Shown: positions 1 through 64,000 of the stretch, one piece after another
Position numbering within the stretch: the first letter of the stretch is position 1
Layout: each line of letters begins with the position of its first letter
DNA from: Rhodospirillaceae bacterium
GTDB lineage: Bacteria; Pseudomonadota; Alphaproteobacteria; SP197
Length of the DNA stretch: 64,000 nt
NCBI GenBank assembly: GCA_002722885.1
Contig: PBNE01000006.1
Location: forward strand, 333,894-397,893
Direction of reading: 5' to 3'
Notes under the pieces: generated by a model
The model's database searches: none
The model's input: only the letters and a program-made list of their open reading frames with translations
What the model was told of the DNA's origin: nothing
Made by a program: the position numbers and the translations under genes

Positions 1-1997
1 TCGTTCCAGGAACGCGTGAAGACTGTCTCTCCGTTTTCGAGGGCTTCGAGCTCAGCGGAGAAGTGGAAGGTGGTGGCGTCGGCGGTGAGGCGCTGTCGGG
101 TCCGGATTTCGATCTCCATACCGTCACGCCGCCAGTGATCGACCCGCTCGGTGCGTGATTCCGCAGACAGCGGATCGCCTTCGCGAATGCTGTGCCAGGA
201 GTGGCCGGTGGCACCGTCGGTCACGCCGATGTCGTTGTGCTGCGTAAGCCCGCCGTTGAAGCAGGTGTGTTCGGTCACCAGGCCGGTGGCGGGATCGCGC
301 GTGATCGTCCGGTCCTGTCCGGCTTCCTCCAAGACGATCGCTTCTTCCTCTCCGGGGCCGTTGATGGCGTCCTCGAACGGCCGCAGGGCGTCGTCGGCAG
401 CGTCACGGGGCCGGACAGGAAGTTCCAAGCGGCATTGACCTGCGAACAGCGTGAGCGTGACCGGCGCGGGGGACGGCCAGACAAGCGGCCAGTAGGTCGA
501 CGACACCGAGACCGCGATGCGGTGACCAGAGGCAAAGACATGGCCGATGTCATCGATTTCGACACGCACGGTGAGCGATTCGCCGGGAACCAGCGATGTC
601 GTGGTCGACCGGTCGGTCGGGCGAGTGAGATTGAGCACACCATGATGCACGCGGGTCGATGCACCATCCGGCGCCACATCGTTGAGCCGCACGGCGACAA
701 AGGCCGTGGGCTTGTCGGACGACAGCGTGAGCTCGACGACCGGTGCGCCCAGGATGGTCAGGGGCTCATCGAGCGGTTCGGACAGGAAGACCAGGCTGCC
801 GGCGTCATCCTCGCGCTGATCCGACGAGAACATGCCGGGTTCGCCGTGGTGGCAGAGCTGGGCCTGTGTCAGGCCGGTGGTCTGGAGCGATTTGATGGGG
901 AGAGGGGTGGCCTGCCCCGCTTCGGCATCAAGCCTGCCGGGATTCATCGTCCAGTGCTTCCAGGTTGTCTTAGGGCTGGGCCAGCTCGGCTCTCCGACCC
1001 AGGCGCCAGGGCGTGTCTCGTAGCTGGTCGCGGGCGGCTGGCTGTCCTGGACCCATGCCCGCCATGCGGGATCGTTCTCGACACCGTTGTCGATACCCTT
1101 CAACCAGTGATCCCACCAACGCACGGTTTCCTGCAGGAAGCCGATGGTGGGGCCGGGGTGCCCCTTGTTCGGATACTGATGGCACCACGGGCCCGACAAA
1201 CCCTTCACGGGAGCATGCAGGCCGGCAACCAAACGTGGGACGGCTTCGTTGTAGTTGTCGCCCCAGCCGGAGACGGCGTAGACGGGGCAGGCGATCTTCG
1301 AGAAGTCCTGGCACACGCTACCCTGTTGCCAGTAGTCATCGCGGCGCTGATGCCGGAGCCAGAGCAGGGCCCAGGGACGGTTGGCTTCGAGGCGGGCATT
1401 CCACATCTCGCGCCAGGCATCGCCCACCAGGTCCGGGTCGGGCGGCAGCGCGTTGTAGCCGAACATCACCGCACCCCAGTCGATGTTGTCCTTGATCAGG
1501 CAGCCGCCGTAGTAGTGGACATCGGTGGCATAACGGTCGTCGGTCGATCCGATGGAGACGATGGCCTTGAGCGCCGGTGGGCGATGGGCGGCGATCTGCA
1601 GGCCGTTGAAGCCGCCCCAGCTGATACCGATGATGCCGACTGCACCGCTACACCAGGGCTGGTCGGCGAGCCAGGCAATGAGGTCGCAGCCATCTTGCTG
1701 CTCCTGGGGTGTATATTCGTCGTGATAGACCCCTTCGCTGTCTCCGGTGCCGCGGATGTCAACACGGATGCAGGCGTATCCGCATTCGGCAACCGGCGGA
1801 TGGTTCACGAGATCGCGGCCACGGGTGCCGTCACGCTTGCGATAGGGCAGGTATTCCAGGATGGCCGGGACCGGCTCGTCTTTAGCATCGAAGGGAAGCC
1901 ACATTTTGGCGGCCAGCCGGGTTCCGTCCGGCATCGGAATCCATGTGTGTTCGATGACCTCGACGGCGCGTGGGTTGGCGGCAAAGCTGTGGCTCAT
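1..1997 (-). CDS. CocE/NonD family hydrolase (X-Pro dipeptidyl-peptidase S15-like), 3' end at or just outside window
   Basis: Missing from ORF track because open at left edge. Reverse translation from ATG at 1997: MSHSFAANPRAVEVIEHTWIPMPDGTRLAAKMWLPFDAKDEPVPAILEYLPYRKRDGTRGRD...; GISWGGFNGLQIAAHRPPALKAIV nucleophile motif; C-terminal ENGETVFTRSWN still in frame at base 3. Clearly paralogous to 23886-25904 and 25936-27987. Confidence 0.9.
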   Translation of the reverse strand, partial: MSHSFAANPRAVEVIEHTWIPMPDGTRLAAKMWLPFDAKDEPVPAILEYLPYRKRDGTRGRDLVNHPPVAECGYACIRVDIRGTGDSEGVYHDEYTPQEQQDGCDLIAWLADQPWCSGAVGIIGISWGGFNGLQIAAHRPPALKAIVSIGSTDDRYATDVHYYGGCLIKDNIDWGAVMFGYNALPPDPDLVGDAWREMWNARLEANRPWALLWLRHQRRDDYWQQGSVCQDFSKIACPVYAVSGWGDNYNEAVPRLVAGLHAPVKGLSGPWCHQYPNKGHPGPTIGFLQETVRWWDHWLKGIDNGVENDPAWRAWVQDSQPPATSYETRPGAWVGEPSWPSPKTTWKHWTMNPGRLDAEAGQATPLPIKSLQTTGLTQAQLCHHGEPGMFSSDQREDDAGSLVFLSEPLDEPLTILGAPVVELTLSSDKPTAFVAVRLNDVAPDGASTRVHHGVLNLTRPTDRSTTTSLVPGESLTVRVEIDDIGHVFASGHRIAVSVSSTYWPLVWPSPAPVTLTLFAGQCRLELPVRPRDAADDALRPFEDAINGPGEEEAIVLEEAGQDRTITRDPATGLVTEHTCFNGGLTQHNDIGVTDGATGHSWHSIREGDPLSAESRTERVDHWRRDGMEIEIRTRQRLTADATTFHFSAELEALENGETVFTRSWN

Positions 1998-2042
1998 GGT
2001 CTGGTCCTACTGTCTGTTCAAGCGTGTCTGGTCCGGCAGGCC

Positions 2043-3515
2043 TCAGCCCGCGATCAGGCGTATCTGCGGTTCATCATCGTCGAAGGGCCATCGTGGCCTC
2101 TGCGCCTTGTTGAAGGTGAGTTCATGGTAGGCCGGGGCGACGACACCGGGAGCGCCGACATAGACAACCTCGGCGGCGATCGGAGCGAACCCGGCATAGA
2201 AGTGCTGGGTCGATTTGACGATCACGACGTTGCGCCGGGCCGGGTCGATCCCGACATTGGTGAACAGCTCCGGACCGTAAGCCTGCGTTCGCAGGCTGTT
2301 GAGAACAATGTCGATGCCTGATCCGCTGACGGCAACACAGTCGCCCAGGGGCGACGTTCCCGGTCCGAAGGTCTGGTAGGCATCGTGAGCGATGCCGGTC
2401 ACGGTGACCGTCAGGTCCACGGGTGCGCCGGATAGTGGGCACATCTTGCCACCGATCCGCAGGCCGAGCGTGGCGCCCAATCCGGCATCAAGACAAGTCG
2501 CCACGGCGATGGGATCCCACAAGGGCCCGAGGGCCACCGAGGTCATCTGACGTTCCAGAGCGCGTTGCAGCATCCATGTGGAATCGCCCGGTGCGCCGCC
2601 ACCGGCGTTGTCCGACTTGTCAGCCATGACAATGGGACCGGATGGCGCAGTGGCGACGCGCTCATAGGCCTCATCGATGGACATGAAGCCGGAGTCGAGG
2701 GTGCCCCGCATCGCAGCCACGTCTGAAGCAAGGGACAGGGCCAGCTCGCGGCCGTGATCCGGCCTGTTGTCTGTGACCACGAGGACCCGAGTGCCGAGAT
2801 CTTTGACATCACCCCAAGGAAAGCCGTGACCAAGCGAGACCGAGAGCACACCATCGTTGCCTTCCAGGGCACTCAGTCGGTCAACCAGGCTGCGCGCCGG
2901 TTCCCTGGTTGTGTGAATCATGTCGAGGATGCCTGTGTCGGCCAACGACATGACCGGGCGGATGTCGCCCCGGGCGGTGGCCGTGAGGAGGTCCAGCAGT
3001 TCGACTGCCCTATCATAGAAATCGGTGTGCGGGTATTCCTTGAAGGCGACGATCACGTCGGCGGCCTCGATCATGGCCGGGGTGAAATGGCAATGAAGAT
3101 CGAGTTCCGCGCCGAGAGCCACATCCGGGCCCACGATGGTCCGTGCGCGGGCCAGCATGTCGCCTTCGCAGTCGTCGTAGCCGTCGGCGATCATGGCGCC
3201 ATGCATCGAAAAGGCGACGATATCGACTGGCATGGCTGCCTTCAGCTCGTCGAGAATGTGGTCGCGTAGGGTTTCGTAGGCCTGTCGTGTTGTGACGCCG
3301 GCGGGCTCCGCAAAGGTGCAGAGCCCTTCGACCAGTTCGTGGTTGCCGGAGGCGGTGAGCTGGCGCGCGGCATAAAGCGGGGCGCCGGAGAAGGTCGGGG
3401 AGTCGGGATGGGTGCCGGAAGGAAAGTACTCGGTCTGCCGGAAACCGCGCTCGCCGGTTGGGAAGGGAGCGAAGGTGTTGGTTTCGGTGCCGAGACCGGC
3501 TGCAAAGATCCGCAT
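2043..3515 (-). CDS. M81 family metallopeptidase (MlrC-like)
   Basis: MRIFAAGLGTETNTFAPFPTG..., SMHGAMIADGYDDCEGDML, DKSDNAGGGAPGDSTWML motifs typical of the MlrC/M81 family; internal ATG at 3515 preferred over the track start. Confidence 0.88.
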   Translation of the reverse strand: MRIFAAGLGTETNTFAPFPTGERGFRQTEYFPSGTHPDSPTFSGAPLYAARQLTASGNHELVEGLCTFAEPAGVTTRQAYETLRDHILDELKAAMPVDIVAFSMHGAMIADGYDDCEGDMLARARTIVGPDVALGAELDLHCHFTPAMIEAADVIVAFKEYPHTDFYDRAVELLDLLTATARGDIRPVMSLADTGILDMIHTTREPARSLVDRLSALEGNDGVLSVSLGHGFPWGDVKDLGTRVLVVTDNRPDHGRELALSLASDVAAMRGTLDSGFMSIDEAYERVATAPSGPIVMADKSDNAGGGAPGDSTWMLQRALERQMTSVALGPLWDPIAVATCLDAGLGATLGLRIGGKMCPLSGAPVDLTVTVTGIAHDAYQTFGPGTSPLGDCVAVSGSGIDIVLNSLRTQAYGPELFTNVGIDPARRNVVIVKSTQHFYAGFAPIAAEVVYVGAPGVVAPAYHELTFNKAQRPRWPFDDDEPQIRLIAG

Positions 3516-3618
3516 GAACGCTGCTTCCCCGTTTGGTCTAATTCCGAGCTCCGATGGCCTATGAAGGGGCCATGCCCTGTGGGAGGCTGGACCATGAGCC
3601 TGAAGCGAGCAAGAAGTC

Positions 3619-5907
3619 ATGCATGACGTGGTGCCTGACGAACACCGGGGCGATGTCTGGCCCGCCGCCGAGCCTGGAAGGGACCGCGTGCTCTACGGCC
3701 ATGTTGCCGTCACGCCGGATCAGCCGGTCGAGGCCCGGAGCCTGCAGACCTTTGCGCTGACCTACACCTGTGGCCGTTTCGGTATGGATGGCGGCGGCGG
3801 GCTCAAGATCGTCTTCCGCTTCACCGGAGACTGGGGGCTGCTGCAGGGCGACGAACCCGATGCGATCAACTACGTCAGCGCGACCAACAGCCGCGGCCAT
3901 CCGATGCGGGTGTCCTATGACGATGTGGGCCACACGCGCCCCTGGTATCAGGCTCTGCGGATTCTGATGCCGGTCGGTCATCTGGACGAAGGTGACACGA
4001 TCACCGTGCTTCTGGGCGACACCAGCCAGGGCTCGCCCGGGATGGCCGTGCAGTCATGCGCCGAGCAGGACTTCCGCTTTACCACCCTGGTCGATGTCGC
4101 GGCCACCAACCTCTACATCCCGGTGACGGAGAGCCCGGTGGTCCCGATTGTCGCTGGAGAGCCTGAGCACTGGCATGCTGTCCTGCCGACCCTGCGCCGG
4201 CCCGGTGAGCCGTTCCGTCTCGGCCTGCGCGCCGAGGACAGGTGGGGCAACCCGACTCCGCTGGCCCGGGCCGACCTCATGCTCAAGGCTGATATGACAG
4301 TCGACGGCCTGCCCGGGCAACTGACCTACGGGCCCGGTGAGGATGCGCGGGTTCTCGATGATCTGCGGGTCGATGACCAGGGCGTACTGCGGATTACGGT
4401 CGAGGATGGTGCCGGACGGGAACTCGCTGTCTCGAATCCCTTGATCATCCGTGAGAATGCCTGCGCTGGTTGGTGGGCCGACCTGCACGGCCAGAGTGGT
4501 GAATCGGTGGGGATCAACACCGCGCGTCACTACTTCGGCTTCTCGCGTGATGTGGCTTTCCTGGATGCCTGCGGCCACCAGGCCAACGACTTCCAGATCA
4601 ACAACACCTTCTGGACGCACCTCAACAGTTTGACGGCCGAATTCAACGACGAAGGACGTTTTATCACTTATCCCGGCTATGAGTGGTCGGCGAACACGCA
4701 TCTGGGCGGCGACCGGAATGTCTACTTCCGAACCGAGGGGCGGCAGATTCACCGCTCATCACACGCCCTGCTGCCGGATCGATCCGATATTGACACCGAT
4801 GCCAACGATGCGTCGGCGCTTTTTGAGGCCCTGAAGGATGAAGATGCTGTTGTCTTTGCCCATATCGGCGGGCGCTGGGCCGATTTGACCCGGGGCCATG
4901 ACGGCAGGACCGAGACCGCGATGGAGATCCATTCGGCCTGGGGTACCTTCGAATGGCTGATGGAGGATGCCTTCGACCTGGGACTCCGCGTAGGCGTCGT
5001 CGCCAACAGCGACGGCCACAAAGGACGGCCTGGTGCCAGCCATCCCGGCGCGTCGGAGTTTGTGGCCTATGGCGGGCTGACCTGCCTTCTGGCCTCGGAT
5101 TTGACCCGTGATGCGCTGTTTTTTTGCCTGCGCAAGCGTCGGCATTTCGCGACGACCGGAAGCAGGATGCATCTCGACCTGAATGTCACCGCTGCATCGG
5201 ATATGACGGTGTGGGATCGGGATCCTGCCGTGTTTGACGATGCCGTGTCGGTTGATGCGGTCACGGTGGAGATGGGCGACATCGTTTCGGTTCAGAGTGA
5301 TGCGGTGTCACTTCGGTTCGCGGTCGAGGCGGGCGTTCCGATCGAGAAGGTCGAGGTGCGCAACGGCAAGGACACGGTGGCGTGCCTCCGGCCTTACACT
5401 GTGGACGAGGTTGGATCTCGGATTCGCGTGTTGCTGAGTGGCGCGGAACGGCGGGGCAAGGGATCGCGCTCACGCTGGAACGGAACAGCCCGGTTGGACG
5501 GTGCGACGATCCGGGCCTTTGCGCCGGTCAGCGCCTGGAATCCGGAGCTTCCGTGCGAACAGGTCGATGCCACCACGGCATTTTTCCGTTCACGGACGGC
5601 AGGCAACATGATGGGCTTTGACCTCACCGTCGATGAGACGTCCGGCGCCATGCTTTACCTCGACACCGGATATGGCGAGGTCACTGTGGCCCTGAGCGAT
5701 ATCGGTCATCAGGAGACGGTGTTCGAACAGGGCGGCCTGGCACGAAAGGTTCGTGTTCTGCGTGCGCCGGATGAGAACCCGCATCGCGCCATGAGAGGAG
5801 AGATTGAGGTGCCGATCAAGACCGGTCGCGACAATCCGATCTGGATCTGCGTGACAACCGAGGACGGCCATCAAGCCTGGAGCAGTCCGGTCTACGTTGT
5901 TCCCTGA
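3619..5907 (+). CDS. DUF3604-like / PHP-type metal-dependent hydrolase-like protein
   Basis: 762 aa; WWADLHGQSGESVG, DACGHQANDFQ, VVANSDGHKGRPGASHPG motifs; divergent from the M81 gene. Confidence 0.65.
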   Translation: MHDVVPDEHRGDVWPAAEPGRDRVLYGHVAVTPDQPVEARSLQTFALTYTCGRFGMDGGGGLKIVFRFTGDWGLLQGDEPDAINYVSATNSRGHPMRVSYDDVGHTRPWYQALRILMPVGHLDEGDTITVLLGDTSQGSPGMAVQSCAEQDFRFTTLVDVAATNLYIPVTESPVVPIVAGEPEHWHAVLPTLRRPGEPFRLGLRAEDRWGNPTPLARADLMLKADMTVDGLPGQLTYGPGEDARVLDDLRVDDQGVLRITVEDGAGRELAVSNPLIIRENACAGWWADLHGQSGESVGINTARHYFGFSRDVAFLDACGHQANDFQINNTFWTHLNSLTAEFNDEGRFITYPGYEWSANTHLGGDRNVYFRTEGRQIHRSSHALLPDRSDIDTDANDASALFEALKDEDAVVFAHIGGRWADLTRGHDGRTETAMEIHSAWGTFEWLMEDAFDLGLRVGVVANSDGHKGRPGASHPGASEFVAYGGLTCLLASDLTRDALFFCLRKRRHFATTGSRMHLDLNVTAASDMTVWDRDPAVFDDAVSVDAVTVEMGDIVSVQSDAVSLRFAVEAGVPIEKVEVRNGKDTVACLRPYTVDEVGSRIRVLLSGAERRGKGSRSRWNGTARLDGATIRAFAPVSAWNPELPCEQVDATTAFFRSRTAGNMMGFDLTVDETSGAMLYLDTGYGEVTVALSDIGHQETVFEQGGLARKVRVLRAPDENPHRAMRGEIEVPIKTGRDNPIWICVTTEDGHQAWSSPVYVVP

Positions 5908-5994
5908 CGGGTTCGCGCGACCTCGCGCAATCGTGGGCTTCGAGCGCATGACCCCCGTGTTACAGATCGATCAACAAACGGAGAGAACACAGCC

Positions 5995-6849
5995 ATGGCC
6001 GACGAGACGAACGGACCCAACAGCGAACAGATCGATTACTGGAACGGTGATGCCGGTGACAAGTGGGTTGATGCCCAGGAGAGGCTCGACCCTGTGCTCG
6101 AAGGCATGGGGCTTCTCGGCATGGATCAGGGTGGCGTGAATCCCGGCGAGCGTGTGATCGACATCGGCTGTGGCTGTGGCGCAACCTCGCTGGAACTGGC
6201 GCGTCGTGTCGGTCCCATGGGCTCTGTACTCGGTGTTGATATCTCATCGCCCATGCTGCGGCGTGCGGCCGAACGGGCCGCAGCCGAGTCGCTGGGCCAT
6301 GCCGTCTTCGCCAACGCCGATGCTTCGAGCTACCAGTTTGAGGAGGGGGCGGCCGATCTGGTGTTCTCCCGCTTCGGCGTGATGTTCTTTCGCAACTCCG
6401 ACGAGGCTTTCACCAACATCCGTCGCGGCATGAGACCGGGCGGTCGATTGTGTTTCGTATGCTGGCAGCCGCTCATCAAGAACGCCTGGGTAACGTTGCC
6501 GCGCGACATCGCCCTGCGGCACGTTCCGCCGCCCGAGCCGCCTAATCCCGATGATCCCGGTCCGTTTGCCTTTGCCGATCCTGCCAAGGTGGAGGGCATT
6601 CTGGGCCGTGCCGGGTTCAGCGACGCTGCCATGACACCCTATGACACAACCATGTACCACTTGGGCTCGGTCGAAGAGGTCACCCACTTCATGATCTACT
6701 TCGGCCCGGCCTCACGGCTTCTGGAAGAGGCCGATAACGACGTGAAAACAACGGTGGAGGCCGAGGTCAGGGCCGAGATTGCGGCGCGTCACGACGGTGA
6801 GGGCGTTGCTTTCCCCGCTGCCGTCTGGGTTGCCACGGCGACGACGTAA
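5995..6849 (+). CDS. class I SAM-dependent methyltransferase
   Basis: VIDIGCGCGATSLELARRVG motif I, followed by DVVFSRFGVMFF-type region. Confidence 0.85.
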   Translation: MADETNGPNSEQIDYWNGDAGDKWVDAQERLDPVLEGMGLLGMDQGGVNPGERVIDIGCGCGATSLELARRVGPMGSVLGVDISSPMLRRAAERAAAESLGHAVFANADASSYQFEEGAADLVFSRFGVMFFRNSDEAFTNIRRGMRPGGRLCFVCWQPLIKNAWVTLPRDIALRHVPPPEPPNPDDPGPFAFADPAKVEGILGRAGFSDAAMTPYDTTMYHLGSVEEVTHFMIYFGPASRLLEEADNDVKTTVEAEVRAEIAARHDGEGVAFPAAVWVATATT

Positions 6850-6852
6850 ATC

Positions 6853-7335
6853 TCAAGCCTGTGCGGCGAGGGTGTCGAAGGCGTCGCCGATCAGCAGATA
6901 GGGGTCGCTCTCGGACGGCGTGAAACCGAGTTTGACGTAGACTGCGGCGGCATCATCGTTGGTACGGTCGACATCGAGCTTGAGGAACGCACCACCCATC
7001 TCGCGGGCCATGGCCGCGAGATGGGTCAGCAGGCGGCGTGCGTGGCCCTGGCCGCGCTCCTGTTCGGACACAAAGACATCTAGGGCGTAGATGCCGCGGC
7101 GCCAGAGCCAGGTCGAGTAGATCGGATACCAACTGACCATGGCAACGGGGATGCTGTCGCGCTCAAGCAGTTCAGCGCGAAAACCTGGGTCGGGTTCAGC
7201 CATATCGCTTTGGATGACATCGAGGTCCGTGGCGATGAGATCGCGGGCGCTGACATGTTCCTCGAGCGAGTCGACAAAGGCACGCACCACGGCGGCATCG
7301 TCGGGAGTGGCAGTACGAAATGTGAGGTCGGACAT
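6853..7335 (-). CDS. GNAT family N-acetyltransferase
   Basis: ALDVFVSEQERGQGHARRLLTHLAAMA acetyl-CoA binding motif. Confidence 0.85.
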   Translation of the reverse strand: MSDLTFRTATPDDAAVVRAFVDSLEEHVSARDLIATDLDVIQSDMAEPDPGFRAELLERDSIPVAMVSWYPIYSTWLWRRGIYALDVFVSEQERGQGHARRLLTHLAAMAREMGGAFLKLDVDRTNDDAAAVYVKLGFTPSESDPYLLIGDAFDTLAAQA

Positions 7336-7344
7336 GTCTGTGTC

Positions 7345-8832
7345 TTACTGTTCCGTCAGTTTGAATTCAATGCGCCGGTTGCGCTGCCGGGCATTGTTGT
7401 CGTCGCCTTCGACGATGGGATGGTACTCGCCAAAACCTGTGGCCGCCAAGCGTCCTGGTAGCACGCCCTGGCCGATCATGTAACGCACAACCGCTGTGGC
7501 CCGCGCGGTGGAGAGCTCCCAGTTGCTGGGAAATGCCGCCGTGGCGATGGGAACCGAATCCGTATGCCCATCGACGCGTAGAATCCATGCGACATCGGAG
7601 GGGATCTCGGCCGTGAGTTCGATGATGAGCTCGGCGATCTTGTCGAGCTCGCGCTTGCCTTCGTTGGAAATGTCTGCACTGCCGCTTTCGAACAGAAGCT
7701 CCGATTGCAGGACAAAGCGGTCTCCGACGATCTTGATACCGTCGCGGTCGCCCAGCACGTCGACGAGGCGAGCAAAGAACTCACTGCGGAACCGTGAAAG
7801 TTCCTGAACCTTGGCCGCAAGAGCGGCATTCAGGCGCGACCCGAGATCGGCGATCTGGACCTGATCGGCCTCAGCCTGTGCTTCTGCCGCCTCCAAGAGG
7901 TCGTTCAGGGCGGCGATCTGATCCCGCAGCGCGTTGAGCTGCTGGTTGAGCAGGCCAATCTGATTGAGGCGGCGATCGGCATCCGATTGTGCTTCGTCCC
8001 GTTCCTCTTCGGTCAGGGTAACCAGCACGGCGAGTTCGGACAGGCGAATCTCCCGTTCCTCGACTTCCTGCTGGGCCAGGAACGTTCGTTCGGTCTCGTC
8101 GGACAACTCTGATGCCAGTTCCGTGCCGCGATCACGCTCTGCGCTGAGATCAAGCAGCAGTGCATCGATGCGTGCCTGGCGGTCCTCGAGTTCCGCTGTG
8201 GCCTCGGCCTCGCGTTGTGCAGCCTCATCGAGGCGGTCCTCGGCTTCCTCAAGCAGCAGAACCATGCGGCCGACCTCGGCTTCAAGGTTCTCTCTGACAT
8301 TGTTCAGGGCGTCGATGTCGCGCTGCAGGCTGGCCAGTTCGGCCAGCTTGAGTGACAACGTGTCTTTGGTGACGGTGACATCCTCGAGGGCCCGATCGAG
8401 GTCGGACTGGAGAAGGTCAAGGCGGGCCTGAGCCTCATCCAGCGCCGCCCCGGTCTGGGAAGCGTAGTCTTCGGTGGCCGAGAGCCGCGCGATCAGGCCA
8501 TCCCGTTCGCTGCTGAGAATCGCCAGCGCTTGCTCGGTGTCGTCGCGGGCGGCGTTGACCCGCTGTAGATCGGCCGACAGTTGCGCGATCTCCAGCCGCA
8601 GCTCGACATTGCCGTCACGTTCCAGAGCCAGCATGTCGGCCAGCTCGGCGACCCGGTCTTCGAGACGCGCGAGGGCTTCGTCTCGGCCCGAGAGTGTGAT
8701 GCCCTGAAAGAACTGGGCCAGCATGAAAACAACGAGAGCAAAGATGAGCACGACCAGAAGCGTCGAAAGGGCATCGACGAACCCTGCCCATGTGTCGGCA
8801 CCGGAGGCGGGCCGCCGAGTGCGAGCGGCCAT
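7345..8832 (-). CDS. Membrane-anchored long coiled-coil protein with C-terminal OmpA/MotB peptidoglycan-binding domain
   Basis: N-terminal TM (STLLVVLIFALVVFMLAQFF), about 270 aa heptad-rich coiled coil, C-terminal LRVDGHTDSVPI...NWELSTARATAVVRYM OmpA-like motif. Confidence 0.85.
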   Translation of the reverse strand: MAARTRRPASGADTWAGFVDALSTLLVVLIFALVVFMLAQFFQGITLSGRDEALARLEDRVAELADMLALERDGNVELRLEIAQLSADLQRVNAARDDTEQALAILSSERDGLIARLSATEDYASQTGAALDEAQARLDLLQSDLDRALEDVTVTKDTLSLKLAELASLQRDIDALNNVRENLEAEVGRMVLLLEEAEDRLDEAAQREAEATAELEDRQARIDALLLDLSAERDRGTELASELSDETERTFLAQQEVEEREIRLSELAVLVTLTEEERDEAQSDADRRLNQIGLLNQQLNALRDQIAALNDLLEAAEAQAEADQVQIADLGSRLNAALAAKVQELSRFRSEFFARLVDVLGDRDGIKIVGDRFVLQSELLFESGSADISNEGKRELDKIAELIIELTAEIPSDVAWILRVDGHTDSVPIATAAFPSNWELSTARATAVVRYMIGQGVLPGRLAATGFGEYHPIVEGDDNNARQRNRRIEFKLTEQ

Positions 8833-8835
8833 GAT

Positions 8836-9987
8836 CTACTGCCCGCTATCCGCCTGGCGCGTGGCGGCTATGGTGCGAGCCAGGAGCTTGATCTCGGCAC
8901 GGATCTCATCGGCGAGCTGACCACGACCGGAAACGGTTTCTTCGAGCAGGCGTGTCATGACGACATCGAGATTACGCAGGTGTGTCCGGCTTGCTTCGTC
9001 CAGACCACCGGACCCCTGTGCTGTCGCCAACCGTTCGATGACGGGTTTGAGATCGGATTGGCCTTCGACAAGCTTGATCAGGAGTTGCTGTTCGGCATGC
9101 ATCTGATCGGTGAGTGTGGCCAATCGGTCAGCCAGGGCGGAAAGCTGCTGATCGGCGCCTACCCGGCTCTCTTCGCCGCGCGCCATCGTGCGCTGCAGGC
9201 GGTCTAGGCTGTCGGCGGTCTGTTCGAGCAGTGCGCTGACATAGGCCGGAACCGATTGTTCGCCTTCGTAAGACAGCGAGCTGCCGGACTGCAGGCGCGT
9301 GACCGACGACAACCATTCCTCCAGCTCGTTGTAGAACCGGTTCTGAGCCTGACTGGACTGGAGATCCAGGAATCCCAGGACTAGCGAGCCGGCAAGGCCA
9401 AAGAGAGAAGAGCTGAAGGCGGTTCCCATGCCAGCAAGCGGCGCGGAAAGGCCGTCCTTCAGGGTGTCAAAGAGGGTCACGACGTCCTGGCCGGCGCCGA
9501 CATTGAGGCCGTCGAGTGTGCCGCTGACCGCTCCGATGGTCTTGATCAGACCCCAGAATGTGCCGAGCAGGCCCAGGAATATGAGAAGGCCGATTAGGTA
9601 GCGCGAGATATCGCGGGATTCGTCGAGCCGGGAACCGATGCTGTCGAGCAGGGACCGTGTCGACGCTGTGGACAGGCGTAGCTGGCTCTGAGCCTGGCGC
9701 TCGCCCAGCATGGCGGCCATCGGCGCCAGAAGCCGAGGCGGGTCCTGCACGGAAGCGCCCGGCATGGCGTTCCGAAATCTCTCGATCCAGGACACCTCGC
9801 GGTAGAGAAGCTGGACCTGGCGGAAGATGTAGAGAATGCCCAGAAGCAGGACGCCGAGGATGAGGCCATTCAGGGCCGGATTGGCGCGGAAGGCTTCCAG
9901 AAGGGTTCCGAGAAGGACGGCAATGACCACGGCCACGACGACCAGAAAGAACGCCATCCGCAGAAGATAAGGATGCGGGCGGGTCAT
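8836..9987 (-). CDS. MotA/TolQ/ExbB-like proton channel family protein
   Basis: Multiple TM; RYLIGLLIFLGLLGTFWGLIKTIGAV and PLAGMGTAFSSSLFGLAGSLVLGFLDL; 3 bp from the downstream OmpA/MotB-like gene. Confidence 0.8.
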   Translation of the reverse strand: MTRPHPYLLRMAFFLVVVAVVIAVLLGTLLEAFRANPALNGLILGVLLLGILYIFRQVQLLYREVSWIERFRNAMPGASVQDPPRLLAPMAAMLGERQAQSQLRLSTASTRSLLDSIGSRLDESRDISRYLIGLLIFLGLLGTFWGLIKTIGAVSGTLDGLNVGAGQDVVTLFDTLKDGLSAPLAGMGTAFSSSLFGLAGSLVLGFLDLQSSQAQNRFYNELEEWLSSVTRLQSGSSLSYEGEQSVPAYVSALLEQTADSLDRLQRTMARGEESRVGADQQLSALADRLATLTDQMHAEQQLLIKLVEGQSDLKPVIERLATAQGSGGLDEASRTHLRNLDVVMTRLLEETVSGRGQLADEIRAEIKLLARTIAATRQADSGQ

Positions 9988-10023
9988 CGAGTTGGCCTGA
10001 TGGTGTTATCCGACAACGGCGAC

Positions 10024-11064
10024 TTAACGATCGACCAGAACAATGTCGATCCGGTCCATCGGTCCTTCTTCAGCCTTGTCGCCCAGCGCTCTAACGTCGA
10101 TGCGGGTGGAGCGCACGTTGTTCTCTATCAGATAGGCGCGTACCGCCAGGGCACGTGACAGGGCAAGGCGACGTGAGTCACTCGCCGAGGTTCCTTCGCT
10201 CGACGCAAAGGCTCGGAGCTGAACCCGTTGGTCGGGATTGGCATCGAGCTGTCCTGCGAGGCCCTGCAGCAGGGCCCTGTCGGCATCGCTCAACGCATCA
10301 CTTTCGGTCTCGAACAGAATCTGCAGGTCGTCGCTGGTGCTTGCGGCGTTGATGGAGGTCACCACGGCCACATCCGTACCGTCCATCGTGAGATCGGGCT
10401 CGGGCACTTCAATCGCTTCGGGATCGACGGGTTCGCTCAGCAGGTCCTCGATTTCGTCGAAGGCGCTGACGGTGTCCGCGGGTTCGGGGGTAGACGTTGC
10501 CGCAGCCACCGCAACGGCCTCCGGTTCGATCAGGAGTTCGCTTTTGGGGGTGGCTTCCATGATCTCTGCCGCCATCTCCGGCTCGGGTTCAGGCGCGGTG
10601 ACGGTTTCTGTGGTCACGATGTTGAAGGGTTCGAGTTCGGCGTCGGGGTCGATCATGATTTCCGACACTACCTCAGCTTCCGAATTCTGCTCCGGAAGAG
10701 CCGGCATTTCGAAATCGTTCGACGATGTTGTGGCCAGCTGCTCAAGCAGGAGAACGGATTCTGAACTCATGGCGCTACCGTCAGGTGCGGGCAGCAGCAA
10801 CACGCTGTCTTCCGATACCGCGCCGGGCATGCTCACCGTCGAGTTGTAGACCCCTGTAGACGAGAGTGTGGTGACGTTACCGAAAAGGTCGAGCGAGGTC
10901 TCGTCGAGCGGCGGGCCTAGAGAATCGAGGACGTCCAGGTTGACCTCGACCTCGGGCTGTAAACTCTGCGCATGCGCCGGCAGACCATAAACGGCGAGGC
11001 CGGCAGCCAGTAGGGCGACCGCAGGGAGGGTCCGCGTGTTCAAAGCGATGTGGCGAAGGTTCAT
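10024..11064 (-). CDS. OmpA family protein with long acidic, Pro/Glu-rich linker
   Basis: Signal peptide (VALLAAGLAVYGLPAHAQ), acidic central region, C-terminal LQILFETESDALSDADRALLQGLA...RRLALSRALAVRAYLIE OmpA-like domain. Confidence 0.8.
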   Translation of the reverse strand: MNLRHIALNTRTLPAVALLAAGLAVYGLPAHAQSLQPEVEVNLDVLDSLGPPLDETSLDLFGNVTTLSSTGVYNSTVSMPGAVSEDSVLLLPAPDGSAMSSESVLLLEQLATTSSNDFEMPALPEQNSEAEVVSEIMIDPDAELEPFNIVTTETVTAPEPEPEMAAEIMEATPKSELLIEPEAVAVAAATSTPEPADTVSAFDEIEDLLSEPVDPEAIEVPEPDLTMDGTDVAVVTSINAASTSDDLQILFETESDALSDADRALLQGLAGQLDANPDQRVQLRAFASSEGTSASDSRRLALSRALAVRAYLIENNVRSTRIDVRALGDKAEEGPMDRIDIVLVDR

Positions 11065-11166
11065 GGCGTTGTCACCAGGCTCCATCGGGTTAGCTGCGCC
11101 AGTTTTGCGCACCATAGACAACGCTGGCCATGCAAACAACGTGCCTTGACCGGAAACCGGACAGGA

Positions 11167-11961
11167 TCAGCGTCCGGCGAGCGCCTTGTGCAACTGACTG
11201 TGAATGTGTGGATTCGCAGCCAAAACGGCTCCGTTCTTGAGGTCGAACTCGCTGCCGCTGGTATCGGTGACATAGGCACCGGCTTCGCGCGCCAGCAGGA
11301 TTCCGGCGGCGACATCCCAGGGTTTCAGTCCTTCTTCCCAGAATCCGTCGAAACGACCGGCCGCAACATAGGCAAGGTCGAGCGCGGCCGAGCCCATGCG
11401 CCGCAGATCGCGCGTATGGCGCATCACATGGCCCATCTGCTCCAGAAGGCGCGTCTGGTCGATCCCCTCTTCGCTGGCGGATCGGCCGTGCGCGATCAGG
11501 CAGTCGGCCAGCCGTTCACGACGGCTGACACGCAGGCGGCGCTGGTTGACATAAGCGCCTTCGCCTTTCTCACCCCAGAACAGCTCGTCGCGAAGGGGAT
11601 CGAAGACGATGCCGGCCTCCAGTTCTCCATCCTGCTCGACGCCGATGGAGATGCAGACCTGCGGGACCGAGTGGATGAAGTTCAGCGTCCCGTCGAGTGG
11701 ATCGATGATCCAGCGCGAACGGCCGTCCTTGGCCGGCACCGGCTTGGACTCCTCGGTCAGGAAGCCGAATCCGGGGCGGGCCTTGGCCAGCTCTTCCTTC
11801 AGGGTTCTTTCGGCCTTGAGGTCGGCGGCGGTGACGAAGTCATTAGTGCCCTTGCGCGAAACCTGAAGGTTCTCGACTTCGTTGAAGTCGCGCAGGAGCG
11901 TGCGGGCTGCCTTGTCGGCAGCCGCGGCCATGACGGTGATGAGCGGTGAACGACGGGACAA
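11167..11961 (-). CDS. suhB: inositol monophosphatase family protein
   Basis: WIIDPLDGTLNFIHSVPQVCISIG, WDVAAGILLAREAGAYVTDTSG motifs. Confidence 0.88.
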   Translation of the reverse strand: MSRRSPLITVMAAAADKAARTLLRDFNEVENLQVSRKGTNDFVTAADLKAERTLKEELAKARPGFGFLTEESKPVPAKDGRSRWIIDPLDGTLNFIHSVPQVCISIGVEQDGELEAGIVFDPLRDELFWGEKGEGAYVNQRRLRVSRRERLADCLIAHGRSASEEGIDQTRLLEQMGHVMRHTRDLRRMGSAALDLAYVAAGRFDGFWEEGLKPWDVAAGILLAREAGAYVTDTSGSEFDLKNGAVLAANPHIHSQLHKALAGR

Positions 11962-11969
11962 GGCTGTGA

Positions 11970-12536
11970 TCAGTCCTTGGCGCGTTCGCGATAGGTCGCA
12001 TCTTCGGTGTTCACCACTATCCTTGTGCCGGTCTCGATATGTGGCGGCACCATGACCCTGAGTCCGTTGTCGAGCGTGGCGGGCTTGTAGGACGACGCAG
12101 CGGTCTGGCCTTTCACCACGGCCTCGGTTTCTTCGACCGTGAGCACCACCGTTTCCGGCAGAGCCACGCCGAGAGCCTCTTCCTCATAGGACTGGACCGT
12201 CACCATCATGCCGTCCTGCATGAAGGCGGCCTTGTCGCCGATCATGTCGCGGCTGATCTGGATCTGCTCGAAGGTCTCGGTGTCCATGAAGGTGAAGTTG
12301 TCGTCGTCGGCGAAAAGGAACTGGTACTCCTTGTCCCACAGCCGCACGCGCTCGACCGTCTCGGACGAACGGAAGCGTTCGTTCAGCTTGGCGCCGTCGC
12401 GAATGTCCTTCAGTTCGACCTGAAGGTAGGCGCCGCCCTTGCCGGGTTGGGTGTGCTGGATTTTGGTGGCGACCAGGAGGCGGTCCTTGTGTTCAATGAC
12501 CATGCCGGGCCGGATCGCGTTGCCGTCGATCTTCAT
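11970..12536 (-). CDS. efp: elongation factor P
   Basis: MKIDGNAIRPGMVIEHKDRLLVATKIQHTQPGKGGAYLQVELKDIRDG...; full-length 188 aa. Confidence 0.96.
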   Translation of the reverse strand: MKIDGNAIRPGMVIEHKDRLLVATKIQHTQPGKGGAYLQVELKDIRDGAKLNERFRSSETVERVRLWDKEYQFLFADDDNFTFMDTETFEQIQISRDMIGDKAAFMQDGMMVTVQSYEEEALGVALPETVVLTVEETEAVVKGQTAASSYKPATLDNGLRVMVPPHIETGTRIVVNTEDATYRERAKD

Positions 12537-12581
12537 GCGCGTAACCTGAGATTGCGGGGTTGTCTGAGGGCGCGGAAGCTA

Positions 12582-13187
12582 TCAGTGGCCGGTGATCTTG
12601 GCAACGGCAGCGGCGATCTCCGCAAGCGATGCGGAATCGGACCACAATTCGTAGTTCAGAGCCACGAAATCGGCGCCGGCTTCAGCGGCGGCCACAGCTT
12701 GCTGCACCGATTGGCAGCCCAGCGCGACACAGGGTGGTTCCATCATCATCTGCCACCAGGTCAGGCACGCCTGAGCGTCTGGTGAGGGCGGCCCGAACGC
12801 GACGTAATCGGCCCCGGCCTCACCTGCGATCATGGCGTCGTGCCGCGATGATCCACAGCCCGCACCCACGATTCTGTCGTCCGGCAGAGAGGCGCGGCCT
12901 GCTTCGACCGAACCCTCGATGTGAGCGCCGTCGGCTTCGACGTCGAGAACAAGATAATCGTGTCCTAGAAGGACAAAGGCGACGTCACGGCTCTGGGCGA
13001 TAGGGCCGAGTGCCTTTGTGGTCTGACGCCACACGTCATCGCTCTGGTCGTTCAGGGCGAGCATGAAACAGGCGACATCGTGGGCGTCGAGGGCGGTTGC
13101 CAGTTCAGCAGTGAATGACTCGAGCGCCACCTGCGGCGGTGAGACGAGGTAGAGGCGGCAGGCCGCCTCCTGATCGCCGGGGGACAG
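12582..13187 (-). CDS. thiE: thiamine phosphate synthase-like (ThiE/TenI family); start codon uncertain
   Basis: Track ORF starts at GTG 13130, but the upstream in-frame codons read LSPGDQEAACRLYLVSPPQ, the expected first beta-strand. C-terminal GAGCGSSRHDAMIAGEAGADYVAFGPPSP and ALGCQSVQQAVAAAEAGADFVAL motifs. Confidence 0.72.
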   Translation of the reverse strand: MSPGDQEAACRLYLVSPPQVALESFTAELATALDAHDVACFMLALNDQSDDVWRQTTKALGPIAQSRDVAFVLLGHDYLVLDVEADGAHIEGSVEAGRASLPDDRIVGAGCGSSRHDAMIAGEAGADYVAFGPPSPDAQACLTWWQMMMEPPCVALGCQSVQQAVAAAEAGADFVALNYELWSDSASLAEIAAAVAKITGH

Positions 13188-13190
13188 GGC

Positions 13191-14111
13191 TCAGGCCTTT
13201 CCCTGGTAGATCTTGATGATGCGGTCGAGCATGGCGTGGGCATCTTCCGGTTGACGTTGGAAGGTGTTGCGCCCGATGATCGAGCCCGACGCGCCACCGG
13301 CTGCGATCTCACCTATCTCGGCGAACACGCCATCGAGGTCCTTGGCGGCACCGCCCGAGAAGACCACGATCCGACGGCCGTTGAATGCCGACTGCATGAC
13401 GTGTTCGATCCGCGCCTTGAGCGTGGAGATGTCGATGCCTTCGCTCTCGTAGACCTTTTTGGCCTCGGCCTGTTCGATGAAGTCTGTCGGTGGCTTCACC
13501 TTGATGATGTTGGCGCCGAGCTGTGCGGCCATATGCGCGGCATAAGCGGTGATGTCGACGGCGGTCTCGCCGTCCTTCGAGAGTGTGCCGCCGCGCGGAT
13601 AGGACCAGACCACCGTCGCAATGCCGCAGGATTTCGCCTCCAGCGACATCTCGCGAACCTCTTCGATCATCTCGAACTGGTACTCGGAGCCGGGATAGAT
13701 CGTGAAGCCGATGGCCGAACAGCCAAGACGCAGGGCGTCCTGAACCGAAGCGGTGATCGCCTGGTCTTTCTCTGTCGCGAGGCTGTTGGAGTTGTTGGCC
13801 TTGAGGATCAACGGCATGGCACCGGAGAAGGTGTCGGCACCGGCCTCAAGGAAACCGAGCGGCGCGGCATAGGCGTTCAGCCCGGCATCGATGGCAAGCT
13901 GGAAGTGATAGTGCGGATCATAGGCCGGCGCGTTCTTGGCGAAGCTGCGGGCAGGACCATGCTCCCAACCCTGATCGACCGGCAGGATGACCATGCGACC
14001 GGAACCACCCAGGCGGCCGTGCATCAGAATGCGCGCCAGGTTGGCTTTCACGCCCGGCGGTTCGCCCTCGTACCAGGAGAGGATCTGTTTGACGCGTCGC
14101 GTGATTTTCAT
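13191..14111 (-). CDS. class I (DhnA-type) fructose-bisphosphate aldolase
   Basis: MVILPVDQGWEHGPARSF..., ANIIKVKPP, FSGGAAKD motifs. Confidence 0.9.
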   Translation of the reverse strand: MKITRRVKQILSWYEGEPPGVKANLARILMHGRLGGSGRMVILPVDQGWEHGPARSFAKNAPAYDPHYHFQLAIDAGLNAYAAPLGFLEAGADTFSGAMPLILKANNSNSLATEKDQAITASVQDALRLGCSAIGFTIYPGSEYQFEMIEEVREMSLEAKSCGIATVVWSYPRGGTLSKDGETAVDITAYAAHMAAQLGANIIKVKPPTDFIEQAEAKKVYESEGIDISTLKARIEHVMQSAFNGRRIVVFSGGAAKDLDGVFAEIGEIAAGGASGSIIGRNTFQRQPEDAHAMLDRIIKIYQGKA

Positions 14112-14178
14112 GGCACCAGGGCTCCCCGCATGGACGGATTGAAGTGTGGGGCTTGCTTAGCTTGATCGCGGATGCCGA

Positions 14179-14649
14179 TCAATTGGCGGCGGCGTTGCGC
14201 AGCTGGTCTTCGAGGCTTTGATCCACAGGGCCCTGAAGGCAGGCCGGGCGGTTCTGATGAAACCGTGCGCCTACGGATTCTGCCATTTCTGCGATGCGGC
14301 GAGTTGTGTCCGGAGGCCCCGTCATATGGACATCCTTCCAGCCCAGACGCAGCGCCAGCATGGCTTGTCCCGCACTATCACCGCAGTCGATCAGGGCGTG
14401 GACGCAGCCGTCGCCCAGGCCTGCCTGGCGCATCATTTCCAGCAGGTAGGCCGGCCCGTAGCGGCCACTGGCATCGGGTTCGGTGACCAGTAGAACAGCG
14501 ACATCGAGGCGCGCCGCGATCTCTGTGACAGCCCGGGCTTCTGCAGCGTCACGGACCGTCACGGGGTGCCACGGGGTCGCGGAGCGTTTTTCCGAAATGG
14601 GGTCGTGAGCCAAAGCTGTCGATCCACAGGTTGATGAGACGGTCAGCAA
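14179..14649 (-). CDS. hypothetical protein
   Basis: Good coding appearance, 156 aa, downstream-facing with fba; no family recognised with certainty. Confidence 0.55.
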   Translation of the reverse strand: MLTVSSTCGSTALAHDPISEKRSATPWHPVTVRDAAEARAVTEIAARLDVAVLLVTEPDASGRYGPAYLLEMMRQAGLGDGCVHALIDCGDSAGQAMLALRLGWKDVHMTGPPDTTRRIAEMAESVGARFHQNRPACLQGPVDQSLEDQLRNAAAN

Positions 14650-14742
14650 GTGTGGACCAGTCGCCTGACGGGTTCTACGTGGTCATACCCGGATCACGCA
14701 TGATCCTGTAGCGTTGGGGCCTCCTGATTTTCTGGTCGCGCC

Positions 14743-16227
14743 ATGACACACTTCCTGACGTCACGACATGACATCACGCTCAATCTGGTGCGCGACGTAG
14801 CCTGGCGTGGCGAAGCCCTGGCCGTCGCGGACGTGACCCTCGACGACATCGACAAACAGCGTGAGGCCTTCCTGGCCTTTGTTCGCTGTGACTCCGACGC
14901 GCGGGTCTACGGGGTCAATCAGGGGCAGGGTGAGATGATTGCCGAGGCCATGGATGAGGCCGACCGTGAACGGTTGGCCCGGCTCAAGCCATTGGCAGCC
15001 GCCGTGCCGTTCGGTGAACCTTATCCCGAGCGGGTGGTGCGGGCGATGGTGCTGGCCCGATTCGCGAACCTGTTGGAAGGGCATGGCACGGGTTCCGTGC
15101 GGCTGGTCCAGGCGCTGGCGGCCATGCTTAACGAGGGGCCGTTGCCGAAGGTGCCGCAGAAAGGCCAGGGCGGTCCTGGTGAGATTCTGGTGCTTTACAC
15201 GCTGTTCGCCGATCTTGCGCAATCGCTCGACCTGGAGCCCGGCGAGCGTGGCGCGCTGATCAATGGCGCGCCAGCGGCGGCAGCCGTTCTGGCTGATGCG
15301 GCGCTGGTCGGCGAACGTCGGCTGGCCCTGGCCGAACGTGTTCTGGCGCTGGCGATTGTCGCGTTCAACGCGCCGGCGGAACACTACGAGCCCGTTGTCG
15401 GCACTCTGCTGGGCGGCGCCCACAATGAGACGGCGTTCAACAACCTCGCCGCCCTCCTTGATGGCATGACGAACGGCGTCGCAGCCCGCGACCATCAGGC
15501 GCCGGTAGGCTATCGTATCGTGCCCCATGTGCTCGGGCAGGCACATGCCGCCGTGGAACAGGCGCATTTGATGGCGACCCAGAGCCTGTCTGCGGTGACT
15601 CACAACCCGATCTACCTGGCCCCGGAGGCCGCCGGTGGCTATGGCCGCAGCCTCAGCACCGGCGGCTATCACAACGCCGTCGCCGCGCCGGCGATGGACC
15701 AGATTGCCGGAGCCTGTGCTGATCTTTGTCTTGTCTGTCTGCGTCTATGCGTCGGTTTGCTGAACGGCCGCGTCTCGGGCTATCCCGATTTTCTTTTGAG
15801 CGGGCGCAAGGCGGGAGAATCGGATGGACATGGGGCGGTGGGCTATCTGCCGATGGCGATCACCGGGTTCATGGAAGAAGCGCGTGCGGCGGCAACGCGA
15901 ACGTTCATTCCGGCGTCGGATGCCAGTGTGTTTGGACAAGATGACGTGACCGCGCCGGCGTTCCTGGCCTGGCCCAAGACTATGGCCGCGGGCGCAAGCA
16001 TGGAGGCCTGCCTGGCCGTCACGGCGGTAGCGGCGTCGCAGGCCCTGCATGTGACAGGCCGGACACAGATCCCCGCGCCTTTGACGGGGTTGCTTGATGA
16101 TGTCAGGCATCATGTGCGGACGGTCGAGGGCGACCGCGTACTCGGTCCGGACCTGGGTGCACTCACAAACCATCTCCGGGCCGGTGTGTTTACCGACGAT
16201 CACAACAGCGACGGGAGCGGCCGATGA
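14743..16227 (+). CDS. HAL/PAL-fold aromatic amino acid lyase-like protein lacking the MIO-forming ASG motif
   Basis: VYGVNQGQGE (HAL YGINTGFG), PKVPQKGQGGPGEILVL (HAL PHIPLKGSVGASGDLAPL), ERGALINGAP (HAL EGLALLNGTQ), HQAPVGYRIVPHVLGQA (HAL QDPYSLRCQPQVMGA), AVTHNPI (HAL AVSDNPL), STGGYHN (HAL SGGNFHG). Confidence 0.8.
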   Translation: MTHFLTSRHDITLNLVRDVAWRGEALAVADVTLDDIDKQREAFLAFVRCDSDARVYGVNQGQGEMIAEAMDEADRERLARLKPLAAAVPFGEPYPERVVRAMVLARFANLLEGHGTGSVRLVQALAAMLNEGPLPKVPQKGQGGPGEILVLYTLFADLAQSLDLEPGERGALINGAPAAAAVLADAALVGERRLALAERVLALAIVAFNAPAEHYEPVVGTLLGGAHNETAFNNLAALLDGMTNGVAARDHQAPVGYRIVPHVLGQAHAAVEQAHLMATQSLSAVTHNPIYLAPEAAGGYGRSLSTGGYHNAVAAPAMDQIAGACADLCLVCLRLCVGLLNGRVSGYPDFLLSGRKAGESDGHGAVGYLPMAITGFMEEARAAATRTFIPASDASVFGQDDVTAPAFLAWPKTMAAGASMEACLAVTAVAASQALHVTGRTQIPAPLTGLLDDVRHHVRTVEGDRVLGPDLGALTNHLRAGVFTDDHNSDGSGR

Positions 16228-17576
16228 GCGAGGAAAGTAGGCAGTCGATGCGGTCCTATCTGGCCGCGGCTGAAGAAGCGGGCGACTTGCACCGGGTCAA
16301 GGAAACCGTCTTGCCGCTGCATGAGATAGGGGCCTGCCTGACCCTTCTGGACGGCAGATCTCCGGTGCTCTTCGAAGCCGTTAAGGGGCATGGCCTGCGC
16401 GTGACGGGCAACCATCTCACCACGCGCGAACGTATTGCCGCGGCCTTGGGAACAACCGCCGCCTCGCTGCAACAGCGTCTGGTCGACGCCATTGCGTCGC
16501 CTCTGGCACCTGCTCTTGTCGAGGCCGCACCCTGCCAGGACGTGATCGTCGAGAATCCGGATTTGGCGGATCTGCCGATCCCGACCTTCTTTGAGCATGA
16601 AACCGGTCCCTACATCACGGCTGGCGCCATTGTGGCGAAGGACACCAGGACCGGCCTTGGCAATCTCTCGATCGCCCGGCTGAAACCGTTGGGGGAGAAC
16701 CGGGCCTTCATCGGCATCGCGCCGAACCATCACCTCGCCGTTCTGGCGCGTGCGGCGAAAGAGCGTGGCGAGCGGCTGGAGATCGCGGTCACCCTTGGCA
16801 ACCACCCCGCCGTGATGCTTGCGGCGTGTCTTTATCTCGGACTGGGCGACGACGAGATGACCGTGGCGGGCGCGTTGCTGGAAGAGCCGCTGGAGACGAC
16901 GACGGGAACGACTGTCGACCTTGCCGCGCCGGCCCATTGCGAGATCGTTCTGGAGGGTGTGCTCGATCCTGATGAGATGATCGAGGAGGGACCGGTCAGC
17001 GAATTCCACGGCATGTATGAACGTTACGGTGCGGGTTATGTTGTGCGATTCTCGGCCATGACGCGGCGACGCGACGCGATCTTTCAGTGCGTGCTGCCTG
17101 GTTATGCCGCCGAGCACGTTCTTCTGGGTGCGGAGGCCATTGCGGCGGGACTGGCCCGACATCTCAGGGGTGCCGTCACGTCCCTCAAAGAGATTGCGGT
17201 GACGACCGGTGGCGCGGGACGTCTCCACGCTGTGGTGAGCCTCGATCACCCCCGGCCCGGCGCCGCCCGCAAGGCGATCTTCGCGATCTGGGGTGCGGTC
17301 AATCTTATCAAGCAGGTGACGGTGGTCGATGGCGATGTCGACCCTTGGGACCCGGTCGCCGTCGAACACGCCGTAGCCACACGGATGCGACCGGAACGCG
17401 ATCTGATCGTGGTGTCGGGTGTTCAGGCCGACCGGGCAGAACCGCTGGAAAGCGGCGGTACGGTCGGCAAGCTCGGTATCGATGCGACGATCCACGACAG
17501 TGACCGTGCCGACTGGACGCCAGCGCGACCGCCTGTTGAGGTTTTGGCGCGGATACGGGAGATGCTGGGGCGCTGA
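16224..17576 (+). CDS. UbiD family decarboxylase
   Basis: ENPDLADLPIPTFFEHETGPYITAGAIV, APNHHLAVL, IEEGPVSEFHGMYERY, KQVTVVDGDVDPWDPVAVEHAVATRMRPERDL; ATGA overlap with the upstream gene. Confidence 0.9.
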   Translation: MSEESRQSMRSYLAAAEEAGDLHRVKETVLPLHEIGACLTLLDGRSPVLFEAVKGHGLRVTGNHLTTRERIAAALGTTAASLQQRLVDAIASPLAPALVEAAPCQDVIVENPDLADLPIPTFFEHETGPYITAGAIVAKDTRTGLGNLSIARLKPLGENRAFIGIAPNHHLAVLARAAKERGERLEIAVTLGNHPAVMLAACLYLGLGDDEMTVAGALLEEPLETTTGTTVDLAAPAHCEIVLEGVLDPDEMIEEGPVSEFHGMYERYGAGYVVRFSAMTRRRDAIFQCVLPGYAAEHVLLGAEAIAAGLARHLRGAVTSLKEIAVTTGGAGRLHAVVSLDHPRPGAARKAIFAIWGAVNLIKQVTVVDGDVDPWDPVAVEHAVATRMRPERDLIVVSGVQADRAEPLESGGTVGKLGIDATIHDSDRADWTPARPPVEVLARIREMLGR

Positions 17577-17586
17577 GCGCCGAGGC

Positions 17587-18780
17587 TCAGCTCTCCAGTG
17601 CGGCGACGCCGGGCAGGGTCTTGCCTTCGAGCCATTTGAGGAAGGCGCCGCCGGCCGTGGAGACATAGGTGAAGTGCTCAAGCGCCCCGGCGTGCGCCAA
17701 GGCCGCGACCGTGTCGCCGCCGCCGGCCACCGACAACAGCGTGCCCTGATCCGTGAGATCGGCGGCCGCGCGGGCGACGGTGTTGGTGCCGTGATCGAAA
17801 CCCTCGAGTTCGAAGGCGCCCATCGGCCCGTTCCAGACCAGTGTACGGCAGGATGTCAGGCGATCGGCCAGGGCCGAGGCGCTGGCGGGACCCACATCCA
17901 GGATCATCTGACCACCGGACACGGAATCGACCGGGACATTCTGTGAGGCGGCGCCGGACTTGAACTCTTTGGCCACAACCGCGTCGCTTGGCAGGACGAT
18001 GTCGCAGCCGGCATCCCGGGCCATGGCCATGATCTCGGAGGCGGTGCCGGTCATGTCGTGCTCGCACAGGGATGCGCCGACCTCGATGCCCTGGGCCGCG
18101 AGGAAGGTGTTGGCCATGCCGCCACCGATCGCGAGTACATCGACCTTGCCGACGAGATTGCCGAGCAGGTCGAGTTTGGTCGAAACCTTGGCGCCGCCGA
18201 CGACGGCCGCGACGGGGCGTTCCGGATCGCCCAGGGCCTTGGCGAGGGCTTCCAGCTCTTGCTGCATCAGACGCCCGGCTGCGGCGGGCATCCGTACAGG
18301 CAGGCCCACGACCGAGGCGTGGGCGCGGTGTGCCGTTGAAAAGGCGTCGTTCACATAGATGTCGCCATGCGCGGCCAGCGCGTCGGCAAAGTCACTGTCG
18401 TTGCCTTCTTCACCGGCATGGAAACGAAGGTTCTCGAGCATGGCGATGTCACCATTACCCAATGCTGCGACAGTCTGCCGCGCCGAGTCGCCGATGCTGT
18501 CAGCGGCGAAGCCGACGGGTTGTCCCAGCGTCTCTGAAACGGCAGAGGCGACCGGAGCCAGTGACAGTTCGGGCGCCACGGCACCCTTGGGCCTGCCGAA
18601 GTGACACAGGATGACGACACGCGCGCCGGCTGCAGACAGTTCGCGGACGGTCGGCATAGCCCGTTCAATCCGGGTGGTGTCGGTGACGCGGCCATCCTGC
18701 GTGGGAACGTTGAGGTCGAGGCGCACGAGCACCCACTTGCCGGCGACGTCGAGGTCATCCAGCGTCCGAAAGGCGGTCAT
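17587..18780 (-). CDS. pgk: phosphoglycerate kinase
   Basis: [26 protein letters not shown]..., [32 protein letters not shown]; start moved to internal ATG 18780. Confidence 0.96.
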
Positions 18781-18791
18781 CAGCAGTGTCC

Positions 18792-19799
18792 CTAGAGTAG
18801 CTTGCCGAGAGCGACGGCGGTGTCGCTCATGCGGTTCGAGAAGCCCCACTCGTTGTCATACCAGGCCAGCACACGAACCAGGCGCTTGTCGATCACCTTG
18901 GTCTCGGAGAGATCAAAGATCGAGCTGGCCGGATTGTGGTTGAAGTCGGTCGAGACGAGCGGCTCATCGTTGACCGCCAGGACACCCTTCAGCGCACCCT
19001 TCGACGCCTTGATCATCGCGGCGTTGATGGCTTCGGGTGTCGTATCCTTTTTCGCTTCGAGCTTGAAATCGATCAGGCTGACGTTCGGCGTGGGAACGCG
19101 GATCGAGGTGCCATCGAGCTTGCCTGCGAGTTCTGGCAGGACCAGGCCCACGGCCTTGGCGGCGCCAGTCGAGGTCGGGATCATCGAGACCGAGGCGGCA
19201 CGGGCGCGGCGCGGATCGCTGTGCAGGGTGTCGACCGTGCGCTGATCGCCGGTGAAGGCGTGGATCGTGGTCATGAAGCCGTGCTTGATGCCGACGGTCT
19301 TGTCGAGGACGGCGGCAACCGGAGCCAGGCAGTTCGTGGTGCAGGATGCGTTGGAGATCACCGTGTGGCTCTTGCGCATCTTGTTGTGATTGATGCCGTA
19401 GACCACCGTGATGTTGGCGCCCGAGGCAGGAGCCGAAACCAGGATCTTCTTGGCGCCACCTTCGAGATGGGCCGAAGCCTTTTCTTTCGAAGCAAAGATG
19501 CCGGTGCATTCGAACACGACATCGACGCCGAGGTCGCCCCAGGGCAGATCGGCGGGATTGCGCTCGGACAGGACCTTCACGCTCTTGCCGTCGACCCGGA
19601 TCGTATTCTTGGTGGAGCTGACCTTGCCGGGGTAGGCGCCGTGGACCGAGTCGTACTTCAGCAGGCGGGCGTTGGCCTCTGCTGAGCCGAGGTCGTTGAT
19701 GGCGACAAATTCGATGTCCTTGCGGCCTGCCTCCATGGCGGCGCGAAACACGAGACGACCGATACGACCAAAACCGTTGATGCCGACACGAACGGGCAT
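18792..19799 (-). CDS. gap: glyceraldehyde-3-phosphate dehydrogenase
   Basis: [21 protein letters not shown]..., [14 protein letters not shown] catalytic motif, [12 protein letters not shown]. Confidence 0.97.
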
Positions 19800-19885
19800 G
19801 CTGTCCTCCGAGGGCGCGGAATGCGCATTGGATGTTGAAAGGTGCGTCTTCCTAACGATGGTGCGCGGACCGGTCAACGGCTGCC

Positions 19886-20276
19886 GTGCCTCATCACCTG
19901 CTCCTGCTGGATTTCAACGGTGCGCTTAGTGTGAAGGATGCGCCGACGGTGCTGGGCAGTTTCGACGATTCCAGGATTATCTGGGAGGAACCCTGTAACA
20001 CGGTTCCCATGAATCTTGAGGTCGCCGAATCGACCGGTGCACCGGTCATATTCGATCAGTGTCTCAAGTCGCTGGACCTCTATGCGCAGGTCTGTTCGCG
20101 AGACATCAACGCATCGGTATGCATCAAGCCGACCTCACCGAGCCGCTCTCCTTTGCCGAGGGCTGGAATGGTGTGAGCTACGAGAGCGGCTCGCGGATAG
20201 CGCCTGTGCCGGGCGCGGGACACGGCGTCGGGATTCCTGCCGGTGCCGACTTTGAGACCCTGTGGTCTTCTGACTA
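19886..20276 (+). pseudogene. Mandelate racemase/muconate lactonizing enzyme (enolase superfamily) remnant, frameshifted
   Basis: Frame A (19886-20176): [22 protein letters not shown]...IIWEEPC...TGAPVIFDQCLKSLDLYAQVCSRDINASVCIKPT; continues in another frame (20059-20277): FAEGWNGVSYESGSRIAPVPGAGHGVGIPAGADFETLW. Only the C-terminal part of the family is present. Confidence 0.65.
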
Positions 20277-22265
20277 GAGACGCTCGCGCACCGCTGCGAC
20301 GACGGCATCGGCTGTGATGCCGAAGTGATCGTAGAGCGAGGCGATTGGGGCTGATGCGCCGAAGCCGGTCATCCCGACGACTCCGCCGCGGTCCCCGACG
20401 AGCTGTGACCAGCCGAAGGTCGAAGCCGCCTCGACCGCGACCAGGGCCTTGGAGGAGTTGAGCAGGTCGGCGCGGTAGGCATCATCCTGGGCGGCAAGGA
20501 GCTCCCAGCTCGGGACCGAGACGACGCGGGTTCCGATACTATCGGCCTGCAGGCGCTCGCGGGCCGCCATCGCGATCTCGATTTCCGAACCCGAGGCGAT
20601 AACGGTGGCCTGATGGTCGCCGTCAGCTTCGGCCAAAACATAGGCGCCGCGCTCGCAGAGATTGCCGCCGGCCGCTGCGGTGCGAACCTGCGGCACGTTC
20701 TGGCGGGTCAGGGCAATCACGGATGGTGTTGATTGCGCGGCCAACGCCAGCTCCCAGCACTCGGCCGTCTCCACCACGTCAGCCGGGCGGAAGACATTGA
20801 GGTTCGGGATGGCACGGAGCGCGGCCAGGTGCTCGACCGGCTGATGGGTCGGGCCGTCCTCACCCAGGCCGATGGAGTCATGCGTCATGACATAGATGAC
20901 GCGCAGGCCCATCAGGGCGGCAAGGCGAATCGACGGGCGGCAGTAGTCCGTGAACACCAGGAAGGTGCCACCGAAGGGAATGATACCGCCGTGCAGCGCC
21001 ATGCCGGACATCGCTGCGGCCATGCCGTGTTCACGCACACCGTAGCGGACGTATGTGCCGTTATAGCTGCCCGGCACGATGTCGGCCATCGGTTTGGTGC
21101 GGGTGTTGTTCGAGCCCGTGAGGTCGGCGGAACCGCCGACCATTTCGGGCAACGCTGCGGTCAAGGCGTCGAGCGCCAGCTCGCTGGCCTTGCGGGTCGC
21201 CACGGTTTTGGGCTCGGCGATCAGCGCGTTGATATGGGCCGCTGTGGCTTCCCGCGCCACGGCTGAGACGTCACCGGCCATGCGGCGTTCGAACTCGTTG
21301 CGGTCGGCGTCGCTGAGCGCGGCGAGCGAGGTCTTCCAGGCTCCACGGATACTGCCGCCCCGAGCGCCTGCTGTGCGCCAGGCCGAGAGAACATCGTTGG
21401 GCAGGACGAAGGGTTCATGCGGCCAGTTGAGTTCGGCGCGAGCCGCGGCGATCTCATCGGCTCCAAGCGGGGCACCGTGGGTGGCTGCGGTGCCCTGCTT
21501 GTTGGGCGAGCCGAAACCGATGATCGTGCGGCAGGCGATCAGGCTGGGCTGGTTGCTGGCCTGGGCCCGTTCGATGGCGGCAGCGACAGCTTCGTGATCG
21601 TGGCCGTCGACACGTTCGGTCGACCAGCCATAAGAATCGAATCGCTTCAGCGTGTCGTCGGACTCGGTCAGCGAGGTCGGACCGTCGATCGAAATCTGGT
21701 TATCGTCGAACAGGACGATCAGGCGATTTAGCTTGAGGTGACCGGCCATCGAGGCGGCTTCATGGCTGATACCTTCCATCAGGCAACCGTCACCGGCGAT
21801 GACATAGGTGTGGTGATCGACCACGTCGCCGAACCGGGCGTTGAGAATGCGTTCGGCTAGCGCCATGCCGACGGCTGTCGCGATCCCCTGGCCCAAGGGG
21901 CCGGTGGTGGTCTCGATTCCGGCGGCGTGGCCGTACTCGGGATGGCCTGCGGTCTTGCTGCCGAGCTGACGGAAGTTGCGGATCTCATCCATCGTCATGT
22001 CGGCATAGCCGGTGAGATGGAGAAGGGAATAGATCAGCATGGAGCCGTGACCGGCCGACAGCACGAAGCGGTCGCGGTCGGGCCATGTCGGATCCGCAGG
22101 ATCGAACTTCAGATAGCGCGTAAACAGCACCGTCGCGACATCTGCCATGCCCATGGGCATGCCGGGATGTCCGCTGTTGGCCGCCTGAACGGCATCCATC
22201 GACAAGGCACGAATGGCATTGGCCATCGCACGTTCCGAAACCTGGCCCGCAACGCTGTCGTTCAC
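20274..22265 (-). CDS. tkt: transketolase
   Basis: [89 protein letters not shown] at 22265 has an upstream GGAG. Confidence 0.96.
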
Positions 22266-22461
22266 GTGTGAAATCTCCAATTCAGGAGCCGATTCCGGCT
22301 CGATCCGACCCGGGCGCACCTTGGCTTTGCGGCCTTGGAGCGTCAACCGCGATATGATCCCCAGGCGAACATGATTGACGAGTTGTCCAGAGTCGCTTTA
22401 TCCCCGGCCCATAAGCCGTTATCTTTGCAACCGGCGGCAAGGTATTGATCCAAGGGACACA

Positions 22462-22710
22462 ATGACAACCGAGGACGCGGCCATCGCGAAGCTCGACCAG
22501 GCAATCGCTCGTCTGGAGTCGGCCCTGACCCGTTTGTCCAACCGGACGGACGGCGAGGCCCTGCATGAACTAGAGGGTGAAAATCGTCGTTTGAGCGACG
22601 CTCTCGATAGTGCCAGGAAAGAACACAAGGACCTTGAAGGCCGTGTGGTCGACGTCTCCGGCAGGCTCGACGGCGTGATCGGCGAGCTCAAGTCGGTGCT
22701 GGGGAGTTAG
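22462..22710 (+). CDS. DUF4164-like small coiled-coil protein
   Basis: MTTEDAAIAKLDQAIARLESALTRL...; immediately upstream of zapA, as in many alphaproteobacteria. Confidence 0.7.
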   Translation: MTTEDAAIAKLDQAIARLESALTRLSNRTDGEALHELEGENRRLSDALDSARKEHKDLEGRVVDVSGRLDGVIGELKSVLGS

Positions 22711-22713
22711 GCG

Positions 22714-23034
22714 ATGGCGCAGGTGACCGTGCAGATCAACGGCCGTGGCTATCAGGTGGCCTGCGGCGTGGGCGAAGAAGAGCGCATTGCCGGTCTCGCG
22801 GCGTTTGTGGACACCAAGGTTCAGGAACTTGTCGGTGCCCTGGGCAATGTCGGCGACCAGCGCTTACTGGTGATGGCGAGCCTACTGCTGGCCGACGAGT
22901 TGTGGGAACTGCGGGAAGGCGCCAAGTCTTCGACCGGGCCGGCTCCTGCTGCCAACGACGGCGCCACGGCCGCCTCGATCGAGGCTCTGGCCGACAGGCT
23001 GGATCAGCTGGCGGAACGGTTGGAAGCATCCTGA
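22714..23034 (+). CDS. zapA: cell division protein ZapA
   Basis: MAQVTVQINGRGYQVACGVGEEERIAGLAAFVDTKVQEL...QRLLVMASLLLADEL. Confidence 0.92.
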   Translation: MAQVTVQINGRGYQVACGVGEEERIAGLAAFVDTKVQELVGALGNVGDQRLLVMASLLLADELWELREGAKSSTGPAPAANDGATAASIEALADRLDQLAERLEAS

Positions 23035-23084
23035 TAGTCCGGAGCGGTGCTCTGACATGATTTTCCCTGATCGTTGTTGTATGG

Positions 23085-23265
23085 AGTCGCGTGGGGCGGA
23101 TGTCTGCCCGGTGCGTGAACCTCATTATTCCCTGGGGCCAATGCACATTACTAGGGAGCTGTCCCTGGCGGGGGTGTGCCCTCGTCATCACGGCGCCCAC
23201 CTGCGAAAGCAGGCCACGGTGGAATGTGTAACGGTTGACGGCCACGGTGGTGCCGCCCCACAACT
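23085..23265 (+). ncRNA. ssrS: 6S RNA (approximate ends)
   Basis: Between zapA and 5-FCL (conserved locus for 6S RNA). Closing stem GTGGGGCGG (23091-23099) / CCGCCCCAC (23253-23261), central TTCCCTGGGGCCAATGC region. Confidence 0.8.
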
Positions 23266-23271
23266 CCTCTC

Positions 23272-23844
23272 ATGAGTCTCGACGATGACAAGGCCGCGCT
23301 GCGCGCCACTTGCCTGGACCGGCGCAAGGTGCTTCATGCGGCCTTGCCCCAGGCGGGTGAGATGGCCTGTGACCACTTTCTGAACGGCATCGGCTTCCCT
23401 GATGAAAGTGCGGTCTCGGCCTACCTCCCGGTCAGGGACGAGTTTGACGTCCTGCCGTTTGTCGAGGTCGCGGATCTGTTCGGCCACGATATCGGGATGC
23501 CGGTGGTCGATGCCAAGGCGAAGCCTCTGAAGTTTCTGCAATGGTCGCCTGACGCCGAGCTGGTGACCGGCGCGATGGGGATTCCGACTCCGGCGCTCGA
23601 TTCGCCCCTGGTGATACCGGACCTTCTGTTTGTTCCTCTGATGGCATTCGACGACGACGGCTATCGCCTGGGGTACGGCGGGGGTTTCTACGACCGGACG
23701 CTGGCGGACTTGCGGCGGCGTAATCCCGGCACAATGGCGGTCGGGGTCTGTTTTTCCGGCCTCAAGGTCGATCACGTGCCCCATGATGACTACGATGAAC
23801 GCCTGGACTGGATCGTGACCGAGGCCGGCACCTGGAAGGTGTAG
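23272..23844 (+). CDS. 5-formyltetrahydrofolate cyclo-ligase
   Basis: VPLMAFDDDGYRLGYGGGFYDRTLADLR motif; classical position after 6S RNA. Confidence 0.92.
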   Translation: MSLDDDKAALRATCLDRRKVLHAALPQAGEMACDHFLNGIGFPDESAVSAYLPVRDEFDVLPFVEVADLFGHDIGMPVVDAKAKPLKFLQWSPDAELVTGAMGIPTPALDSPLVIPDLLFVPLMAFDDDGYRLGYGGGFYDRTLADLRRRNPGTMAVGVCFSGLKVDHVPHDDYDERLDWIVTEAGTWKV

Positions 23845-23885
23845 GTTTCCGGGCCACGCGACGAACTTGCCGGAGAGATGTGGGC

Positions 23886-25904
23886 ATGAGTGCAGAGAAC
23901 GACAGCCCGGAGATCGTGACCGCGTTCCCCTGTGCTGTCCGGCATATCGAACACCTCTGGGTTCCCATGCCCGATGGCACGCGATTGTCCGCTCGGGTCT
24001 GGTTGCCGGAAGATGCCGAAGACAATCCGGTCCCTGCCATCCTGGAATACATTCCCTACCGCAAGCGGGACGGCACCCGTGGCCGCGATGATTCCATGCA
24101 CGGCTGGTGGGCCGGACACGGTTATGCCTGCATCCGGCTCGACATTCGCGGGACCGGAGAATCGGAAGGTCTCATCACCGACGAATACAGCCGGCAGGAA
24201 CTGCAGGACGGATTTGACGCCATTGCCTGGTTCGCCGAGCAGCCGTGGTGCTCCGGTGCTGTGGGCATGACAGGCATCTCCTGGGGTGGTTTCAACGGAC
24301 TGCAAGTCGCGGCCATGCGGCCGGCCGCTTTGAAGGCCATCATCACGCACTGTTCCACCGACGACCGCTATGCCGATGACGTGCATTTTATGGGTGGCGC
24401 CCTTGCCCTGGACAACTGGTTCTGGGGCGGCGCCTTCTTCCAGTTCATGGCGCGGCCCGGTGACCCGGAGATTCAGGGGGAGCGATGGCGCGAACAGTGG
24501 ATGAAGCGGTTGGAAGCCTGGGAGCCGGTCTCGTCCACCATCTGGCTGCAGCATCAACGCCGCGATGCATACTGGAAGCACGGCTCGGTGTGCGAAGATT
24601 ACGACGACATCGAATGCGCCGTCTTTGCCGTGGGAGGTTGGGAGGACGGCTACTCCAACGCCATCCCACGCATGCTCGGCAACCTGAAGGGGCCGCGAAA
24701 GGGTCTGGTCGGCCCATGGGGCCATAAGTTCCCGCATCTCGGGATTCCAGGCCCGGCGATCGGCTGGCTGCAGGAAGGGTTGCGCTGGTGGGACCACTGG
24801 CTGAAGGGTGTCGACAACGGGCTCATGGATGAGCCGATGTATCGGGTCTGGATGCGGGAGCCATCGGTTCCGGACTCGAGGCTGGCGACGGTCCAAGGTA
24901 AGTGGATCGATGAACCGGTCTGGCCTCAACCGGACCCCGGCGAACGACACTGGGTCTTGTGGCGTAGCGCGAATGGCGCGCGCACCGTCAAGCCGAGGCA
25001 GACGGTCGGTGTGACCGCCGGAAACTGGTGTCCCTACCAGCTCGGGGGTGCGAGCCCCGATCTCGCGATCGACCAGAGTGAGGATGACGGACGCTCCCTG
25101 GTGTTCGAGACCGAACCGCTGCAAGAGCGGATCGAGTTTCTGGGTCAGCCCGTTGTCAGGCTGAACCTGTCCGTTGATCAGCCACAGGGGTTTGTCGCTG
25201 TGCGGCTCGTCGACGTGGCGCCCGACGACACGGCAGCGCGCGTGACCTACCAGGTTCTCAATCTCACCCACCGTGACGATCACGAGGCGATCGCCGACAT
25301 GCCGGTCAACGAGCCTGTCGACCTGGCGATACGGCTGAACGACATGGCTTGGTCGTTCCCCGCGGGTCATCGCATTCGCGTGTCGCTCTCAACGGCATAC
25401 TGGCCGGTTATCTGGCCGTCGCGGGCGCCTGTGATCTTGACGGTGCACGACTGCGATCTGACGTTGCCTGAACGGACACCGCGCGACAGCGACGGCGGTG
25501 AGCCCTTTGATCGGATCGCAATAGCGACACCGACCCCGCATACTGAACTGACGCCGCCCAACTCGGAGCGCACGGTCACACGTGATCTCGCGACGGGTGA
25601 ATGGAAGACGATCCAGATCGAGGACAACGGCGTCTGGCGGTTCGATGCGATCGATCTGGAATGTGCCGAGAGCATTCATGTCGAGTACCGTATCCGCGAC
25701 GACGATCCGCTTTCGGCTTCAGCGTGTTGGACCTATCGCTCGGCCCGACGTCGTGATGGGTGGGACATCGCCATCGAAAGCTCACATGCCGTGCGAGCGA
25801 GCCGTGACGCGTTTGTCGTCGATGTTGAAATCTGCGCCAAGGATGAAGGCCGGGAGGTCTATCATCGTTCCTGGTCACATGAGGTGCCACGCGACGGTGT
25901 CTAG
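23886..25904 (+). CDS. CocE/NonD family hydrolase, paralog 2
   Basis: HIEHLWVPMPDGTRLSARVWLPEDAEDNPVPAILEYIPYRKRDGTRGRD; VGMTGISWGGFNGLQVAAMRP. Confidence 0.92.
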   Translation: MSAENDSPEIVTAFPCAVRHIEHLWVPMPDGTRLSARVWLPEDAEDNPVPAILEYIPYRKRDGTRGRDDSMHGWWAGHGYACIRLDIRGTGESEGLITDEYSRQELQDGFDAIAWFAEQPWCSGAVGMTGISWGGFNGLQVAAMRPAALKAIITHCSTDDRYADDVHFMGGALALDNWFWGGAFFQFMARPGDPEIQGERWREQWMKRLEAWEPVSSTIWLQHQRRDAYWKHGSVCEDYDDIECAVFAVGGWEDGYSNAIPRMLGNLKGPRKGLVGPWGHKFPHLGIPGPAIGWLQEGLRWWDHWLKGVDNGLMDEPMYRVWMREPSVPDSRLATVQGKWIDEPVWPQPDPGERHWVLWRSANGARTVKPRQTVGVTAGNWCPYQLGGASPDLAIDQSEDDGRSLVFETEPLQERIEFLGQPVVRLNLSVDQPQGFVAVRLVDVAPDDTAARVTYQVLNLTHRDDHEAIADMPVNEPVDLAIRLNDMAWSFPAGHRIRVSLSTAYWPVIWPSRAPVILTVHDCDLTLPERTPRDSDGGEPFDRIAIATPTPHTELTPPNSERTVTRDLATGEWKTIQIEDNGVWRFDAIDLECAESIHVEYRIRDDDPLSASACWTYRSARRRDGWDIAIESSHAVRASRDAFVVDVEICAKDEGREVYHRSWSHEVPRDGV

Positions 25905-25935
25905 AAGCAGGTGAACGGCTAGGGGGAGACAAAGC

Positions 25936-27987
25936 ATGATGATCGACCACAACAATGAGACCCGTGTGGTCACCGAGTTTCCGCACAAGGTGCGCGAGAT
26001 CGAGCATGTCTGGGTTCCGATGTCGGACGGCACGCGGCTTTCGGCGCGGATCTGGATGCCTGAGGATGCGGAGGACCGGCCAGTGCCCGCCATCCTTGAA
26101 TACATCCCCTACCGCAAGCGCGACGGGACACGGGCTTGGGATGATCCGCGCCATCGCTACTGGGCCGGTCACGGCTATGCCTGCATCCGACTCGACATCC
26201 GGGGTACCGGAGAATCGGAAGGGCTGATCACAGGCGAGTACGTGCTGCAGGAGCAGGACGACGCCGTTGATGCCATCGCCTGGTTCGCTGAACAGCCCTG
26301 GTGCGACGGCAATGTGGGCATGACCGGGATTTCCTGGGGTGGGTTCAACAGCCTGCAGGTGGCGGCGCGCCGCCCCCCGGCGCTGAAGGCGATCATCACC
26401 CATTGTTCGACCGACGACCGCTATACCGACGACATCCACATCATGGGTGCCGTGCCGCTGGTGGAGAACTTCTTCTGGGGTTCGGCCTTCTTCCACATCA
26501 TGGCACGGCCCGGCGATCCGGAGATCCAGGGTGAGGGCTGGCGCAAACAGTGGATGGAGCGGCTGGAGAACCAGGAGCCGGTGGTGGCGACCGAATGGCT
26601 GCAGCACACCCGGCGTGACGATTACTGGAAGCTCGGTTCGGTCAATGAGAACTACGACGACATCACCTGTGCGGTTTACGCGGTGGGTGGTTGGAACGAC
26701 GGTTACTCCAACGCCGTGCCGCGCATGCTGGCGAACCTCAACTGCCCCAAGAAGGGATTGGTCGGTCCGTGGGGTCACAAGTATCCGCAGGACGCGATAC
26801 CCGGTCCGTCGATCGGCTTTCTGCAACATGCCCTGCGCTGGTGGGATCATTGGCTGAAGAGGGCCGAGACCGGGATCATGGACGAGCCGCAGTACCGGGT
26901 CTGGGTCGACGAGCCGCAGACGCCGTCGTCGGTGCTGCCGATGTCAAAGGGGCGCTGGATCGCCGAACCGTCCTGGCCTTCGCCGAACATCGAAACGAGA
27001 CAGATGTTTCTGAACAGCGATGGCTTGGCGGACAAACGTCGTCATTCAACGAAGATCGAACACTGCAGCCCGCTGACGGTTGGTTCAGGTGCCGGGGTGT
27101 GGTGCCCCTACGGGCTGGGCGGGACCAGCCCGGACCTGCCCATTGATCAGCGTGAGGATGACGGCAAGTCCCTGAGCTTCGACAGCGCACCGCTCGATGA
27201 GCGCCTGGAGATTCTCGGTGCGCCGGTGGTGACGCTGAGGATCGCGGTCGACCAGCCCCAGGGTATGGTTGCCGTACGTCTTTGCGACGTTGCGCCCGAT
27301 GGCGAGTCGAACCGAGTGACCTATGGTCTGCTCAACCTCTCGTTCCGAAACAGTCTGGATAAGCCGCGGTCGATGAAGTCCGGGGCTGAGGTGGAGATTC
27401 GTGTGCAGCTCAACGACTGTGCCCATGCTTTCCCCGCCGGTCACCGCATCCGTGTGGCGGTCTCGACGAGTTACTTTCCCGTAGCGTGGACACCGCCGGA
27501 GCCAGTTACGATGACTCTTGTGACCGGGCGCAGCAGTCTGGACCTTCCGGTGCGTGTGCCACGTGACGAGGACGCCCGGCTCGCCGACTTCGGCCCGCCC
27601 GAAATGGCGGCGATGCCGGAGATGGACGAGATCATGCCGGGTGAAGGATCCCGCCACGTGGAGCGAGATCTGGCAAGCGGCGAGCAGATTGTGCGGATTG
27701 TCGAAGACGGCGGTGCCTTCCACATCAAGGATCTCAACCTCGATTGTGCAGATGGCGTGACGGCAGAGTTCCGTATCATGGAAGGCGATCCGACATCGGC
27801 CTGCGGTGTGTGGCGCTGGTCGAGCCGGCGGACGCGCGGGGACTGGGACGTCGCGGTCACCTCACAGATGGCCGTGACTCTGTCGCAGGATGGTTTTCAC
27901 ATCGCAACGGATCTCGAGGCGTTCGAAGGAGAGCAGCGTGTGTTTTCTCGCCGCTGGAACCATGATGTTCCGCGCGATCATATCTAG
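25936..27987 (+). CDS. CocE/NonD family hydrolase, paralog 3
   Basis: REIEHVWVPMSDGTRLSARIWMPEDAEDRPVPAILEYIPYRKRDGTRAWD; VGMTGISWGGFNSLQVAARRP; tandem with paralog 2. Confidence 0.92.
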   Translation: MMIDHNNETRVVTEFPHKVREIEHVWVPMSDGTRLSARIWMPEDAEDRPVPAILEYIPYRKRDGTRAWDDPRHRYWAGHGYACIRLDIRGTGESEGLITGEYVLQEQDDAVDAIAWFAEQPWCDGNVGMTGISWGGFNSLQVAARRPPALKAIITHCSTDDRYTDDIHIMGAVPLVENFFWGSAFFHIMARPGDPEIQGEGWRKQWMERLENQEPVVATEWLQHTRRDDYWKLGSVNENYDDITCAVYAVGGWNDGYSNAVPRMLANLNCPKKGLVGPWGHKYPQDAIPGPSIGFLQHALRWWDHWLKRAETGIMDEPQYRVWVDEPQTPSSVLPMSKGRWIAEPSWPSPNIETRQMFLNSDGLADKRRHSTKIEHCSPLTVGSGAGVWCPYGLGGTSPDLPIDQREDDGKSLSFDSAPLDERLEILGAPVVTLRIAVDQPQGMVAVRLCDVAPDGESNRVTYGLLNLSFRNSLDKPRSMKSGAEVEIRVQLNDCAHAFPAGHRIRVAVSTSYFPVAWTPPEPVTMTLVTGRSSLDLPVRVPRDEDARLADFGPPEMAAMPEMDEIMPGEGSRHVERDLASGEQIVRIVEDGGAFHIKDLNLDCADGVTAEFRIMEGDPTSACGVWRWSSRRTRGDWDVAVTSQMAVTLSQDGFHIATDLEAFEGEQRVFSRRWNHDVPRDHI

Positions 27988-27999
27988 GAGGACAACAGG

Positions 28000-28671
28000 A
28001 TGGCAGACGAACGGGCGTTGATTGTGGGTGTGGGCGACGGGCTGAGCGCCTCTCTGGCACGCCTACTGCATCGCGAGGGCATGTCGGTCGCGCTGGCCGC
28101 ACGCAACACCGACAAGCTGGCTGCGCTTGCCGAGGAGACCGAAGCGACGGTCCACGCCTGCGATGCCGCAGATCGGGAGAGTGTCACGGCCCTGTTTGCC
28201 GGCCTCGACAGCGCCGGGGCAGCACCGAACCTGGTTGTCTACAACCCGAGCTTCCGGGTCCGAGGGCCGATCGTGGAACTGGATCAGGAGGCGGTCGAAA
28301 AGACTCTGATGATCTCAGCCTATGGCGCGTTTCTCGTTGCCCAGCACGCCGCCCGCCGGATGCTGGACGGGGATGGCGGCACAATCCTCTTCACCGGCGC
28401 TTCGGCGGGCGTGAAGGGCTATGCGCAGTCGGCACCCTTTGCCATGGGCAAATTTGCGCTGCGCGGCCTGGCTCAGAGTATGGCGCGTGAGCTCCATCCC
28501 AAGGGAGTTCACATCGGGCACTTCGTGATCGACGGCGGGATCGGTGACAGTGATGAGGGCCAGCGGCTCCATCCCGATGCAATCGCCGAGAGCTATCTTC
28601 ACTTCCATCGCCAGGACCGCAGTTCCTGGGCCTGGGAGATCGAGCTGCGTCCCTGGGTGGAGACCTTCTGA
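28000..28671 (+). CDS. SDR family NAD(P)-dependent oxidoreductase
   Basis: ALIVGVGDGLSASLARLLHREG Rossmann motif, LFTGASAGVKGYAQSAPFAMGKFALRGLAQSMARE. Confidence 0.85.
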   Translation: MADERALIVGVGDGLSASLARLLHREGMSVALAARNTDKLAALAEETEATVHACDAADRESVTALFAGLDSAGAAPNLVVYNPSFRVRGPIVELDQEAVEKTLMISAYGAFLVAQHAARRMLDGDGGTILFTGASAGVKGYAQSAPFAMGKFALRGLAQSMARELHPKGVHIGHFVIDGGIGDSDEGQRLHPDAIAESYLHFHRQDRSSWAWEIELRPWVETF

Positions 28672-28672
28672 G

Positions 28673-29767
28673 ATGGGAACTCTGCCGGGAGATGCCTGGG
28701 CGGGAACCAGTGCCGATGATACTGGCTTCGATACCGGGCGGCTTGACGAGGCTGTACAGTATGCCGCTGCTCACGACAGCGGGGTCCCGCTCAGCCTGGC
28801 CGATCACCTTGCCACACGCGCCTTTGATGACGGCGCATGGGGCGAGACGCTGGGCCCGACCAAGGACCGATCCACGACCTATGGCGTTGTGGTGCGTCGC
28901 GGCGGGATCGCGGCGCAGTGGGGTGATCCGGCGCGTGTCGACATGACCTTCAGCGTGACCAAGAGCCTGTTGTCGGCCGTTGCCGGGGTGGCCTTCGATC
29001 AGGGCCTTATCACCGACCTTGATGAGCGTGTTGCCGCAAAGGTCGAGGATCCCTGCTTCCAGGGTGATCACAACGGCCAGATCACCTGGCGTCACCTGCT
29101 GCATCAGACGAGCGAGTGGGAAGGCACCCTGTGGGACAAGCCTGATCTGGTGGACCGCAACCGCGATGTCGTCGCCGGCGACAACTCGCGCAAGGCAACC
29201 CATCGCGACATGCAGACGCCGGGAACCCACTACGAATACAACGATGTGCGCGTGAACCTGCTGAGTTATGCGCTTCTGCTGTTGTTCCGCCGCTCGCTGC
29301 CCGATGTGGCACGCGAGTTTGTGCTGGGTCCGATCGGTGCGTCCGACGGCTGGAGCTGGAACGGCTATCGCAACTCCCACGTCATGATCGACGGCACAGA
29401 GATGTGGTCGGTTTCTGGCGGTGGACATTGGGGTGGCGGCCTGTTTGTCGATGCCCTCGATCTTGCCCGATTTGGGCTACTCTACCTCAACAAGGGCCGA
29501 TGGAACGAACAGCAAGTTCTTTCAGAGGACTGGGTTGTGATGACGGCCAGAGCGTGTCCGATCGAGCCCCGCTACGGTTTCATGTGGTGGCTCAACACCG
29601 ACGGGCTGATGTTCCCGTCAGCGCCCCATGACGCTGTTTTTGCGTTGGGTGCCGGCGGTCATATGGTCTGGGTCGACTGGCAGCATGACATCGTGGCGGT
29701 CGCACGCTGGCTCGATGACGATCACCACGACGGTTTTATCGCGCGGGTGTTGGCGGCACTCGATTAG
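28673..29767 (+). CDS. serine hydrolase of the class C beta-lactamase / EstB-like fold
   Basis: DMTFSVTKSLLSAVAGVAFDQGLI (SxxK), TWRHLLHQTSEWEGTLW, HYEYNDVRVNLLSYALLL (YxN). Start after the SDR stop. Confidence 0.88.
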   Translation: MGTLPGDAWAGTSADDTGFDTGRLDEAVQYAAAHDSGVPLSLADHLATRAFDDGAWGETLGPTKDRSTTYGVVVRRGGIAAQWGDPARVDMTFSVTKSLLSAVAGVAFDQGLITDLDERVAAKVEDPCFQGDHNGQITWRHLLHQTSEWEGTLWDKPDLVDRNRDVVAGDNSRKATHRDMQTPGTHYEYNDVRVNLLSYALLLLFRRSLPDVAREFVLGPIGASDGWSWNGYRNSHVMIDGTEMWSVSGGGHWGGGLFVDALDLARFGLLYLNKGRWNEQQVLSEDWVVMTARACPIEPRYGFMWWLNTDGLMFPSAPHDAVFALGAGGHMVWVDWQHDIVAVARWLDDDHHDGFIARVLAALD

Positions 29768-30855
29768 TCGAGGGTGGCGAGGCCAGCGATCATCTTGCGT
29801 TCAGTGTCGCTGGTGCGTTCGAAGACCATGGCCTTCCAGTCATCGGCGTCAGGATAGAAACAGCGACGGATTTCGGCCTTGATCGCGCGGCCCTGGTAGC
29901 TGTCGAGATCGCCGTGGTTGTGAAGCCAGCAGTCAGCCCGCAGGGAATCGAGAACCTCGTCGACCGGGGACGTGCCGAATTCGGGTGTGACCATGGTGAC
30001 TGTGGCGTGAGGCGCTGCGCCTGCCACACACAGGCTGTTGACGCCTGTCAGTGGTGCTGATGTCGAGCTGCCGTCGTCGGTGTTGGTGACGTCGCTTTCG
30101 CCCAGCCAGTCGACAAGCCGCGCATGACCGGGGTCGCCCAGAAGATGATCGGAGATCAGCTCTCCGTAACCGTAGGGACCGAGGCCGGTGTGATAGTCGA
30201 TCCATCCCACATGGCGGGCTGATGCCGCGTGTTTGCCGGCCACGGCGGCCATCGTCTTGGCTGACCATGTGGTCTGATGGCCGCCGAAGAAGAGCCCTTC
30301 GGGATGGCTGTACTGGCCGCCCGAGAGCGCGCCCTGCAGGGCCATCGGACCGTAGGCCTCGGCGTAGGCCTCCAGCGTCGCGCGTGCTGACGCCCGGGCT
30401 TCCGGAGTCCAGGAGACGGGACAGATCGCGTCTTTGAGCTGTTCGTAGCCTTCGTTCACCGGGTAGGGCTGTCCGTGTTCGAGATGGTTGCGGTTGAGAT
30501 CGACGTTCTCATGCGTGACCCGACGCAACCAGGAGAAGCCATAGGGATTGATGGCGTGGACCAGCACCACGGCCATGGAATCAGGTAGGTCGTCGTAGAG
30601 ACCGGACTGCAGAGCGCCGACCTGCGCGCCAGAACCGCAGAACCCCTCGACGCCGTGGGTCGCTGACTGGGTGAACAGGACATGGCTGGCGTTTTCGGGA
30701 CCAAAGCGGGCGACATCGGTGGCAAGCTCCTCGCCCTCACGGCCGCGTTTGGGATGGATGTGATGCTCGACCCGCAGGCCCTGTGCTGCGCAAGTCTCAA
30801 GAAACTTCGCACGCGCTTCGGCATAGGTGCCGGAATAGAAGCTCGATGGGTTCAT
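29764..30855 (-). CDS. DUF2817 domain (M14-like zinc carboxypeptidase family) protein
   Basis: TQSATHGVEGFCGSGAQ, LVHAINPYGFSWLRRVTHENVDLNRN, GWIDYHTGLGPYGYGELI. 3' end overlaps the convergent serine hydrolase by a few bases. Confidence 0.85.
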   Translation of the reverse strand: MNPSSFYSGTYAEARAKFLETCAAQGLRVEHHIHPKRGREGEELATDVARFGPENASHVLFTQSATHGVEGFCGSGAQVGALQSGLYDDLPDSMAVVLVHAINPYGFSWLRRVTHENVDLNRNHLEHGQPYPVNEGYEQLKDAICPVSWTPEARASARATLEAYAEAYGPMALQGALSGGQYSHPEGLFFGGHQTTWSAKTMAAVAGKHAASARHVGWIDYHTGLGPYGYGELISDHLLGDPGHARLVDWLGESDVTNTDDGSSTSAPLTGVNSLCVAGAAPHATVTMVTPEFGTSPVDEVLDSLRADCWLHNHGDLDSYQGRAIKAEIRRCFYPDADDWKAMVFERTSDTERKMIAGLATLD

Positions 30856-30865
30856 GTCAGACCTG

Positions 30866-31240
30866 TCAATCTCCGTTTGGCGGAGACTGGCATGGCGCTG
30901 TGAACGTGTCGATCAGGCCGCGGAAGCGGCCGTTCGCTGACCTAGATCGTCTGGTGACGGGCGCGGCAGCCGCGATGTCGCAGGCGATGGCGTAGGCTGT
31001 TTCGCGCAGCTTTGGCGGCAGGTTCTCGGAGATGAGCGTGATCACGGTTTCGAAACCGTCGCCATCGTTGAGCAATTCGACATAGGTCTGGCCGATGGCC
31101 GGCAGTTCTTCTTCATTGAAATAAGCGAAGGCCGGCAGATGACGGACGATGTCGCCAATGGCGCGCAGCTCTCCGTCGTCCATGCTGCCGTCGGCAGCGG
31201 AGACAACAACCATGGTCTAGATCAGCGCCGCATTGGGGGT
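30866..31240 (-). pseudogene. TerB-like tellurite resistance family protein, apparently degraded
   Basis: Track ORF 30866-31213 MVVVSAADGSMDDGELRAIGDIV...LRETAYAIACDIAAA. Upstream codons in the same frame read PNAALI(TAG)TMVVVSAADG with TAG at 31217-31219; C-terminus after CDIAAA reads as unrelated Arg/Ser-rich sequence. Confidence 0.55.
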
Positions 31241-31386
31241 CGAGCTGGGACGTCGTTCTCTGAACCTTATGGTGTTCCGGGCTGCTGTGTTCCCCGGGAC
31301 GTGGCGAAGAGACAAGCTCTGGCGAGCGCAGGTGTTCGCCGGAAATGTAGGAACGCCACCGGGCTTTATCGAGGTAATGTGGCGAA

Positions 31387-34131
31387 TCAGCTGCCGAGAT
31401 GGCTGCGTATCTCGTGGACGGCATCGCTCAGGCCCATGCGTCGGGCCTCGAGACCTTCGGGGAAGGCCGAGAGCAGGCGTGACGGCATGGCGCGGTCGAG
31501 CATGACAAAAACGCCGTGGTCATCGGCCCGGCGGACAAGGCGGCCAAAGGCCTGGCGCAGGCGCAGGCGGGTAATGAGATCGTCCCAGGCGTTGCCGCCG
31601 AAGGCTTCGCGTCGGGCCTTGTGGAGAATGTCGGGCCGGGGCCATGGGACGCGGTCGAACACGATCAGGCGAAGCGAGCGGCCGGGAACGTCGACTCCGT
31701 CACGGACAGCATCGGTGCCCAGCAGGCAGGCATTTTCTTCGGCGCGGAAGATGTCTACCAGGGTGGCGGTGTCCATGGCGTCGACATGCTGGGCGTAGAG
31801 CGGCAGACCGGCGTGCTCTAGCGCCTCGGCAACCCGGCCTTGAACGTCCCGCAGCCGAGCGATCGCGGTGAAAAGTCCCAGAGCACCCCCGCCCGAGGCC
31901 AGAAAGAGTTCCCGGAAGGCCGCGGACACCTGGGCGGGATCGTTGCGTGAGACGTCGGTGACGATCAGAAGCCTCGTGAGTTCGGGATAGTTGAAGGGTG
32001 AGGCGACGGCCGCTTCGGCGGGCGGCTTGGGCAGATGGCGCAGACCGGTTCGCAGGTTGGCCGCCTGCCAGCCGTCTCGCGTGTCCGCATCGGGGTCGTG
32101 TGGTGGGAGGGGCATTGCATCACGCAGAGTGGCCGAAGTGATCACCAGGCCATGAGAGCGCGAGGCGACGGTTTCGGCAAAGGGCAGGCCGGGATCGGTC
32201 CAGTGGCGATGCATGCCGACGTCGCTCTCGCGACCGGCGACTCGATCAAGCGAAAACCAGTCGACAAACTCATCAGGTGTGTCGAACTGCATCTCGGTGA
32301 GCATGCGCCGCCAGGCTCTAGCGACCTGGATGCCCCGACGGTCGATCCCCCGGATCACGGCATCGATGCGCAGGCGGGTGGCGGTGTCGAGGTCGTCGGC
32401 ACGGTCGTCGAGTTCCTGCGCTAGATGCCTGGCCAGCGCAACGAGCGGCCGTTCGAGATCACCCAGGGCATCCTGGAGCAGACTGGCGGCCTGGGCGAGA
32501 CCGTCGATGAGCGGGTCGACGGGGCACTCCACACCGTAGTTGCTGCCGGACTCGCTGCTTCGTGCGAGGACCTGCTGGCGGACCAGCGAGAGAAACCGTT
32601 CGGTCGGGCCACGGGGCTGGTCGTCGGCCAGCCGCTGGCGCCAGCCTTCCGATGGTAGGATGCGCGCGGCCTTCTGAATCTCTTCCAGCGGTTCCTCGCC
32701 GCCATCGCCGATCAGATCGCCGGCCCGCCGTGCAAGGCCGCGGGCGCGGCTGCGGCGACCTTCGGCGCCAAGAAGCCAGCGGCGTAGGTCTTCGCCTTCG
32801 CGGCCGGTGATGTGAGATGAGAAGACGCTGTCGGCGGCATCAAACAGATGATGACCCTCGTCGAAGACATAACGTGTGGGAAGGTTGGGGTCTTCATCAC
32901 CGGCCAGAGCGGCCTGGATCAGGACCAAAGCATGGTTGGCGACGACAAGGTCGGCCTGACGGGCGCGGCGGATCGACCGTTCGATGAAGCAGCGCTGGTA
33001 GTGGGGACAGGCGGAATAGACACATTCCCCACGCTGGTCTGCCAGTCCGAGCGTGCGAGCCGTACCCAACAGTTCCACGAGCCAGCCTGGGAAGTCGCCG
33101 CCCGTCATGTCGCCATCCCGCGTTGCCAGGGCCCAGCGCGCAACGAGGCCGAGCGGGATGGCTTCGTTGGGCCTTGCGGTGATGGTGCCAGCGGCGTCGG
33201 CGAGGTTCAGGAGGCAGAGGTAGTTCTCACGACCCTTGCGCACGACCACACGCCGTCGCTTGGCTTCCGCATCCGGCACCAGGCGGTCGAGCTCCTGGTC
33301 GACCTGTCGCTGGAGGTTCCGGGTGTAGGTGCTGATCCAGACCGCACCCTTGTTCTTTTCGGCCCAGAGGCTGGCGGGTGCGATGTAGCCCAGGGTCTTG
33401 CCGACGCCGGTGCCGGCTTCGGCGATGACGGTCTCGGGTTCGCCGACACGCTGACGCGGCGCGAAGCCGAAGGTCAGGGCGTCAGCATAGTCGGCCTGCT
33501 GCGGACGCTGTTCAGCGTCGGGGCCAAGTAACTCTTCCAGGCGCGCGCGCACCTCATCGGTGCAAACGGGATGATGATCAGCTGGGGGCCGTGGTGCAGT
33601 TTCGGACCACTCCGGAAGTTTGGACCAGACGTCGAGGGAAGGCCGGGCGTTGGCATCCAGCGCCAGGGCATCGGCCACGTCGCCGCCCCAGAGCCAGCCG
33701 CCGTTGATCATGGCGACGGCAATCCGGCCGGCACGCGTCCGGTCACGGGGTTCGAGATGGGCCAGGTCTTCGAGCAGAAGACGCGCGCAATCCCGCAAGG
33801 CCATGGCCTGATCGGCGAGATTCTGGGGATCGCCGAGTTGTAGTGTCTCGGCGAGGCCGCGAGGCGTGGGCACAACAAACCGGGCCGGCAGGGCAAAGGC
33901 CACCAGTTCGAGGATATCGAGTGCCGGAGCGCCGCGGGTGCCCGTACGCCGACGCATGGCGCCGGCATGGCAGATCAACGGTGCGGGTCCGGCTTCCCAC
34001 CGCCGGCGGGCCTCTTTGCGGTCGATTTCCTCGATCTCGCCGTCGGGGTGCAGCCACACCGCACCGGCCGCACCGGCAACAAGTGTAGGCGCGGCAAACC
34101 AGCCGCCGGTGGCATCGAAAGGCATCGTCAT
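31387..34131 (-). CDS. ATP-dependent DNA helicase, DinG/XPD-like
   Basis: VIAEAGTGVGKTLGYIAPASLWAEKN (Walker A), YVFDEGHHLFDAADS (DEGH box), LRLRQAFGRLVRRADDHGVFVMLDRA motif VI. Confidence 0.92.
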   Translation of the reverse strand: MTMPFDATGGWFAAPTLVAGAAGAVWLHPDGEIEEIDRKEARRRWEAGPAPLICHAGAMRRRTGTRGAPALDILELVAFALPARFVVPTPRGLAETLQLGDPQNLADQAMALRDCARLLLEDLAHLEPRDRTRAGRIAVAMINGGWLWGGDVADALALDANARPSLDVWSKLPEWSETAPRPPADHHPVCTDEVRARLEELLGPDAEQRPQQADYADALTFGFAPRQRVGEPETVIAEAGTGVGKTLGYIAPASLWAEKNKGAVWISTYTRNLQRQVDQELDRLVPDAEAKRRRVVVRKGRENYLCLLNLADAAGTITARPNEAIPLGLVARWALATRDGDMTGGDFPGWLVELLGTARTLGLADQRGECVYSACPHYQRCFIERSIRRARQADLVVANHALVLIQAALAGDEDPNLPTRYVFDEGHHLFDAADSVFSSHITGREGEDLRRWLLGAEGRRSRARGLARRAGDLIGDGGEEPLEEIQKAARILPSEGWRQRLADDQPRGPTERFLSLVRQQVLARSSESGSNYGVECPVDPLIDGLAQAASLLQDALGDLERPLVALARHLAQELDDRADDLDTATRLRIDAVIRGIDRRGIQVARAWRRMLTEMQFDTPDEFVDWFSLDRVAGRESDVGMHRHWTDPGLPFAETVASRSHGLVITSATLRDAMPLPPHDPDADTRDGWQAANLRTGLRHLPKPPAEAAVASPFNYPELTRLLIVTDVSRNDPAQVSAAFRELFLASGGGALGLFTAIARLRDVQGRVAEALEHAGLPLYAQHVDAMDTATLVDIFRAEENACLLGTDAVRDGVDVPGRSLRLIVFDRVPWPRPDILHKARREAFGGNAWDDLITRLRLRQAFGRLVRRADDHGVFVMLDRAMPSRLLSAFPEGLEARRMGLSDAVHEIRSHLGS

Positions 34132-34270
34132 GGGATGGACGTAGCCTGTCACGGGTGAGAACGAAAGCCTAACATGGCGCAGGCTGTGGAGTTGCGCGGG
34201 CTGCAAGAGGTCAGTAGGTTCCGCGCGCGCACGATGGCGCCTGACCCCAGGACATGGAGACCGGACAGCG

Positions 34271-35854
34271 ATGTCGCTCAGAGATCACGCTCAGACCAGT
34301 AAGGCATGGCCTTTTGAAGAGGCGCGCAAGCTGGTCAAACGGCTGGGCGGTCGCGATCCGGAGAAGGGGTATGTGCTCTTCGAGACCGGATACGGGCCGT
34401 CGGGTCTTCCGCATATCGGAACCTTCGGCGAGGTGGCGCGCACGAGCATGGTGCGCCACGCCTTTTCGCTGCTGTGCGACGTGCCGACGCGCCTGTTTGC
34501 GTTTTCCGATGACATGGATGGCCTGCGCAAGGTGCCCGACAACGTGCCCGGCAAGGAGCGTATGGGCGAGAATCTGGGCCTGCCGCTGACCAAGGTGAGC
34601 AACCCGTTCGACACGGAGTTCGCCAGCTTCGGTGAACACAACAACGCGATACTGCGCAAGTTTCTCGATCGATTTGGATTCGAGTACGAGTTCGTGAGTT
34701 CGACGGACATGTACACCAGTGGGCAGTTCGACGATGCGCTGATGCGCGTGCTCGAACGGTTCGATGCCGTGATGGACATCATGTTACCGAGCCTGCGCGA
34801 AGAACGGCGCAAGACATACTCGCCCTTCCTGCCGATGTCGCCGACGACGGGACGTGTGCTTCTGGTGCCGACGCTGGAGCGCAATGTGGAAGCGGGCACG
34901 ATCGTGTTCGAGGATGAGGACGGTTCGAAGGCCGAGGTGCCGGTGACCGGCGGCCACTGCAAACTCAACTGGAAGCCCGACTGGGGCATGCGCTGGTTTG
35001 CCCTGGGCGTCGACTATGAGATGGCCGGCAAGGATCTGATTGATTCGATCCGTCTGTCCGGACAGATCTGTCGTGCGTTGGGTGGCCGCGCACCGGAAGG
35101 GTTCAATTACGAGCTCTTCCTGGACGAGAACGGCGAGAAGATCTCGAAGTCCCGTGGCAATGGTCTGACGATCGACGAGTGGTTGCGCTACGGTACCGAA
35201 GAGAGCCTGACGCTCTACATGTACCAGAAGCCCAGGACGGCCAAGCGGCTCTATTTCGATGTGATCCCGCGCCATGTCGACGACTATGCCCAGCACTTGG
35301 CGACGTACAGTGGTCAGGACGACAAGGCGGTCGACAACCCGGTGTGGCATCTGCATGGCGGCAAACCGCCGGTGGAGGACCAGCCGCTGAGTTACGCCAT
35401 GCTCCTGAACCTGGCGAGCGTGTGCAACGCCGAAGACAAGACGGTTCTGTGGGGTTTCATCAGCCGCTATGTGCCGGGAGCGACGCCGGAGACCAAGCCG
35501 TTGCTGGACCGGCTCTCGGAACTGGCCGTGAACTACTACCAGGACTTCGTGAAACCGGCAAAGCAGTACCGCGCGCCCGATGTCAAGGAGCGGGCCGCGA
35601 TGGAGGACCTGATCGTACGGTTTGAGACGCTGCCCGCTGACTCGGATGGTGAAGTGTTCCAGAACGAGGTCTATGCGGTGGGCAAGGAACATACGTTCGA
35701 TCCGCTGCGAGGCTGGTTCCAGGCGCTCTATGAGGTGTTGCTGGGCCAGAGCGCGGGGCCGCGTTTCGGCAGTTTCGTCGCACTCTACGGGCGAGACGAG
35801 ACGCTTGCGCTGATGCGCGAGACGCTTGGGAAAAGCGAAGGAAGCGCGGCCTGA
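34271..35854 (+). CDS. lysK: lysyl-tRNA synthetase, class I
   Basis: [28 protein letters not shown] (HIGH-type), [21 protein letters not shown] (KMSKS-type). Confidence 0.95.
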
Positions 35855-35856
35855 CC

Positions 35857-36206
35857 ATGGCCGCGGAGCTCGAAGGACGGGTCGCTCTCGTCACCGGTGC
35901 GGTCGGCGGCATCAGTCGTGCCGCGGCGATCATGTTGTCGCAGATGGGCGCTGATCTGCTCCTGCTTGATCTGAAGGAAGACGGTCTAAACGCCACTGCC
36001 GACGCAATCCGGAAAGCCGGGCGCCGATGACGGAGTTCCACGGTATGGATGCGATCGTCGAGGAAGCCGGTTGGAACCTGATGAACCGCTGGGCCGAACC
36101 CCAGGAAATCGCCGCCTCGGTGGCATTTCTGGTGAGCGGAGCAAGGTCCTACTACACAGGCCAGGTGCTGTGCCCGAACGGCGGAGATCCGATCGTCGGG
36201 ATCTGA
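35857..36206 (+). pseudogene. SDR-family dehydrogenase with large central deletion
   Basis: N-terminus MAAELEGRVALVTGAVGGISRAAAIMLSQMGADLLLLDLKEDGLNATADAIRKAGRR* then, in another frame, C-terminal GWNLMNRWAEPQEIAASVAFLVSGARSYYTGQVLCPNGGDPIVGI*; catalytic centre (S-YxxxK) missing. Confidence 0.8.
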
Positions 36207-36215
36207 TGCTGCGTA

Positions 36216-36989
36216 TCAGTACGAGCTGGTGATGCCGCCGTCGATCACCAGCGTGTGGCCGGTGATGAAGCTCGCTGCCGGTGTGCAGAGGAAGGCCGCC
36301 GGCCAGCCGATTTCATCGGGCCGACCCCAGCGGCCGGCGGGAACCCTCGTGGTGATCCAGTCGTCCTGCCCCGGCTCCTGGCGAAAGATGGCGGTCGTGT
36401 CTGTCTGCATAAAGCCCGGTGCGATGGCGTTGGCGGTGACACCATGAGGTGCCAGAGATGTCGAAAGCGCTTTGGCGAAGCTCGACAAGGCGGCTGACGC
36501 GGCAGCGTCGACGGGTGCCAGGCCTCCGCTGGCCATGATTCCGATGCTCGACATCAGAACAATGCGGCCCCAACCACGTTCGCGCATGGAAGGTGTGAGT
36601 CTGCGGGCTGCGGCCATGGCCGAGAAAAGTTTGCCATCGAAGAGGGTGTTGATTTCCTGATCGGTGGTGTCTTCGATGGGGCGGACGAGAAACTGGGCTG
36701 CGCTGGATACAAAGATGTCGACGGCTCCGACCTGCCCGATGACGTCGTCGATCATCGTATCGAGTGCTGCGCCGTCGGTCACATCACAGCTGGCCGAAAT
36801 GGCCTGACCGCCTACTGCTCGGATCGCCTCGCAGCGGTCTGTGACAAGCTCCTCGTTGCGGCCGTTGATCGCGACCGTGGCACCAAGATCGGCCAGACAC
36901 CGTGCCGTCGACCAGCCCAGGCCGCGACTGCTGCCGGTGATAAGCGCCGTGCGGCCGGAGAGATCGAACGGGGTGGGGTGGTTCTCCAT
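36216..36989 (-). CDS. SDR family oxidoreductase
   Basis: DLSGRTALITGSSRGLGWSTARCLADLGATVAINGR; C-terminal FITGHTLVIDGGITSSY. Confidence 0.9.
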   Translation of the reverse strand: MENHPTPFDLSGRTALITGSSRGLGWSTARCLADLGATVAINGRNEELVTDRCEAIRAVGGQAISASCDVTDGAALDTMIDDVIGQVGAVDIFVSSAAQFLVRPIEDTTDQEINTLFDGKLFSAMAAARRLTPSMRERGWGRIVLMSSIGIMASGGLAPVDAAASAALSSFAKALSTSLAPHGVTANAIAPGFMQTDTTAIFRQEPGQDDWITTRVPAGRWGRPDEIGWPAAFLCTPAASFITGHTLVIDGGITSSY

Positions 36990-37492
36990 CAGACTTCGGG
37001 GAGCCCGCGCCAGTCCTCGAATGAGATCTCACGGCCGGGGTAGGTGGGGCTGGTGAAGGGCCAGGCATCGTCGATCCAGCCTCGGACCGTTTCGTAGAGT
37101 ACGGCATCGAGATCGCCATCGAGCTCATCGGCACGGACCCACATGGTGACTTTGGCGTCATGGCCGCTCTTCAGGGTGGGATCAATGTACATGCAGCCGA
37201 GACAACGGCTCTCGTCGGGCGCCATCATTGTGTAGGCGAATGACGAGCGGATCGTGAATTCGCGCTGGTGCCAACCGAGATCGATCAGGTCGTCCTCGAA
37301 GGTCAGCCCTTCGGGCCAGACGCCATCGCCTCCGACACTGAACGTCTTCTGGAGATGCTCTACGCTGGTCATTACGGCGTCGTAGTCCTTTACGACATCG
37401 TTGACCTCGAGCATGCGCAGGCGGAAGCGCGGGTGCTCAAGTGTCTCGGGCACCACGAAGTCGTCAGGTACAAGGCGTTTTCGGTCATGCAT
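36989..37492 (-). CDS. GNAT-like N-acetyltransferase
   Basis: ETLEHPRFRLRMLEVNDVVKDYDAVMTS...; overlaps the downstream SDR start. Confidence 0.6.
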   Translation of the reverse strand: MHDRKRLVPDDFVVPETLEHPRFRLRMLEVNDVVKDYDAVMTSVEHLQKTFSVGGDGVWPEGLTFEDDLIDLGWHQREFTIRSSFAYTMMAPDESRCLGCMYIDPTLKSGHDAKVTMWVRADELDGDLDAVLYETVRGWIDDAWPFTSPTYPGREISFEDWRGLPEV

Positions 37493-37507
37493 GGTGCTTT
37501 CTCCGTT

Positions 37508-38716
37508 TCAGTGCGGCGCTTCGACGCCCTTGGTGATGGATACGGTTTCGGCTCCGAGGAACCGGCGCAATCGTTCCAATTCGGACATCAGAGCGTCGAC
37601 CCGACCCTTGCCGGCTTTCACTTTGGGTTCCCACCAGAGGTTGTTGACGATGAGTTCACCACGGTTCCGGTGGAACTTCATGCAGGCCCGCCCGGCGATC
37701 CGATCGCCCTCAAGGAGAGGCAGGACGTAATAGCCGTATCGGCGTTTCGGCGCGGGAACGAAGGCTTCAAAGCGATAGTCGAAGTTGAACAGACGTTGCG
37801 CCCGATTGCGGTCACGAACGATGGGGTCGAATGGGCTGAGGAAGCGAAGGCGTGTCGGCGGATCGGCAAGTCGCTCAAACTGATCTTCCAGATGATTCCA
37901 CGCGAACGACGCCCGTGGCTTACCGCCGTCTGCCGGCTTGACGATGACAGGCTGAAGGCGATGGTCGTTCGTTTCGACCCAGGTCTTGGCGTCGGCTGGT
38001 GAGATGGCGGCCCAGAAGGCCGCGAGTTCTCCTGATGTTGCGATGCCGAGTCGATCCATGGCCGCCGAACAGGCCCAGTCGACGTGGTCGTCGTGGCTGG
38101 GTGTTTCGTAGCGGTGAGATTCGGGGATCACACGTTCGGTGAGGTCATAGATCTTTTGGAAATTCTCGCGACGTACCACCGAAATCTGCCCTGACCACCA
38201 CAGGTACTCGAGCGCTGCCTTCGTGGGCCCCCAGCCCCACCAGGGACCGGCCTTCTTGCCGTCACCATCATCCAGATCACGGGACATCGTCGGGCCGTTG
38301 TGACGAATGTGGTCCAGCACGCCGGCGATAACGGCGTCGGCGTCGGCTCCGATTCGTTCGGAGAACCAGGAGTCGCGCTGAAGCCTCTGACCCATGCGCT
38401 CGAACCTGTGCGTCCAATGGCCAAACCAGCGCACCGGAATGGCACTGGAGTCGTGAGTCCAGTGTTCGAAGAGGCGGCGGTCCTTTGCGAGCAGATCGTC
38501 GAGATCACTGCGGCGATAGGTCTGATTGCGTGAAAACAAGGTGAGGTGGTGCGCACGCTCGACCGTGATGATGCTGTCGAGCTGCACGAAGCCCATGCGC
38601 TCGATGAGATCATACAGATCGTCGCGTCGCATGCGGCACCCTGGATTGTCGCAGAGCCCCTGGAGTTGCAGCAGCAGCCTCCGGGCGGTCCGAGCATCAA
38701 CGGTGAGATCTGTCAT
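37508..38716 (-). CDS. winged-helix YcaQ/AlkX-like DNA glycosylase family protein
   Basis: MGFVQLDSIITVERAHHLTLFSRNQTY (QxD motif); C-terminal LSPFDPIVRDRNRAQRLFNFDYRFEAFVPAPKRRYGYYVLPLLEGDRIAGR. Confidence 0.85.
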   Translation of the reverse strand: MTDLTVDARTARRLLLQLQGLCDNPGCRMRRDDLYDLIERMGFVQLDSIITVERAHHLTLFSRNQTYRRSDLDDLLAKDRRLFEHWTHDSSAIPVRWFGHWTHRFERMGQRLQRDSWFSERIGADADAVIAGVLDHIRHNGPTMSRDLDDGDGKKAGPWWGWGPTKAALEYLWWSGQISVVRRENFQKIYDLTERVIPESHRYETPSHDDHVDWACSAAMDRLGIATSGELAAFWAAISPADAKTWVETNDHRLQPVIVKPADGGKPRASFAWNHLEDQFERLADPPTRLRFLSPFDPIVRDRNRAQRLFNFDYRFEAFVPAPKRRYGYYVLPLLEGDRIAGRACMKFHRNRGELIVNNLWWEPKVKAGKGRVDALMSELERLRRFLGAETVSITKGVEAPH

Positions 38717-38890
38717 GGTCGATGCAGCTTAGTCATGTTACGTCGGACCGGTAGGGGCCGTGTAACCCATCCATGTGGATGCTTGGATGGTGACCTCATG
38801 AACAACTGTCCTGTCGTCGGGATAACTGTGATGACCATCATAGCCTCCTAATCGCGGAACAGCGTCGCCGGGCTGTCGCCCCTATGTCTT

Positions 38891-39319
38891 GTGTTGTCCT
38901 TTGCCGACCAGACCAATCTGACTTTGGGCGCCAACGCTGCGCTCGAGATCGACTCCTGTGTCTTTGACGGCTCAGGCGGGGAAGCCAGTTGGGATTTTCT
39001 GGCCGGTTCCTTTGCCATCACGACCGGGCTCATTGGCAAAGACGATCCCGCCAGTGTTGTGGTCACGACCCCTGTCTCAACGATCGGCATTCGAGGGACC
39101 ACTTTCTGGGGCGGGTTGATCAGCGACGATCTCTATGGAGTCCTGATTCTTGACGGCGCCGTCGAGGTTCGGACCGCGGACGGCACCGTCGTGCTTGATG
39201 ACGTCGGCGAGGGAACCAAGATCAGTCTGGACGGCGGCGAGCCGACGGCTGCGGCTATCTGGGGTGACGAGCGAGTCGCGCAGGCGCTTGCCTCCATCAC
39301 GTTCGAAGAAACGCCCTGA
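38891..39319 (+). pseudogene. FecR-domain protein fragment (no signal peptide or domain N-terminus)
   Basis: LSFADQTNLTLGANAALEIDSCVFD...VVVTTPVSTIGIRGTTFWGG...YGVLILDGAVEVRTADGTVVLDDVGEGTKI; upstream in-frame sequence is not FecR-like. Confidence 0.6.
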
Positions 39320-39510
39320 GGCTTCTTGCCGCCTTGTTGTCGTGTGCGCCCATGCGAGCATGTGAGCCGCCGAGGCGATTTGACGGCGTTCGACCGGTTT
39401 GAGTGGGGGGCCGATTGCTGAAAGCCGATCGATCCGCGCCGCGGCGTGGTGAGCGAATGAGACTTGGAGTTTCTCCGCAGCCGACGCTATAGACACGTTG
39501 GTGCGGAATG

Positions 39511-40017
39511 TCATGTCCGCACCTTGATGACGGCGACGACAAGGTGAATGTTGGCAACCTCCTGGGCATCGAAGGTGAGTTCGCAGGCGAGATTGAACTG
39601 CTGCACCGTGAGGTCCTCTGCCGTGAGTCGAATGAGCCGCTTGATGTAGGCCTCGCCGTTGCTGCACTCGATGACAACATCGTCGCCAGCACGCGGCGGG
39701 ACCGAGGGGTTGACGTAGAGCAGGCCTCTATGCCGAAACACGGGCTCTTGACTGTCCGAGCTCATGTAGACCGCGAAGGCACTGCCCACGTTCGACAGCA
39801 CATGAGGCCGGGGCACGTAGGAATCGACCAGGCCATTGCCAAAGAAAACGCCGTCCATTCCGCCACGCGCATGCCCCAGGACCGGTACATCCGACGCGCC
39901 TGCCGGCGGCGGATTGGCAACGATCGCAGCCACTTCGCCAGGCCGATGCGAGATTTCCGGACTCAAGTTCCGGCCGGTCACGCGGGCGAGGCGTGAAAGG
40001 GTGCGTGTGCTCAGCAT
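39511..40017 (-). CDS. S24 family peptidase (LexA/CI-like C-terminal domain), truncated or lacking the HTH domain
   Basis: FAVYMSSDSQEPVFRHRGLLYVNPSVPPRAGDDVVIECSNGEAYIKRLIRLTAEDL: Ser-Lys dyad context retained; only about 50 residues precede the domain, with no recognisable complete HTH. Confidence 0.65.
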   Translation of the reverse strand: MLSTRTLSRLARVTGRNLSPEISHRPGEVAAIVANPPPAGASDVPVLGHARGGMDGVFFGNGLVDSYVPRPHVLSNVGSAFAVYMSSDSQEPVFRHRGLLYVNPSVPPRAGDDVVIECSNGEAYIKRLIRLTAEDLTVQQFNLACELTFDAQEVANIHLVVAVIKVRT

Positions 40018-40206
40018 ATGGCGCGCGGCCAGAGTCTGGCAAACAACTACCTCATTGCTCCCTGTGCCCAGGTGTTCTTCGGCGTCGGGATTACCCTTGA
40101 GCTTCCCGAGCGACTTTGGAACCTCATGACTGTCGGTGTCGGCGGTTATGTTGTCGGACGCTCGGTCGAGCGCGGGATTGACCTCTGGCAGCGGGATGGC
40201 GGCTAG
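40018..40206 (+). pseudogene. holin-like membrane protein fragment (tentative)
   Basis: C-terminal VGITLELPERLWNLMTVGVGGYVVGRSVERGIDLW resembles the tail of small phage 3TM holin-like proteins; no complete N-terminus. Confidence 0.4.
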
Positions 40207-40700
40207 TCGTCGTCGACGGTTACGGGCGTTGGCGGTTTTGATCCTGCCTCGGCAAGGGCCATGTCACCGGTGATCTGTCCGCCCTTGTCGACCTTGAGCT
40301 CCCGGTAACGAATGGATCCGGTCACGACGCCATCGCTGCAGACCGTCAGGCATTCGCGGACATGCAGAGATCCTTCGAAGCAGCCCTTGATCTCGGCATT
40401 GGCAACATTGGCTTCGCCCTTCACGGAACCACCAGATTCCAGACGCATGGTGGCGGCATGGATCGAAGCCTCTACCGTGCCTTCGACGATGACATCACCC
40501 TGGGCATCGATCTCGCCCTTGAGATTGGTGCCGCGACCGATAACGAAGTCGGTCGGCCCTTCTTCAGGCATGGACCCGCGCGGTTCCGGCGACGGCGTGT
40601 AACGGCCGGTGTCCGGTGTGGGATAGCGATCGAGGATGGATCGTGTGGCTGCCGGTGTCGGCGTTGCGGCCTGGCTTTCCGGTTTGCGCAAGTTCAGCAT
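40203..40700 (-). CDS. bactofilin (polymer-forming cytoskeletal protein)
   Basis: FVIGRGTNLKGEIDAQGDVIVEGTVEASIHAATMRLESGGSVKGEANVANAEIKGCFEGSLHV... beta-helix repeats. Confidence 0.9.
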   Translation of the reverse strand: MLNLRKPESQAATPTPAATRSILDRYPTPDTGRYTPSPEPRGSMPEEGPTDFVIGRGTNLKGEIDAQGDVIVEGTVEASIHAATMRLESGGSVKGEANVANAEIKGCFEGSLHVRECLTVCSDGVVTGSIRYRELKVDKGGQITGDMALAEAGSKPPTPVTVDDD

Positions 40701-40990
40701 GATGGTTCTCCCTGGTTGGTTCCCGCTCGATGACATATCGGCAGGGCCCACCAGGACATCGGGGAGCCAGGACCAGAAGGGTGATGGCGCCGGTCTGTGT
40801 CATCACTTGGCCGCGTCCCAGAACTGTCTCTTCCCAAGCCAACGCGGAACCTGATCCCTGCATGTCTCTCTCCCTTTGCGACCGATTCGCTGATGGGCGA
40901 TCCGGTTGATCCTGCGGTCGGTGCCGCCAAGGAAACTAGAGACGTGAAAGTGGGCCTGATCGGGGAGCAAGTGTGGTGATTCTGTGACGA

Positions 40991-41887
40991 TCAGGTCGGC
41001 GCGGGTTCCGGTGATTTGTCTTGTCTCAGGTGAATGAACGCGACCGAGGCCATGACGATTGCCCCGCCAGCCATCACCCATCCTGTCAATTCCTCGCCCA
41101 GAAAGATGACGCTGCCGATGATGCTGGTCACCGGAACCAAAAGGATAAAGGGAATGATCTGGTTCATCCGATAGATGCCGATGAGCCGGAACCAGAGCGC
41201 ATAGCCGGTGGCCGTCATGACGAGTGCCAGGTAAACAACGGCGGCCCAGCCCCTCCAGGTGGCGGTTTGAACCGCCTGCCACTGACCGTCCTCGACAAGA
41301 AAGGATGCGATCAACATCTGCGGCCCGGCGAAAGCGGCGAACCACGCCACCATGCGCAAGCCGCCGACCTGGCCCAGCGATTTGATCAGGGTCTGGCCAC
41401 CGGCCCAGATGATGCCGCCGACAATCACGAGGGCGAAGGGAACAGGGTTGTCGTGGACGCTGGGTTCGCCGGCGATCAGGGCGACACCGCAGAAGGCAAA
41501 CGCCATCGCTGTCCACTGCTGCCAGCTGAGGCGGTCCTTGAAGAAGATGCCGGCAAAGACGGAAACAAAGACAACCTCAAGCTGGACGATCAACACCGCC
41601 GTCGAGGCGTTCATACCATTGAGGCCGGTGAATTGAAGGCCATAGGCCAGGGTGCCGCCGACGAAGGCCACCAGTGCCATCCGACCGGCACGATCCCACA
41701 TCGGCTTCACAAACCAGATCAGGACCAGAGCTGCGATCGTGAACCGCATACCCATGAGAAAGATCGGCGGAAACTCGTCGAACGTGCCCTTGGCCACGGT
41801 GAAACCAGCGCCCCACAACATGGGGACGGTGATAGCCACGAGAAGATCGAGAGGTTTCATGAAGATGCCGGGTGAGGTAGCGGACAT
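40991..41887 (-). CDS. DMT superfamily (EamA) transporter
   Basis: Ten-TM pattern; MGMRFTIAALVLIWFV, ALIAGEPSVHDN..., GYALWFRLIGIYRMNQIIPFILLVPV. Confidence 0.88.
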   Translation of the reverse strand: MSATSPGIFMKPLDLLVAITVPMLWGAGFTVAKGTFDEFPPIFLMGMRFTIAALVLIWFVKPMWDRAGRMALVAFVGGTLAYGLQFTGLNGMNASTAVLIVQLEVVFVSVFAGIFFKDRLSWQQWTAMAFAFCGVALIAGEPSVHDNPVPFALVIVGGIIWAGGQTLIKSLGQVGGLRMVAWFAAFAGPQMLIASFLVEDGQWQAVQTATWRGWAAVVYLALVMTATGYALWFRLIGIYRMNQIIPFILLVPVTSIIGSVIFLGEELTGWVMAGGAIVMASVAFIHLRQDKSPEPAPT

Positions 41888-41965
41888 TGGTGGCTGGTTT
41901 CCCGATGCGATGCAAGTTGATCACGACACTTGCCAACAGAGCCGCAACGCCTGCATCGTTCCGCC

Positions 41966-42412
41966 ATGTTGAAGTTGACGGATATCCTGGGCCTCAGCAC
42001 CGACAATGACATCGGTGAGGCGCTGCATGACCTGAGCCACCGGGATGCGGTTGAGCTGTTGCACCTTGATCGCTATGACATGCAGCGTCATCGCCTGCGT
42101 GCGGAAACGGATAAGGGCACGGTCTGCGCGCTTGCATTGCGGCGATGCGAGCACCTTCAGGACGGCTCGGTGCTCTTTCTTGATCAGGAAAGGGCCATTG
42201 TCGTTCGTGCCCTCGAAGAACGCTGGCTGCTCCTCGAACCCCGTGACGCCGCCGCGGCCATAGAGCTTGGCTACCACGCGGGGAACCTGCACTGGCGGGT
42301 GAAGTTTGATGGTGAACGGCTGGCCGTTGCGCTCGAAGGGCCGGAACAGGCTTATCTCGATCGTCTGAAGGACTTCTTTGGAGATGGACGGGCGCGGCGT
42401 GCTGATGACTGA
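41966..42412 (+). CDS. ureE: urease accessory protein UreE
   Basis: DVAVELLHLDRYDMQRHRLRAETDKG...VKFDGERLAVALEGPEQAYLDRL; followed by ureF, ureG and ureD. Confidence 0.8.
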   Translation: MLKLTDILGLSTDNDIGEALHDLSHRDAVELLHLDRYDMQRHRLRAETDKGTVCALALRRCEHLQDGSVLFLDQERAIVVRALEERWLLLEPRDAAAAIELGYHAGNLHWRVKFDGERLAVALEGPEQAYLDRLKDFFGDGRARRADD

Positions 42413-43076
42413 CACAAGCCGTCTTCTGCGTGCGCTGCAGATGGGGGATAGTGCCTTCCCGTCGGGTGGTTTCGCATTTTCCTGGGGCCTCGAAACACTG
42501 AAGGCGGAGGGCTTGGTGAGCGATGGTCCCGGTGTGGCTGCATTTGCGGAGAGCCAGCTTCGACATCGTTGGGCTACCTGCGACAGGGTGTTTCTCCGAT
42601 TTGCGACGGAGGCCATTGATCTGGGCGCCGTGTGTCAACTCGATCACGAACTCGATGTCATGACACTGCCCAAGGAGCAGCGTGACGGGTCAAAGCGCGC
42701 GGGCCGATCCCTGTTGCGCGCTCATGAGGAGATTGGCGGCGAGAGTGTTGGCACCTTCCGGGCAGCCGTTGCAGCTGGTGACGCCTACGGCCATCTTCCC
42801 ATCGCACAAGCTGTTGCCTGGAAGGCTCATGGCATGTCGATCGTCGAGGTCGAGGCTGTTTCTGCATTCTCGTTGGTATCGAGCGTGGGCCAGGCAGCGG
42901 TTCGACTGGCCTTGATGGGGCCTCTTGAAGCCCAGGTTATAATCTGTGATCTGCGCGCGGTCATCGACTCGATTCTGCAAACCAGTTCACCTCGTGAGCC
43001 CCACAGCTTTGCGCCACTGCATGACATCGCCATGATGCGCCATGAATTCGGCGAAGCTCGTCTGTTCGCCAACTAG
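42405..43076 (+). CDS. ureF: urease accessory protein UreF
   Basis: RALQMGDSAFPSGGFAFSWGLETLKAEGLV; overlaps the ureE 3' end. Confidence 0.9.
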   Translation: MTDTSRLLRALQMGDSAFPSGGFAFSWGLETLKAEGLVSDGPGVAAFAESQLRHRWATCDRVFLRFATEAIDLGAVCQLDHELDVMTLPKEQRDGSKRAGRSLLRAHEEIGGESVGTFRAAVAAGDAYGHLPIAQAVAWKAHGMSIVEVEAVSAFSLVSSVGQAAVRLALMGPLEAQVIICDLRAVIDSILQTSSPREPHSFAPLHDIAMMRHEFGEARLFAN

Positions 43077-43087
43077 AGTGAGTCGGG

Positions 43088-43723
43088 ATGCCTGATGTGA
43101 ACCCATCATCGCATGCGGGCGCAGCCCGGGTCGGTATCGGCGGCCCGGTCGGTTCGGGAAAGACGGCCCTGGTCGAGCAACTCATTCCCCGGTTTGCCGG
43201 GCGTGGGACAAGGCTTGCCGTGATCACCAACGATCTGGTGACAAAAGAGGACGCTGAGCGTCTTCAGAACAGTGGCCTGATCGAGCCCGAACGGGTTGTG
43301 GCGGTGGAGGCTGGGGCCTGCCCTCACACGGTCATTCGTGAAGATCCAACCCTGAACCTGGATGCGGCGGACATGCTCGAAGCACGTTTCTCGCCGCTGG
43401 ATCTGGTTCTCCTGGAATCTGGCGGCGACAATCTTGCGTCAACGTTTTCGCTCGAGCTTGTCGACTACTGGCTGTTTGTGATCGACGTCGCTGGCGGCGG
43501 GGACATTCCGCGCAAGCGCGGACCTGGTGTTCTGCAGTCCGATCTCCTGATCATCAACAAGGCAGACCTCGCGCCTCATGTGGGCGTGGACCTTGATCAT
43601 ATGATTGCGGAAGCACGCGAAGTCCGCGGCGGCAAGCCAGTCATCGTGACGAACTGTCGGACGGGAGAGCATGTCGACGACATTGTGGGGCATATCGCGA
43701 CCGACGTGTTGTTTGACGACTGA
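43088..43723 (+). CDS. ureG: urease accessory GTPase UreG
   Basis: [63 protein letters not shown]. Confidence 0.96.
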
Positions 43724-44490
43724 TGGTTCTGGCACACGTCCATGGTGAGGATGCTCCTCAACTCGATCTGATATTTGCACAGGCGCCGTCCGGTGAGACC
43801 TATCTGAAGCGCCAGTACGCTGCCTTTCCCTTTCATGTCACCCAGCCGTTTCATAAGAATGGTGTGGCTGAGGTCATTCTCCAGTCCCTCGGTGCGGGTC
43901 TGGTGGCCGGAGACCATTTTGCCTCATCCTTCAAAAGCGAGAGTGGATCGGCTCGTGTCGTGACGCAGGGTTCAACGGTGGCCCACGGCATGAACGGCGG
44001 GATGGCGTCGCAGCTGGTCCGGCTGGAAGTACTGCCGGGCGCCAGTTTATTCTATGCACCGCGGCCTTTGATACTGTTCGCCGGTGCTTCCGTCATATCG
44101 AAGCTTGAAATCATTCTTCATGACGGAGGGTCTGTGGTCTGGGTTGACGCCTTTCTTGCTCATAACGCATCGGCATCAGGACAAACGTTCGCTTTACTCC
44201 AGTCTGAAACAACGGTTGTTTCGACAAGCGGCAAGATCCTGGCACTGGACCGGTTTTCCATCACCGGTGATGCGATCGCTGACAGCGCGGTCATGGCCGG
44301 ACATGCGGTGCATGCCGGTATCGGCTGGGCAGGGTGTCACCAGGGCCCTGATGCGAGCCAGCTGCCGACCTGTGCGGACGTTGTTGCCGGTGTTTCGGAT
44401 CTGCCGGATGACCTGGGCCGGTATGTTCGGCTTCTGTCTCGCGATGGCGTTGCCTACAATCGCGCGGTGACGAGCCTGGGACTCAGCTAA
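43723..44490 (+). CDS. ureD: urease accessory protein UreD
   Basis: AAFPFHVTQPFHKNG...LQSLGAGLVAGDHFASSFKSESGSARVVTQGSTVAHGMNGGMA; 1-bp overlap with ureG. Confidence 0.88.
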   Translation: MVLAHVHGEDAPQLDLIFAQAPSGETYLKRQYAAFPFHVTQPFHKNGVAEVILQSLGAGLVAGDHFASSFKSESGSARVVTQGSTVAHGMNGGMASQLVRLEVLPGASLFYAPRPLILFAGASVISKLEIILHDGGSVVWVDAFLAHNASASGQTFALLQSETTVVSTSGKILALDRFSITGDAIADSAVMAGHAVHAGIGWAGCHQGPDASQLPTCADVVAGVSDLPDDLGRYVRLLSRDGVAYNRAVTSLGLS

Positions 44491-45665
44491 CTCAGCTCAC
44501 GCATGGCGTCGTCGAGACCTTCCAGGGTCAGGGGATACATCCGTCCCTCCATGATCTCGCGAATCATGCCGATGGAACCCGTGTAGCGCCAACGTTCCTC
44601 GGGAACCGGGTTCAGCCAGACAGCATTCGGATATACCTGCAGGACCCTGCGCAACCAGACGTCACCCGCTTCCTCGTTGAAGTGTTCGATACTACCGCCC
44701 GGCATGGCAATCTCGTAGGGACTCATGGATGCGTCGCCGACCAGCACTAGCTTGTAGTCGCTGGGATAGGTGTGGAGCAGGTCCCAGGTCGGTGTCTTCT
44801 CGCGATGTTGACGGACATTCTCGCGCCACACGCTCTCATAGAGACAGTTGTGGAAGTACCATGCTTCAAGGTGCTTGAACTCGCTGCGTGCGGCCGAGAA
44901 CAACTCTTCACAGGCCCGAATGTGCCAATCCATCGAACCGCCGATGTCGAGCAGCAGCAGTAGCTTCACCGCATTATGGCGTTCGGGAACCATCTTGAGA
45001 TCAAGCCACCCGGCGTTGCGTGCGGTGGACCGGATCGTATCGTCAAGATCCAGCTCGTCCGCGGCCCCTTCACGCGCGAATCGACGGAGGCGCCTCAGCG
45101 CAACCTTGATGTTGCGTGTACCGATCTCCTTCTCGCCGTCCAGATCCTTGAACTCACGCTTGTCCCAGACCTTGACCGCAGAGAAGTTCCGGTTCCCGTC
45201 CTGGCCGATCCGCACGCCTTCGGGATTGTAGCCATAGGCTCCGTATGGTGAGGTTCCGGCAGTACCGATCCACTTCGATCCGCCCTGATGTCGTTTCTTC
45301 TGTTCTTCGAGACGCTCTTTGAGTGTCTCCATGAGCTTTTCCCAGCCCCCCATTGATTCGATGGCTTCCTTCTCTTCCTCTGTGAGGTTGAGCTCTGCCA
45401 TACGCCGAAGCCACTCTTCCGGAATCTCGGCGGTTGCTTCGTCGCCTTCGGGTCGTTCCAGGTCGCGAAAAACGTGACCGAACACACGATCGAACTTGTC
45501 GAAGTGACGCTCGTCTTTCACCAGTGCCGTGCGTGCCAGAAAATAGAAGTCGTCGACTGAGTACCCGGCCACACCGGCATCCGTGGCATGCAGCAGATCG
45601 AGATACTCGCTCAGGCTGGCAGGGACGCCGGCGTCCTTGAGTTCAAGGAACAGATTGGCGAACAC
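44487..45665 (-). CDS. VWA domain-containing protein (CoxE-like)
   Basis: VKLLLLLDIGGSMDWHIRACEELFSAARSEFKHLEAWYFHNCLYESVW; paired with a MoxR ATPase. Confidence 0.85.
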   Translation of the reverse strand: MFANLFLELKDAGVPASLSEYLDLLHATDAGVAGYSVDDFYFLARTALVKDERHFDKFDRVFGHVFRDLERPEGDEATAEIPEEWLRRMAELNLTEEEKEAIESMGGWEKLMETLKERLEEQKKRHQGGSKWIGTAGTSPYGAYGYNPEGVRIGQDGNRNFSAVKVWDKREFKDLDGEKEIGTRNIKVALRRLRRFAREGAADELDLDDTIRSTARNAGWLDLKMVPERHNAVKLLLLLDIGGSMDWHIRACEELFSAARSEFKHLEAWYFHNCLYESVWRENVRQHREKTPTWDLLHTYPSDYKLVLVGDASMSPYEIAMPGGSIEHFNEEAGDVWLRRVLQVYPNAVWLNPVPEERWRYTGSIGMIREIMEGRMYPLTLEGLDDAMRELS

Positions 45666-45673
45666 GGCTGGCC

Positions 45674-46519
45674 TTAACCGCGCTCGCGGCGATGCAGAAA
45701 GGCGAGGCGTTCAAGCAGGTGGACGTCCTGCTCGGATTTGAGAAGTGCGCCATAGAGAGGCGGAATCACGGTGCCGGTATCCTGACTGCGCAGCACATCG
45801 GGGGACACGTCGTCGGCCATCAGGAGCTTGAGCCAGTCGAGCAGTTCCGATGTCGAGGGCTTCTTCTTCAGGCCGGGAACGTCACGGAGTTCGAAGAAGA
45901 CGTTCATGGCCTCGCTGACAAGGCGCGGCTTGATCGAAGGATGATGAACTTCGACAATCCGAGCCATGGTCTCGGCATCCGGGAACTTGATGTAGTGGAA
46001 AAAACAACGGCGAAGGAAGGCGTCCGGCAGCTCCTTTTCGTTGTTCGACGTGATGATGACGATCGGACGTTGCCTGGCTCTGATCGTTTCCTGCGTCTCG
46101 TGGACGTAGAACTCCATCCGGTCGAGCTCCTGCAACAGATCGTTTGGAAACTCGATGTCGGCCTTGTCGATTTCATCGATCAGGAGAACCGGGGCGTCGT
46201 CAGCGACAAATGCCTCCCAGAGTTTGCCGGGCTTGATGTAGTTGGCGATGTCGTGAACGCGCTCGTCGCCCAGTTGCCCATCCCTCAGACGCGCAACCGC
46301 GTCGTACTCATAGAGACCGTGCTGTGCCTTGGTCGTGGACTTGATGGTCCAGTCGATCAGGGACTTGTCGAGCGTCTTGGCGATCTCGGCGGCCAGCACT
46401 GTCTTTCCCGTGCCGGGTTCGCCCTTGATCAGCAGGGGCCTCTGTAACGTGATCGCTGCGTTGACGGAGACCGCAAGGTCTTCGGTTGCGACGTAACTGT
46501 CCGTTCCTTTAAACCGCAC
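45674..46519 (-). CDS. MoxR-family AAA+ ATPase (CoxD-like)
   Basis: PLLIKGEPGTGKTVLAAEIAKTL, APVLLIDEIDKADIEFPNDLLQELDRMEFYVHETQETI, PIVIITSNNEKELPDAFLRRCFFHYIKFPD. Confidence 0.93.
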   Translation of the reverse strand: MRFKGTDSYVATEDLAVSVNAAITLQRPLLIKGEPGTGKTVLAAEIAKTLDKSLIDWTIKSTTKAQHGLYEYDAVARLRDGQLGDERVHDIANYIKPGKLWEAFVADDAPVLLIDEIDKADIEFPNDLLQELDRMEFYVHETQETIRARQRPIVIITSNNEKELPDAFLRRCFFHYIKFPDAETMARIVEVHHPSIKPRLVSEAMNVFFELRDVPGLKKKPSTSELLDWLKLLMADDVSPDVLRSQDTGTVIPPLYGALLKSEQDVHLLERLAFLHRRERG

Positions 46520-46539
46520 GGTTCAAACTCCCCCCAGAC

Positions 46540-47346
46540 TCACCATGTTGCCTTGAAGCCCAGCAGCAAGGGCAGGGCCTTTTCGTTTGTGTCGCGATAC
46601 CAGTAGCCGTCGTCGGCTTTGGTCATATCGGGAAAATGACGCCAGGCCCCAAAGGGGTACTCGCGCACCTCACAGATTGTAAGGCCTTTAGATTCCAGAG
46701 CAGCGAAGATGTCGGCGAGGCCCCAATTGAAAGAGCGTGCCTCCGACTGAATGCGGTACTCCCAGTCTGCATAGTCGGCAGACCCGGCCTCTTCAAAGTT
46801 CGGATCGTCACTGTGGAAGTAGTCGTAAATGATCTTAGGTTCGGCGCTCTCTTCGTCGAACAGCATTGCTGTCGGATGCGAATCGAGGAAATAGAAGAAG
46901 CCGTCGCCTGCCAGGTTCGACGCAATGGTCTCGGCCCAGCCCTCAAGGCTCTTTAGCCAGACAATCGTGCCGAAAGATGTGAAGATGACATCGTAGGGCG
47001 CGTCATCGAGCTTGCCGACGGCGGTGATGTCGCTTTCGACAAAACGCGCCCTGTCGTCCAGGCCGGTGGCCTCCGCAAGTTCCCGGGCCTTGGCAACGGC
47101 CTCGCTGGAGAAGTCGACGCCCGTCACAGTGGCGCCCAGCCGAGCCCAGCTCAGGGTGTCCATGCCGAAATGACACTGCATATGCAGGAACTTCTTGTCG
47201 TCGACAGGACCAACGGCGTCCCGTTCGACGCTTCCCAGGGTGTTGCGGCCCTTGATAAAGCCGTCGACATCATAGAACTCGCTTGTGGTGTGGACGGGCG
47301 TGACCTCGTTCCACCAGCGCTTGTTGATGTCGTGGTGTTCGTTCAT
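46540..47346 (-). CDS. class I SAM-dependent methyltransferase
   Basis: FLHMQCHFGMDTLSWARLGATVTGVDFSSEAVAKARELAEATGL. Confidence 0.88.
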   Translation of the reverse strand: MNEHHDINKRWWNEVTPVHTTSEFYDVDGFIKGRNTLGSVERDAVGPVDDKKFLHMQCHFGMDTLSWARLGATVTGVDFSSEAVAKARELAEATGLDDRARFVESDITAVGKLDDAPYDVIFTSFGTIVWLKSLEGWAETIASNLAGDGFFYFLDSHPTAMLFDEESAEPKIIYDYFHSDDPNFEEAGSADYADWEYRIQSEARSFNWGLADIFAALESKGLTICEVREYPFGAWRHFPDMTKADDGYWYRDTNEKALPLLLGFKATW

Positions 47347-47354
47347 CTGAAGCC

Positions 47355-48206
47355 TCAGAGTCTGAAACCCGCGTCGCGAGCGTGGTCAAAGTAAAGATCC
47401 CGCGCCTTCCGGTAGAGCGGGCCTGGCTGCAGGCCGCGATCATCGACCTTCGTGCAGGGAATGACCTTGCTGTAGTTGCCGGTCGAGAAGACCTCATCAG
47501 CCGATGTGACATCATCATAGGTCAGAGATCGTTCGACGACGTCTTGACCGGTATCGCGCATCAGGCCGATGACACGCTTGCGGGTAATGCCGGCAAGAAA
47601 CGTGTTGTTGGCGATCGGCGTGTGTACCTGGCCGTCCTTGGCAATGAATATGTTTGCAGTTGCGAACTCGGCGACGTTGCCTTCAAAGTCGAGCATCACG
47701 GCATTGTCGTAGCCACGCTCTCGGGCACGGCGAACTGCGTCCCCAGACGTGGGGTAGAGACATGAGGCCTTGGCCAGTGTGGGTGCCATGTCGGGCGCGG
47801 GCCGGCGCAGCTCCGAAAGCGTTGTCGAGAACCCTGTCGGTTCTTCCATCGGTGCGACTTCGAGGACCATCAGAAACTTCGTCAGGTCGGCGACGGCCCA
47901 GAGCGAGTCGCTCTGGGCACTCCAGTAGGTCGGGCGGATATAGAGCTGCTTGTCCTTGGGAAACTTGCGGGCCATGTCCGCGGCGAGTTCGATCAGGTCC
48001 TCGGCCGATTCCTTCGGCTCCATGCCCATCACACGCGCCGAATTGAGGCAACGCTCCATGTGGCGTTCGATATCGGGCATCACACCATCGAAGGCACGGG
48101 CGCCGTCAAAGATCATGGTCGCAAACCAGAACGACTGGTCCAGCGGTCCCATGATCATGGGGTTGCCTTCGTGGAAGGTGCCTTCGTGGTAGGTAAGCTG
48201 ATCCAT
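47355..48206 (-). CDS. branched-chain aminotransferase-like, class IV PLP aminotransferase
   Basis: MIFDGARAFDGVMPDIERHMERCLNSARVMGM, GYDNAVMLDFEGNVAEFATANIFIAKDG, GITRKRVIGLMRD. Confidence 0.88.
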   Translation of the reverse strand: MDQLTYHEGTFHEGNPMIMGPLDQSFWFATMIFDGARAFDGVMPDIERHMERCLNSARVMGMEPKESAEDLIELAADMARKFPKDKQLYIRPTYWSAQSDSLWAVADLTKFLMVLEVAPMEEPTGFSTTLSELRRPAPDMAPTLAKASCLYPTSGDAVRRARERGYDNAVMLDFEGNVAEFATANIFIAKDGQVHTPIANNTFLAGITRKRVIGLMRDTGQDVVERSLTYDDVTSADEVFSTGNYSKVIPCTKVDDRGLQPGPLYRKARDLYFDHARDAGFRL

Positions 48207-48323
48207 GACGCTTCCTGAAGGTTGGGCTGAATCAAACAGTTCGCGTGCTTAGCACGGTCGAGCCATGCTGTGCACGGTCTCTACTATGCGGTAGAAAAGT
48301 TTCGGCAACCGACACGGTGATGC

Positions 48324-49385
48324 GTGCCAGATCTCTATTCTATCGTTGGCCCCCTTTTGCGTTGTCTCGACCCGGAGGCAGCCCACAACCTCACACTCCG
48401 GGCCTTGGAACTGGGCCTTGCAGGCCGCACTGCACGTATTGATCGCCCACTGTTGAAGACTTCCTGTTTGGGATTGTCGTTTCCGAACCCGATTGGATTA
48501 GCCGCCGGGTTCGACAAGGATGCGAGAGTTCCGAATCGGATGCTTGCTCTGGGCTTCGGTTTTGTTGAGATAGGGACTGTTACCCCCAAACCGCAAAGCG
48601 GGAACCCAAAGCCCAGAATCTTCCGCCTGATCGAAGACAGGGCCGTTATCAACCGGCTGGGATTCAACAATCAGGGTATGGACGCCAGCGCCCAGCGGCT
48701 CAGCAGACGAGATAGGTCTGCAGGCTTGTTGGGCGTGAACATCGGTAAAAACAAGACGTCCGATGACGCCGTTGCTGACTACGTGGCGGCGTTCAACAGA
48801 CTTGCTCACTATGCCGACTATTTTGTGATCAACGTCTCGTCCCCGAACACTCCGGGATTGAGGGACCTTCAGGCGGTGGAGAGTCTTCGTCCGCTTTTGG
48901 ACGCCATGGTTCGCTCGCGTGAGAAGTTGGGGAGCGGTTCTTCGAAGACACGACTCCTTCTGAAACTCGCGCCTGATCTTACTGTTGAAGATGTCGTCGC
49001 CGCTGCGGAGTTGGCGCATGACAGTGGATTTGATGGTCTTACCATCTCGAACACTACCCTCGGCCGTCCTGACAGCCTCAAGAGTCCGTTTCGAGAGGAG
49101 GCCGGAGGATTGTCCGGGCAACCGCTTGAGAAGAAGTCGACCGAACTTGTGCGATCGGTCTACCGAGCCACGAATGGCGCACTTCCGATCGTTGGAGTCG
49201 GAGGAGTGTCAAATGCTGACGATGCTTTCAACAAAATCGCTGCGGGAGCATCGCTGGTGCAACTTTATTCGGGTTTGGTTTTCGAGGGACCCGCGCTTGT
49301 TTCCGGCATTCTCGACGGACTGGAAGCCACCCTTCAAGCGAAGGGATTCTCGAAGGTGGCGGATGCGGTGGGATCTGAAGCCTGA
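48324..49385 (+). CDS. pyrD: dihydroorotate dehydrogenase (quinone), class 2
   Basis: PNPIGLAAGFDKDARVPNRMLALGFGFVEIGTVTPKPQSGNPKPRIFRLIEDRAVINRLGFNNQGMD; INVSSPNTPGLRDLQ. Confidence 0.96.
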   Translation: MPDLYSIVGPLLRCLDPEAAHNLTLRALELGLAGRTARIDRPLLKTSCLGLSFPNPIGLAAGFDKDARVPNRMLALGFGFVEIGTVTPKPQSGNPKPRIFRLIEDRAVINRLGFNNQGMDASAQRLSRRDRSAGLLGVNIGKNKTSDDAVADYVAAFNRLAHYADYFVINVSSPNTPGLRDLQAVESLRPLLDAMVRSREKLGSGSSKTRLLLKLAPDLTVEDVVAAAELAHDSGFDGLTISNTTLGRPDSLKSPFREEAGGLSGQPLEKKSTELVRSVYRATNGALPIVGVGGVSNADDAFNKIAAGASLVQLYSGLVFEGPALVSGILDGLEATLQAKGFSKVADAVGSEA

Positions 49386-49422
49386 TCAATCTTGCCGGTC
49401 GGGGGGTGTTATGTGACGTTTC

Positions 49423-49587
49423 GGGCGGATCGAAAAGCACGGTAGCTGCAGTGTTGAGGGCGTCGGGCTCAGCCTGCCGTTGACCCGAGCACGGGTCGAA
49501 CTGCATGGTGGAACGTTTGTGCTCGAAAGTGCGCTGGAACAGGGAACTGTGGCCACGGTTGTTCTGCCACGTTCAGGACCCTGCTGA
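49423..49587 (+). pseudogene. histidine kinase HATPase C-terminal fragment
   Basis: RKHGSCSVEGVGLSLPLTRARVELHGGTFVLESALEQGTVATVVLPRSGPC*: G2-box plus C-terminal strands with no remaining kinase upstream. Confidence 0.65.
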
Positions 49588-49606
49588 AAAAGCAGGCGCG
49601 AGTGTT

Positions 49607-50433
49607 CTAGTGAGTGAGCAGAACCGGCACGGGCATCTGTTGCATGACCCTACGTGTGATGCCGCCCAAGACAACTTCGCGTAGGCGTGCGTGGCCATAG
49701 GCTCCCATGACTATGAGGTCACTTTCGAGGTCAGCTGATGCAGCAAGAAGCGCGTCAGCAACGCTCAGACCCTCGCAGTCAACTTTGTGGGCTTCAGTCT
49801 CAAAACCATGGCGCGAAAGATGTCCTGCCATTTCGGCGCCGGGGTCACGATCGGACGCGTGACTCGGATCAACGCAAACGACGTCGACTTTCGCGCTGTC
49901 GCCGATGAGGGAGATGGAATCATGAAATGCCCGACTGGCCTCCCGGCTGTCATTCCAACACATCATCACCTTGCGGAACTCGATGCTGACATCTCCGGCA
50001 AAAGGAATGGCAAGAACAGGGCCACCCGCACTCATGGCGACGAAGACGGGAAGATCGGAGGGAAGACCGGCAGCCGCGCCATCCGGCGTGGGCTGTGCCA
50101 TCACGACAAGATCTACGTAGCTTGCGTGCCTTGCGAGGCATTCCACGGCATCGCCGTCGTCGGAATGCCAATCGTGGATAACACCCTGTTTGAGCGCCGC
50201 TGCCTCAAAGGTCTTGCGACATGACTCGCACGCCTTGTCGTGCGTCTCCTGTAGAACTTCGACCAGGGTGCCGCTCCGCCCATCGGATTTATCAGGATGA
50301 CAACCGGATAGGGCTTTGCGAAGAGACCCACAAGGCGTGCATCGTGATGCTGTGCCAGAGCTATGGCGGCGGACAGTGTTTTTGAGTCCGTGGTTGTGTC
50401 GGTCATGTGGACCAGAATTTCGTGGATGGGCAT
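49607..50433 (-). pseudogene. universal stress protein (UspA family), single frameshift
   Basis: N-terminus frame (50433 down to about 50280): MPIHEILVHMTDTTTDSKTLSAAIALAQHHDARLVGLFAKP. Rest in another frame: TLVEVLQETHDKACESCRKTFEAAALKQGVIHDWHSDDGDAVECLARHASYVDLVVMAQ...DLIVMGAYGHARLREVVLGGITRRVMQQMPVPVLLTH. Confidence 0.78.
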
Positions 50434-50589
50434 GGGTCGCTACTGATGTGGTCTGGTTCGAGCATGAACGAGACCACGACGTCAGCGCTTTGATCTAGGA
50501 CAACCGTCCACAGGCAGTTCGTTTGCTTGTGTCGCCGCCAGAAGGTACATCTCGTCAGCCGTTGTTTTGGGTTTGTACGGGGCCGCGAG

Positions 50590-51222
50590 ATGGATTTTGC
50601 CCTGCTGATCACAGGTGTGATCGTGGGTTTCTGCGTGGCAGCGCCGGTTGGTCCGGTCGCTGTGTTGTGCGTGCAGCGAACTCTTGTTGATGGCCGCATC
50701 GTGGGGCTGGGAACCGGGCTGGGCGCGGCCGTGGGCGACACGGTTTTTGGCGCCCTTGCAATTTTCTCGGTGGCCGCAGTCGAAGTTCTGATCCTGGACC
50801 ACAGGATTGCCGTCCAGGCCGTCGGCGGTCTGGTGCTTCTCGGTTTGGGTGCGCGCTCAATTCTCAAACGAGACAATCGAAAGGCAGAAGAGAAGTCCGC
50901 GAGACAGGCCGTCGATCACGTTACACTTCTGCATTCCTTCGGATCGGCATTTGCCGTGACGATTGTCAATCCAATCACGATCCTTGCTTTCATCTCGATC
51001 TTCGCCGCCTTCAGGGTCTCAGAGAACACCGATGGGCTCCTTAACTCGTGGACTGTGATTTTTGGTGTCTTCGTCGGCGCGGCCGGGTGGTGGTTTCTGC
51101 TGGTCAGCATCGCGTCAGTCTTCCGGCAAAAGTTCACCAACAAGGGGTTGCGCTGGATGAGTGCGATTTCCGGCGTCGTGATCCTAGGGTTTGGTCTGTA
51201 TGCGTTGTTGGCGCTCGTTTAG
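50590..51222 (+). CDS. LysE family translocator
   Basis: VIVGFCVAAPVGPVAVLCVQRTLVDGRIVGLGTGLGAAVGDTVFGALA; six-TM pattern. Confidence 0.9.
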   Translation: MDFALLITGVIVGFCVAAPVGPVAVLCVQRTLVDGRIVGLGTGLGAAVGDTVFGALAIFSVAAVEVLILDHRIAVQAVGGLVLLGLGARSILKRDNRKAEEKSARQAVDHVTLLHSFGSAFAVTIVNPITILAFISIFAAFRVSENTDGLLNSWTVIFGVFVGAAGWWFLLVSIASVFRQKFTNKGLRWMSAISGVVILGFGLYALLALV

Positions 51223-51238
51223 GTCTGACGACCATCCG

Positions 51239-51814
51239 TCAGAGATGAGCGCGGAGGCGTGCTCGAAGATCCGGCAGGAGATTCGTTTCGAACCATGGAT
51301 TACGCCCGAGCCACGCCGTGTTTCGCCAGGAGGGATGCGGCAGAGGAATCAATCTATCGGGATAATCCCGCCACGTGGCGACGGTTGCGGTCATTGTTTT
51401 TCTGCGCATGCCTTTCAGATAGTGCGCTTGCGCGCAACTTCCGATGATGAGCGCAAGACCGATACGGGGCATGTGGTCGAGCAGGCTCTGATGCCAGAGA
51501 GGGGCACATTCCGGATGGGGCGGAAGATCGCCACCACATGGATCGACTCCGGGATAACAGAATCCCATGGGCATGATGGCAATGCGGTTTTCGTCGTAGA
51601 AGGTGTCGGCCTCGATTTGCATCCAGTTGCGCAATCTGTCGCCGCTTCGATCGTCCCACGGTTTGCCACTGGCATGGACCTTTGTTCCCGGTGCCTGGCC
51701 GATGATCAACACGCGCGCCGTCTTACTGGCGCGCAAGACCGGCCGCGGACCCAGAGGCAGATCAGCGGCACAGACCTGGCAGGCCTGCATATCGCGCAGG
51801 AGTGTGGAGAGCAT
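51239..51814 (-). CDS. uracil-DNA glycosylase superfamily protein
   Basis: MLSTLLRDMQACQVCAADLPLGPRPVL...VLIIGQAPGTKVHASGKPWDDRSGDRLRNWM...LIPLPHPSWRNTAWLGRNPWFE; starts at ATG 51814, not at the long track ORF start. Confidence 0.88.
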   Translation of the reverse strand: MLSTLLRDMQACQVCAADLPLGPRPVLRASKTARVLIIGQAPGTKVHASGKPWDDRSGDRLRNWMQIEADTFYDENRIAIMPMGFCYPGVDPCGGDLPPHPECAPLWHQSLLDHMPRIGLALIIGSCAQAHYLKGMRRKTMTATVATWRDYPDRLIPLPHPSWRNTAWLGRNPWFETNLLPDLRARLRAHL

Positions 51815-51882
51815 GACGTGATCAGAGTTGATGGATGGCCAGTGTCCGGCCTCGCGGCTTCGGCGGCAAGGCTCGAGCCTCT

Positions 51883-52740
51883 GTGAACCGACAGCTTCGA
51901 CAGGTCTTACGGACGCTTGATCTTTCTGACAATGTATCCTGCCAGAAGTTGCATGGAACGGGCAATCAGACATGGCTCGTGGGTATGGGAGCCGGTCAAA
52001 TTGTTGTGCGGCTTGACGGTTCCGAGACCGTGGGCTTTGTCGATCGGGCAAAGGAGCACAGACATGCAGCCATTGCCTCGAGTGAAGGATTCGGCCCGCA
52101 AATTCTGTTGAGTGACCCGCAAGATGGTGTCCTCGTGACACGGTATGTCGAGGGTCGGCGGCTTGATGAAGGGGTGCGTCCGTTGACGGCGGAGCTGATG
52201 CGACGCCTGGTCTGCCAGCTGGCTCGCTTGCAGTCGTGCTCGGGGTTTGGTGGCCTGATGGATCCCTGGGCGAAGGTGAAGCTCTACCTCGATGACGCAG
52301 GTATCGACGATCCATCAGCCGCGGGGGCGTTTGGTCACCTTTGGTCCCGTGTCCAATCACTGGAGGGTGTTGCTTGCCTCGACAATCGTACTTTGGTTCC
52401 TTGTCATGTTGACCTTGTGCCTCAGAACCTCATCGACACCGGAGAATGCGTGTTTCTTGTCGATTGGGAATATGCAGCACTGAGCTCACCATTGTGGGAT
52501 GCCGCTTACTTCGCAGTTGAAACCGGTTTGGATTCTGAGGAACTGGCCCTTTGGCGACGTCAGGTCACGGATGTCCTGGATGTGGATACAGCAGATTTTC
52601 TCAATTGGATGGCTGTCGCCATGTCGGTTTCGCTTGCATGGTGCCTAGCGAGGCAGCGCCGAGACCAGTCGTCGGGCGATGATTGGCGCGTGGAGATAGA
52701 TCGCCGTCGCTCGGAGCTTGCCGAGTTTCTCGGCGTGTAG
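51883..52740 (+). CDS. phosphotransferase (APH/choline kinase-like) family protein
   Basis: GTGNQTWLVGMGAGQIVVRLDG; LVPCHVDLVPQNLIDTGECVFLVDWEYAALSSPLWDAAYFAVETG (Brenner-type motif). Confidence 0.88.
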   Translation: MNRQLRQVLRTLDLSDNVSCQKLHGTGNQTWLVGMGAGQIVVRLDGSETVGFVDRAKEHRHAAIASSEGFGPQILLSDPQDGVLVTRYVEGRRLDEGVRPLTAELMRRLVCQLARLQSCSGFGGLMDPWAKVKLYLDDAGIDDPSAAGAFGHLWSRVQSLEGVACLDNRTLVPCHVDLVPQNLIDTGECVFLVDWEYAALSSPLWDAAYFAVETGLDSEELALWRRQVTDVLDVDTADFLNWMAVAMSVSLAWCLARQRRDQSSGDDWRVEIDRRRSELAEFLGV

Positions 52741-52785
52741 AAACAGGCTTGGTGGCCGCGCGGATTGATTGCTGGGAGTTTGGCC

Positions 52786-53511
52786 TTGGTTGATTGGAAT
52801 GGAATTCGTGGCCTCCTGTTCGACAAGGACGGCACGCTGATCGATTTTTTTGAAACCTGGATGCCGGCCTATTGCGAGGCGGCAGACAGGATCGCGGCAG
52901 ATGCTGGCGTTCCCGAGGCCGCTGACAGAATGTTGGAGGCAACGGGTTTTGATCGCCCGCGCGGTGTTCTGGTGGCTGATTCAGCCTTGGCTGGCGGGAC
53001 CAACCAGGAGATCATTGACGTTTGGTGTGGTGAACTTGGTGAAGCCGCTCCGGCTGATATGGATGAGACATTGCTGAAGATCTTTGCAGGCCATGCGACA
53101 GGAGAGGTTGCGCCGACTGTCGACCTCCCGGTGCTGTGCAGTGTTCTGACGCAGCGTGGTTACATGCTGGGCATCGCAACCAACGATGACGCCGAGAGCG
53201 CAGCCTGGACGGCCGAGCATCTCGGCATTACCGGGATGATGACCTTTGTGACCGGAGCAGATGCTGGACATGGAGGAAAGCCGGGCCCGGGTATGGGCCT
53301 GGCCTTCTGCGAAGCCGCTGGAATTGCCCCTCACCAGGCAGCCATGGTCGGCGATTCCGCTGCGGATGCCCTGATGGCCCAAGCTGCGGGTTTCGGTGCG
53401 TCCATCGGCGTCTGCACAGGAGCAGCATCAGCTGCCGAACTTGAGCCTTACTTTGATGTCGTGCTCCCGGACATCGGTGGCCTGCCGAAATTGCTCTGGG
53501 GCAAAAACTGA
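52786..53511 (+). CDS. HAD family hydrolase (phosphoglycolate phosphatase-like)
   Basis: IRGLLFDKDGTLIDFFETWMPAY; GHGGKPGPGMGLAFCEAAGIAPHQAAMVGDSAADALMAQAAGFGASIGVCTG. Confidence 0.92.
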   Translation: MVDWNGIRGLLFDKDGTLIDFFETWMPAYCEAADRIAADAGVPEAADRMLEATGFDRPRGVLVADSALAGGTNQEIIDVWCGELGEAAPADMDETLLKIFAGHATGEVAPTVDLPVLCSVLTQRGYMLGIATNDDAESAAWTAEHLGITGMMTFVTGADAGHGGKPGPGMGLAFCEAAGIAPHQAAMVGDSAADALMAQAAGFGASIGVCTGAASAAELEPYFDVVLPDIGGLPKLLWGKN

Positions 53512-53532
53512 TTCACCCCACAGCCCTGTTGC

Positions 53533-53853
53533 TTACTGACTGAAGGGCGAAAGAGCTTCTTCGGCGTTCTCAAGACAGGCGTCTTCGTAACCGGCAGTTT
53601 TGGCATCGTTGGCTTTGTTGCGCAGCGAGATGATCCTGTTGTTGATTTCCGGCTCCAGGGCGTCGCCTTCGGTGGCCATCAGTACGTCTAGCAGAACAAG
53701 CTGCTCGTCGCAGGTTGCTGCCAGGGCAGGAGAGGCCATCGCGACACTAAGGGTGGAGGCAAGGATCAAACGTTTCGAGATGGTTTTCTCCAGAATCGGA
53801 TCCGAGAATAATCGCTCGTGGGGAAATCTGGTCCGCGACGGCTCATACTGCAA
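53533..53853 (-). CDS. small secreted hypothetical protein
   Basis: Signal peptide-like KRLILASTLSVAMASPALAA followed by a short helical domain with two Cys. Confidence 0.6.
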   Translation of the reverse strand: MQYEPSRTRFPHERLFSDPILEKTISKRLILASTLSVAMASPALAATCDEQLVLLDVLMATEGDALEPEINNRIISLRNKANDAKTAGYEDACLENAEEALSPFSQ

Positions 53854-53958
53854 GCGCAGATTGGGTGTTTCGCGTCACACCCGCTTGAATTCATTTGTGA
53901 GCGCCGTCACCATGCCGCGTGATTAACATTTGAGCCGTTAAAGTCGAAGGGGCATGTC

Positions 53959-55068
53959 ATGAAAACGTGCGCAGCCGTTGCACACAAGGCGGGCGAACCG
54001 CTGACGATCGAGGAGGTTGATCTTGAGGGACCTCGTGAAGGTGAGGTTCTGGTGGAGGTCAAGGCGACCGGCATCTGCCACACCGACGCGTTTACGTTGT
54101 CTGGTGATGATCCGGAGGGGATCTTTCCTGCCATCCTGGGACACGAGGGTGCCGGCGTGGTGGTCGATGTTGGCCCCAATGTCACCAGCCTCAAGAAGGG
54201 TGACCACGTCATTCCGCTCTACACGCCGGAATGCCGTCAGTGCGAGTACTGTACGTCGGGCAAGACAAACCTTTGCCAGGCGATCCGCGTGACACAGGGC
54301 CAGGGGCTGATGCCGGACGGCTCGAGCCGCTTTTCCATCGGTGGCGAAAAGATCTTCCACTACATGGGCACGTCGACCTTTGCGAACCACACCGTGGTTC
54401 CGGAAATCGCCCTGGCGAAGGTCCGTGAGGACGCGCCGTTCGACAAGATCTGCTACATCGGTTGCGGCGTGACCACGGGAATCGGTGCGGTGATCAACAC
54501 CGCCAAGGTGGAGCCCGGCAGCAACTGCGTGGTGTTTGGTCTCGGTGGTATTGGTCTCAATGTTATTCAGGGCCTGCGTCTGGCCGGTGCCGACATGATC
54601 GTCGGTGTTGACCTTAACCCAGCCCGTGAAGCCATGGGCAAGAAGTTCGGTATGACTGATTTCGTGAACCCGAAGGACATCGGTGGCGATGTTGTGGGCC
54701 ATCTGGTCGAGCTGACCAAGGGTGGTGCGGACTACAGCTTCGAATGCATCGGGAACGTCACAACCATGCGTCAGGCGCTTGAGTGTGCTCACAAGGGTTG
54801 GGGCGAATCAGTCATCATCGGTGTTGCGCCGGCGGGTGCCGAGATCTCGACCCGGCCGTTCCAGCTTGTGACCGGTCGCGTTTGGCGCGGCACGGCATTC
54901 GGTGGCGCCAAAGGCCGGACCGATGTGCCAAAGATTGTCGACTGGTACATGGACGGCAAGATTAACATCGATGACATGATCACCCACACCATGCCCCTGG
55001 AGGAAATCAACCACGGTTTCCACCTGATGCATGAAGGTGAATCGATCCGCAGCGTCGTGGTCTTCTGA
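53959..55068 (+). CDS. frmA: S-(hydroxymethyl)glutathione dehydrogenase / class III alcohol dehydrogenase
   Basis: [88 protein letters not shown] zinc motif. Confidence 0.96.
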
Positions 55069-55070
55069 TC

Positions 55071-55913
55071 GTGGCTGTGTTTGAGGCGGTTTCCGAGAAC
55101 CGGTGTTTCGGCGGCGTGCAGGGCGTTTATCGTCATGATTCCGCCGAAATCGGTCTGCCCATGCAACTGGCGGTATACCGCCCCGCAGTAGCAGAGTCAG
55201 ACAGGGTGCCGGTGCTGTTCTATCTTTCCGGCCTGACCTGTACGGAAGAGAATTTTACGATCAAGGCTGGCGCCCAGCGCTACGCGGCCGAGCATGGCAT
55301 CATGGTCGTGGCACCCGATACCAGTCCGCGAGACACCGGAATCGCAGGTGAGGAAGATGACTGGGCTTTCGGCACCGGCGCCGGCTTCTACCTTGATGCC
55401 ACGGCCGAGCCGTGGTCCCGGCACTATCGGATGGAGAGCTACATCACGCGGGAATTGCCCAGCCTGATCCTCAACGCCTTTCCTGGCGACGGCGACAGAA
55501 TGGGTGTGTTGGGTCATTCCATGGGAGGCCACGGGGCGTTGTCCCTCAGCCTGAAGAACCCTGGCATGTTCAAAACGGTGTCGGCGTTTGCTCCGATGAA
55601 CTCGCTGATGAACTGTGAGCCTGGCGTCAACGCGCTGACTGGCTATCTCGGTGAGGATCGTGAGGCTTGGCGCCGGAACGATGTGGTCGACCTGATCGAG
55701 CAGGGGCATCGTTGTCCGCCGATCCTGGTTGATCAGGGCTCTGTTGATGAGTTTCTGCCGAACCTGCTGCCAGAAAAACTCCAGGCAGCGTGCAATGCGG
55801 CGGGACAGCCCCTCGAACTCCGCATGCAGGAAGGCTACGACCACAGCTACTGGTTTGTGCAGAGCTTCATGGCTGATCATTTTGCCCATCACGCAGCAAC
55901 TCTTTGCCGCTGA
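55071..55913 (+). CDS. S-formylglutathione hydrolase
   Basis: VLFYLSGLTCTEENFTIKAGAQRYAAEHGIMVVAPDTSPRDTGIAGEEDDWAFGTGAGFYLDAT; GVLGHSMGGHGALSLSLKNP. Confidence 0.95.
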   Translation: MAVFEAVSENRCFGGVQGVYRHDSAEIGLPMQLAVYRPAVAESDRVPVLFYLSGLTCTEENFTIKAGAQRYAAEHGIMVVAPDTSPRDTGIAGEEDDWAFGTGAGFYLDATAEPWSRHYRMESYITRELPSLILNAFPGDGDRMGVLGHSMGGHGALSLSLKNPGMFKTVSAFAPMNSLMNCEPGVNALTGYLGEDREAWRRNDVVDLIEQGHRCPPILVDQGSVDEFLPNLLPEKLQAACNAAGQPLELRMQEGYDHSYWFVQSFMADHFAHHAATLCR

Positions 55914-55916
55914 TCC

Positions 55917-56715
55917 GGTGTCTCATCTCTGGTCTTGTTTTCCTGCTTCTGGCGGCATGTTCGGTTGCGGCGCCCGATAACGAGGCCGTGTAGTTCGACA
56001 GCGCCAGTCCGCGCTTTATCGATGGACTATTCTCGGGAGAGCAGTTACCGGACGTGCGGTTGTCGGGTCGTCTGATCGTTCCTGATACTCGGCCTCCTTG
56101 GCCGGCCGTTGTGATGCTGCATAGTGCCTCGGGGAGGGGTGCTATCGACTGGGCCTACGCTGAGTTGTTGATGTGGGAGGGCGTTGTCGTGCTTGTGGTC
56201 GACAGCTTCTCGCCGCGCGGTGTCTATCGGACCGTTGATGACCAGACCAGAGTCAGTGCTTCGGCTATGATCCTGGATGCCTTTGCGGCGTGTGATGTCC
56301 TTGCCTAAGATCCCAGGATTGATCCGAACAAGATCGCTGTCCTCGGCTTTTCCAAGGGTGGGATTGCTGCGGTCTACTTGGCCATTGAGGGTGTGCGTCG
56401 TGCTGCGGGTGGCCAGCCTTTTACCGCTCATGTTGCTCACTATACCTGGTGCGGCACGCGTTCGATCATCCTGCGCTTTCGGTGCTGGGCTGGGTGGCGG
56501 TCACCGGCATGATTCGCGGCGATTGTCTGATTGAGGAACAGGCCGACGGATCGTTCCTGGAGACGACCAGCAGGTTGGAGGCCACTGGCGAGAATCTCGC
56601 TGAGATGCTGGAGACCTGTGGTCGTCGTGGCGCTGATGCCGGCGGCGACAGCGATGCGGCAGCCTTGGCTCGGCAACGCTTGATTATGTTTCTGTCTGAC
56701 AATTTACGGCTGTAG
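55917..56715 (+). pseudogene. dienelactone hydrolase-like lipoprotein, two in-frame stops plus frameshift
   Basis: Frame reads LISGLVFLLLAACSVAAPDNEAV(TAG 55991)FDSASPRFIDGLFSGEQLPDVRLSGRLIVPDTRPPWPAVVMLHSASGRGAIDWAYAELLMWEGVVVLVVDSFSPRGV...CDVLA(TAA 56306)DPRIDPNKIAVLGFSKGGIAAVYLAIEGVRRAAGG...; C-terminal HAFDHPAL... in another frame (56449-56715). Confidence 0.78.
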
Positions 56716-56765
56716 ATCTCATCAAGTACTTGAAATCGTGTAACAATCCCCCCACATCGTGAGTG

Positions 56766-56872
56766 CTGGCGCCATTGTGGGCCAGTGCGTTTGATCGTCG
56801 ACTCAATCAGGCCCTTCGGGCTGAGTGAGGGCGAACAGCGCCCAAAAACTGTCTGCTCGCTCGTGTGAGGAG
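56766..56872 (+). promoter_or_regulatory. putative ROSE-like RNA thermometer in the hsp20 5' UTR
   Basis: Consecutive hairpins: CUGGCGCC/GGGCCAG (56766-56785); CUCAAUCAGGCCC-UUC-GGGCUGAGUGAG (56802-56829); GGGCG-AACAG-CGCCC (56829-56843); final CUC(G)CUC-GUGU-GAGGAG (56856-56872) pairing the Shine-Dalgarno AGGAG with a bulged G inside a UCGCU box. Confidence 0.6.
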
Positions 56873-56879
56873 AATGGAC

Positions 56880-57320
56880 ATGTCACGTATGACAACGTTC
56901 GATAGCCCCATGCTATTGGGGTTCGATCATGTGGAACGCATGCTCGATCGCATCGCGAAAGCATCGAACGACGGCTATCCCCCCTACAACATCGAACAGA
57001 TCGATAAGTCCGGCCTGCGGATCACGCTTGCGGTTGCCGGCTTCTCGATGGACGACCTCTCTGTGACCCTCGAAGACAACCAGCTCGCTATTCGCGGTAA
57101 GCAGGTTGATGACAGTGACAGCAAGACATACTTGCATCGCGGCATTGCCGCGCGGCAGTTCGTCAAGACGTTTCTGTTGGCTGAAGGTATGGAAGTTGTC
57201 GATGCGACACTCGAGTGCGGCCTTCTTCATGTCGATCTAGAACGTCCGCTACCTGAGGTCAGGCACAGAACGATCAAGATCAAGTCGCTTGATTACGATG
57301 TGTCGGAATCGAGCGGGTAA
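56880..57320 (+). CDS. Hsp20 family small heat shock protein (IbpA-like)
   Basis: IEQIDKSGLRITLAVAGFSMDDLSVTLEDNQLAIRGKQ...YLHRGIAARQFVKTFLLAEGMEVVDATLECGLLHVDLERPLPE; ATG 56880 is 7 nt after AGGAG. Confidence 0.93.
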   Translation: MSRMTTFDSPMLLGFDHVERMLDRIAKASNDGYPPYNIEQIDKSGLRITLAVAGFSMDDLSVTLEDNQLAIRGKQVDDSDSKTYLHRGIAARQFVKTFLLAEGMEVVDATLECGLLHVDLERPLPEVRHRTIKIKSLDYDVSESSG

Positions 57321-57381
57321 AGTCGCTGAGAGCAGAGATTACGACACACCTCACGCCACCGACGGGTGAAGGAGATTCGAC

Positions 57382-57609
57382 ATGTCGAACAGCAGTTCGG
57401 AACAGGCTCGTGAAACCGGCCTTACGGCAGACGCATTCGCTGCCATGGGAACGCCAAATCTTGCCTACATAGCCTTGGTCGTCACCGAAGAAATGCGGGG
57501 ATACGGCATCCACTCTGCCGAAGGCCAGCTTCTTGCCGTGCTTGGTTCCCGGGACGTTGCCTTCGCGGCCGCGCGCCAGAACAATCTTGATCCGGTCAGC
57601 GTTCATTAG
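57382..57609 (+). CDS. DUF1150 family protein
   Basis: GTPNLAYIALVVTEEMRGYGIHSAEGQLLAVLGSRDVAFAAARQNNLDPVSVH; typical partner of alphaproteobacterial hsp20. Confidence 0.8.
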   Translation: MSNSSSEQARETGLTADAFAAMGTPNLAYIALVVTEEMRGYGIHSAEGQLLAVLGSRDVAFAAARQNNLDPVSVH

Positions 57610-57729
57610 TCGAGACATCTTGATTCGGTCAGCGTGCGCTTGCACGCGCTCCGGGAGCATCCGATAGTTCGCGCCTGCAGAAGAGGCGGATCTGAACGTG
57701 TTGTTGTGTGATTTGCCGGAAGCTGACCG

Positions 57730-58584
57730 GTGAAGGATCGTCCGGTCCTCGGTATCGCCTATGCCAACGCCGCGATGCTGGTCTATGCGATCCATGACAG
57801 CAGCATCAAGGCGCTTTCGGGCGGCTATCCAGTCTTCCAGTCTCAGTTCTTTCGAGCGGCCATCATTTTCAGCGGAGCCTTATTGCTGCTGGCCCTGACA
57901 AAGCGCAGACACCTGATTCGTCCGCGTCGGCCTGATCTCATCGCATTTCGGGGATTTTCCGGGCTTGTTGGCTTCGGCCTCTATTTTCTCGGCCTGGCCC
58001 ATCTTCCCCTTGTCGATACCTATGCGTTGTTCCTGACCGCCCCACTGATGATCGCGCTTCTGGGAACGGTGATCCTGAAGGAGCGGCTAAGCCCAATCGG
58101 CTGGTTCGCCATGGGTCTTGGATTTGTCGGCGTGCTTGTACTTTTGCGTCCGGGGCCAGAAGGATTTTCGGTCTGGGGCCTGGCGATCCTCGGTGCAGCG
58201 GCCATCTATGCGTTGTCGATGGTCGCAACACGCGAGATGGCAAAGACAGATGCCAGTCTGACCATTGTGGGATGGGCGGCGCTGTTTAGCATTGTTGTTC
58301 TTGCACCGTTTCAGCCTTTCATATGGGTCGCGCCGGATGGCGGCGATCTCATGCTGATGATCGGCCTGGGCGTCACCGCCATGACGGCACAGGCCCTTAC
58401 GGCACAGGCCTATGCCCATGCGCCGACAGCAATTGTTGCACCCTTCGACTATGTCGCGCTGCTTTACATCGGCCTGATCAGTTGGTTCGTCTTTGATCAG
58501 CCGCCCGACTGGTACACTGCTGCGGGTGCGGCTCTCCTGGTGACCAGCGGTCTCATCGTCCTGCACGAGGCGCACAAGGCCTGA
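57730..58584 (+). CDS. DMT superfamily (EamA) transporter
   Basis: Ten-TM pattern; VYAIHDSSIKALSGGYPVFQSQFFRAAIIF; PTAIVAPFDYVALLYIGLISWFVFDQPPDWYTAAGAALLVTSGLIV. Confidence 0.9.
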   Translation: MKDRPVLGIAYANAAMLVYAIHDSSIKALSGGYPVFQSQFFRAAIIFSGALLLLALTKRRHLIRPRRPDLIAFRGFSGLVGFGLYFLGLAHLPLVDTYALFLTAPLMIALLGTVILKERLSPIGWFAMGLGFVGVLVLLRPGPEGFSVWGLAILGAAAIYALSMVATREMAKTDASLTIVGWAALFSIVVLAPFQPFIWVAPDGGDLMLMIGLGVTAMTAQALTAQAYAHAPTAIVAPFDYVALLYIGLISWFVFDQPPDWYTAAGAALLVTSGLIVLHEAHKA

Positions 58585-58643
58585 GTTGGAATCGCCGCTT
58601 CAGGCACGGTTGCGCAGCCGAGGGAACCGTTATAGGGCCAACC

Positions 58644-59579
58644 ATGGCTCCGCCCAACACCCCCTCTTCGTCATCAACAGAGTCGCCCGCGGTCGCGATT
58701 TTCCTGATCTCGCTGTCGATTCTGTGCTTTGGCCTTTCGGATGCCTTGGTGAAATGGATCGCTGACGTCTACGACGCCACGCAAATCATCATGATCCGAA
58801 GCATTGTAGCGTTGCCGCTTATCGCCATTCTTCTGTCGCGCTCTGTTGCCTGGGGTCGCCTGCGTGAGGTTCAACAGGGCTGGCTGGTGTCGCGGGTTGT
58901 GTTCGGCTCGATGTCGTTTGTCACCTTCATCCAGGCGCTCAAGTTCTTGCCTTTGGCCGAAACCATTGCGGTGTCGTTTGCCGGCCCCCTGTTCATCACG
59001 GCCTTGAGCGTACCTTTGCTGCGCGAGAAGGTGGGCGCCCGTCGCTGGGCAGCAGTCGTGGCCGGGCTGATTGGCGTTGTGATCATCATGCGACCGGGTG
59101 CCGGTGTGTTTCAGCCTGCGGCTCTGTGGGCGCTGGGCTCTGCCGTTCTCTACGCACTCGCAGCCATCTCGACACGAAAACTGGCTATGAAGACTCCGAC
59201 AGCTGTGATCCTGGCCTGGGTCAACTTCTACGTCCTTCTGATCATGGCGGCCGGTGTTGTTGCGTTCGACACCTGGGTCATCCCCAGCCTTGAGGATCTT
59301 GTGTTCCTGATCAGCATTGGGCTTGCGAGCACGGTCGGCCAGTATCTCGGCGTCGAAGCTTATCGCCGTGCTCAGCCCTCGATGCTGGCACCGTTCGACT
59401 ACACGGCACTGGTTTGGGGCGCTTTGCTGGGCTTGATGATCTGGCATGAGATTCCCAGTTGGAGCCTGGTTGCCGGCTCAGCGGTCCTGGTCGCCAGTGG
59501 TCTCTACATTCTGCACCGCGAGACGGTGCGTTCCAGCCGGGCAGTGACCGGCTGGCGCGGCCTGCGTCGCTGGCGCTGA
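58644..59579 (+). CDS. DMT superfamily (EamA) transporter
   Basis: ILCFGLSDALVKWIADVYDATQIIMIRSIVALPLIAILLSR; PSMLAPFDYTALVWGALLGLMIWHEIPSWSLVAGSAVLVASGLYI. Confidence 0.9.
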   Translation: MAPPNTPSSSSTESPAVAIFLISLSILCFGLSDALVKWIADVYDATQIIMIRSIVALPLIAILLSRSVAWGRLREVQQGWLVSRVVFGSMSFVTFIQALKFLPLAETIAVSFAGPLFITALSVPLLREKVGARRWAAVVAGLIGVVIIMRPGAGVFQPAALWALGSAVLYALAAISTRKLAMKTPTAVILAWVNFYVLLIMAAGVVAFDTWVIPSLEDLVFLISIGLASTVGQYLGVEAYRRAQPSMLAPFDYTALVWGALLGLMIWHEIPSWSLVAGSAVLVASGLYILHRETVRSSRAVTGWRGLRRWR

Positions 59580-59589
59580 CCTTACGCCT

Positions 59590-60560
59590 TCAGGGGAGCT
59601 CGATGGTTGCCGTGATCGTGTCGACCACGATCATCTCGCTCCCCGATGGTCGCAAGAGTTGCGCGACCCGGGAATAGTGACCGGTCGGCCATCCGGGGTC
59701 CGACGAGCGGCGGCCGGCAAAGAGAAACTGCGTTGCCCGGTCGCGTTTCAGCGTCACCACGTTGGTCGTTTTGTCGAGGTCTGCAGGGAAACTGAGTTTC
59801 AGGTTGATCTCGTCGCCTTCCAGAACGCCGAAGAACTCCACCCAAAACACCAGGGCCGGTGCATTTTCAGTCAGTAGGAATTCCGCGTAGTCTCCGTCTT
59901 TGACTTTCCCGCTGCAAATCCCGCCTGAAGGCCGCCGCCGGATAGGTAGGGCAGCCGGTTGAGTGACTGGGTGCTCCAAACTGGCGAGACGCTTTCTCCG
60001 CATGCGTAGTCGTCTGTCACACCCACGTAGGGGTCGAGCTTCTGATCTTCGTAGCTGACAGAAAGGTGAAGATGCGGAAAGTCCGCATTTCCGGACATGC
60101 CGACAAAGCCGAGAGCCTGCCCTGTCTCGACTCGCTCACCGACGTTAACACGCACGCTCCCCTTCATAATGTGGGCGTACTGTGTCGCCCAGCCGTCACC
60201 GTGGTTGATTCGCACGCCATTCCCCGCATCGCGTCCGTCCAGAGAATCCCGCCCGATCGTGCTGACCCTGACATCATCCATCGAGTCGCGAATGCCGACG
60301 ACTTCGTCTGATGTGGCAGCCAGGACCGGCACACCAGCCTCCATCTGTTCGATCGAGAGCAACCTGATGTCTGTGCCACCGTGGGTGTCATAGACGAGGG
60401 GACCGCACATGAAGTCGACCGCCCCGGGCCCCTGGATCGTGGTCGAAGAAGTTCTGGATGAAGAAGTCTTCGCCGACGGTGCAGTCAGCAGGCTTGTCCA
60501 GAACGGGCGAGTCGGCATCAGTCGGCAAAGCCTACAACAGCGAGATCAGTGTGGTGAGGG
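59590..60560 (-). pseudogene. M23 family metallopeptidase, two apparent frameshifts (upstream end approximate)
   Basis: Three frames joined: DADSPVLDKPADCTVGEDFFIQNFFDHDPG / GPGAVDFMCGPLVYDTHGGTDIRLL...RINHGDGWATQYAHIMKGSVRVNVGERVETGQALGFVGMSGNADFPHLHLSVSY...LPYLSGGGLQAG / ICSGKVKDGDYAEFLLTENAPALVFWVEFFGVLEGDEINLKL...ATIELP. HxGxD and HLH zinc motifs intact. Confidence 0.75.
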
Positions 60561-60581
60561 CGGATGCAGTTCGCTGTGCCA

Positions 60582-62290
60582 TTACGCACCGCGCCGGGCG
60601 GGCAGGCGGATCCTAAAGCAGGCGCCTTCGGGCGCATCGGGATCGTCGCCGAGGTTTGAGGCCTTCAACGTGCCACCGTGCGCCTCGATGATCTGACGAG
60701 AGATACTCAGGCCCAGTCCGGAATGTGTTCCGAACTTCTCGCTGCTCGGACGGTCGCTGTAGAAGCGTTTAAAGATCTCGTCTTCCTTGCCTTTCGTGAT
60801 ACCGGGACCCTGGTCGGAAATCCTGACGTCAATCCAGCGTTCACTGGCGGTGCATGTGATCGTCACAGTGCCGTCTTCCGGACTGAATGACCGGGCGTTC
60901 GTCAACAGGTTGCGGATGACCTGTACCAGCCTGTCCTCGACACCCTGTACCATGAAGCGTCCCGCGACCTCCTCGCGATCCAGTTCGGGGCCCAGCTCCA
61001 GAAAGGGCCCGTCTTCGCCCCAGGTGGTGCGCAGCACGGTTGCGAGCGCCTCAAGCAATTGACCGAGGTCGACAGGTTCGGTCGTTGCGCGGCTCAATTC
61101 GGCATCCAAGCGTGAGGCATCGGAGATATCGGTGATCAGCCGGTCGATACGGCGCAGATCGTCCGTTGCAATGCGCATCAGCGTCTTGCGCCGATCCTCG
61201 TCCTCGATCTTCGGAAGCGTCTCAACCGCGCTCTTGAGTGAGGAAAGCGGATTCTTGATTTCGTGAGCTACATCGGCGGCAAACTGCTCGGTCGCGGTCA
61301 TGCGCTGTTCCAGGGCATGGGTCATGTCGATCAGGGCTCGTGAGAGTTCGCCGATCTCGTCGCCCCGTGCACCGAAGTCGGGAATTGATTCTGCTTCACC
61401 ATAACCGAATCGCACGTCATCGGCGGCTTCGGCCAGCCGCCGAATGGGTCGCGCGATGGTGCTGGCGAGATAGAGCGACAGCAGAACAGTGGCGACAAAG
61501 GCGATCAGGGCAAGAACCAGAATATCGCTGCGGACAGCGCGCAGTTCCGCTTCCACATCGTCGAGATTCGATGACAGGAGTAGGACACCCTGGACCTGGC
61601 GGTAGTGGCTGACGGGAACGGCGACCGTGAGCATAAGGCCATCGCGCCCGGCATCCCGCAAGGCATGGTCGATCTCACCGACCAGGGCCTGACTCAGTTC
61701 TGAATAGTGATCGGCTTTCTGATCAGCCCGTTCAATGTAGGGTTCATAGGCACTGAAAACGGGTACAATCCCCAGGACCATAAGGTCGACCTTGCGCAAC
61801 CATCCCTCGACGCCGGCCTCGTCTCCGGGTGGCGGAAGAATCTCGGACTGCACAAGCCCGCCGACGCCGATCAATTCGCGGCTGTCGGCAATCAATTCAC
61901 CTGTTGCCTGGAACAATCTGGCGCGGGTGCCGCCGGCAACCACAACACGTCGGATGAGTGATCGTGCCTGGGTTCCCATGATGTGGGTGATGGGCGGCTG
62001 GGTTGCGTCGTCGAGACCGACGGCAACGACGGTTTCACCGAGCGCGCCCGCAATCACCTGACCGTGAGTCGACAAGGAATCGATCTTTGCTGCGATCAGA
62101 CCTTCACGATAGTTGTCGAGATAGAGCAGACCGGCCAGGAACAAGGCGAGCGGCACGAGGTTGATGGCAAGAAGCTTGCGCGTGAGAGTCTGCGTCGGAC
62201 GGCGATCGAGCGCATCAGCCTCGGCATCTTCCGGCCGGCTGTCGCTGTTCGTGCGCCCGTCATCCTTTGCGGCCCCCTGAAAGCCGGTCA
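60582..62290 (-). CDS. chvG: ChvG-like sensor histidine kinase (start approximate)
   Basis: Two TMs flanking a stimulus-sensing domain, HAMP, FAADVAHEIKNPLSSLKSAVETLPKI H-box, RISDQGPGITKGKEDEIFKRFYSDRPSSEKFGTHSGLGLSISRQIIEAHGG. Confidence 0.88.
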
Positions 62291-62298
62291 GACGAGGC

Positions 62299-63003
62299 TC
62301 ACGCCTCCTTATACCGATAGCCGGCGCCATATAGAGTCTCGATCTGGGCAAAGCCGTCGTCGACCGCGCGGAACTTGCGACGAATGCGTTTGATGTGGCT
62401 GTCGATCGTGCGGTCATCGACATAGATGTTCTCGTCATAGGCCGCGTCGAGAAGCTGGTCGCGGCTCTTCACATGGCCCGGACGCAGGGCAAGAGACTTG
62501 AGGATCAGGAACTCGGTCACGGTCAGTATTACGTTGTCCCCGTGCCAGGTGCAGCGGTGGCGCGCCGGGTCCATGGCGAGACTACCGCGGACCATCGGCG
62601 GTTCATCCTCGTCGTCCTCGTCACGCATGCCGGAGGCAAGCTCCATGCGGCGCAAGACAGCCCGAATGCGTTCGGTCAGGAGGCGCAGAGAGAAGGGCTT
62701 GGTGATGTAATCATCGGCTCCCATGCGCAGGCCAAGAGCCTCATCGGTCTCATCGGTCAGCGAGGTCAGAAAAATCACCGGTAAATCCTGCTCGCGGCGC
62801 AGCCGTGTGAGCAGTTCCATACCGTCCATCTTGGGCATCTTGATATCCAGAACGGCCAGATCGGGGGGGGTCTCGGCAACTTCCCGCAGCGCTTCGACGC
62901 TGTCGGAGAAACAACGGACCTTGTAGCCTTCCGCTTCCAGTGCCATGGAGACCGAGGTCAGGATGTTCTGGTCGTCGTCGACAAGTGCAATGGTTTGACT
63001 CAC
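62299..63003 (-). CDS. chvI: ChvI-like response regulator (OmpR family)
   Basis: [41 protein letters not shown]...[17 protein letters not shown]; winged helix ...[40 protein letters not shown] start 63003. Confidence 0.93.
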
Positions 63004-63143
63004 GGGAACATAACTCGCGCGCGAAATGGTGGTTTGTGTGGCAAGCATCAGTATAGCGCTCCTGCTGGCAGAGTTGGAAGTGGCGCAGAACGTGATCATG
63101 ATCGGCGCCCCAAGCCTATGTTGATCCAGACCAAGGCAAGACT

Positions 63144-63848
63144 ATGACGGAACCGGGACCAATTGCGGGCGCGCGCCGTTTGTTGCGGGAGCAGCGCTTC
63201 GGGACACTGGCTACGCTCACGCCGGACGGGGCGCCTTTCGCCAGCCTTGTCGGCTGTGCCACCGACAGCCGGGGCGCACCAATTCTGCTGCTGTCCGACC
63301 TTGCGGTTCACACGCGCAATGTGAAGGTGGACGGTCGGGTGTCGCTGTTGCTCGACGGCAGCTGCGATAGTGCATCCCGCCTGATGGGCGAACGGTTAAG
63401 CGTTTCCGGACGTCTCGCGCCGTGCTCTGCCGATGAGGTCCGGCGCCGGTATCTTGCTCGCCATCCTGATGCGGCAATGCTGCTTGATATGGCTGATTTC
63501 CGGTTCTATCGCCTGTCCGTCGAGCATGCGCATCAGGTGGCTGGGTTCGGAAAGATTGATCAGTTTGCCCCTGATGATCTGCTTGTGCCGACAGCGCTCG
63601 CTGATGAACTGGATGCTCTGGCGCCCAGCGCGATCGACCACATGCATGCCGATCATGCCGATGCTGTGTGTCTGATGGCAGGCGGGGACTCGGACGCGGT
63701 GATCGTTGGGATCGACGCCGACGGCATGAACTTGATCCAAGGACACCACCCTGTTCGCATCATGTTCGCGGCGCGTTTGTCATCGATTGAAGGACTTCGT
63801 GAAAGCATCACCGAAGTTGTCAGACAGATTCGCAGAAATTCTGGATGA
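63144..63848 (+). CDS. HugZ-like pyridoxamine 5'-phosphate oxidase family protein (split-barrel + DUF2470)
   Basis: ARRLLREQRFGTLATLTPDGAPFASLVGCATDSRGAPILLLSDLAVHTRNVKVDGRVSLLLD; C-terminal AIDHMHADHADAVCLMA. Confidence 0.88.
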   Translation: MTEPGPIAGARRLLREQRFGTLATLTPDGAPFASLVGCATDSRGAPILLLSDLAVHTRNVKVDGRVSLLLDGSCDSASRLMGERLSVSGRLAPCSADEVRRRYLARHPDAAMLLDMADFRFYRLSVEHAHQVAGFGKIDQFAPDDLLVPTALADELDALAPSAIDHMHADHADAVCLMAGGDSDAVIVGIDADGMNLIQGHHPVRIMFAARLSSIEGLRESITEVVRQIRRNSG

Positions 63849-64000
63849 ATCCCGGGTTGAGCCTGATTCCGGCCTTGCCTTGCCGTGATCCATCGGCTTT
63901 GAATCGTCCAATTCCGCGGCGGGTCGGAGCAAATCCGCCCGCACAACTAATGCGACCGGGAGGTCGAAGCAGACATGGCAATCCATGGACCAGTTCACAG

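Follow-up and report, generated by a model that had tools for sequence, protein, structure and literature searches.

What does a histidine ammonia-lyase (HAL)-shaped protein do once the serine of its MIO triad is gone, and why should its gene be joined to one encoding a UbiD-family decarboxylase? Both questions are raised by a locus of the window, the 64,000-nucleotide stretch of DNA from a Rhodospirillaceae bacterium that was analysed here. The features concerned are as follows, with equivalent residues in P. putida HAL numbering and counts among 44 aligned relatives.

14743..16227 (+): predicted MIO-less PAL/HAL-fold lyase, 494 aa; PF00221 match, in a clade of 44 that lacks the MIO serine, under purifying selection
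14908..14910 (+): codon of Tyr56, equivalent to HAL Tyr53 (catalytic Tyr); kept in 44/44
15172..15180 (+): codons of Gly144-Pro145-Gly146, site of the MIO Ala-Ser-Gly with the Ser deleted; from position check and alignment
15262..15264 (+): codon of Asn174, equivalent to HAL Asn195; kept in 43/44
15505..15507 (+): codon of Val255, at HAL Tyr280; V in 43/44, I in 1/44
15514..15516 (+): codon of Arg258, equivalent to HAL Arg283 (substrate carboxylate); kept in 44/44
15940..15942 (+): codon of Asp400, at HAL Glu414; N in 23 and D in 17 of 44
16224..17576 (+): predicted UbiD-family prFMN decarboxylase, 450 aa; PF01977 E = 1.7e-56, TIGR00148 281 bits (cut-off 245)

The MIO loop and active site of the window lyase

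The lyase ORF starts with ATG and contains no internal stop codons. The encoded protein matches Pfam PF00221 (Lyase_aromatic) at 172.9 bits (E = 1.3e-50, cut-off 27.3), a model also matched by 24 of 24 members of alignment A1, and scores only 155–160 bits against HutH models, for which the NCBIfam hutH cut-offs are 524–539. The gene is under purifying selection, with a dN/dS of about 0.2 (0.19 and 0.18 against two complete orthologues). These values, and a loop common to 44 proteins, agree with the earlier sequence-only reading of the locus, which had described an intact gene of 494 aa and no obvious pseudogene. An AlphaFold2 model of the window protein, made from a two-sequence input, had a mean pLDDT of 39.8 and was discarded.

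Searches of relatives' genomes, wider groups and plasmids yielded several dozen homologues, which in alignment A1 share 33–69% identity with the window protein; residues were counted in an alignment of 44 of these relatives with 19 other HAL/PAL-like proteins. The family forms one side of a single tree branch (support 100/100), and the window protein and a relative from Rhizobium jaguaris fall in one 8-row subclade (support 100/98). A single-sequence search of genome contigs returned only one distant canonical HAL, and a profile search of viral contigs found no family member.

Codons 15172–15180 (GGT CCT GGT) encode residues 144–146, Gly-Pro-Gly, as previously reported. The accompanying description of this site as an ASG triad replaced by GPG holds in part: the MIO serine is absent in 44 of 44 relatives, but it has been deleted and the triad has not been substituted. 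The window protein and every relative have a gap in the triad Ser column; the column before it holds A (33), P (8), S (2) or E (1), and the triad Gly is kept in all 44. The loop GSVG-ASG-D of HALs reads GQGG-P-GE in the window protein, in which Gly146 and Glu147 are invariant across the family and the Pro varies, so that the heptapeptide GQGGPGE, whose invariance had been in question, is conserved only in part. As aligned, the exact description of the loop is a deletion of the Ser of A-S-G to give [A/P]-G-E. The opposite case, ASG in the homologues and GPG in this genome alone, was also checked, and ASG occurs in none of the family homologues, which confirms, at the level of the alignment, a family-wide loss of the MIO serine and not a local decay. 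By alignment and tree, the window protein is one of a group of HAL-shaped proteins, so far without a name, that all lack this serine.

The remainder of the active site is a mixture of kept and lost residues. The residues equivalent to Tyr53, Asn195, Gln277 and Arg283 serve as catalytic Tyr and in carboxylate positioning (PMC11432326), and the Gln277 column is Q in all 44 relatives. The motifs YGVN (at residue 56), INGAP (173), VTHNP (285) and STGGYHN (305) lie at the claimed sites of the window protein, and the proposed loss of a second active-site Tyr with retention of the Arg in QAPVGYR (252–258) is borne out by the Tyr280 and Arg283 columns. Two further changes had been overlooked: His83 of HAL is lost in the family, and the Glu414 column is N or D in 40 of 44 relatives. 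Compared with HutH and the MIO ammonia-lyase superfamily, the window lyase shares the PF00221 fold, Tyr53, Asn195, Gln277 and Arg283, but lacks the MIO serine, Tyr280 and His83, has Glu414 replaced, and scores 155 against 539 bits.

The window genome also encodes a canonical ASG HAL, a family paralogue (G000:C2:183265-184713) and a third variant. A separate HAL-fold group (support 100/100), comprising L003 (G000:C1:33538-34968), L065/L024 and L029, has the loop GSVGA-SDL, in which Ala-Ser-Asp is present and the Gly is missing; Tyr280 is Ile and Asn195 is Ser or Ala in this group, a non-canonical MIO loop.

The UbiD partner and gene neighbourhoods of the family

The lyase stop codon overlaps the UbiD start codon by 4 bp (ATGA). 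The predicted UbiD protein has three UbiD domains with the catalytic Arg and Glu motifs kept, and its nearest solved structures are PtHmfF (6h6v, E = 4.8e-77) and AnInD (7p9q, E = 4.4e-46), which are furandicarboxylate and indole-3-carboxylate decarboxylases, respectively (PMC8988006). By these matches the window UbiD belongs to the HmfF/indole-carboxylate (heteroaromatic ring acid) group, from whose solved members it differs in being coupled to a HAL-fold gene. We know of no description of such a coupling for an HmfF/AnInD-type UbiD. Action of the UbiD on an acrylate product, as Fdc acts on cinnamates, was considered and is weakened, the closest structures being ring-carboxylate decarboxylases. 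Another UbiD, PA0254, forms a covalent adduct at imidazole C2 (PMC7976604), which makes imidazole a chemically plausible substrate type for UbiD. A partial literature search for UbiD with urocanate, or for UbiD with ammonia-lyase and trimethylamine, returned no relevant link.

The lyase-UbiD pair sits between opposite-strand glycolytic genes encoding a class I fructose-bisphosphate aldolase and phosphoglycerate kinase; further flanking ORFs we take, by eye, to be glyceraldehyde-3-phosphate dehydrogenase and transketolase. The pair is at the same place in three other genomes (G009, G005 and G002), although a frameshift interrupts the G002 lyase. The UbiD gene lies directly upstream of the lyase in G013 and G011, and on the divergent side in Rhizobium and G259. 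Recurrence of the same pair in three arrangements argues for a functional link between the two proteins. A UbiX gene is present elsewhere in the window genome. Between the lyase and the aldolase region, L038 (8202-9227), L039 and L043 carry a DUF6687 gene that is absent from the window. Elsewhere in the window, at 23880-27987 (+), two related ORFs (674 and 683 aa) stand side by side; they form one BLAST cluster and, judged by eye, resemble CocE-type X-Pro dipeptidyl peptidase hydrolases.

Genes in the neighbouring loci of relatives were called with a home-made codon-usage script, some of whose calls in GC-rich loci were wrong (e.g., L121, corrected). The nearest relatives outside the genus, from Rhizobium jaguaris and G259, lie in ergothioneine-utilisation-type loci. 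The R. jaguaris gene is flanked on one side by ErtD (760 bits, cut-off 600), ErtE (575 bits, cut-off 520), UbiX and UbiD, and on the other by a ProV-family ATPase, two permeases and an OpuAC betaine-binding protein; ErtE is an N-carbamyl-L-glutamate amidohydrolase and ErtD a hydantoin-5-propionate amidohydrolase, and the cut-offs are those of NCBIfam. The G259 relative has ErtE, UbiX and UbiD neighbours. R. tropici CIAT 899 retains UbiX, UbiD and the lyase, with remnants of ErtE (residues 353–429) and ErtD (residues 1–48) between the latter two (L096:8503-9001), and on these remnants the locus is a decayed ergothioneine-type operon. The R. jaguaris-type UbiD subfamily was found in 4 of 72,556 plasmid records (E <= 1e-100), each time beside Ert genes or their remnants. 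A UbiD-subfamily gene of Thalassospira marina (L147:15492-16910) accompanies genes for thiourocanate hydratase, a DUF917-type desulfurase, ErtD and ErtE, a set that looks complete.

More distant members show related contexts. In G100, two genes lie directly upstream of five tandem family members: one for an S-methyl-thiourocanate hydratase (891 bits, cut-off 880) and one best matched by the S-methyl-thiohydantoin desulfurase model (409 bits, below the cut-off of 450). In G377, a HutU urocanate hydratase gene (945 bits) overlaps a family member by 4 bp. Some family loci are instead near L-carnitine-dehydrogenase-like and BKACE genes (below cut-offs), likewise a betaine theme, and many have no pathway neighbours. 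The ergothioneine-utilisation-type context was seen for relatives L095, L124 and L059; the window lyase itself is adjoined by UbiD only. The 2.7 Mb G100 genome holds about 15 family copies, in tandem arrays of 2 to 6 (L055, L056, L059 and L060). Genes nearby encode an S-methyl-thiourocanate hydratase and a thiohydantoin desulfurase-like protein, besides a homocysteine S-methyltransferase and a cupin of the DMSP-lyase type. HAL-like proteins of 537 aa that keep ASG are encoded beside ErtD/ErtE at L144:12768-14381 (with UbiD/UbiX as well) and L138:7828-9441, indicating that MIO-type proteins also occur in Ert-type loci.

The window genome does not support ergothioneine degradation by the known hydratase/desulfurase route. 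No thiohydantoin desulfurase was found in it, and its sole hydratase candidate is HutU-like and below threshold, with no thiourocanate hydratase above threshold. Hercynine or a different betaine may therefore be the substrate here in place of ergothioneine. An ErtD-like gene is present below the cut-off, away from the lyase.

The candidate reaction and its alternatives

The gene neighbourhoods of the relatives suggest elimination of trimethylamine, and not of ammonia, from histidine betaines such as ergothioneine. We infer that the window lyase is a MIO-independent enzyme of this kind, ergothionase-like and on an apparently separate branch, and put the probability of this reading at about 0.6. 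Against it count the many family loci with uninformative neighbours, the L-carnitine-dehydrogenase-like and BKACE context of some others, the absent desulfurase and sub-threshold hydratase and ErtD-like genes of the window genome, and the distance of the family from the solved ergothionase. A HAL-fold lyase would here have given up its MIO electrophile because the leaving group needs no activation: MIO would serve to activate a poor leaving group, an amine, whereas trimethylammonium could leave unaided. The substrate carboxylate would be held by Arg258, Asn174 and Gln252 while Tyr56 takes the beta proton beside an imidazole-type ring, and a quaternary amine (trimethylamine) would depart to leave a urocanate-type acrylate, the reaction type of ergothionase. 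MIO, Tyr280 and Glu414, the putative free-amine-handling parts of ammonia-lyases, are the parts lost here; this pattern, in which the residues that bind the carboxylate are kept along with Tyr53, fits a trimethylammonium leaving group. The translationally coupled UbiD probably removes a ring carboxylate, perhaps of imidazole type, from a pathway precursor or product.

The sequence-only reading named no reaction, and had offered either a MIO-independent enzyme or a scaffold protein. The first is supported by the family-wide loss, the constraint on the gene, the kept carboxylate residues and catalytic Tyr, and the catabolic operons; the second is disfavoured, as set out below.

A MIO-independent lyase might instead expel another leaving group, such as ammonia from an activated substrate or a thiol or sulfonium, or might add or remove water as a hydratase. 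The diversity of the family and the G100 tandem copies, which have genes for a homocysteine S-methyltransferase and a cupin (DMSP-lyase type) in their vicinity, are in line with this, and for the same reasons substrates may differ between branches. For the window protein such chemistry is nonetheless rather unlikely, since the betaine transporter, ErtD/ErtE and urocanase-type neighbours indicate histidine betaines in its own subclade, and since PAL Ser-to-Ala mutants lose essentially all activity, electron-poor substrates included (PMC3903478; PMC12535398). The missing classical active-site elements, together with the translational coupling, might also point to a catalytically dead scaffold or ligand-binding protein in support of the UbiD enzyme. 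This we regard as improbable: the residues equivalent to Tyr53, Asn195, Gln277 and Arg283 are near-invariant across very diverged sequences, most family members have no UbiD neighbour, and copies are found after urocanase-type genes, a position in which one would expect a lyase step. That the gene is a decayed or misassembled HAL copy, as the frameshift-split G002 orthologue might imply, or that the electrophile comes from another triad or a bound cofactor, is very improbable, as the decay part is already contradicted by the dN/dS values, the loop is identical in type across 44 proteins, and the same genome has a separate canonical ASG HAL.

Ergothionase and the wider family

Trimethylamine elimination by a MIO-free protein of this fold would have a precedent in ergothionase, described in PMC13405746 (citing Maurer 2019) as a MIO-free trimethylamine-lyase of PAL/HAL fold, so loss of MIO alone is not unprecedented. 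The ergothionases of Treponema denticola (6s7j/6s7q) and Burkholderia sp. HME13 share with the window lyase, at the level of its sequence, a PAL/HAL-type fold and the lack of MIO, and ErtD/ErtE, a urocanase-type hydratase and a betaine transporter recur beside the present family. The family is, however, no more similar to 6s7j than to HALs, and 6s7j scores below many HALs. An Ert-type locus of A. tumefaciens, in which the downstream pathway is the same and proXWV is present, encodes a MIO-free HAL (loop GSVGY---LTHAA, Tyr280 to Leu). This protein clusters outside the family, among the ASG enzymes, and the two MIO losses therefore look separate in a tree that lacks the ergothionases of Treponema and Burkholderia. 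L142, a candidate ergothionase on the strength of its gene context alone, also falls outside the family in this tree. UbiD coupling is, to our knowledge, no part of the ergothionase pathway.

A broader scenario, which we hold more tentatively and at somewhat less than even odds, is that a second lineage of the PAL fold dispensed with MIO on its own and diversified into onium lyases (for trimethylamine and possibly sulfonium), reaching about 15 copies in one genome; one branch would act on imidazole compounds together with a prFMN-dependent UbiD, in a route of betaine catabolism not described before. An earlier description of a HAL-fold family without the MIO serine is possible, literature coverage here being partial.

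By homology, public models label the family as aromatic amino acid lyase or histidine ammonia-lyase; these labels are very probably wrong. Should the proposed function hold, MIO would be dispensable for any quaternary-amine leaving group, and a sequence signature, the gapped Ser with an aliphatic residue at Tyr280, would predict that dispensability. UbiD/prFMN chemistry would then be tied to histidine-betaine breakdown, and the family would provide a testable set of new trimethylamine-producing lyases, with a bearing on environmental sources of trimethylamine.
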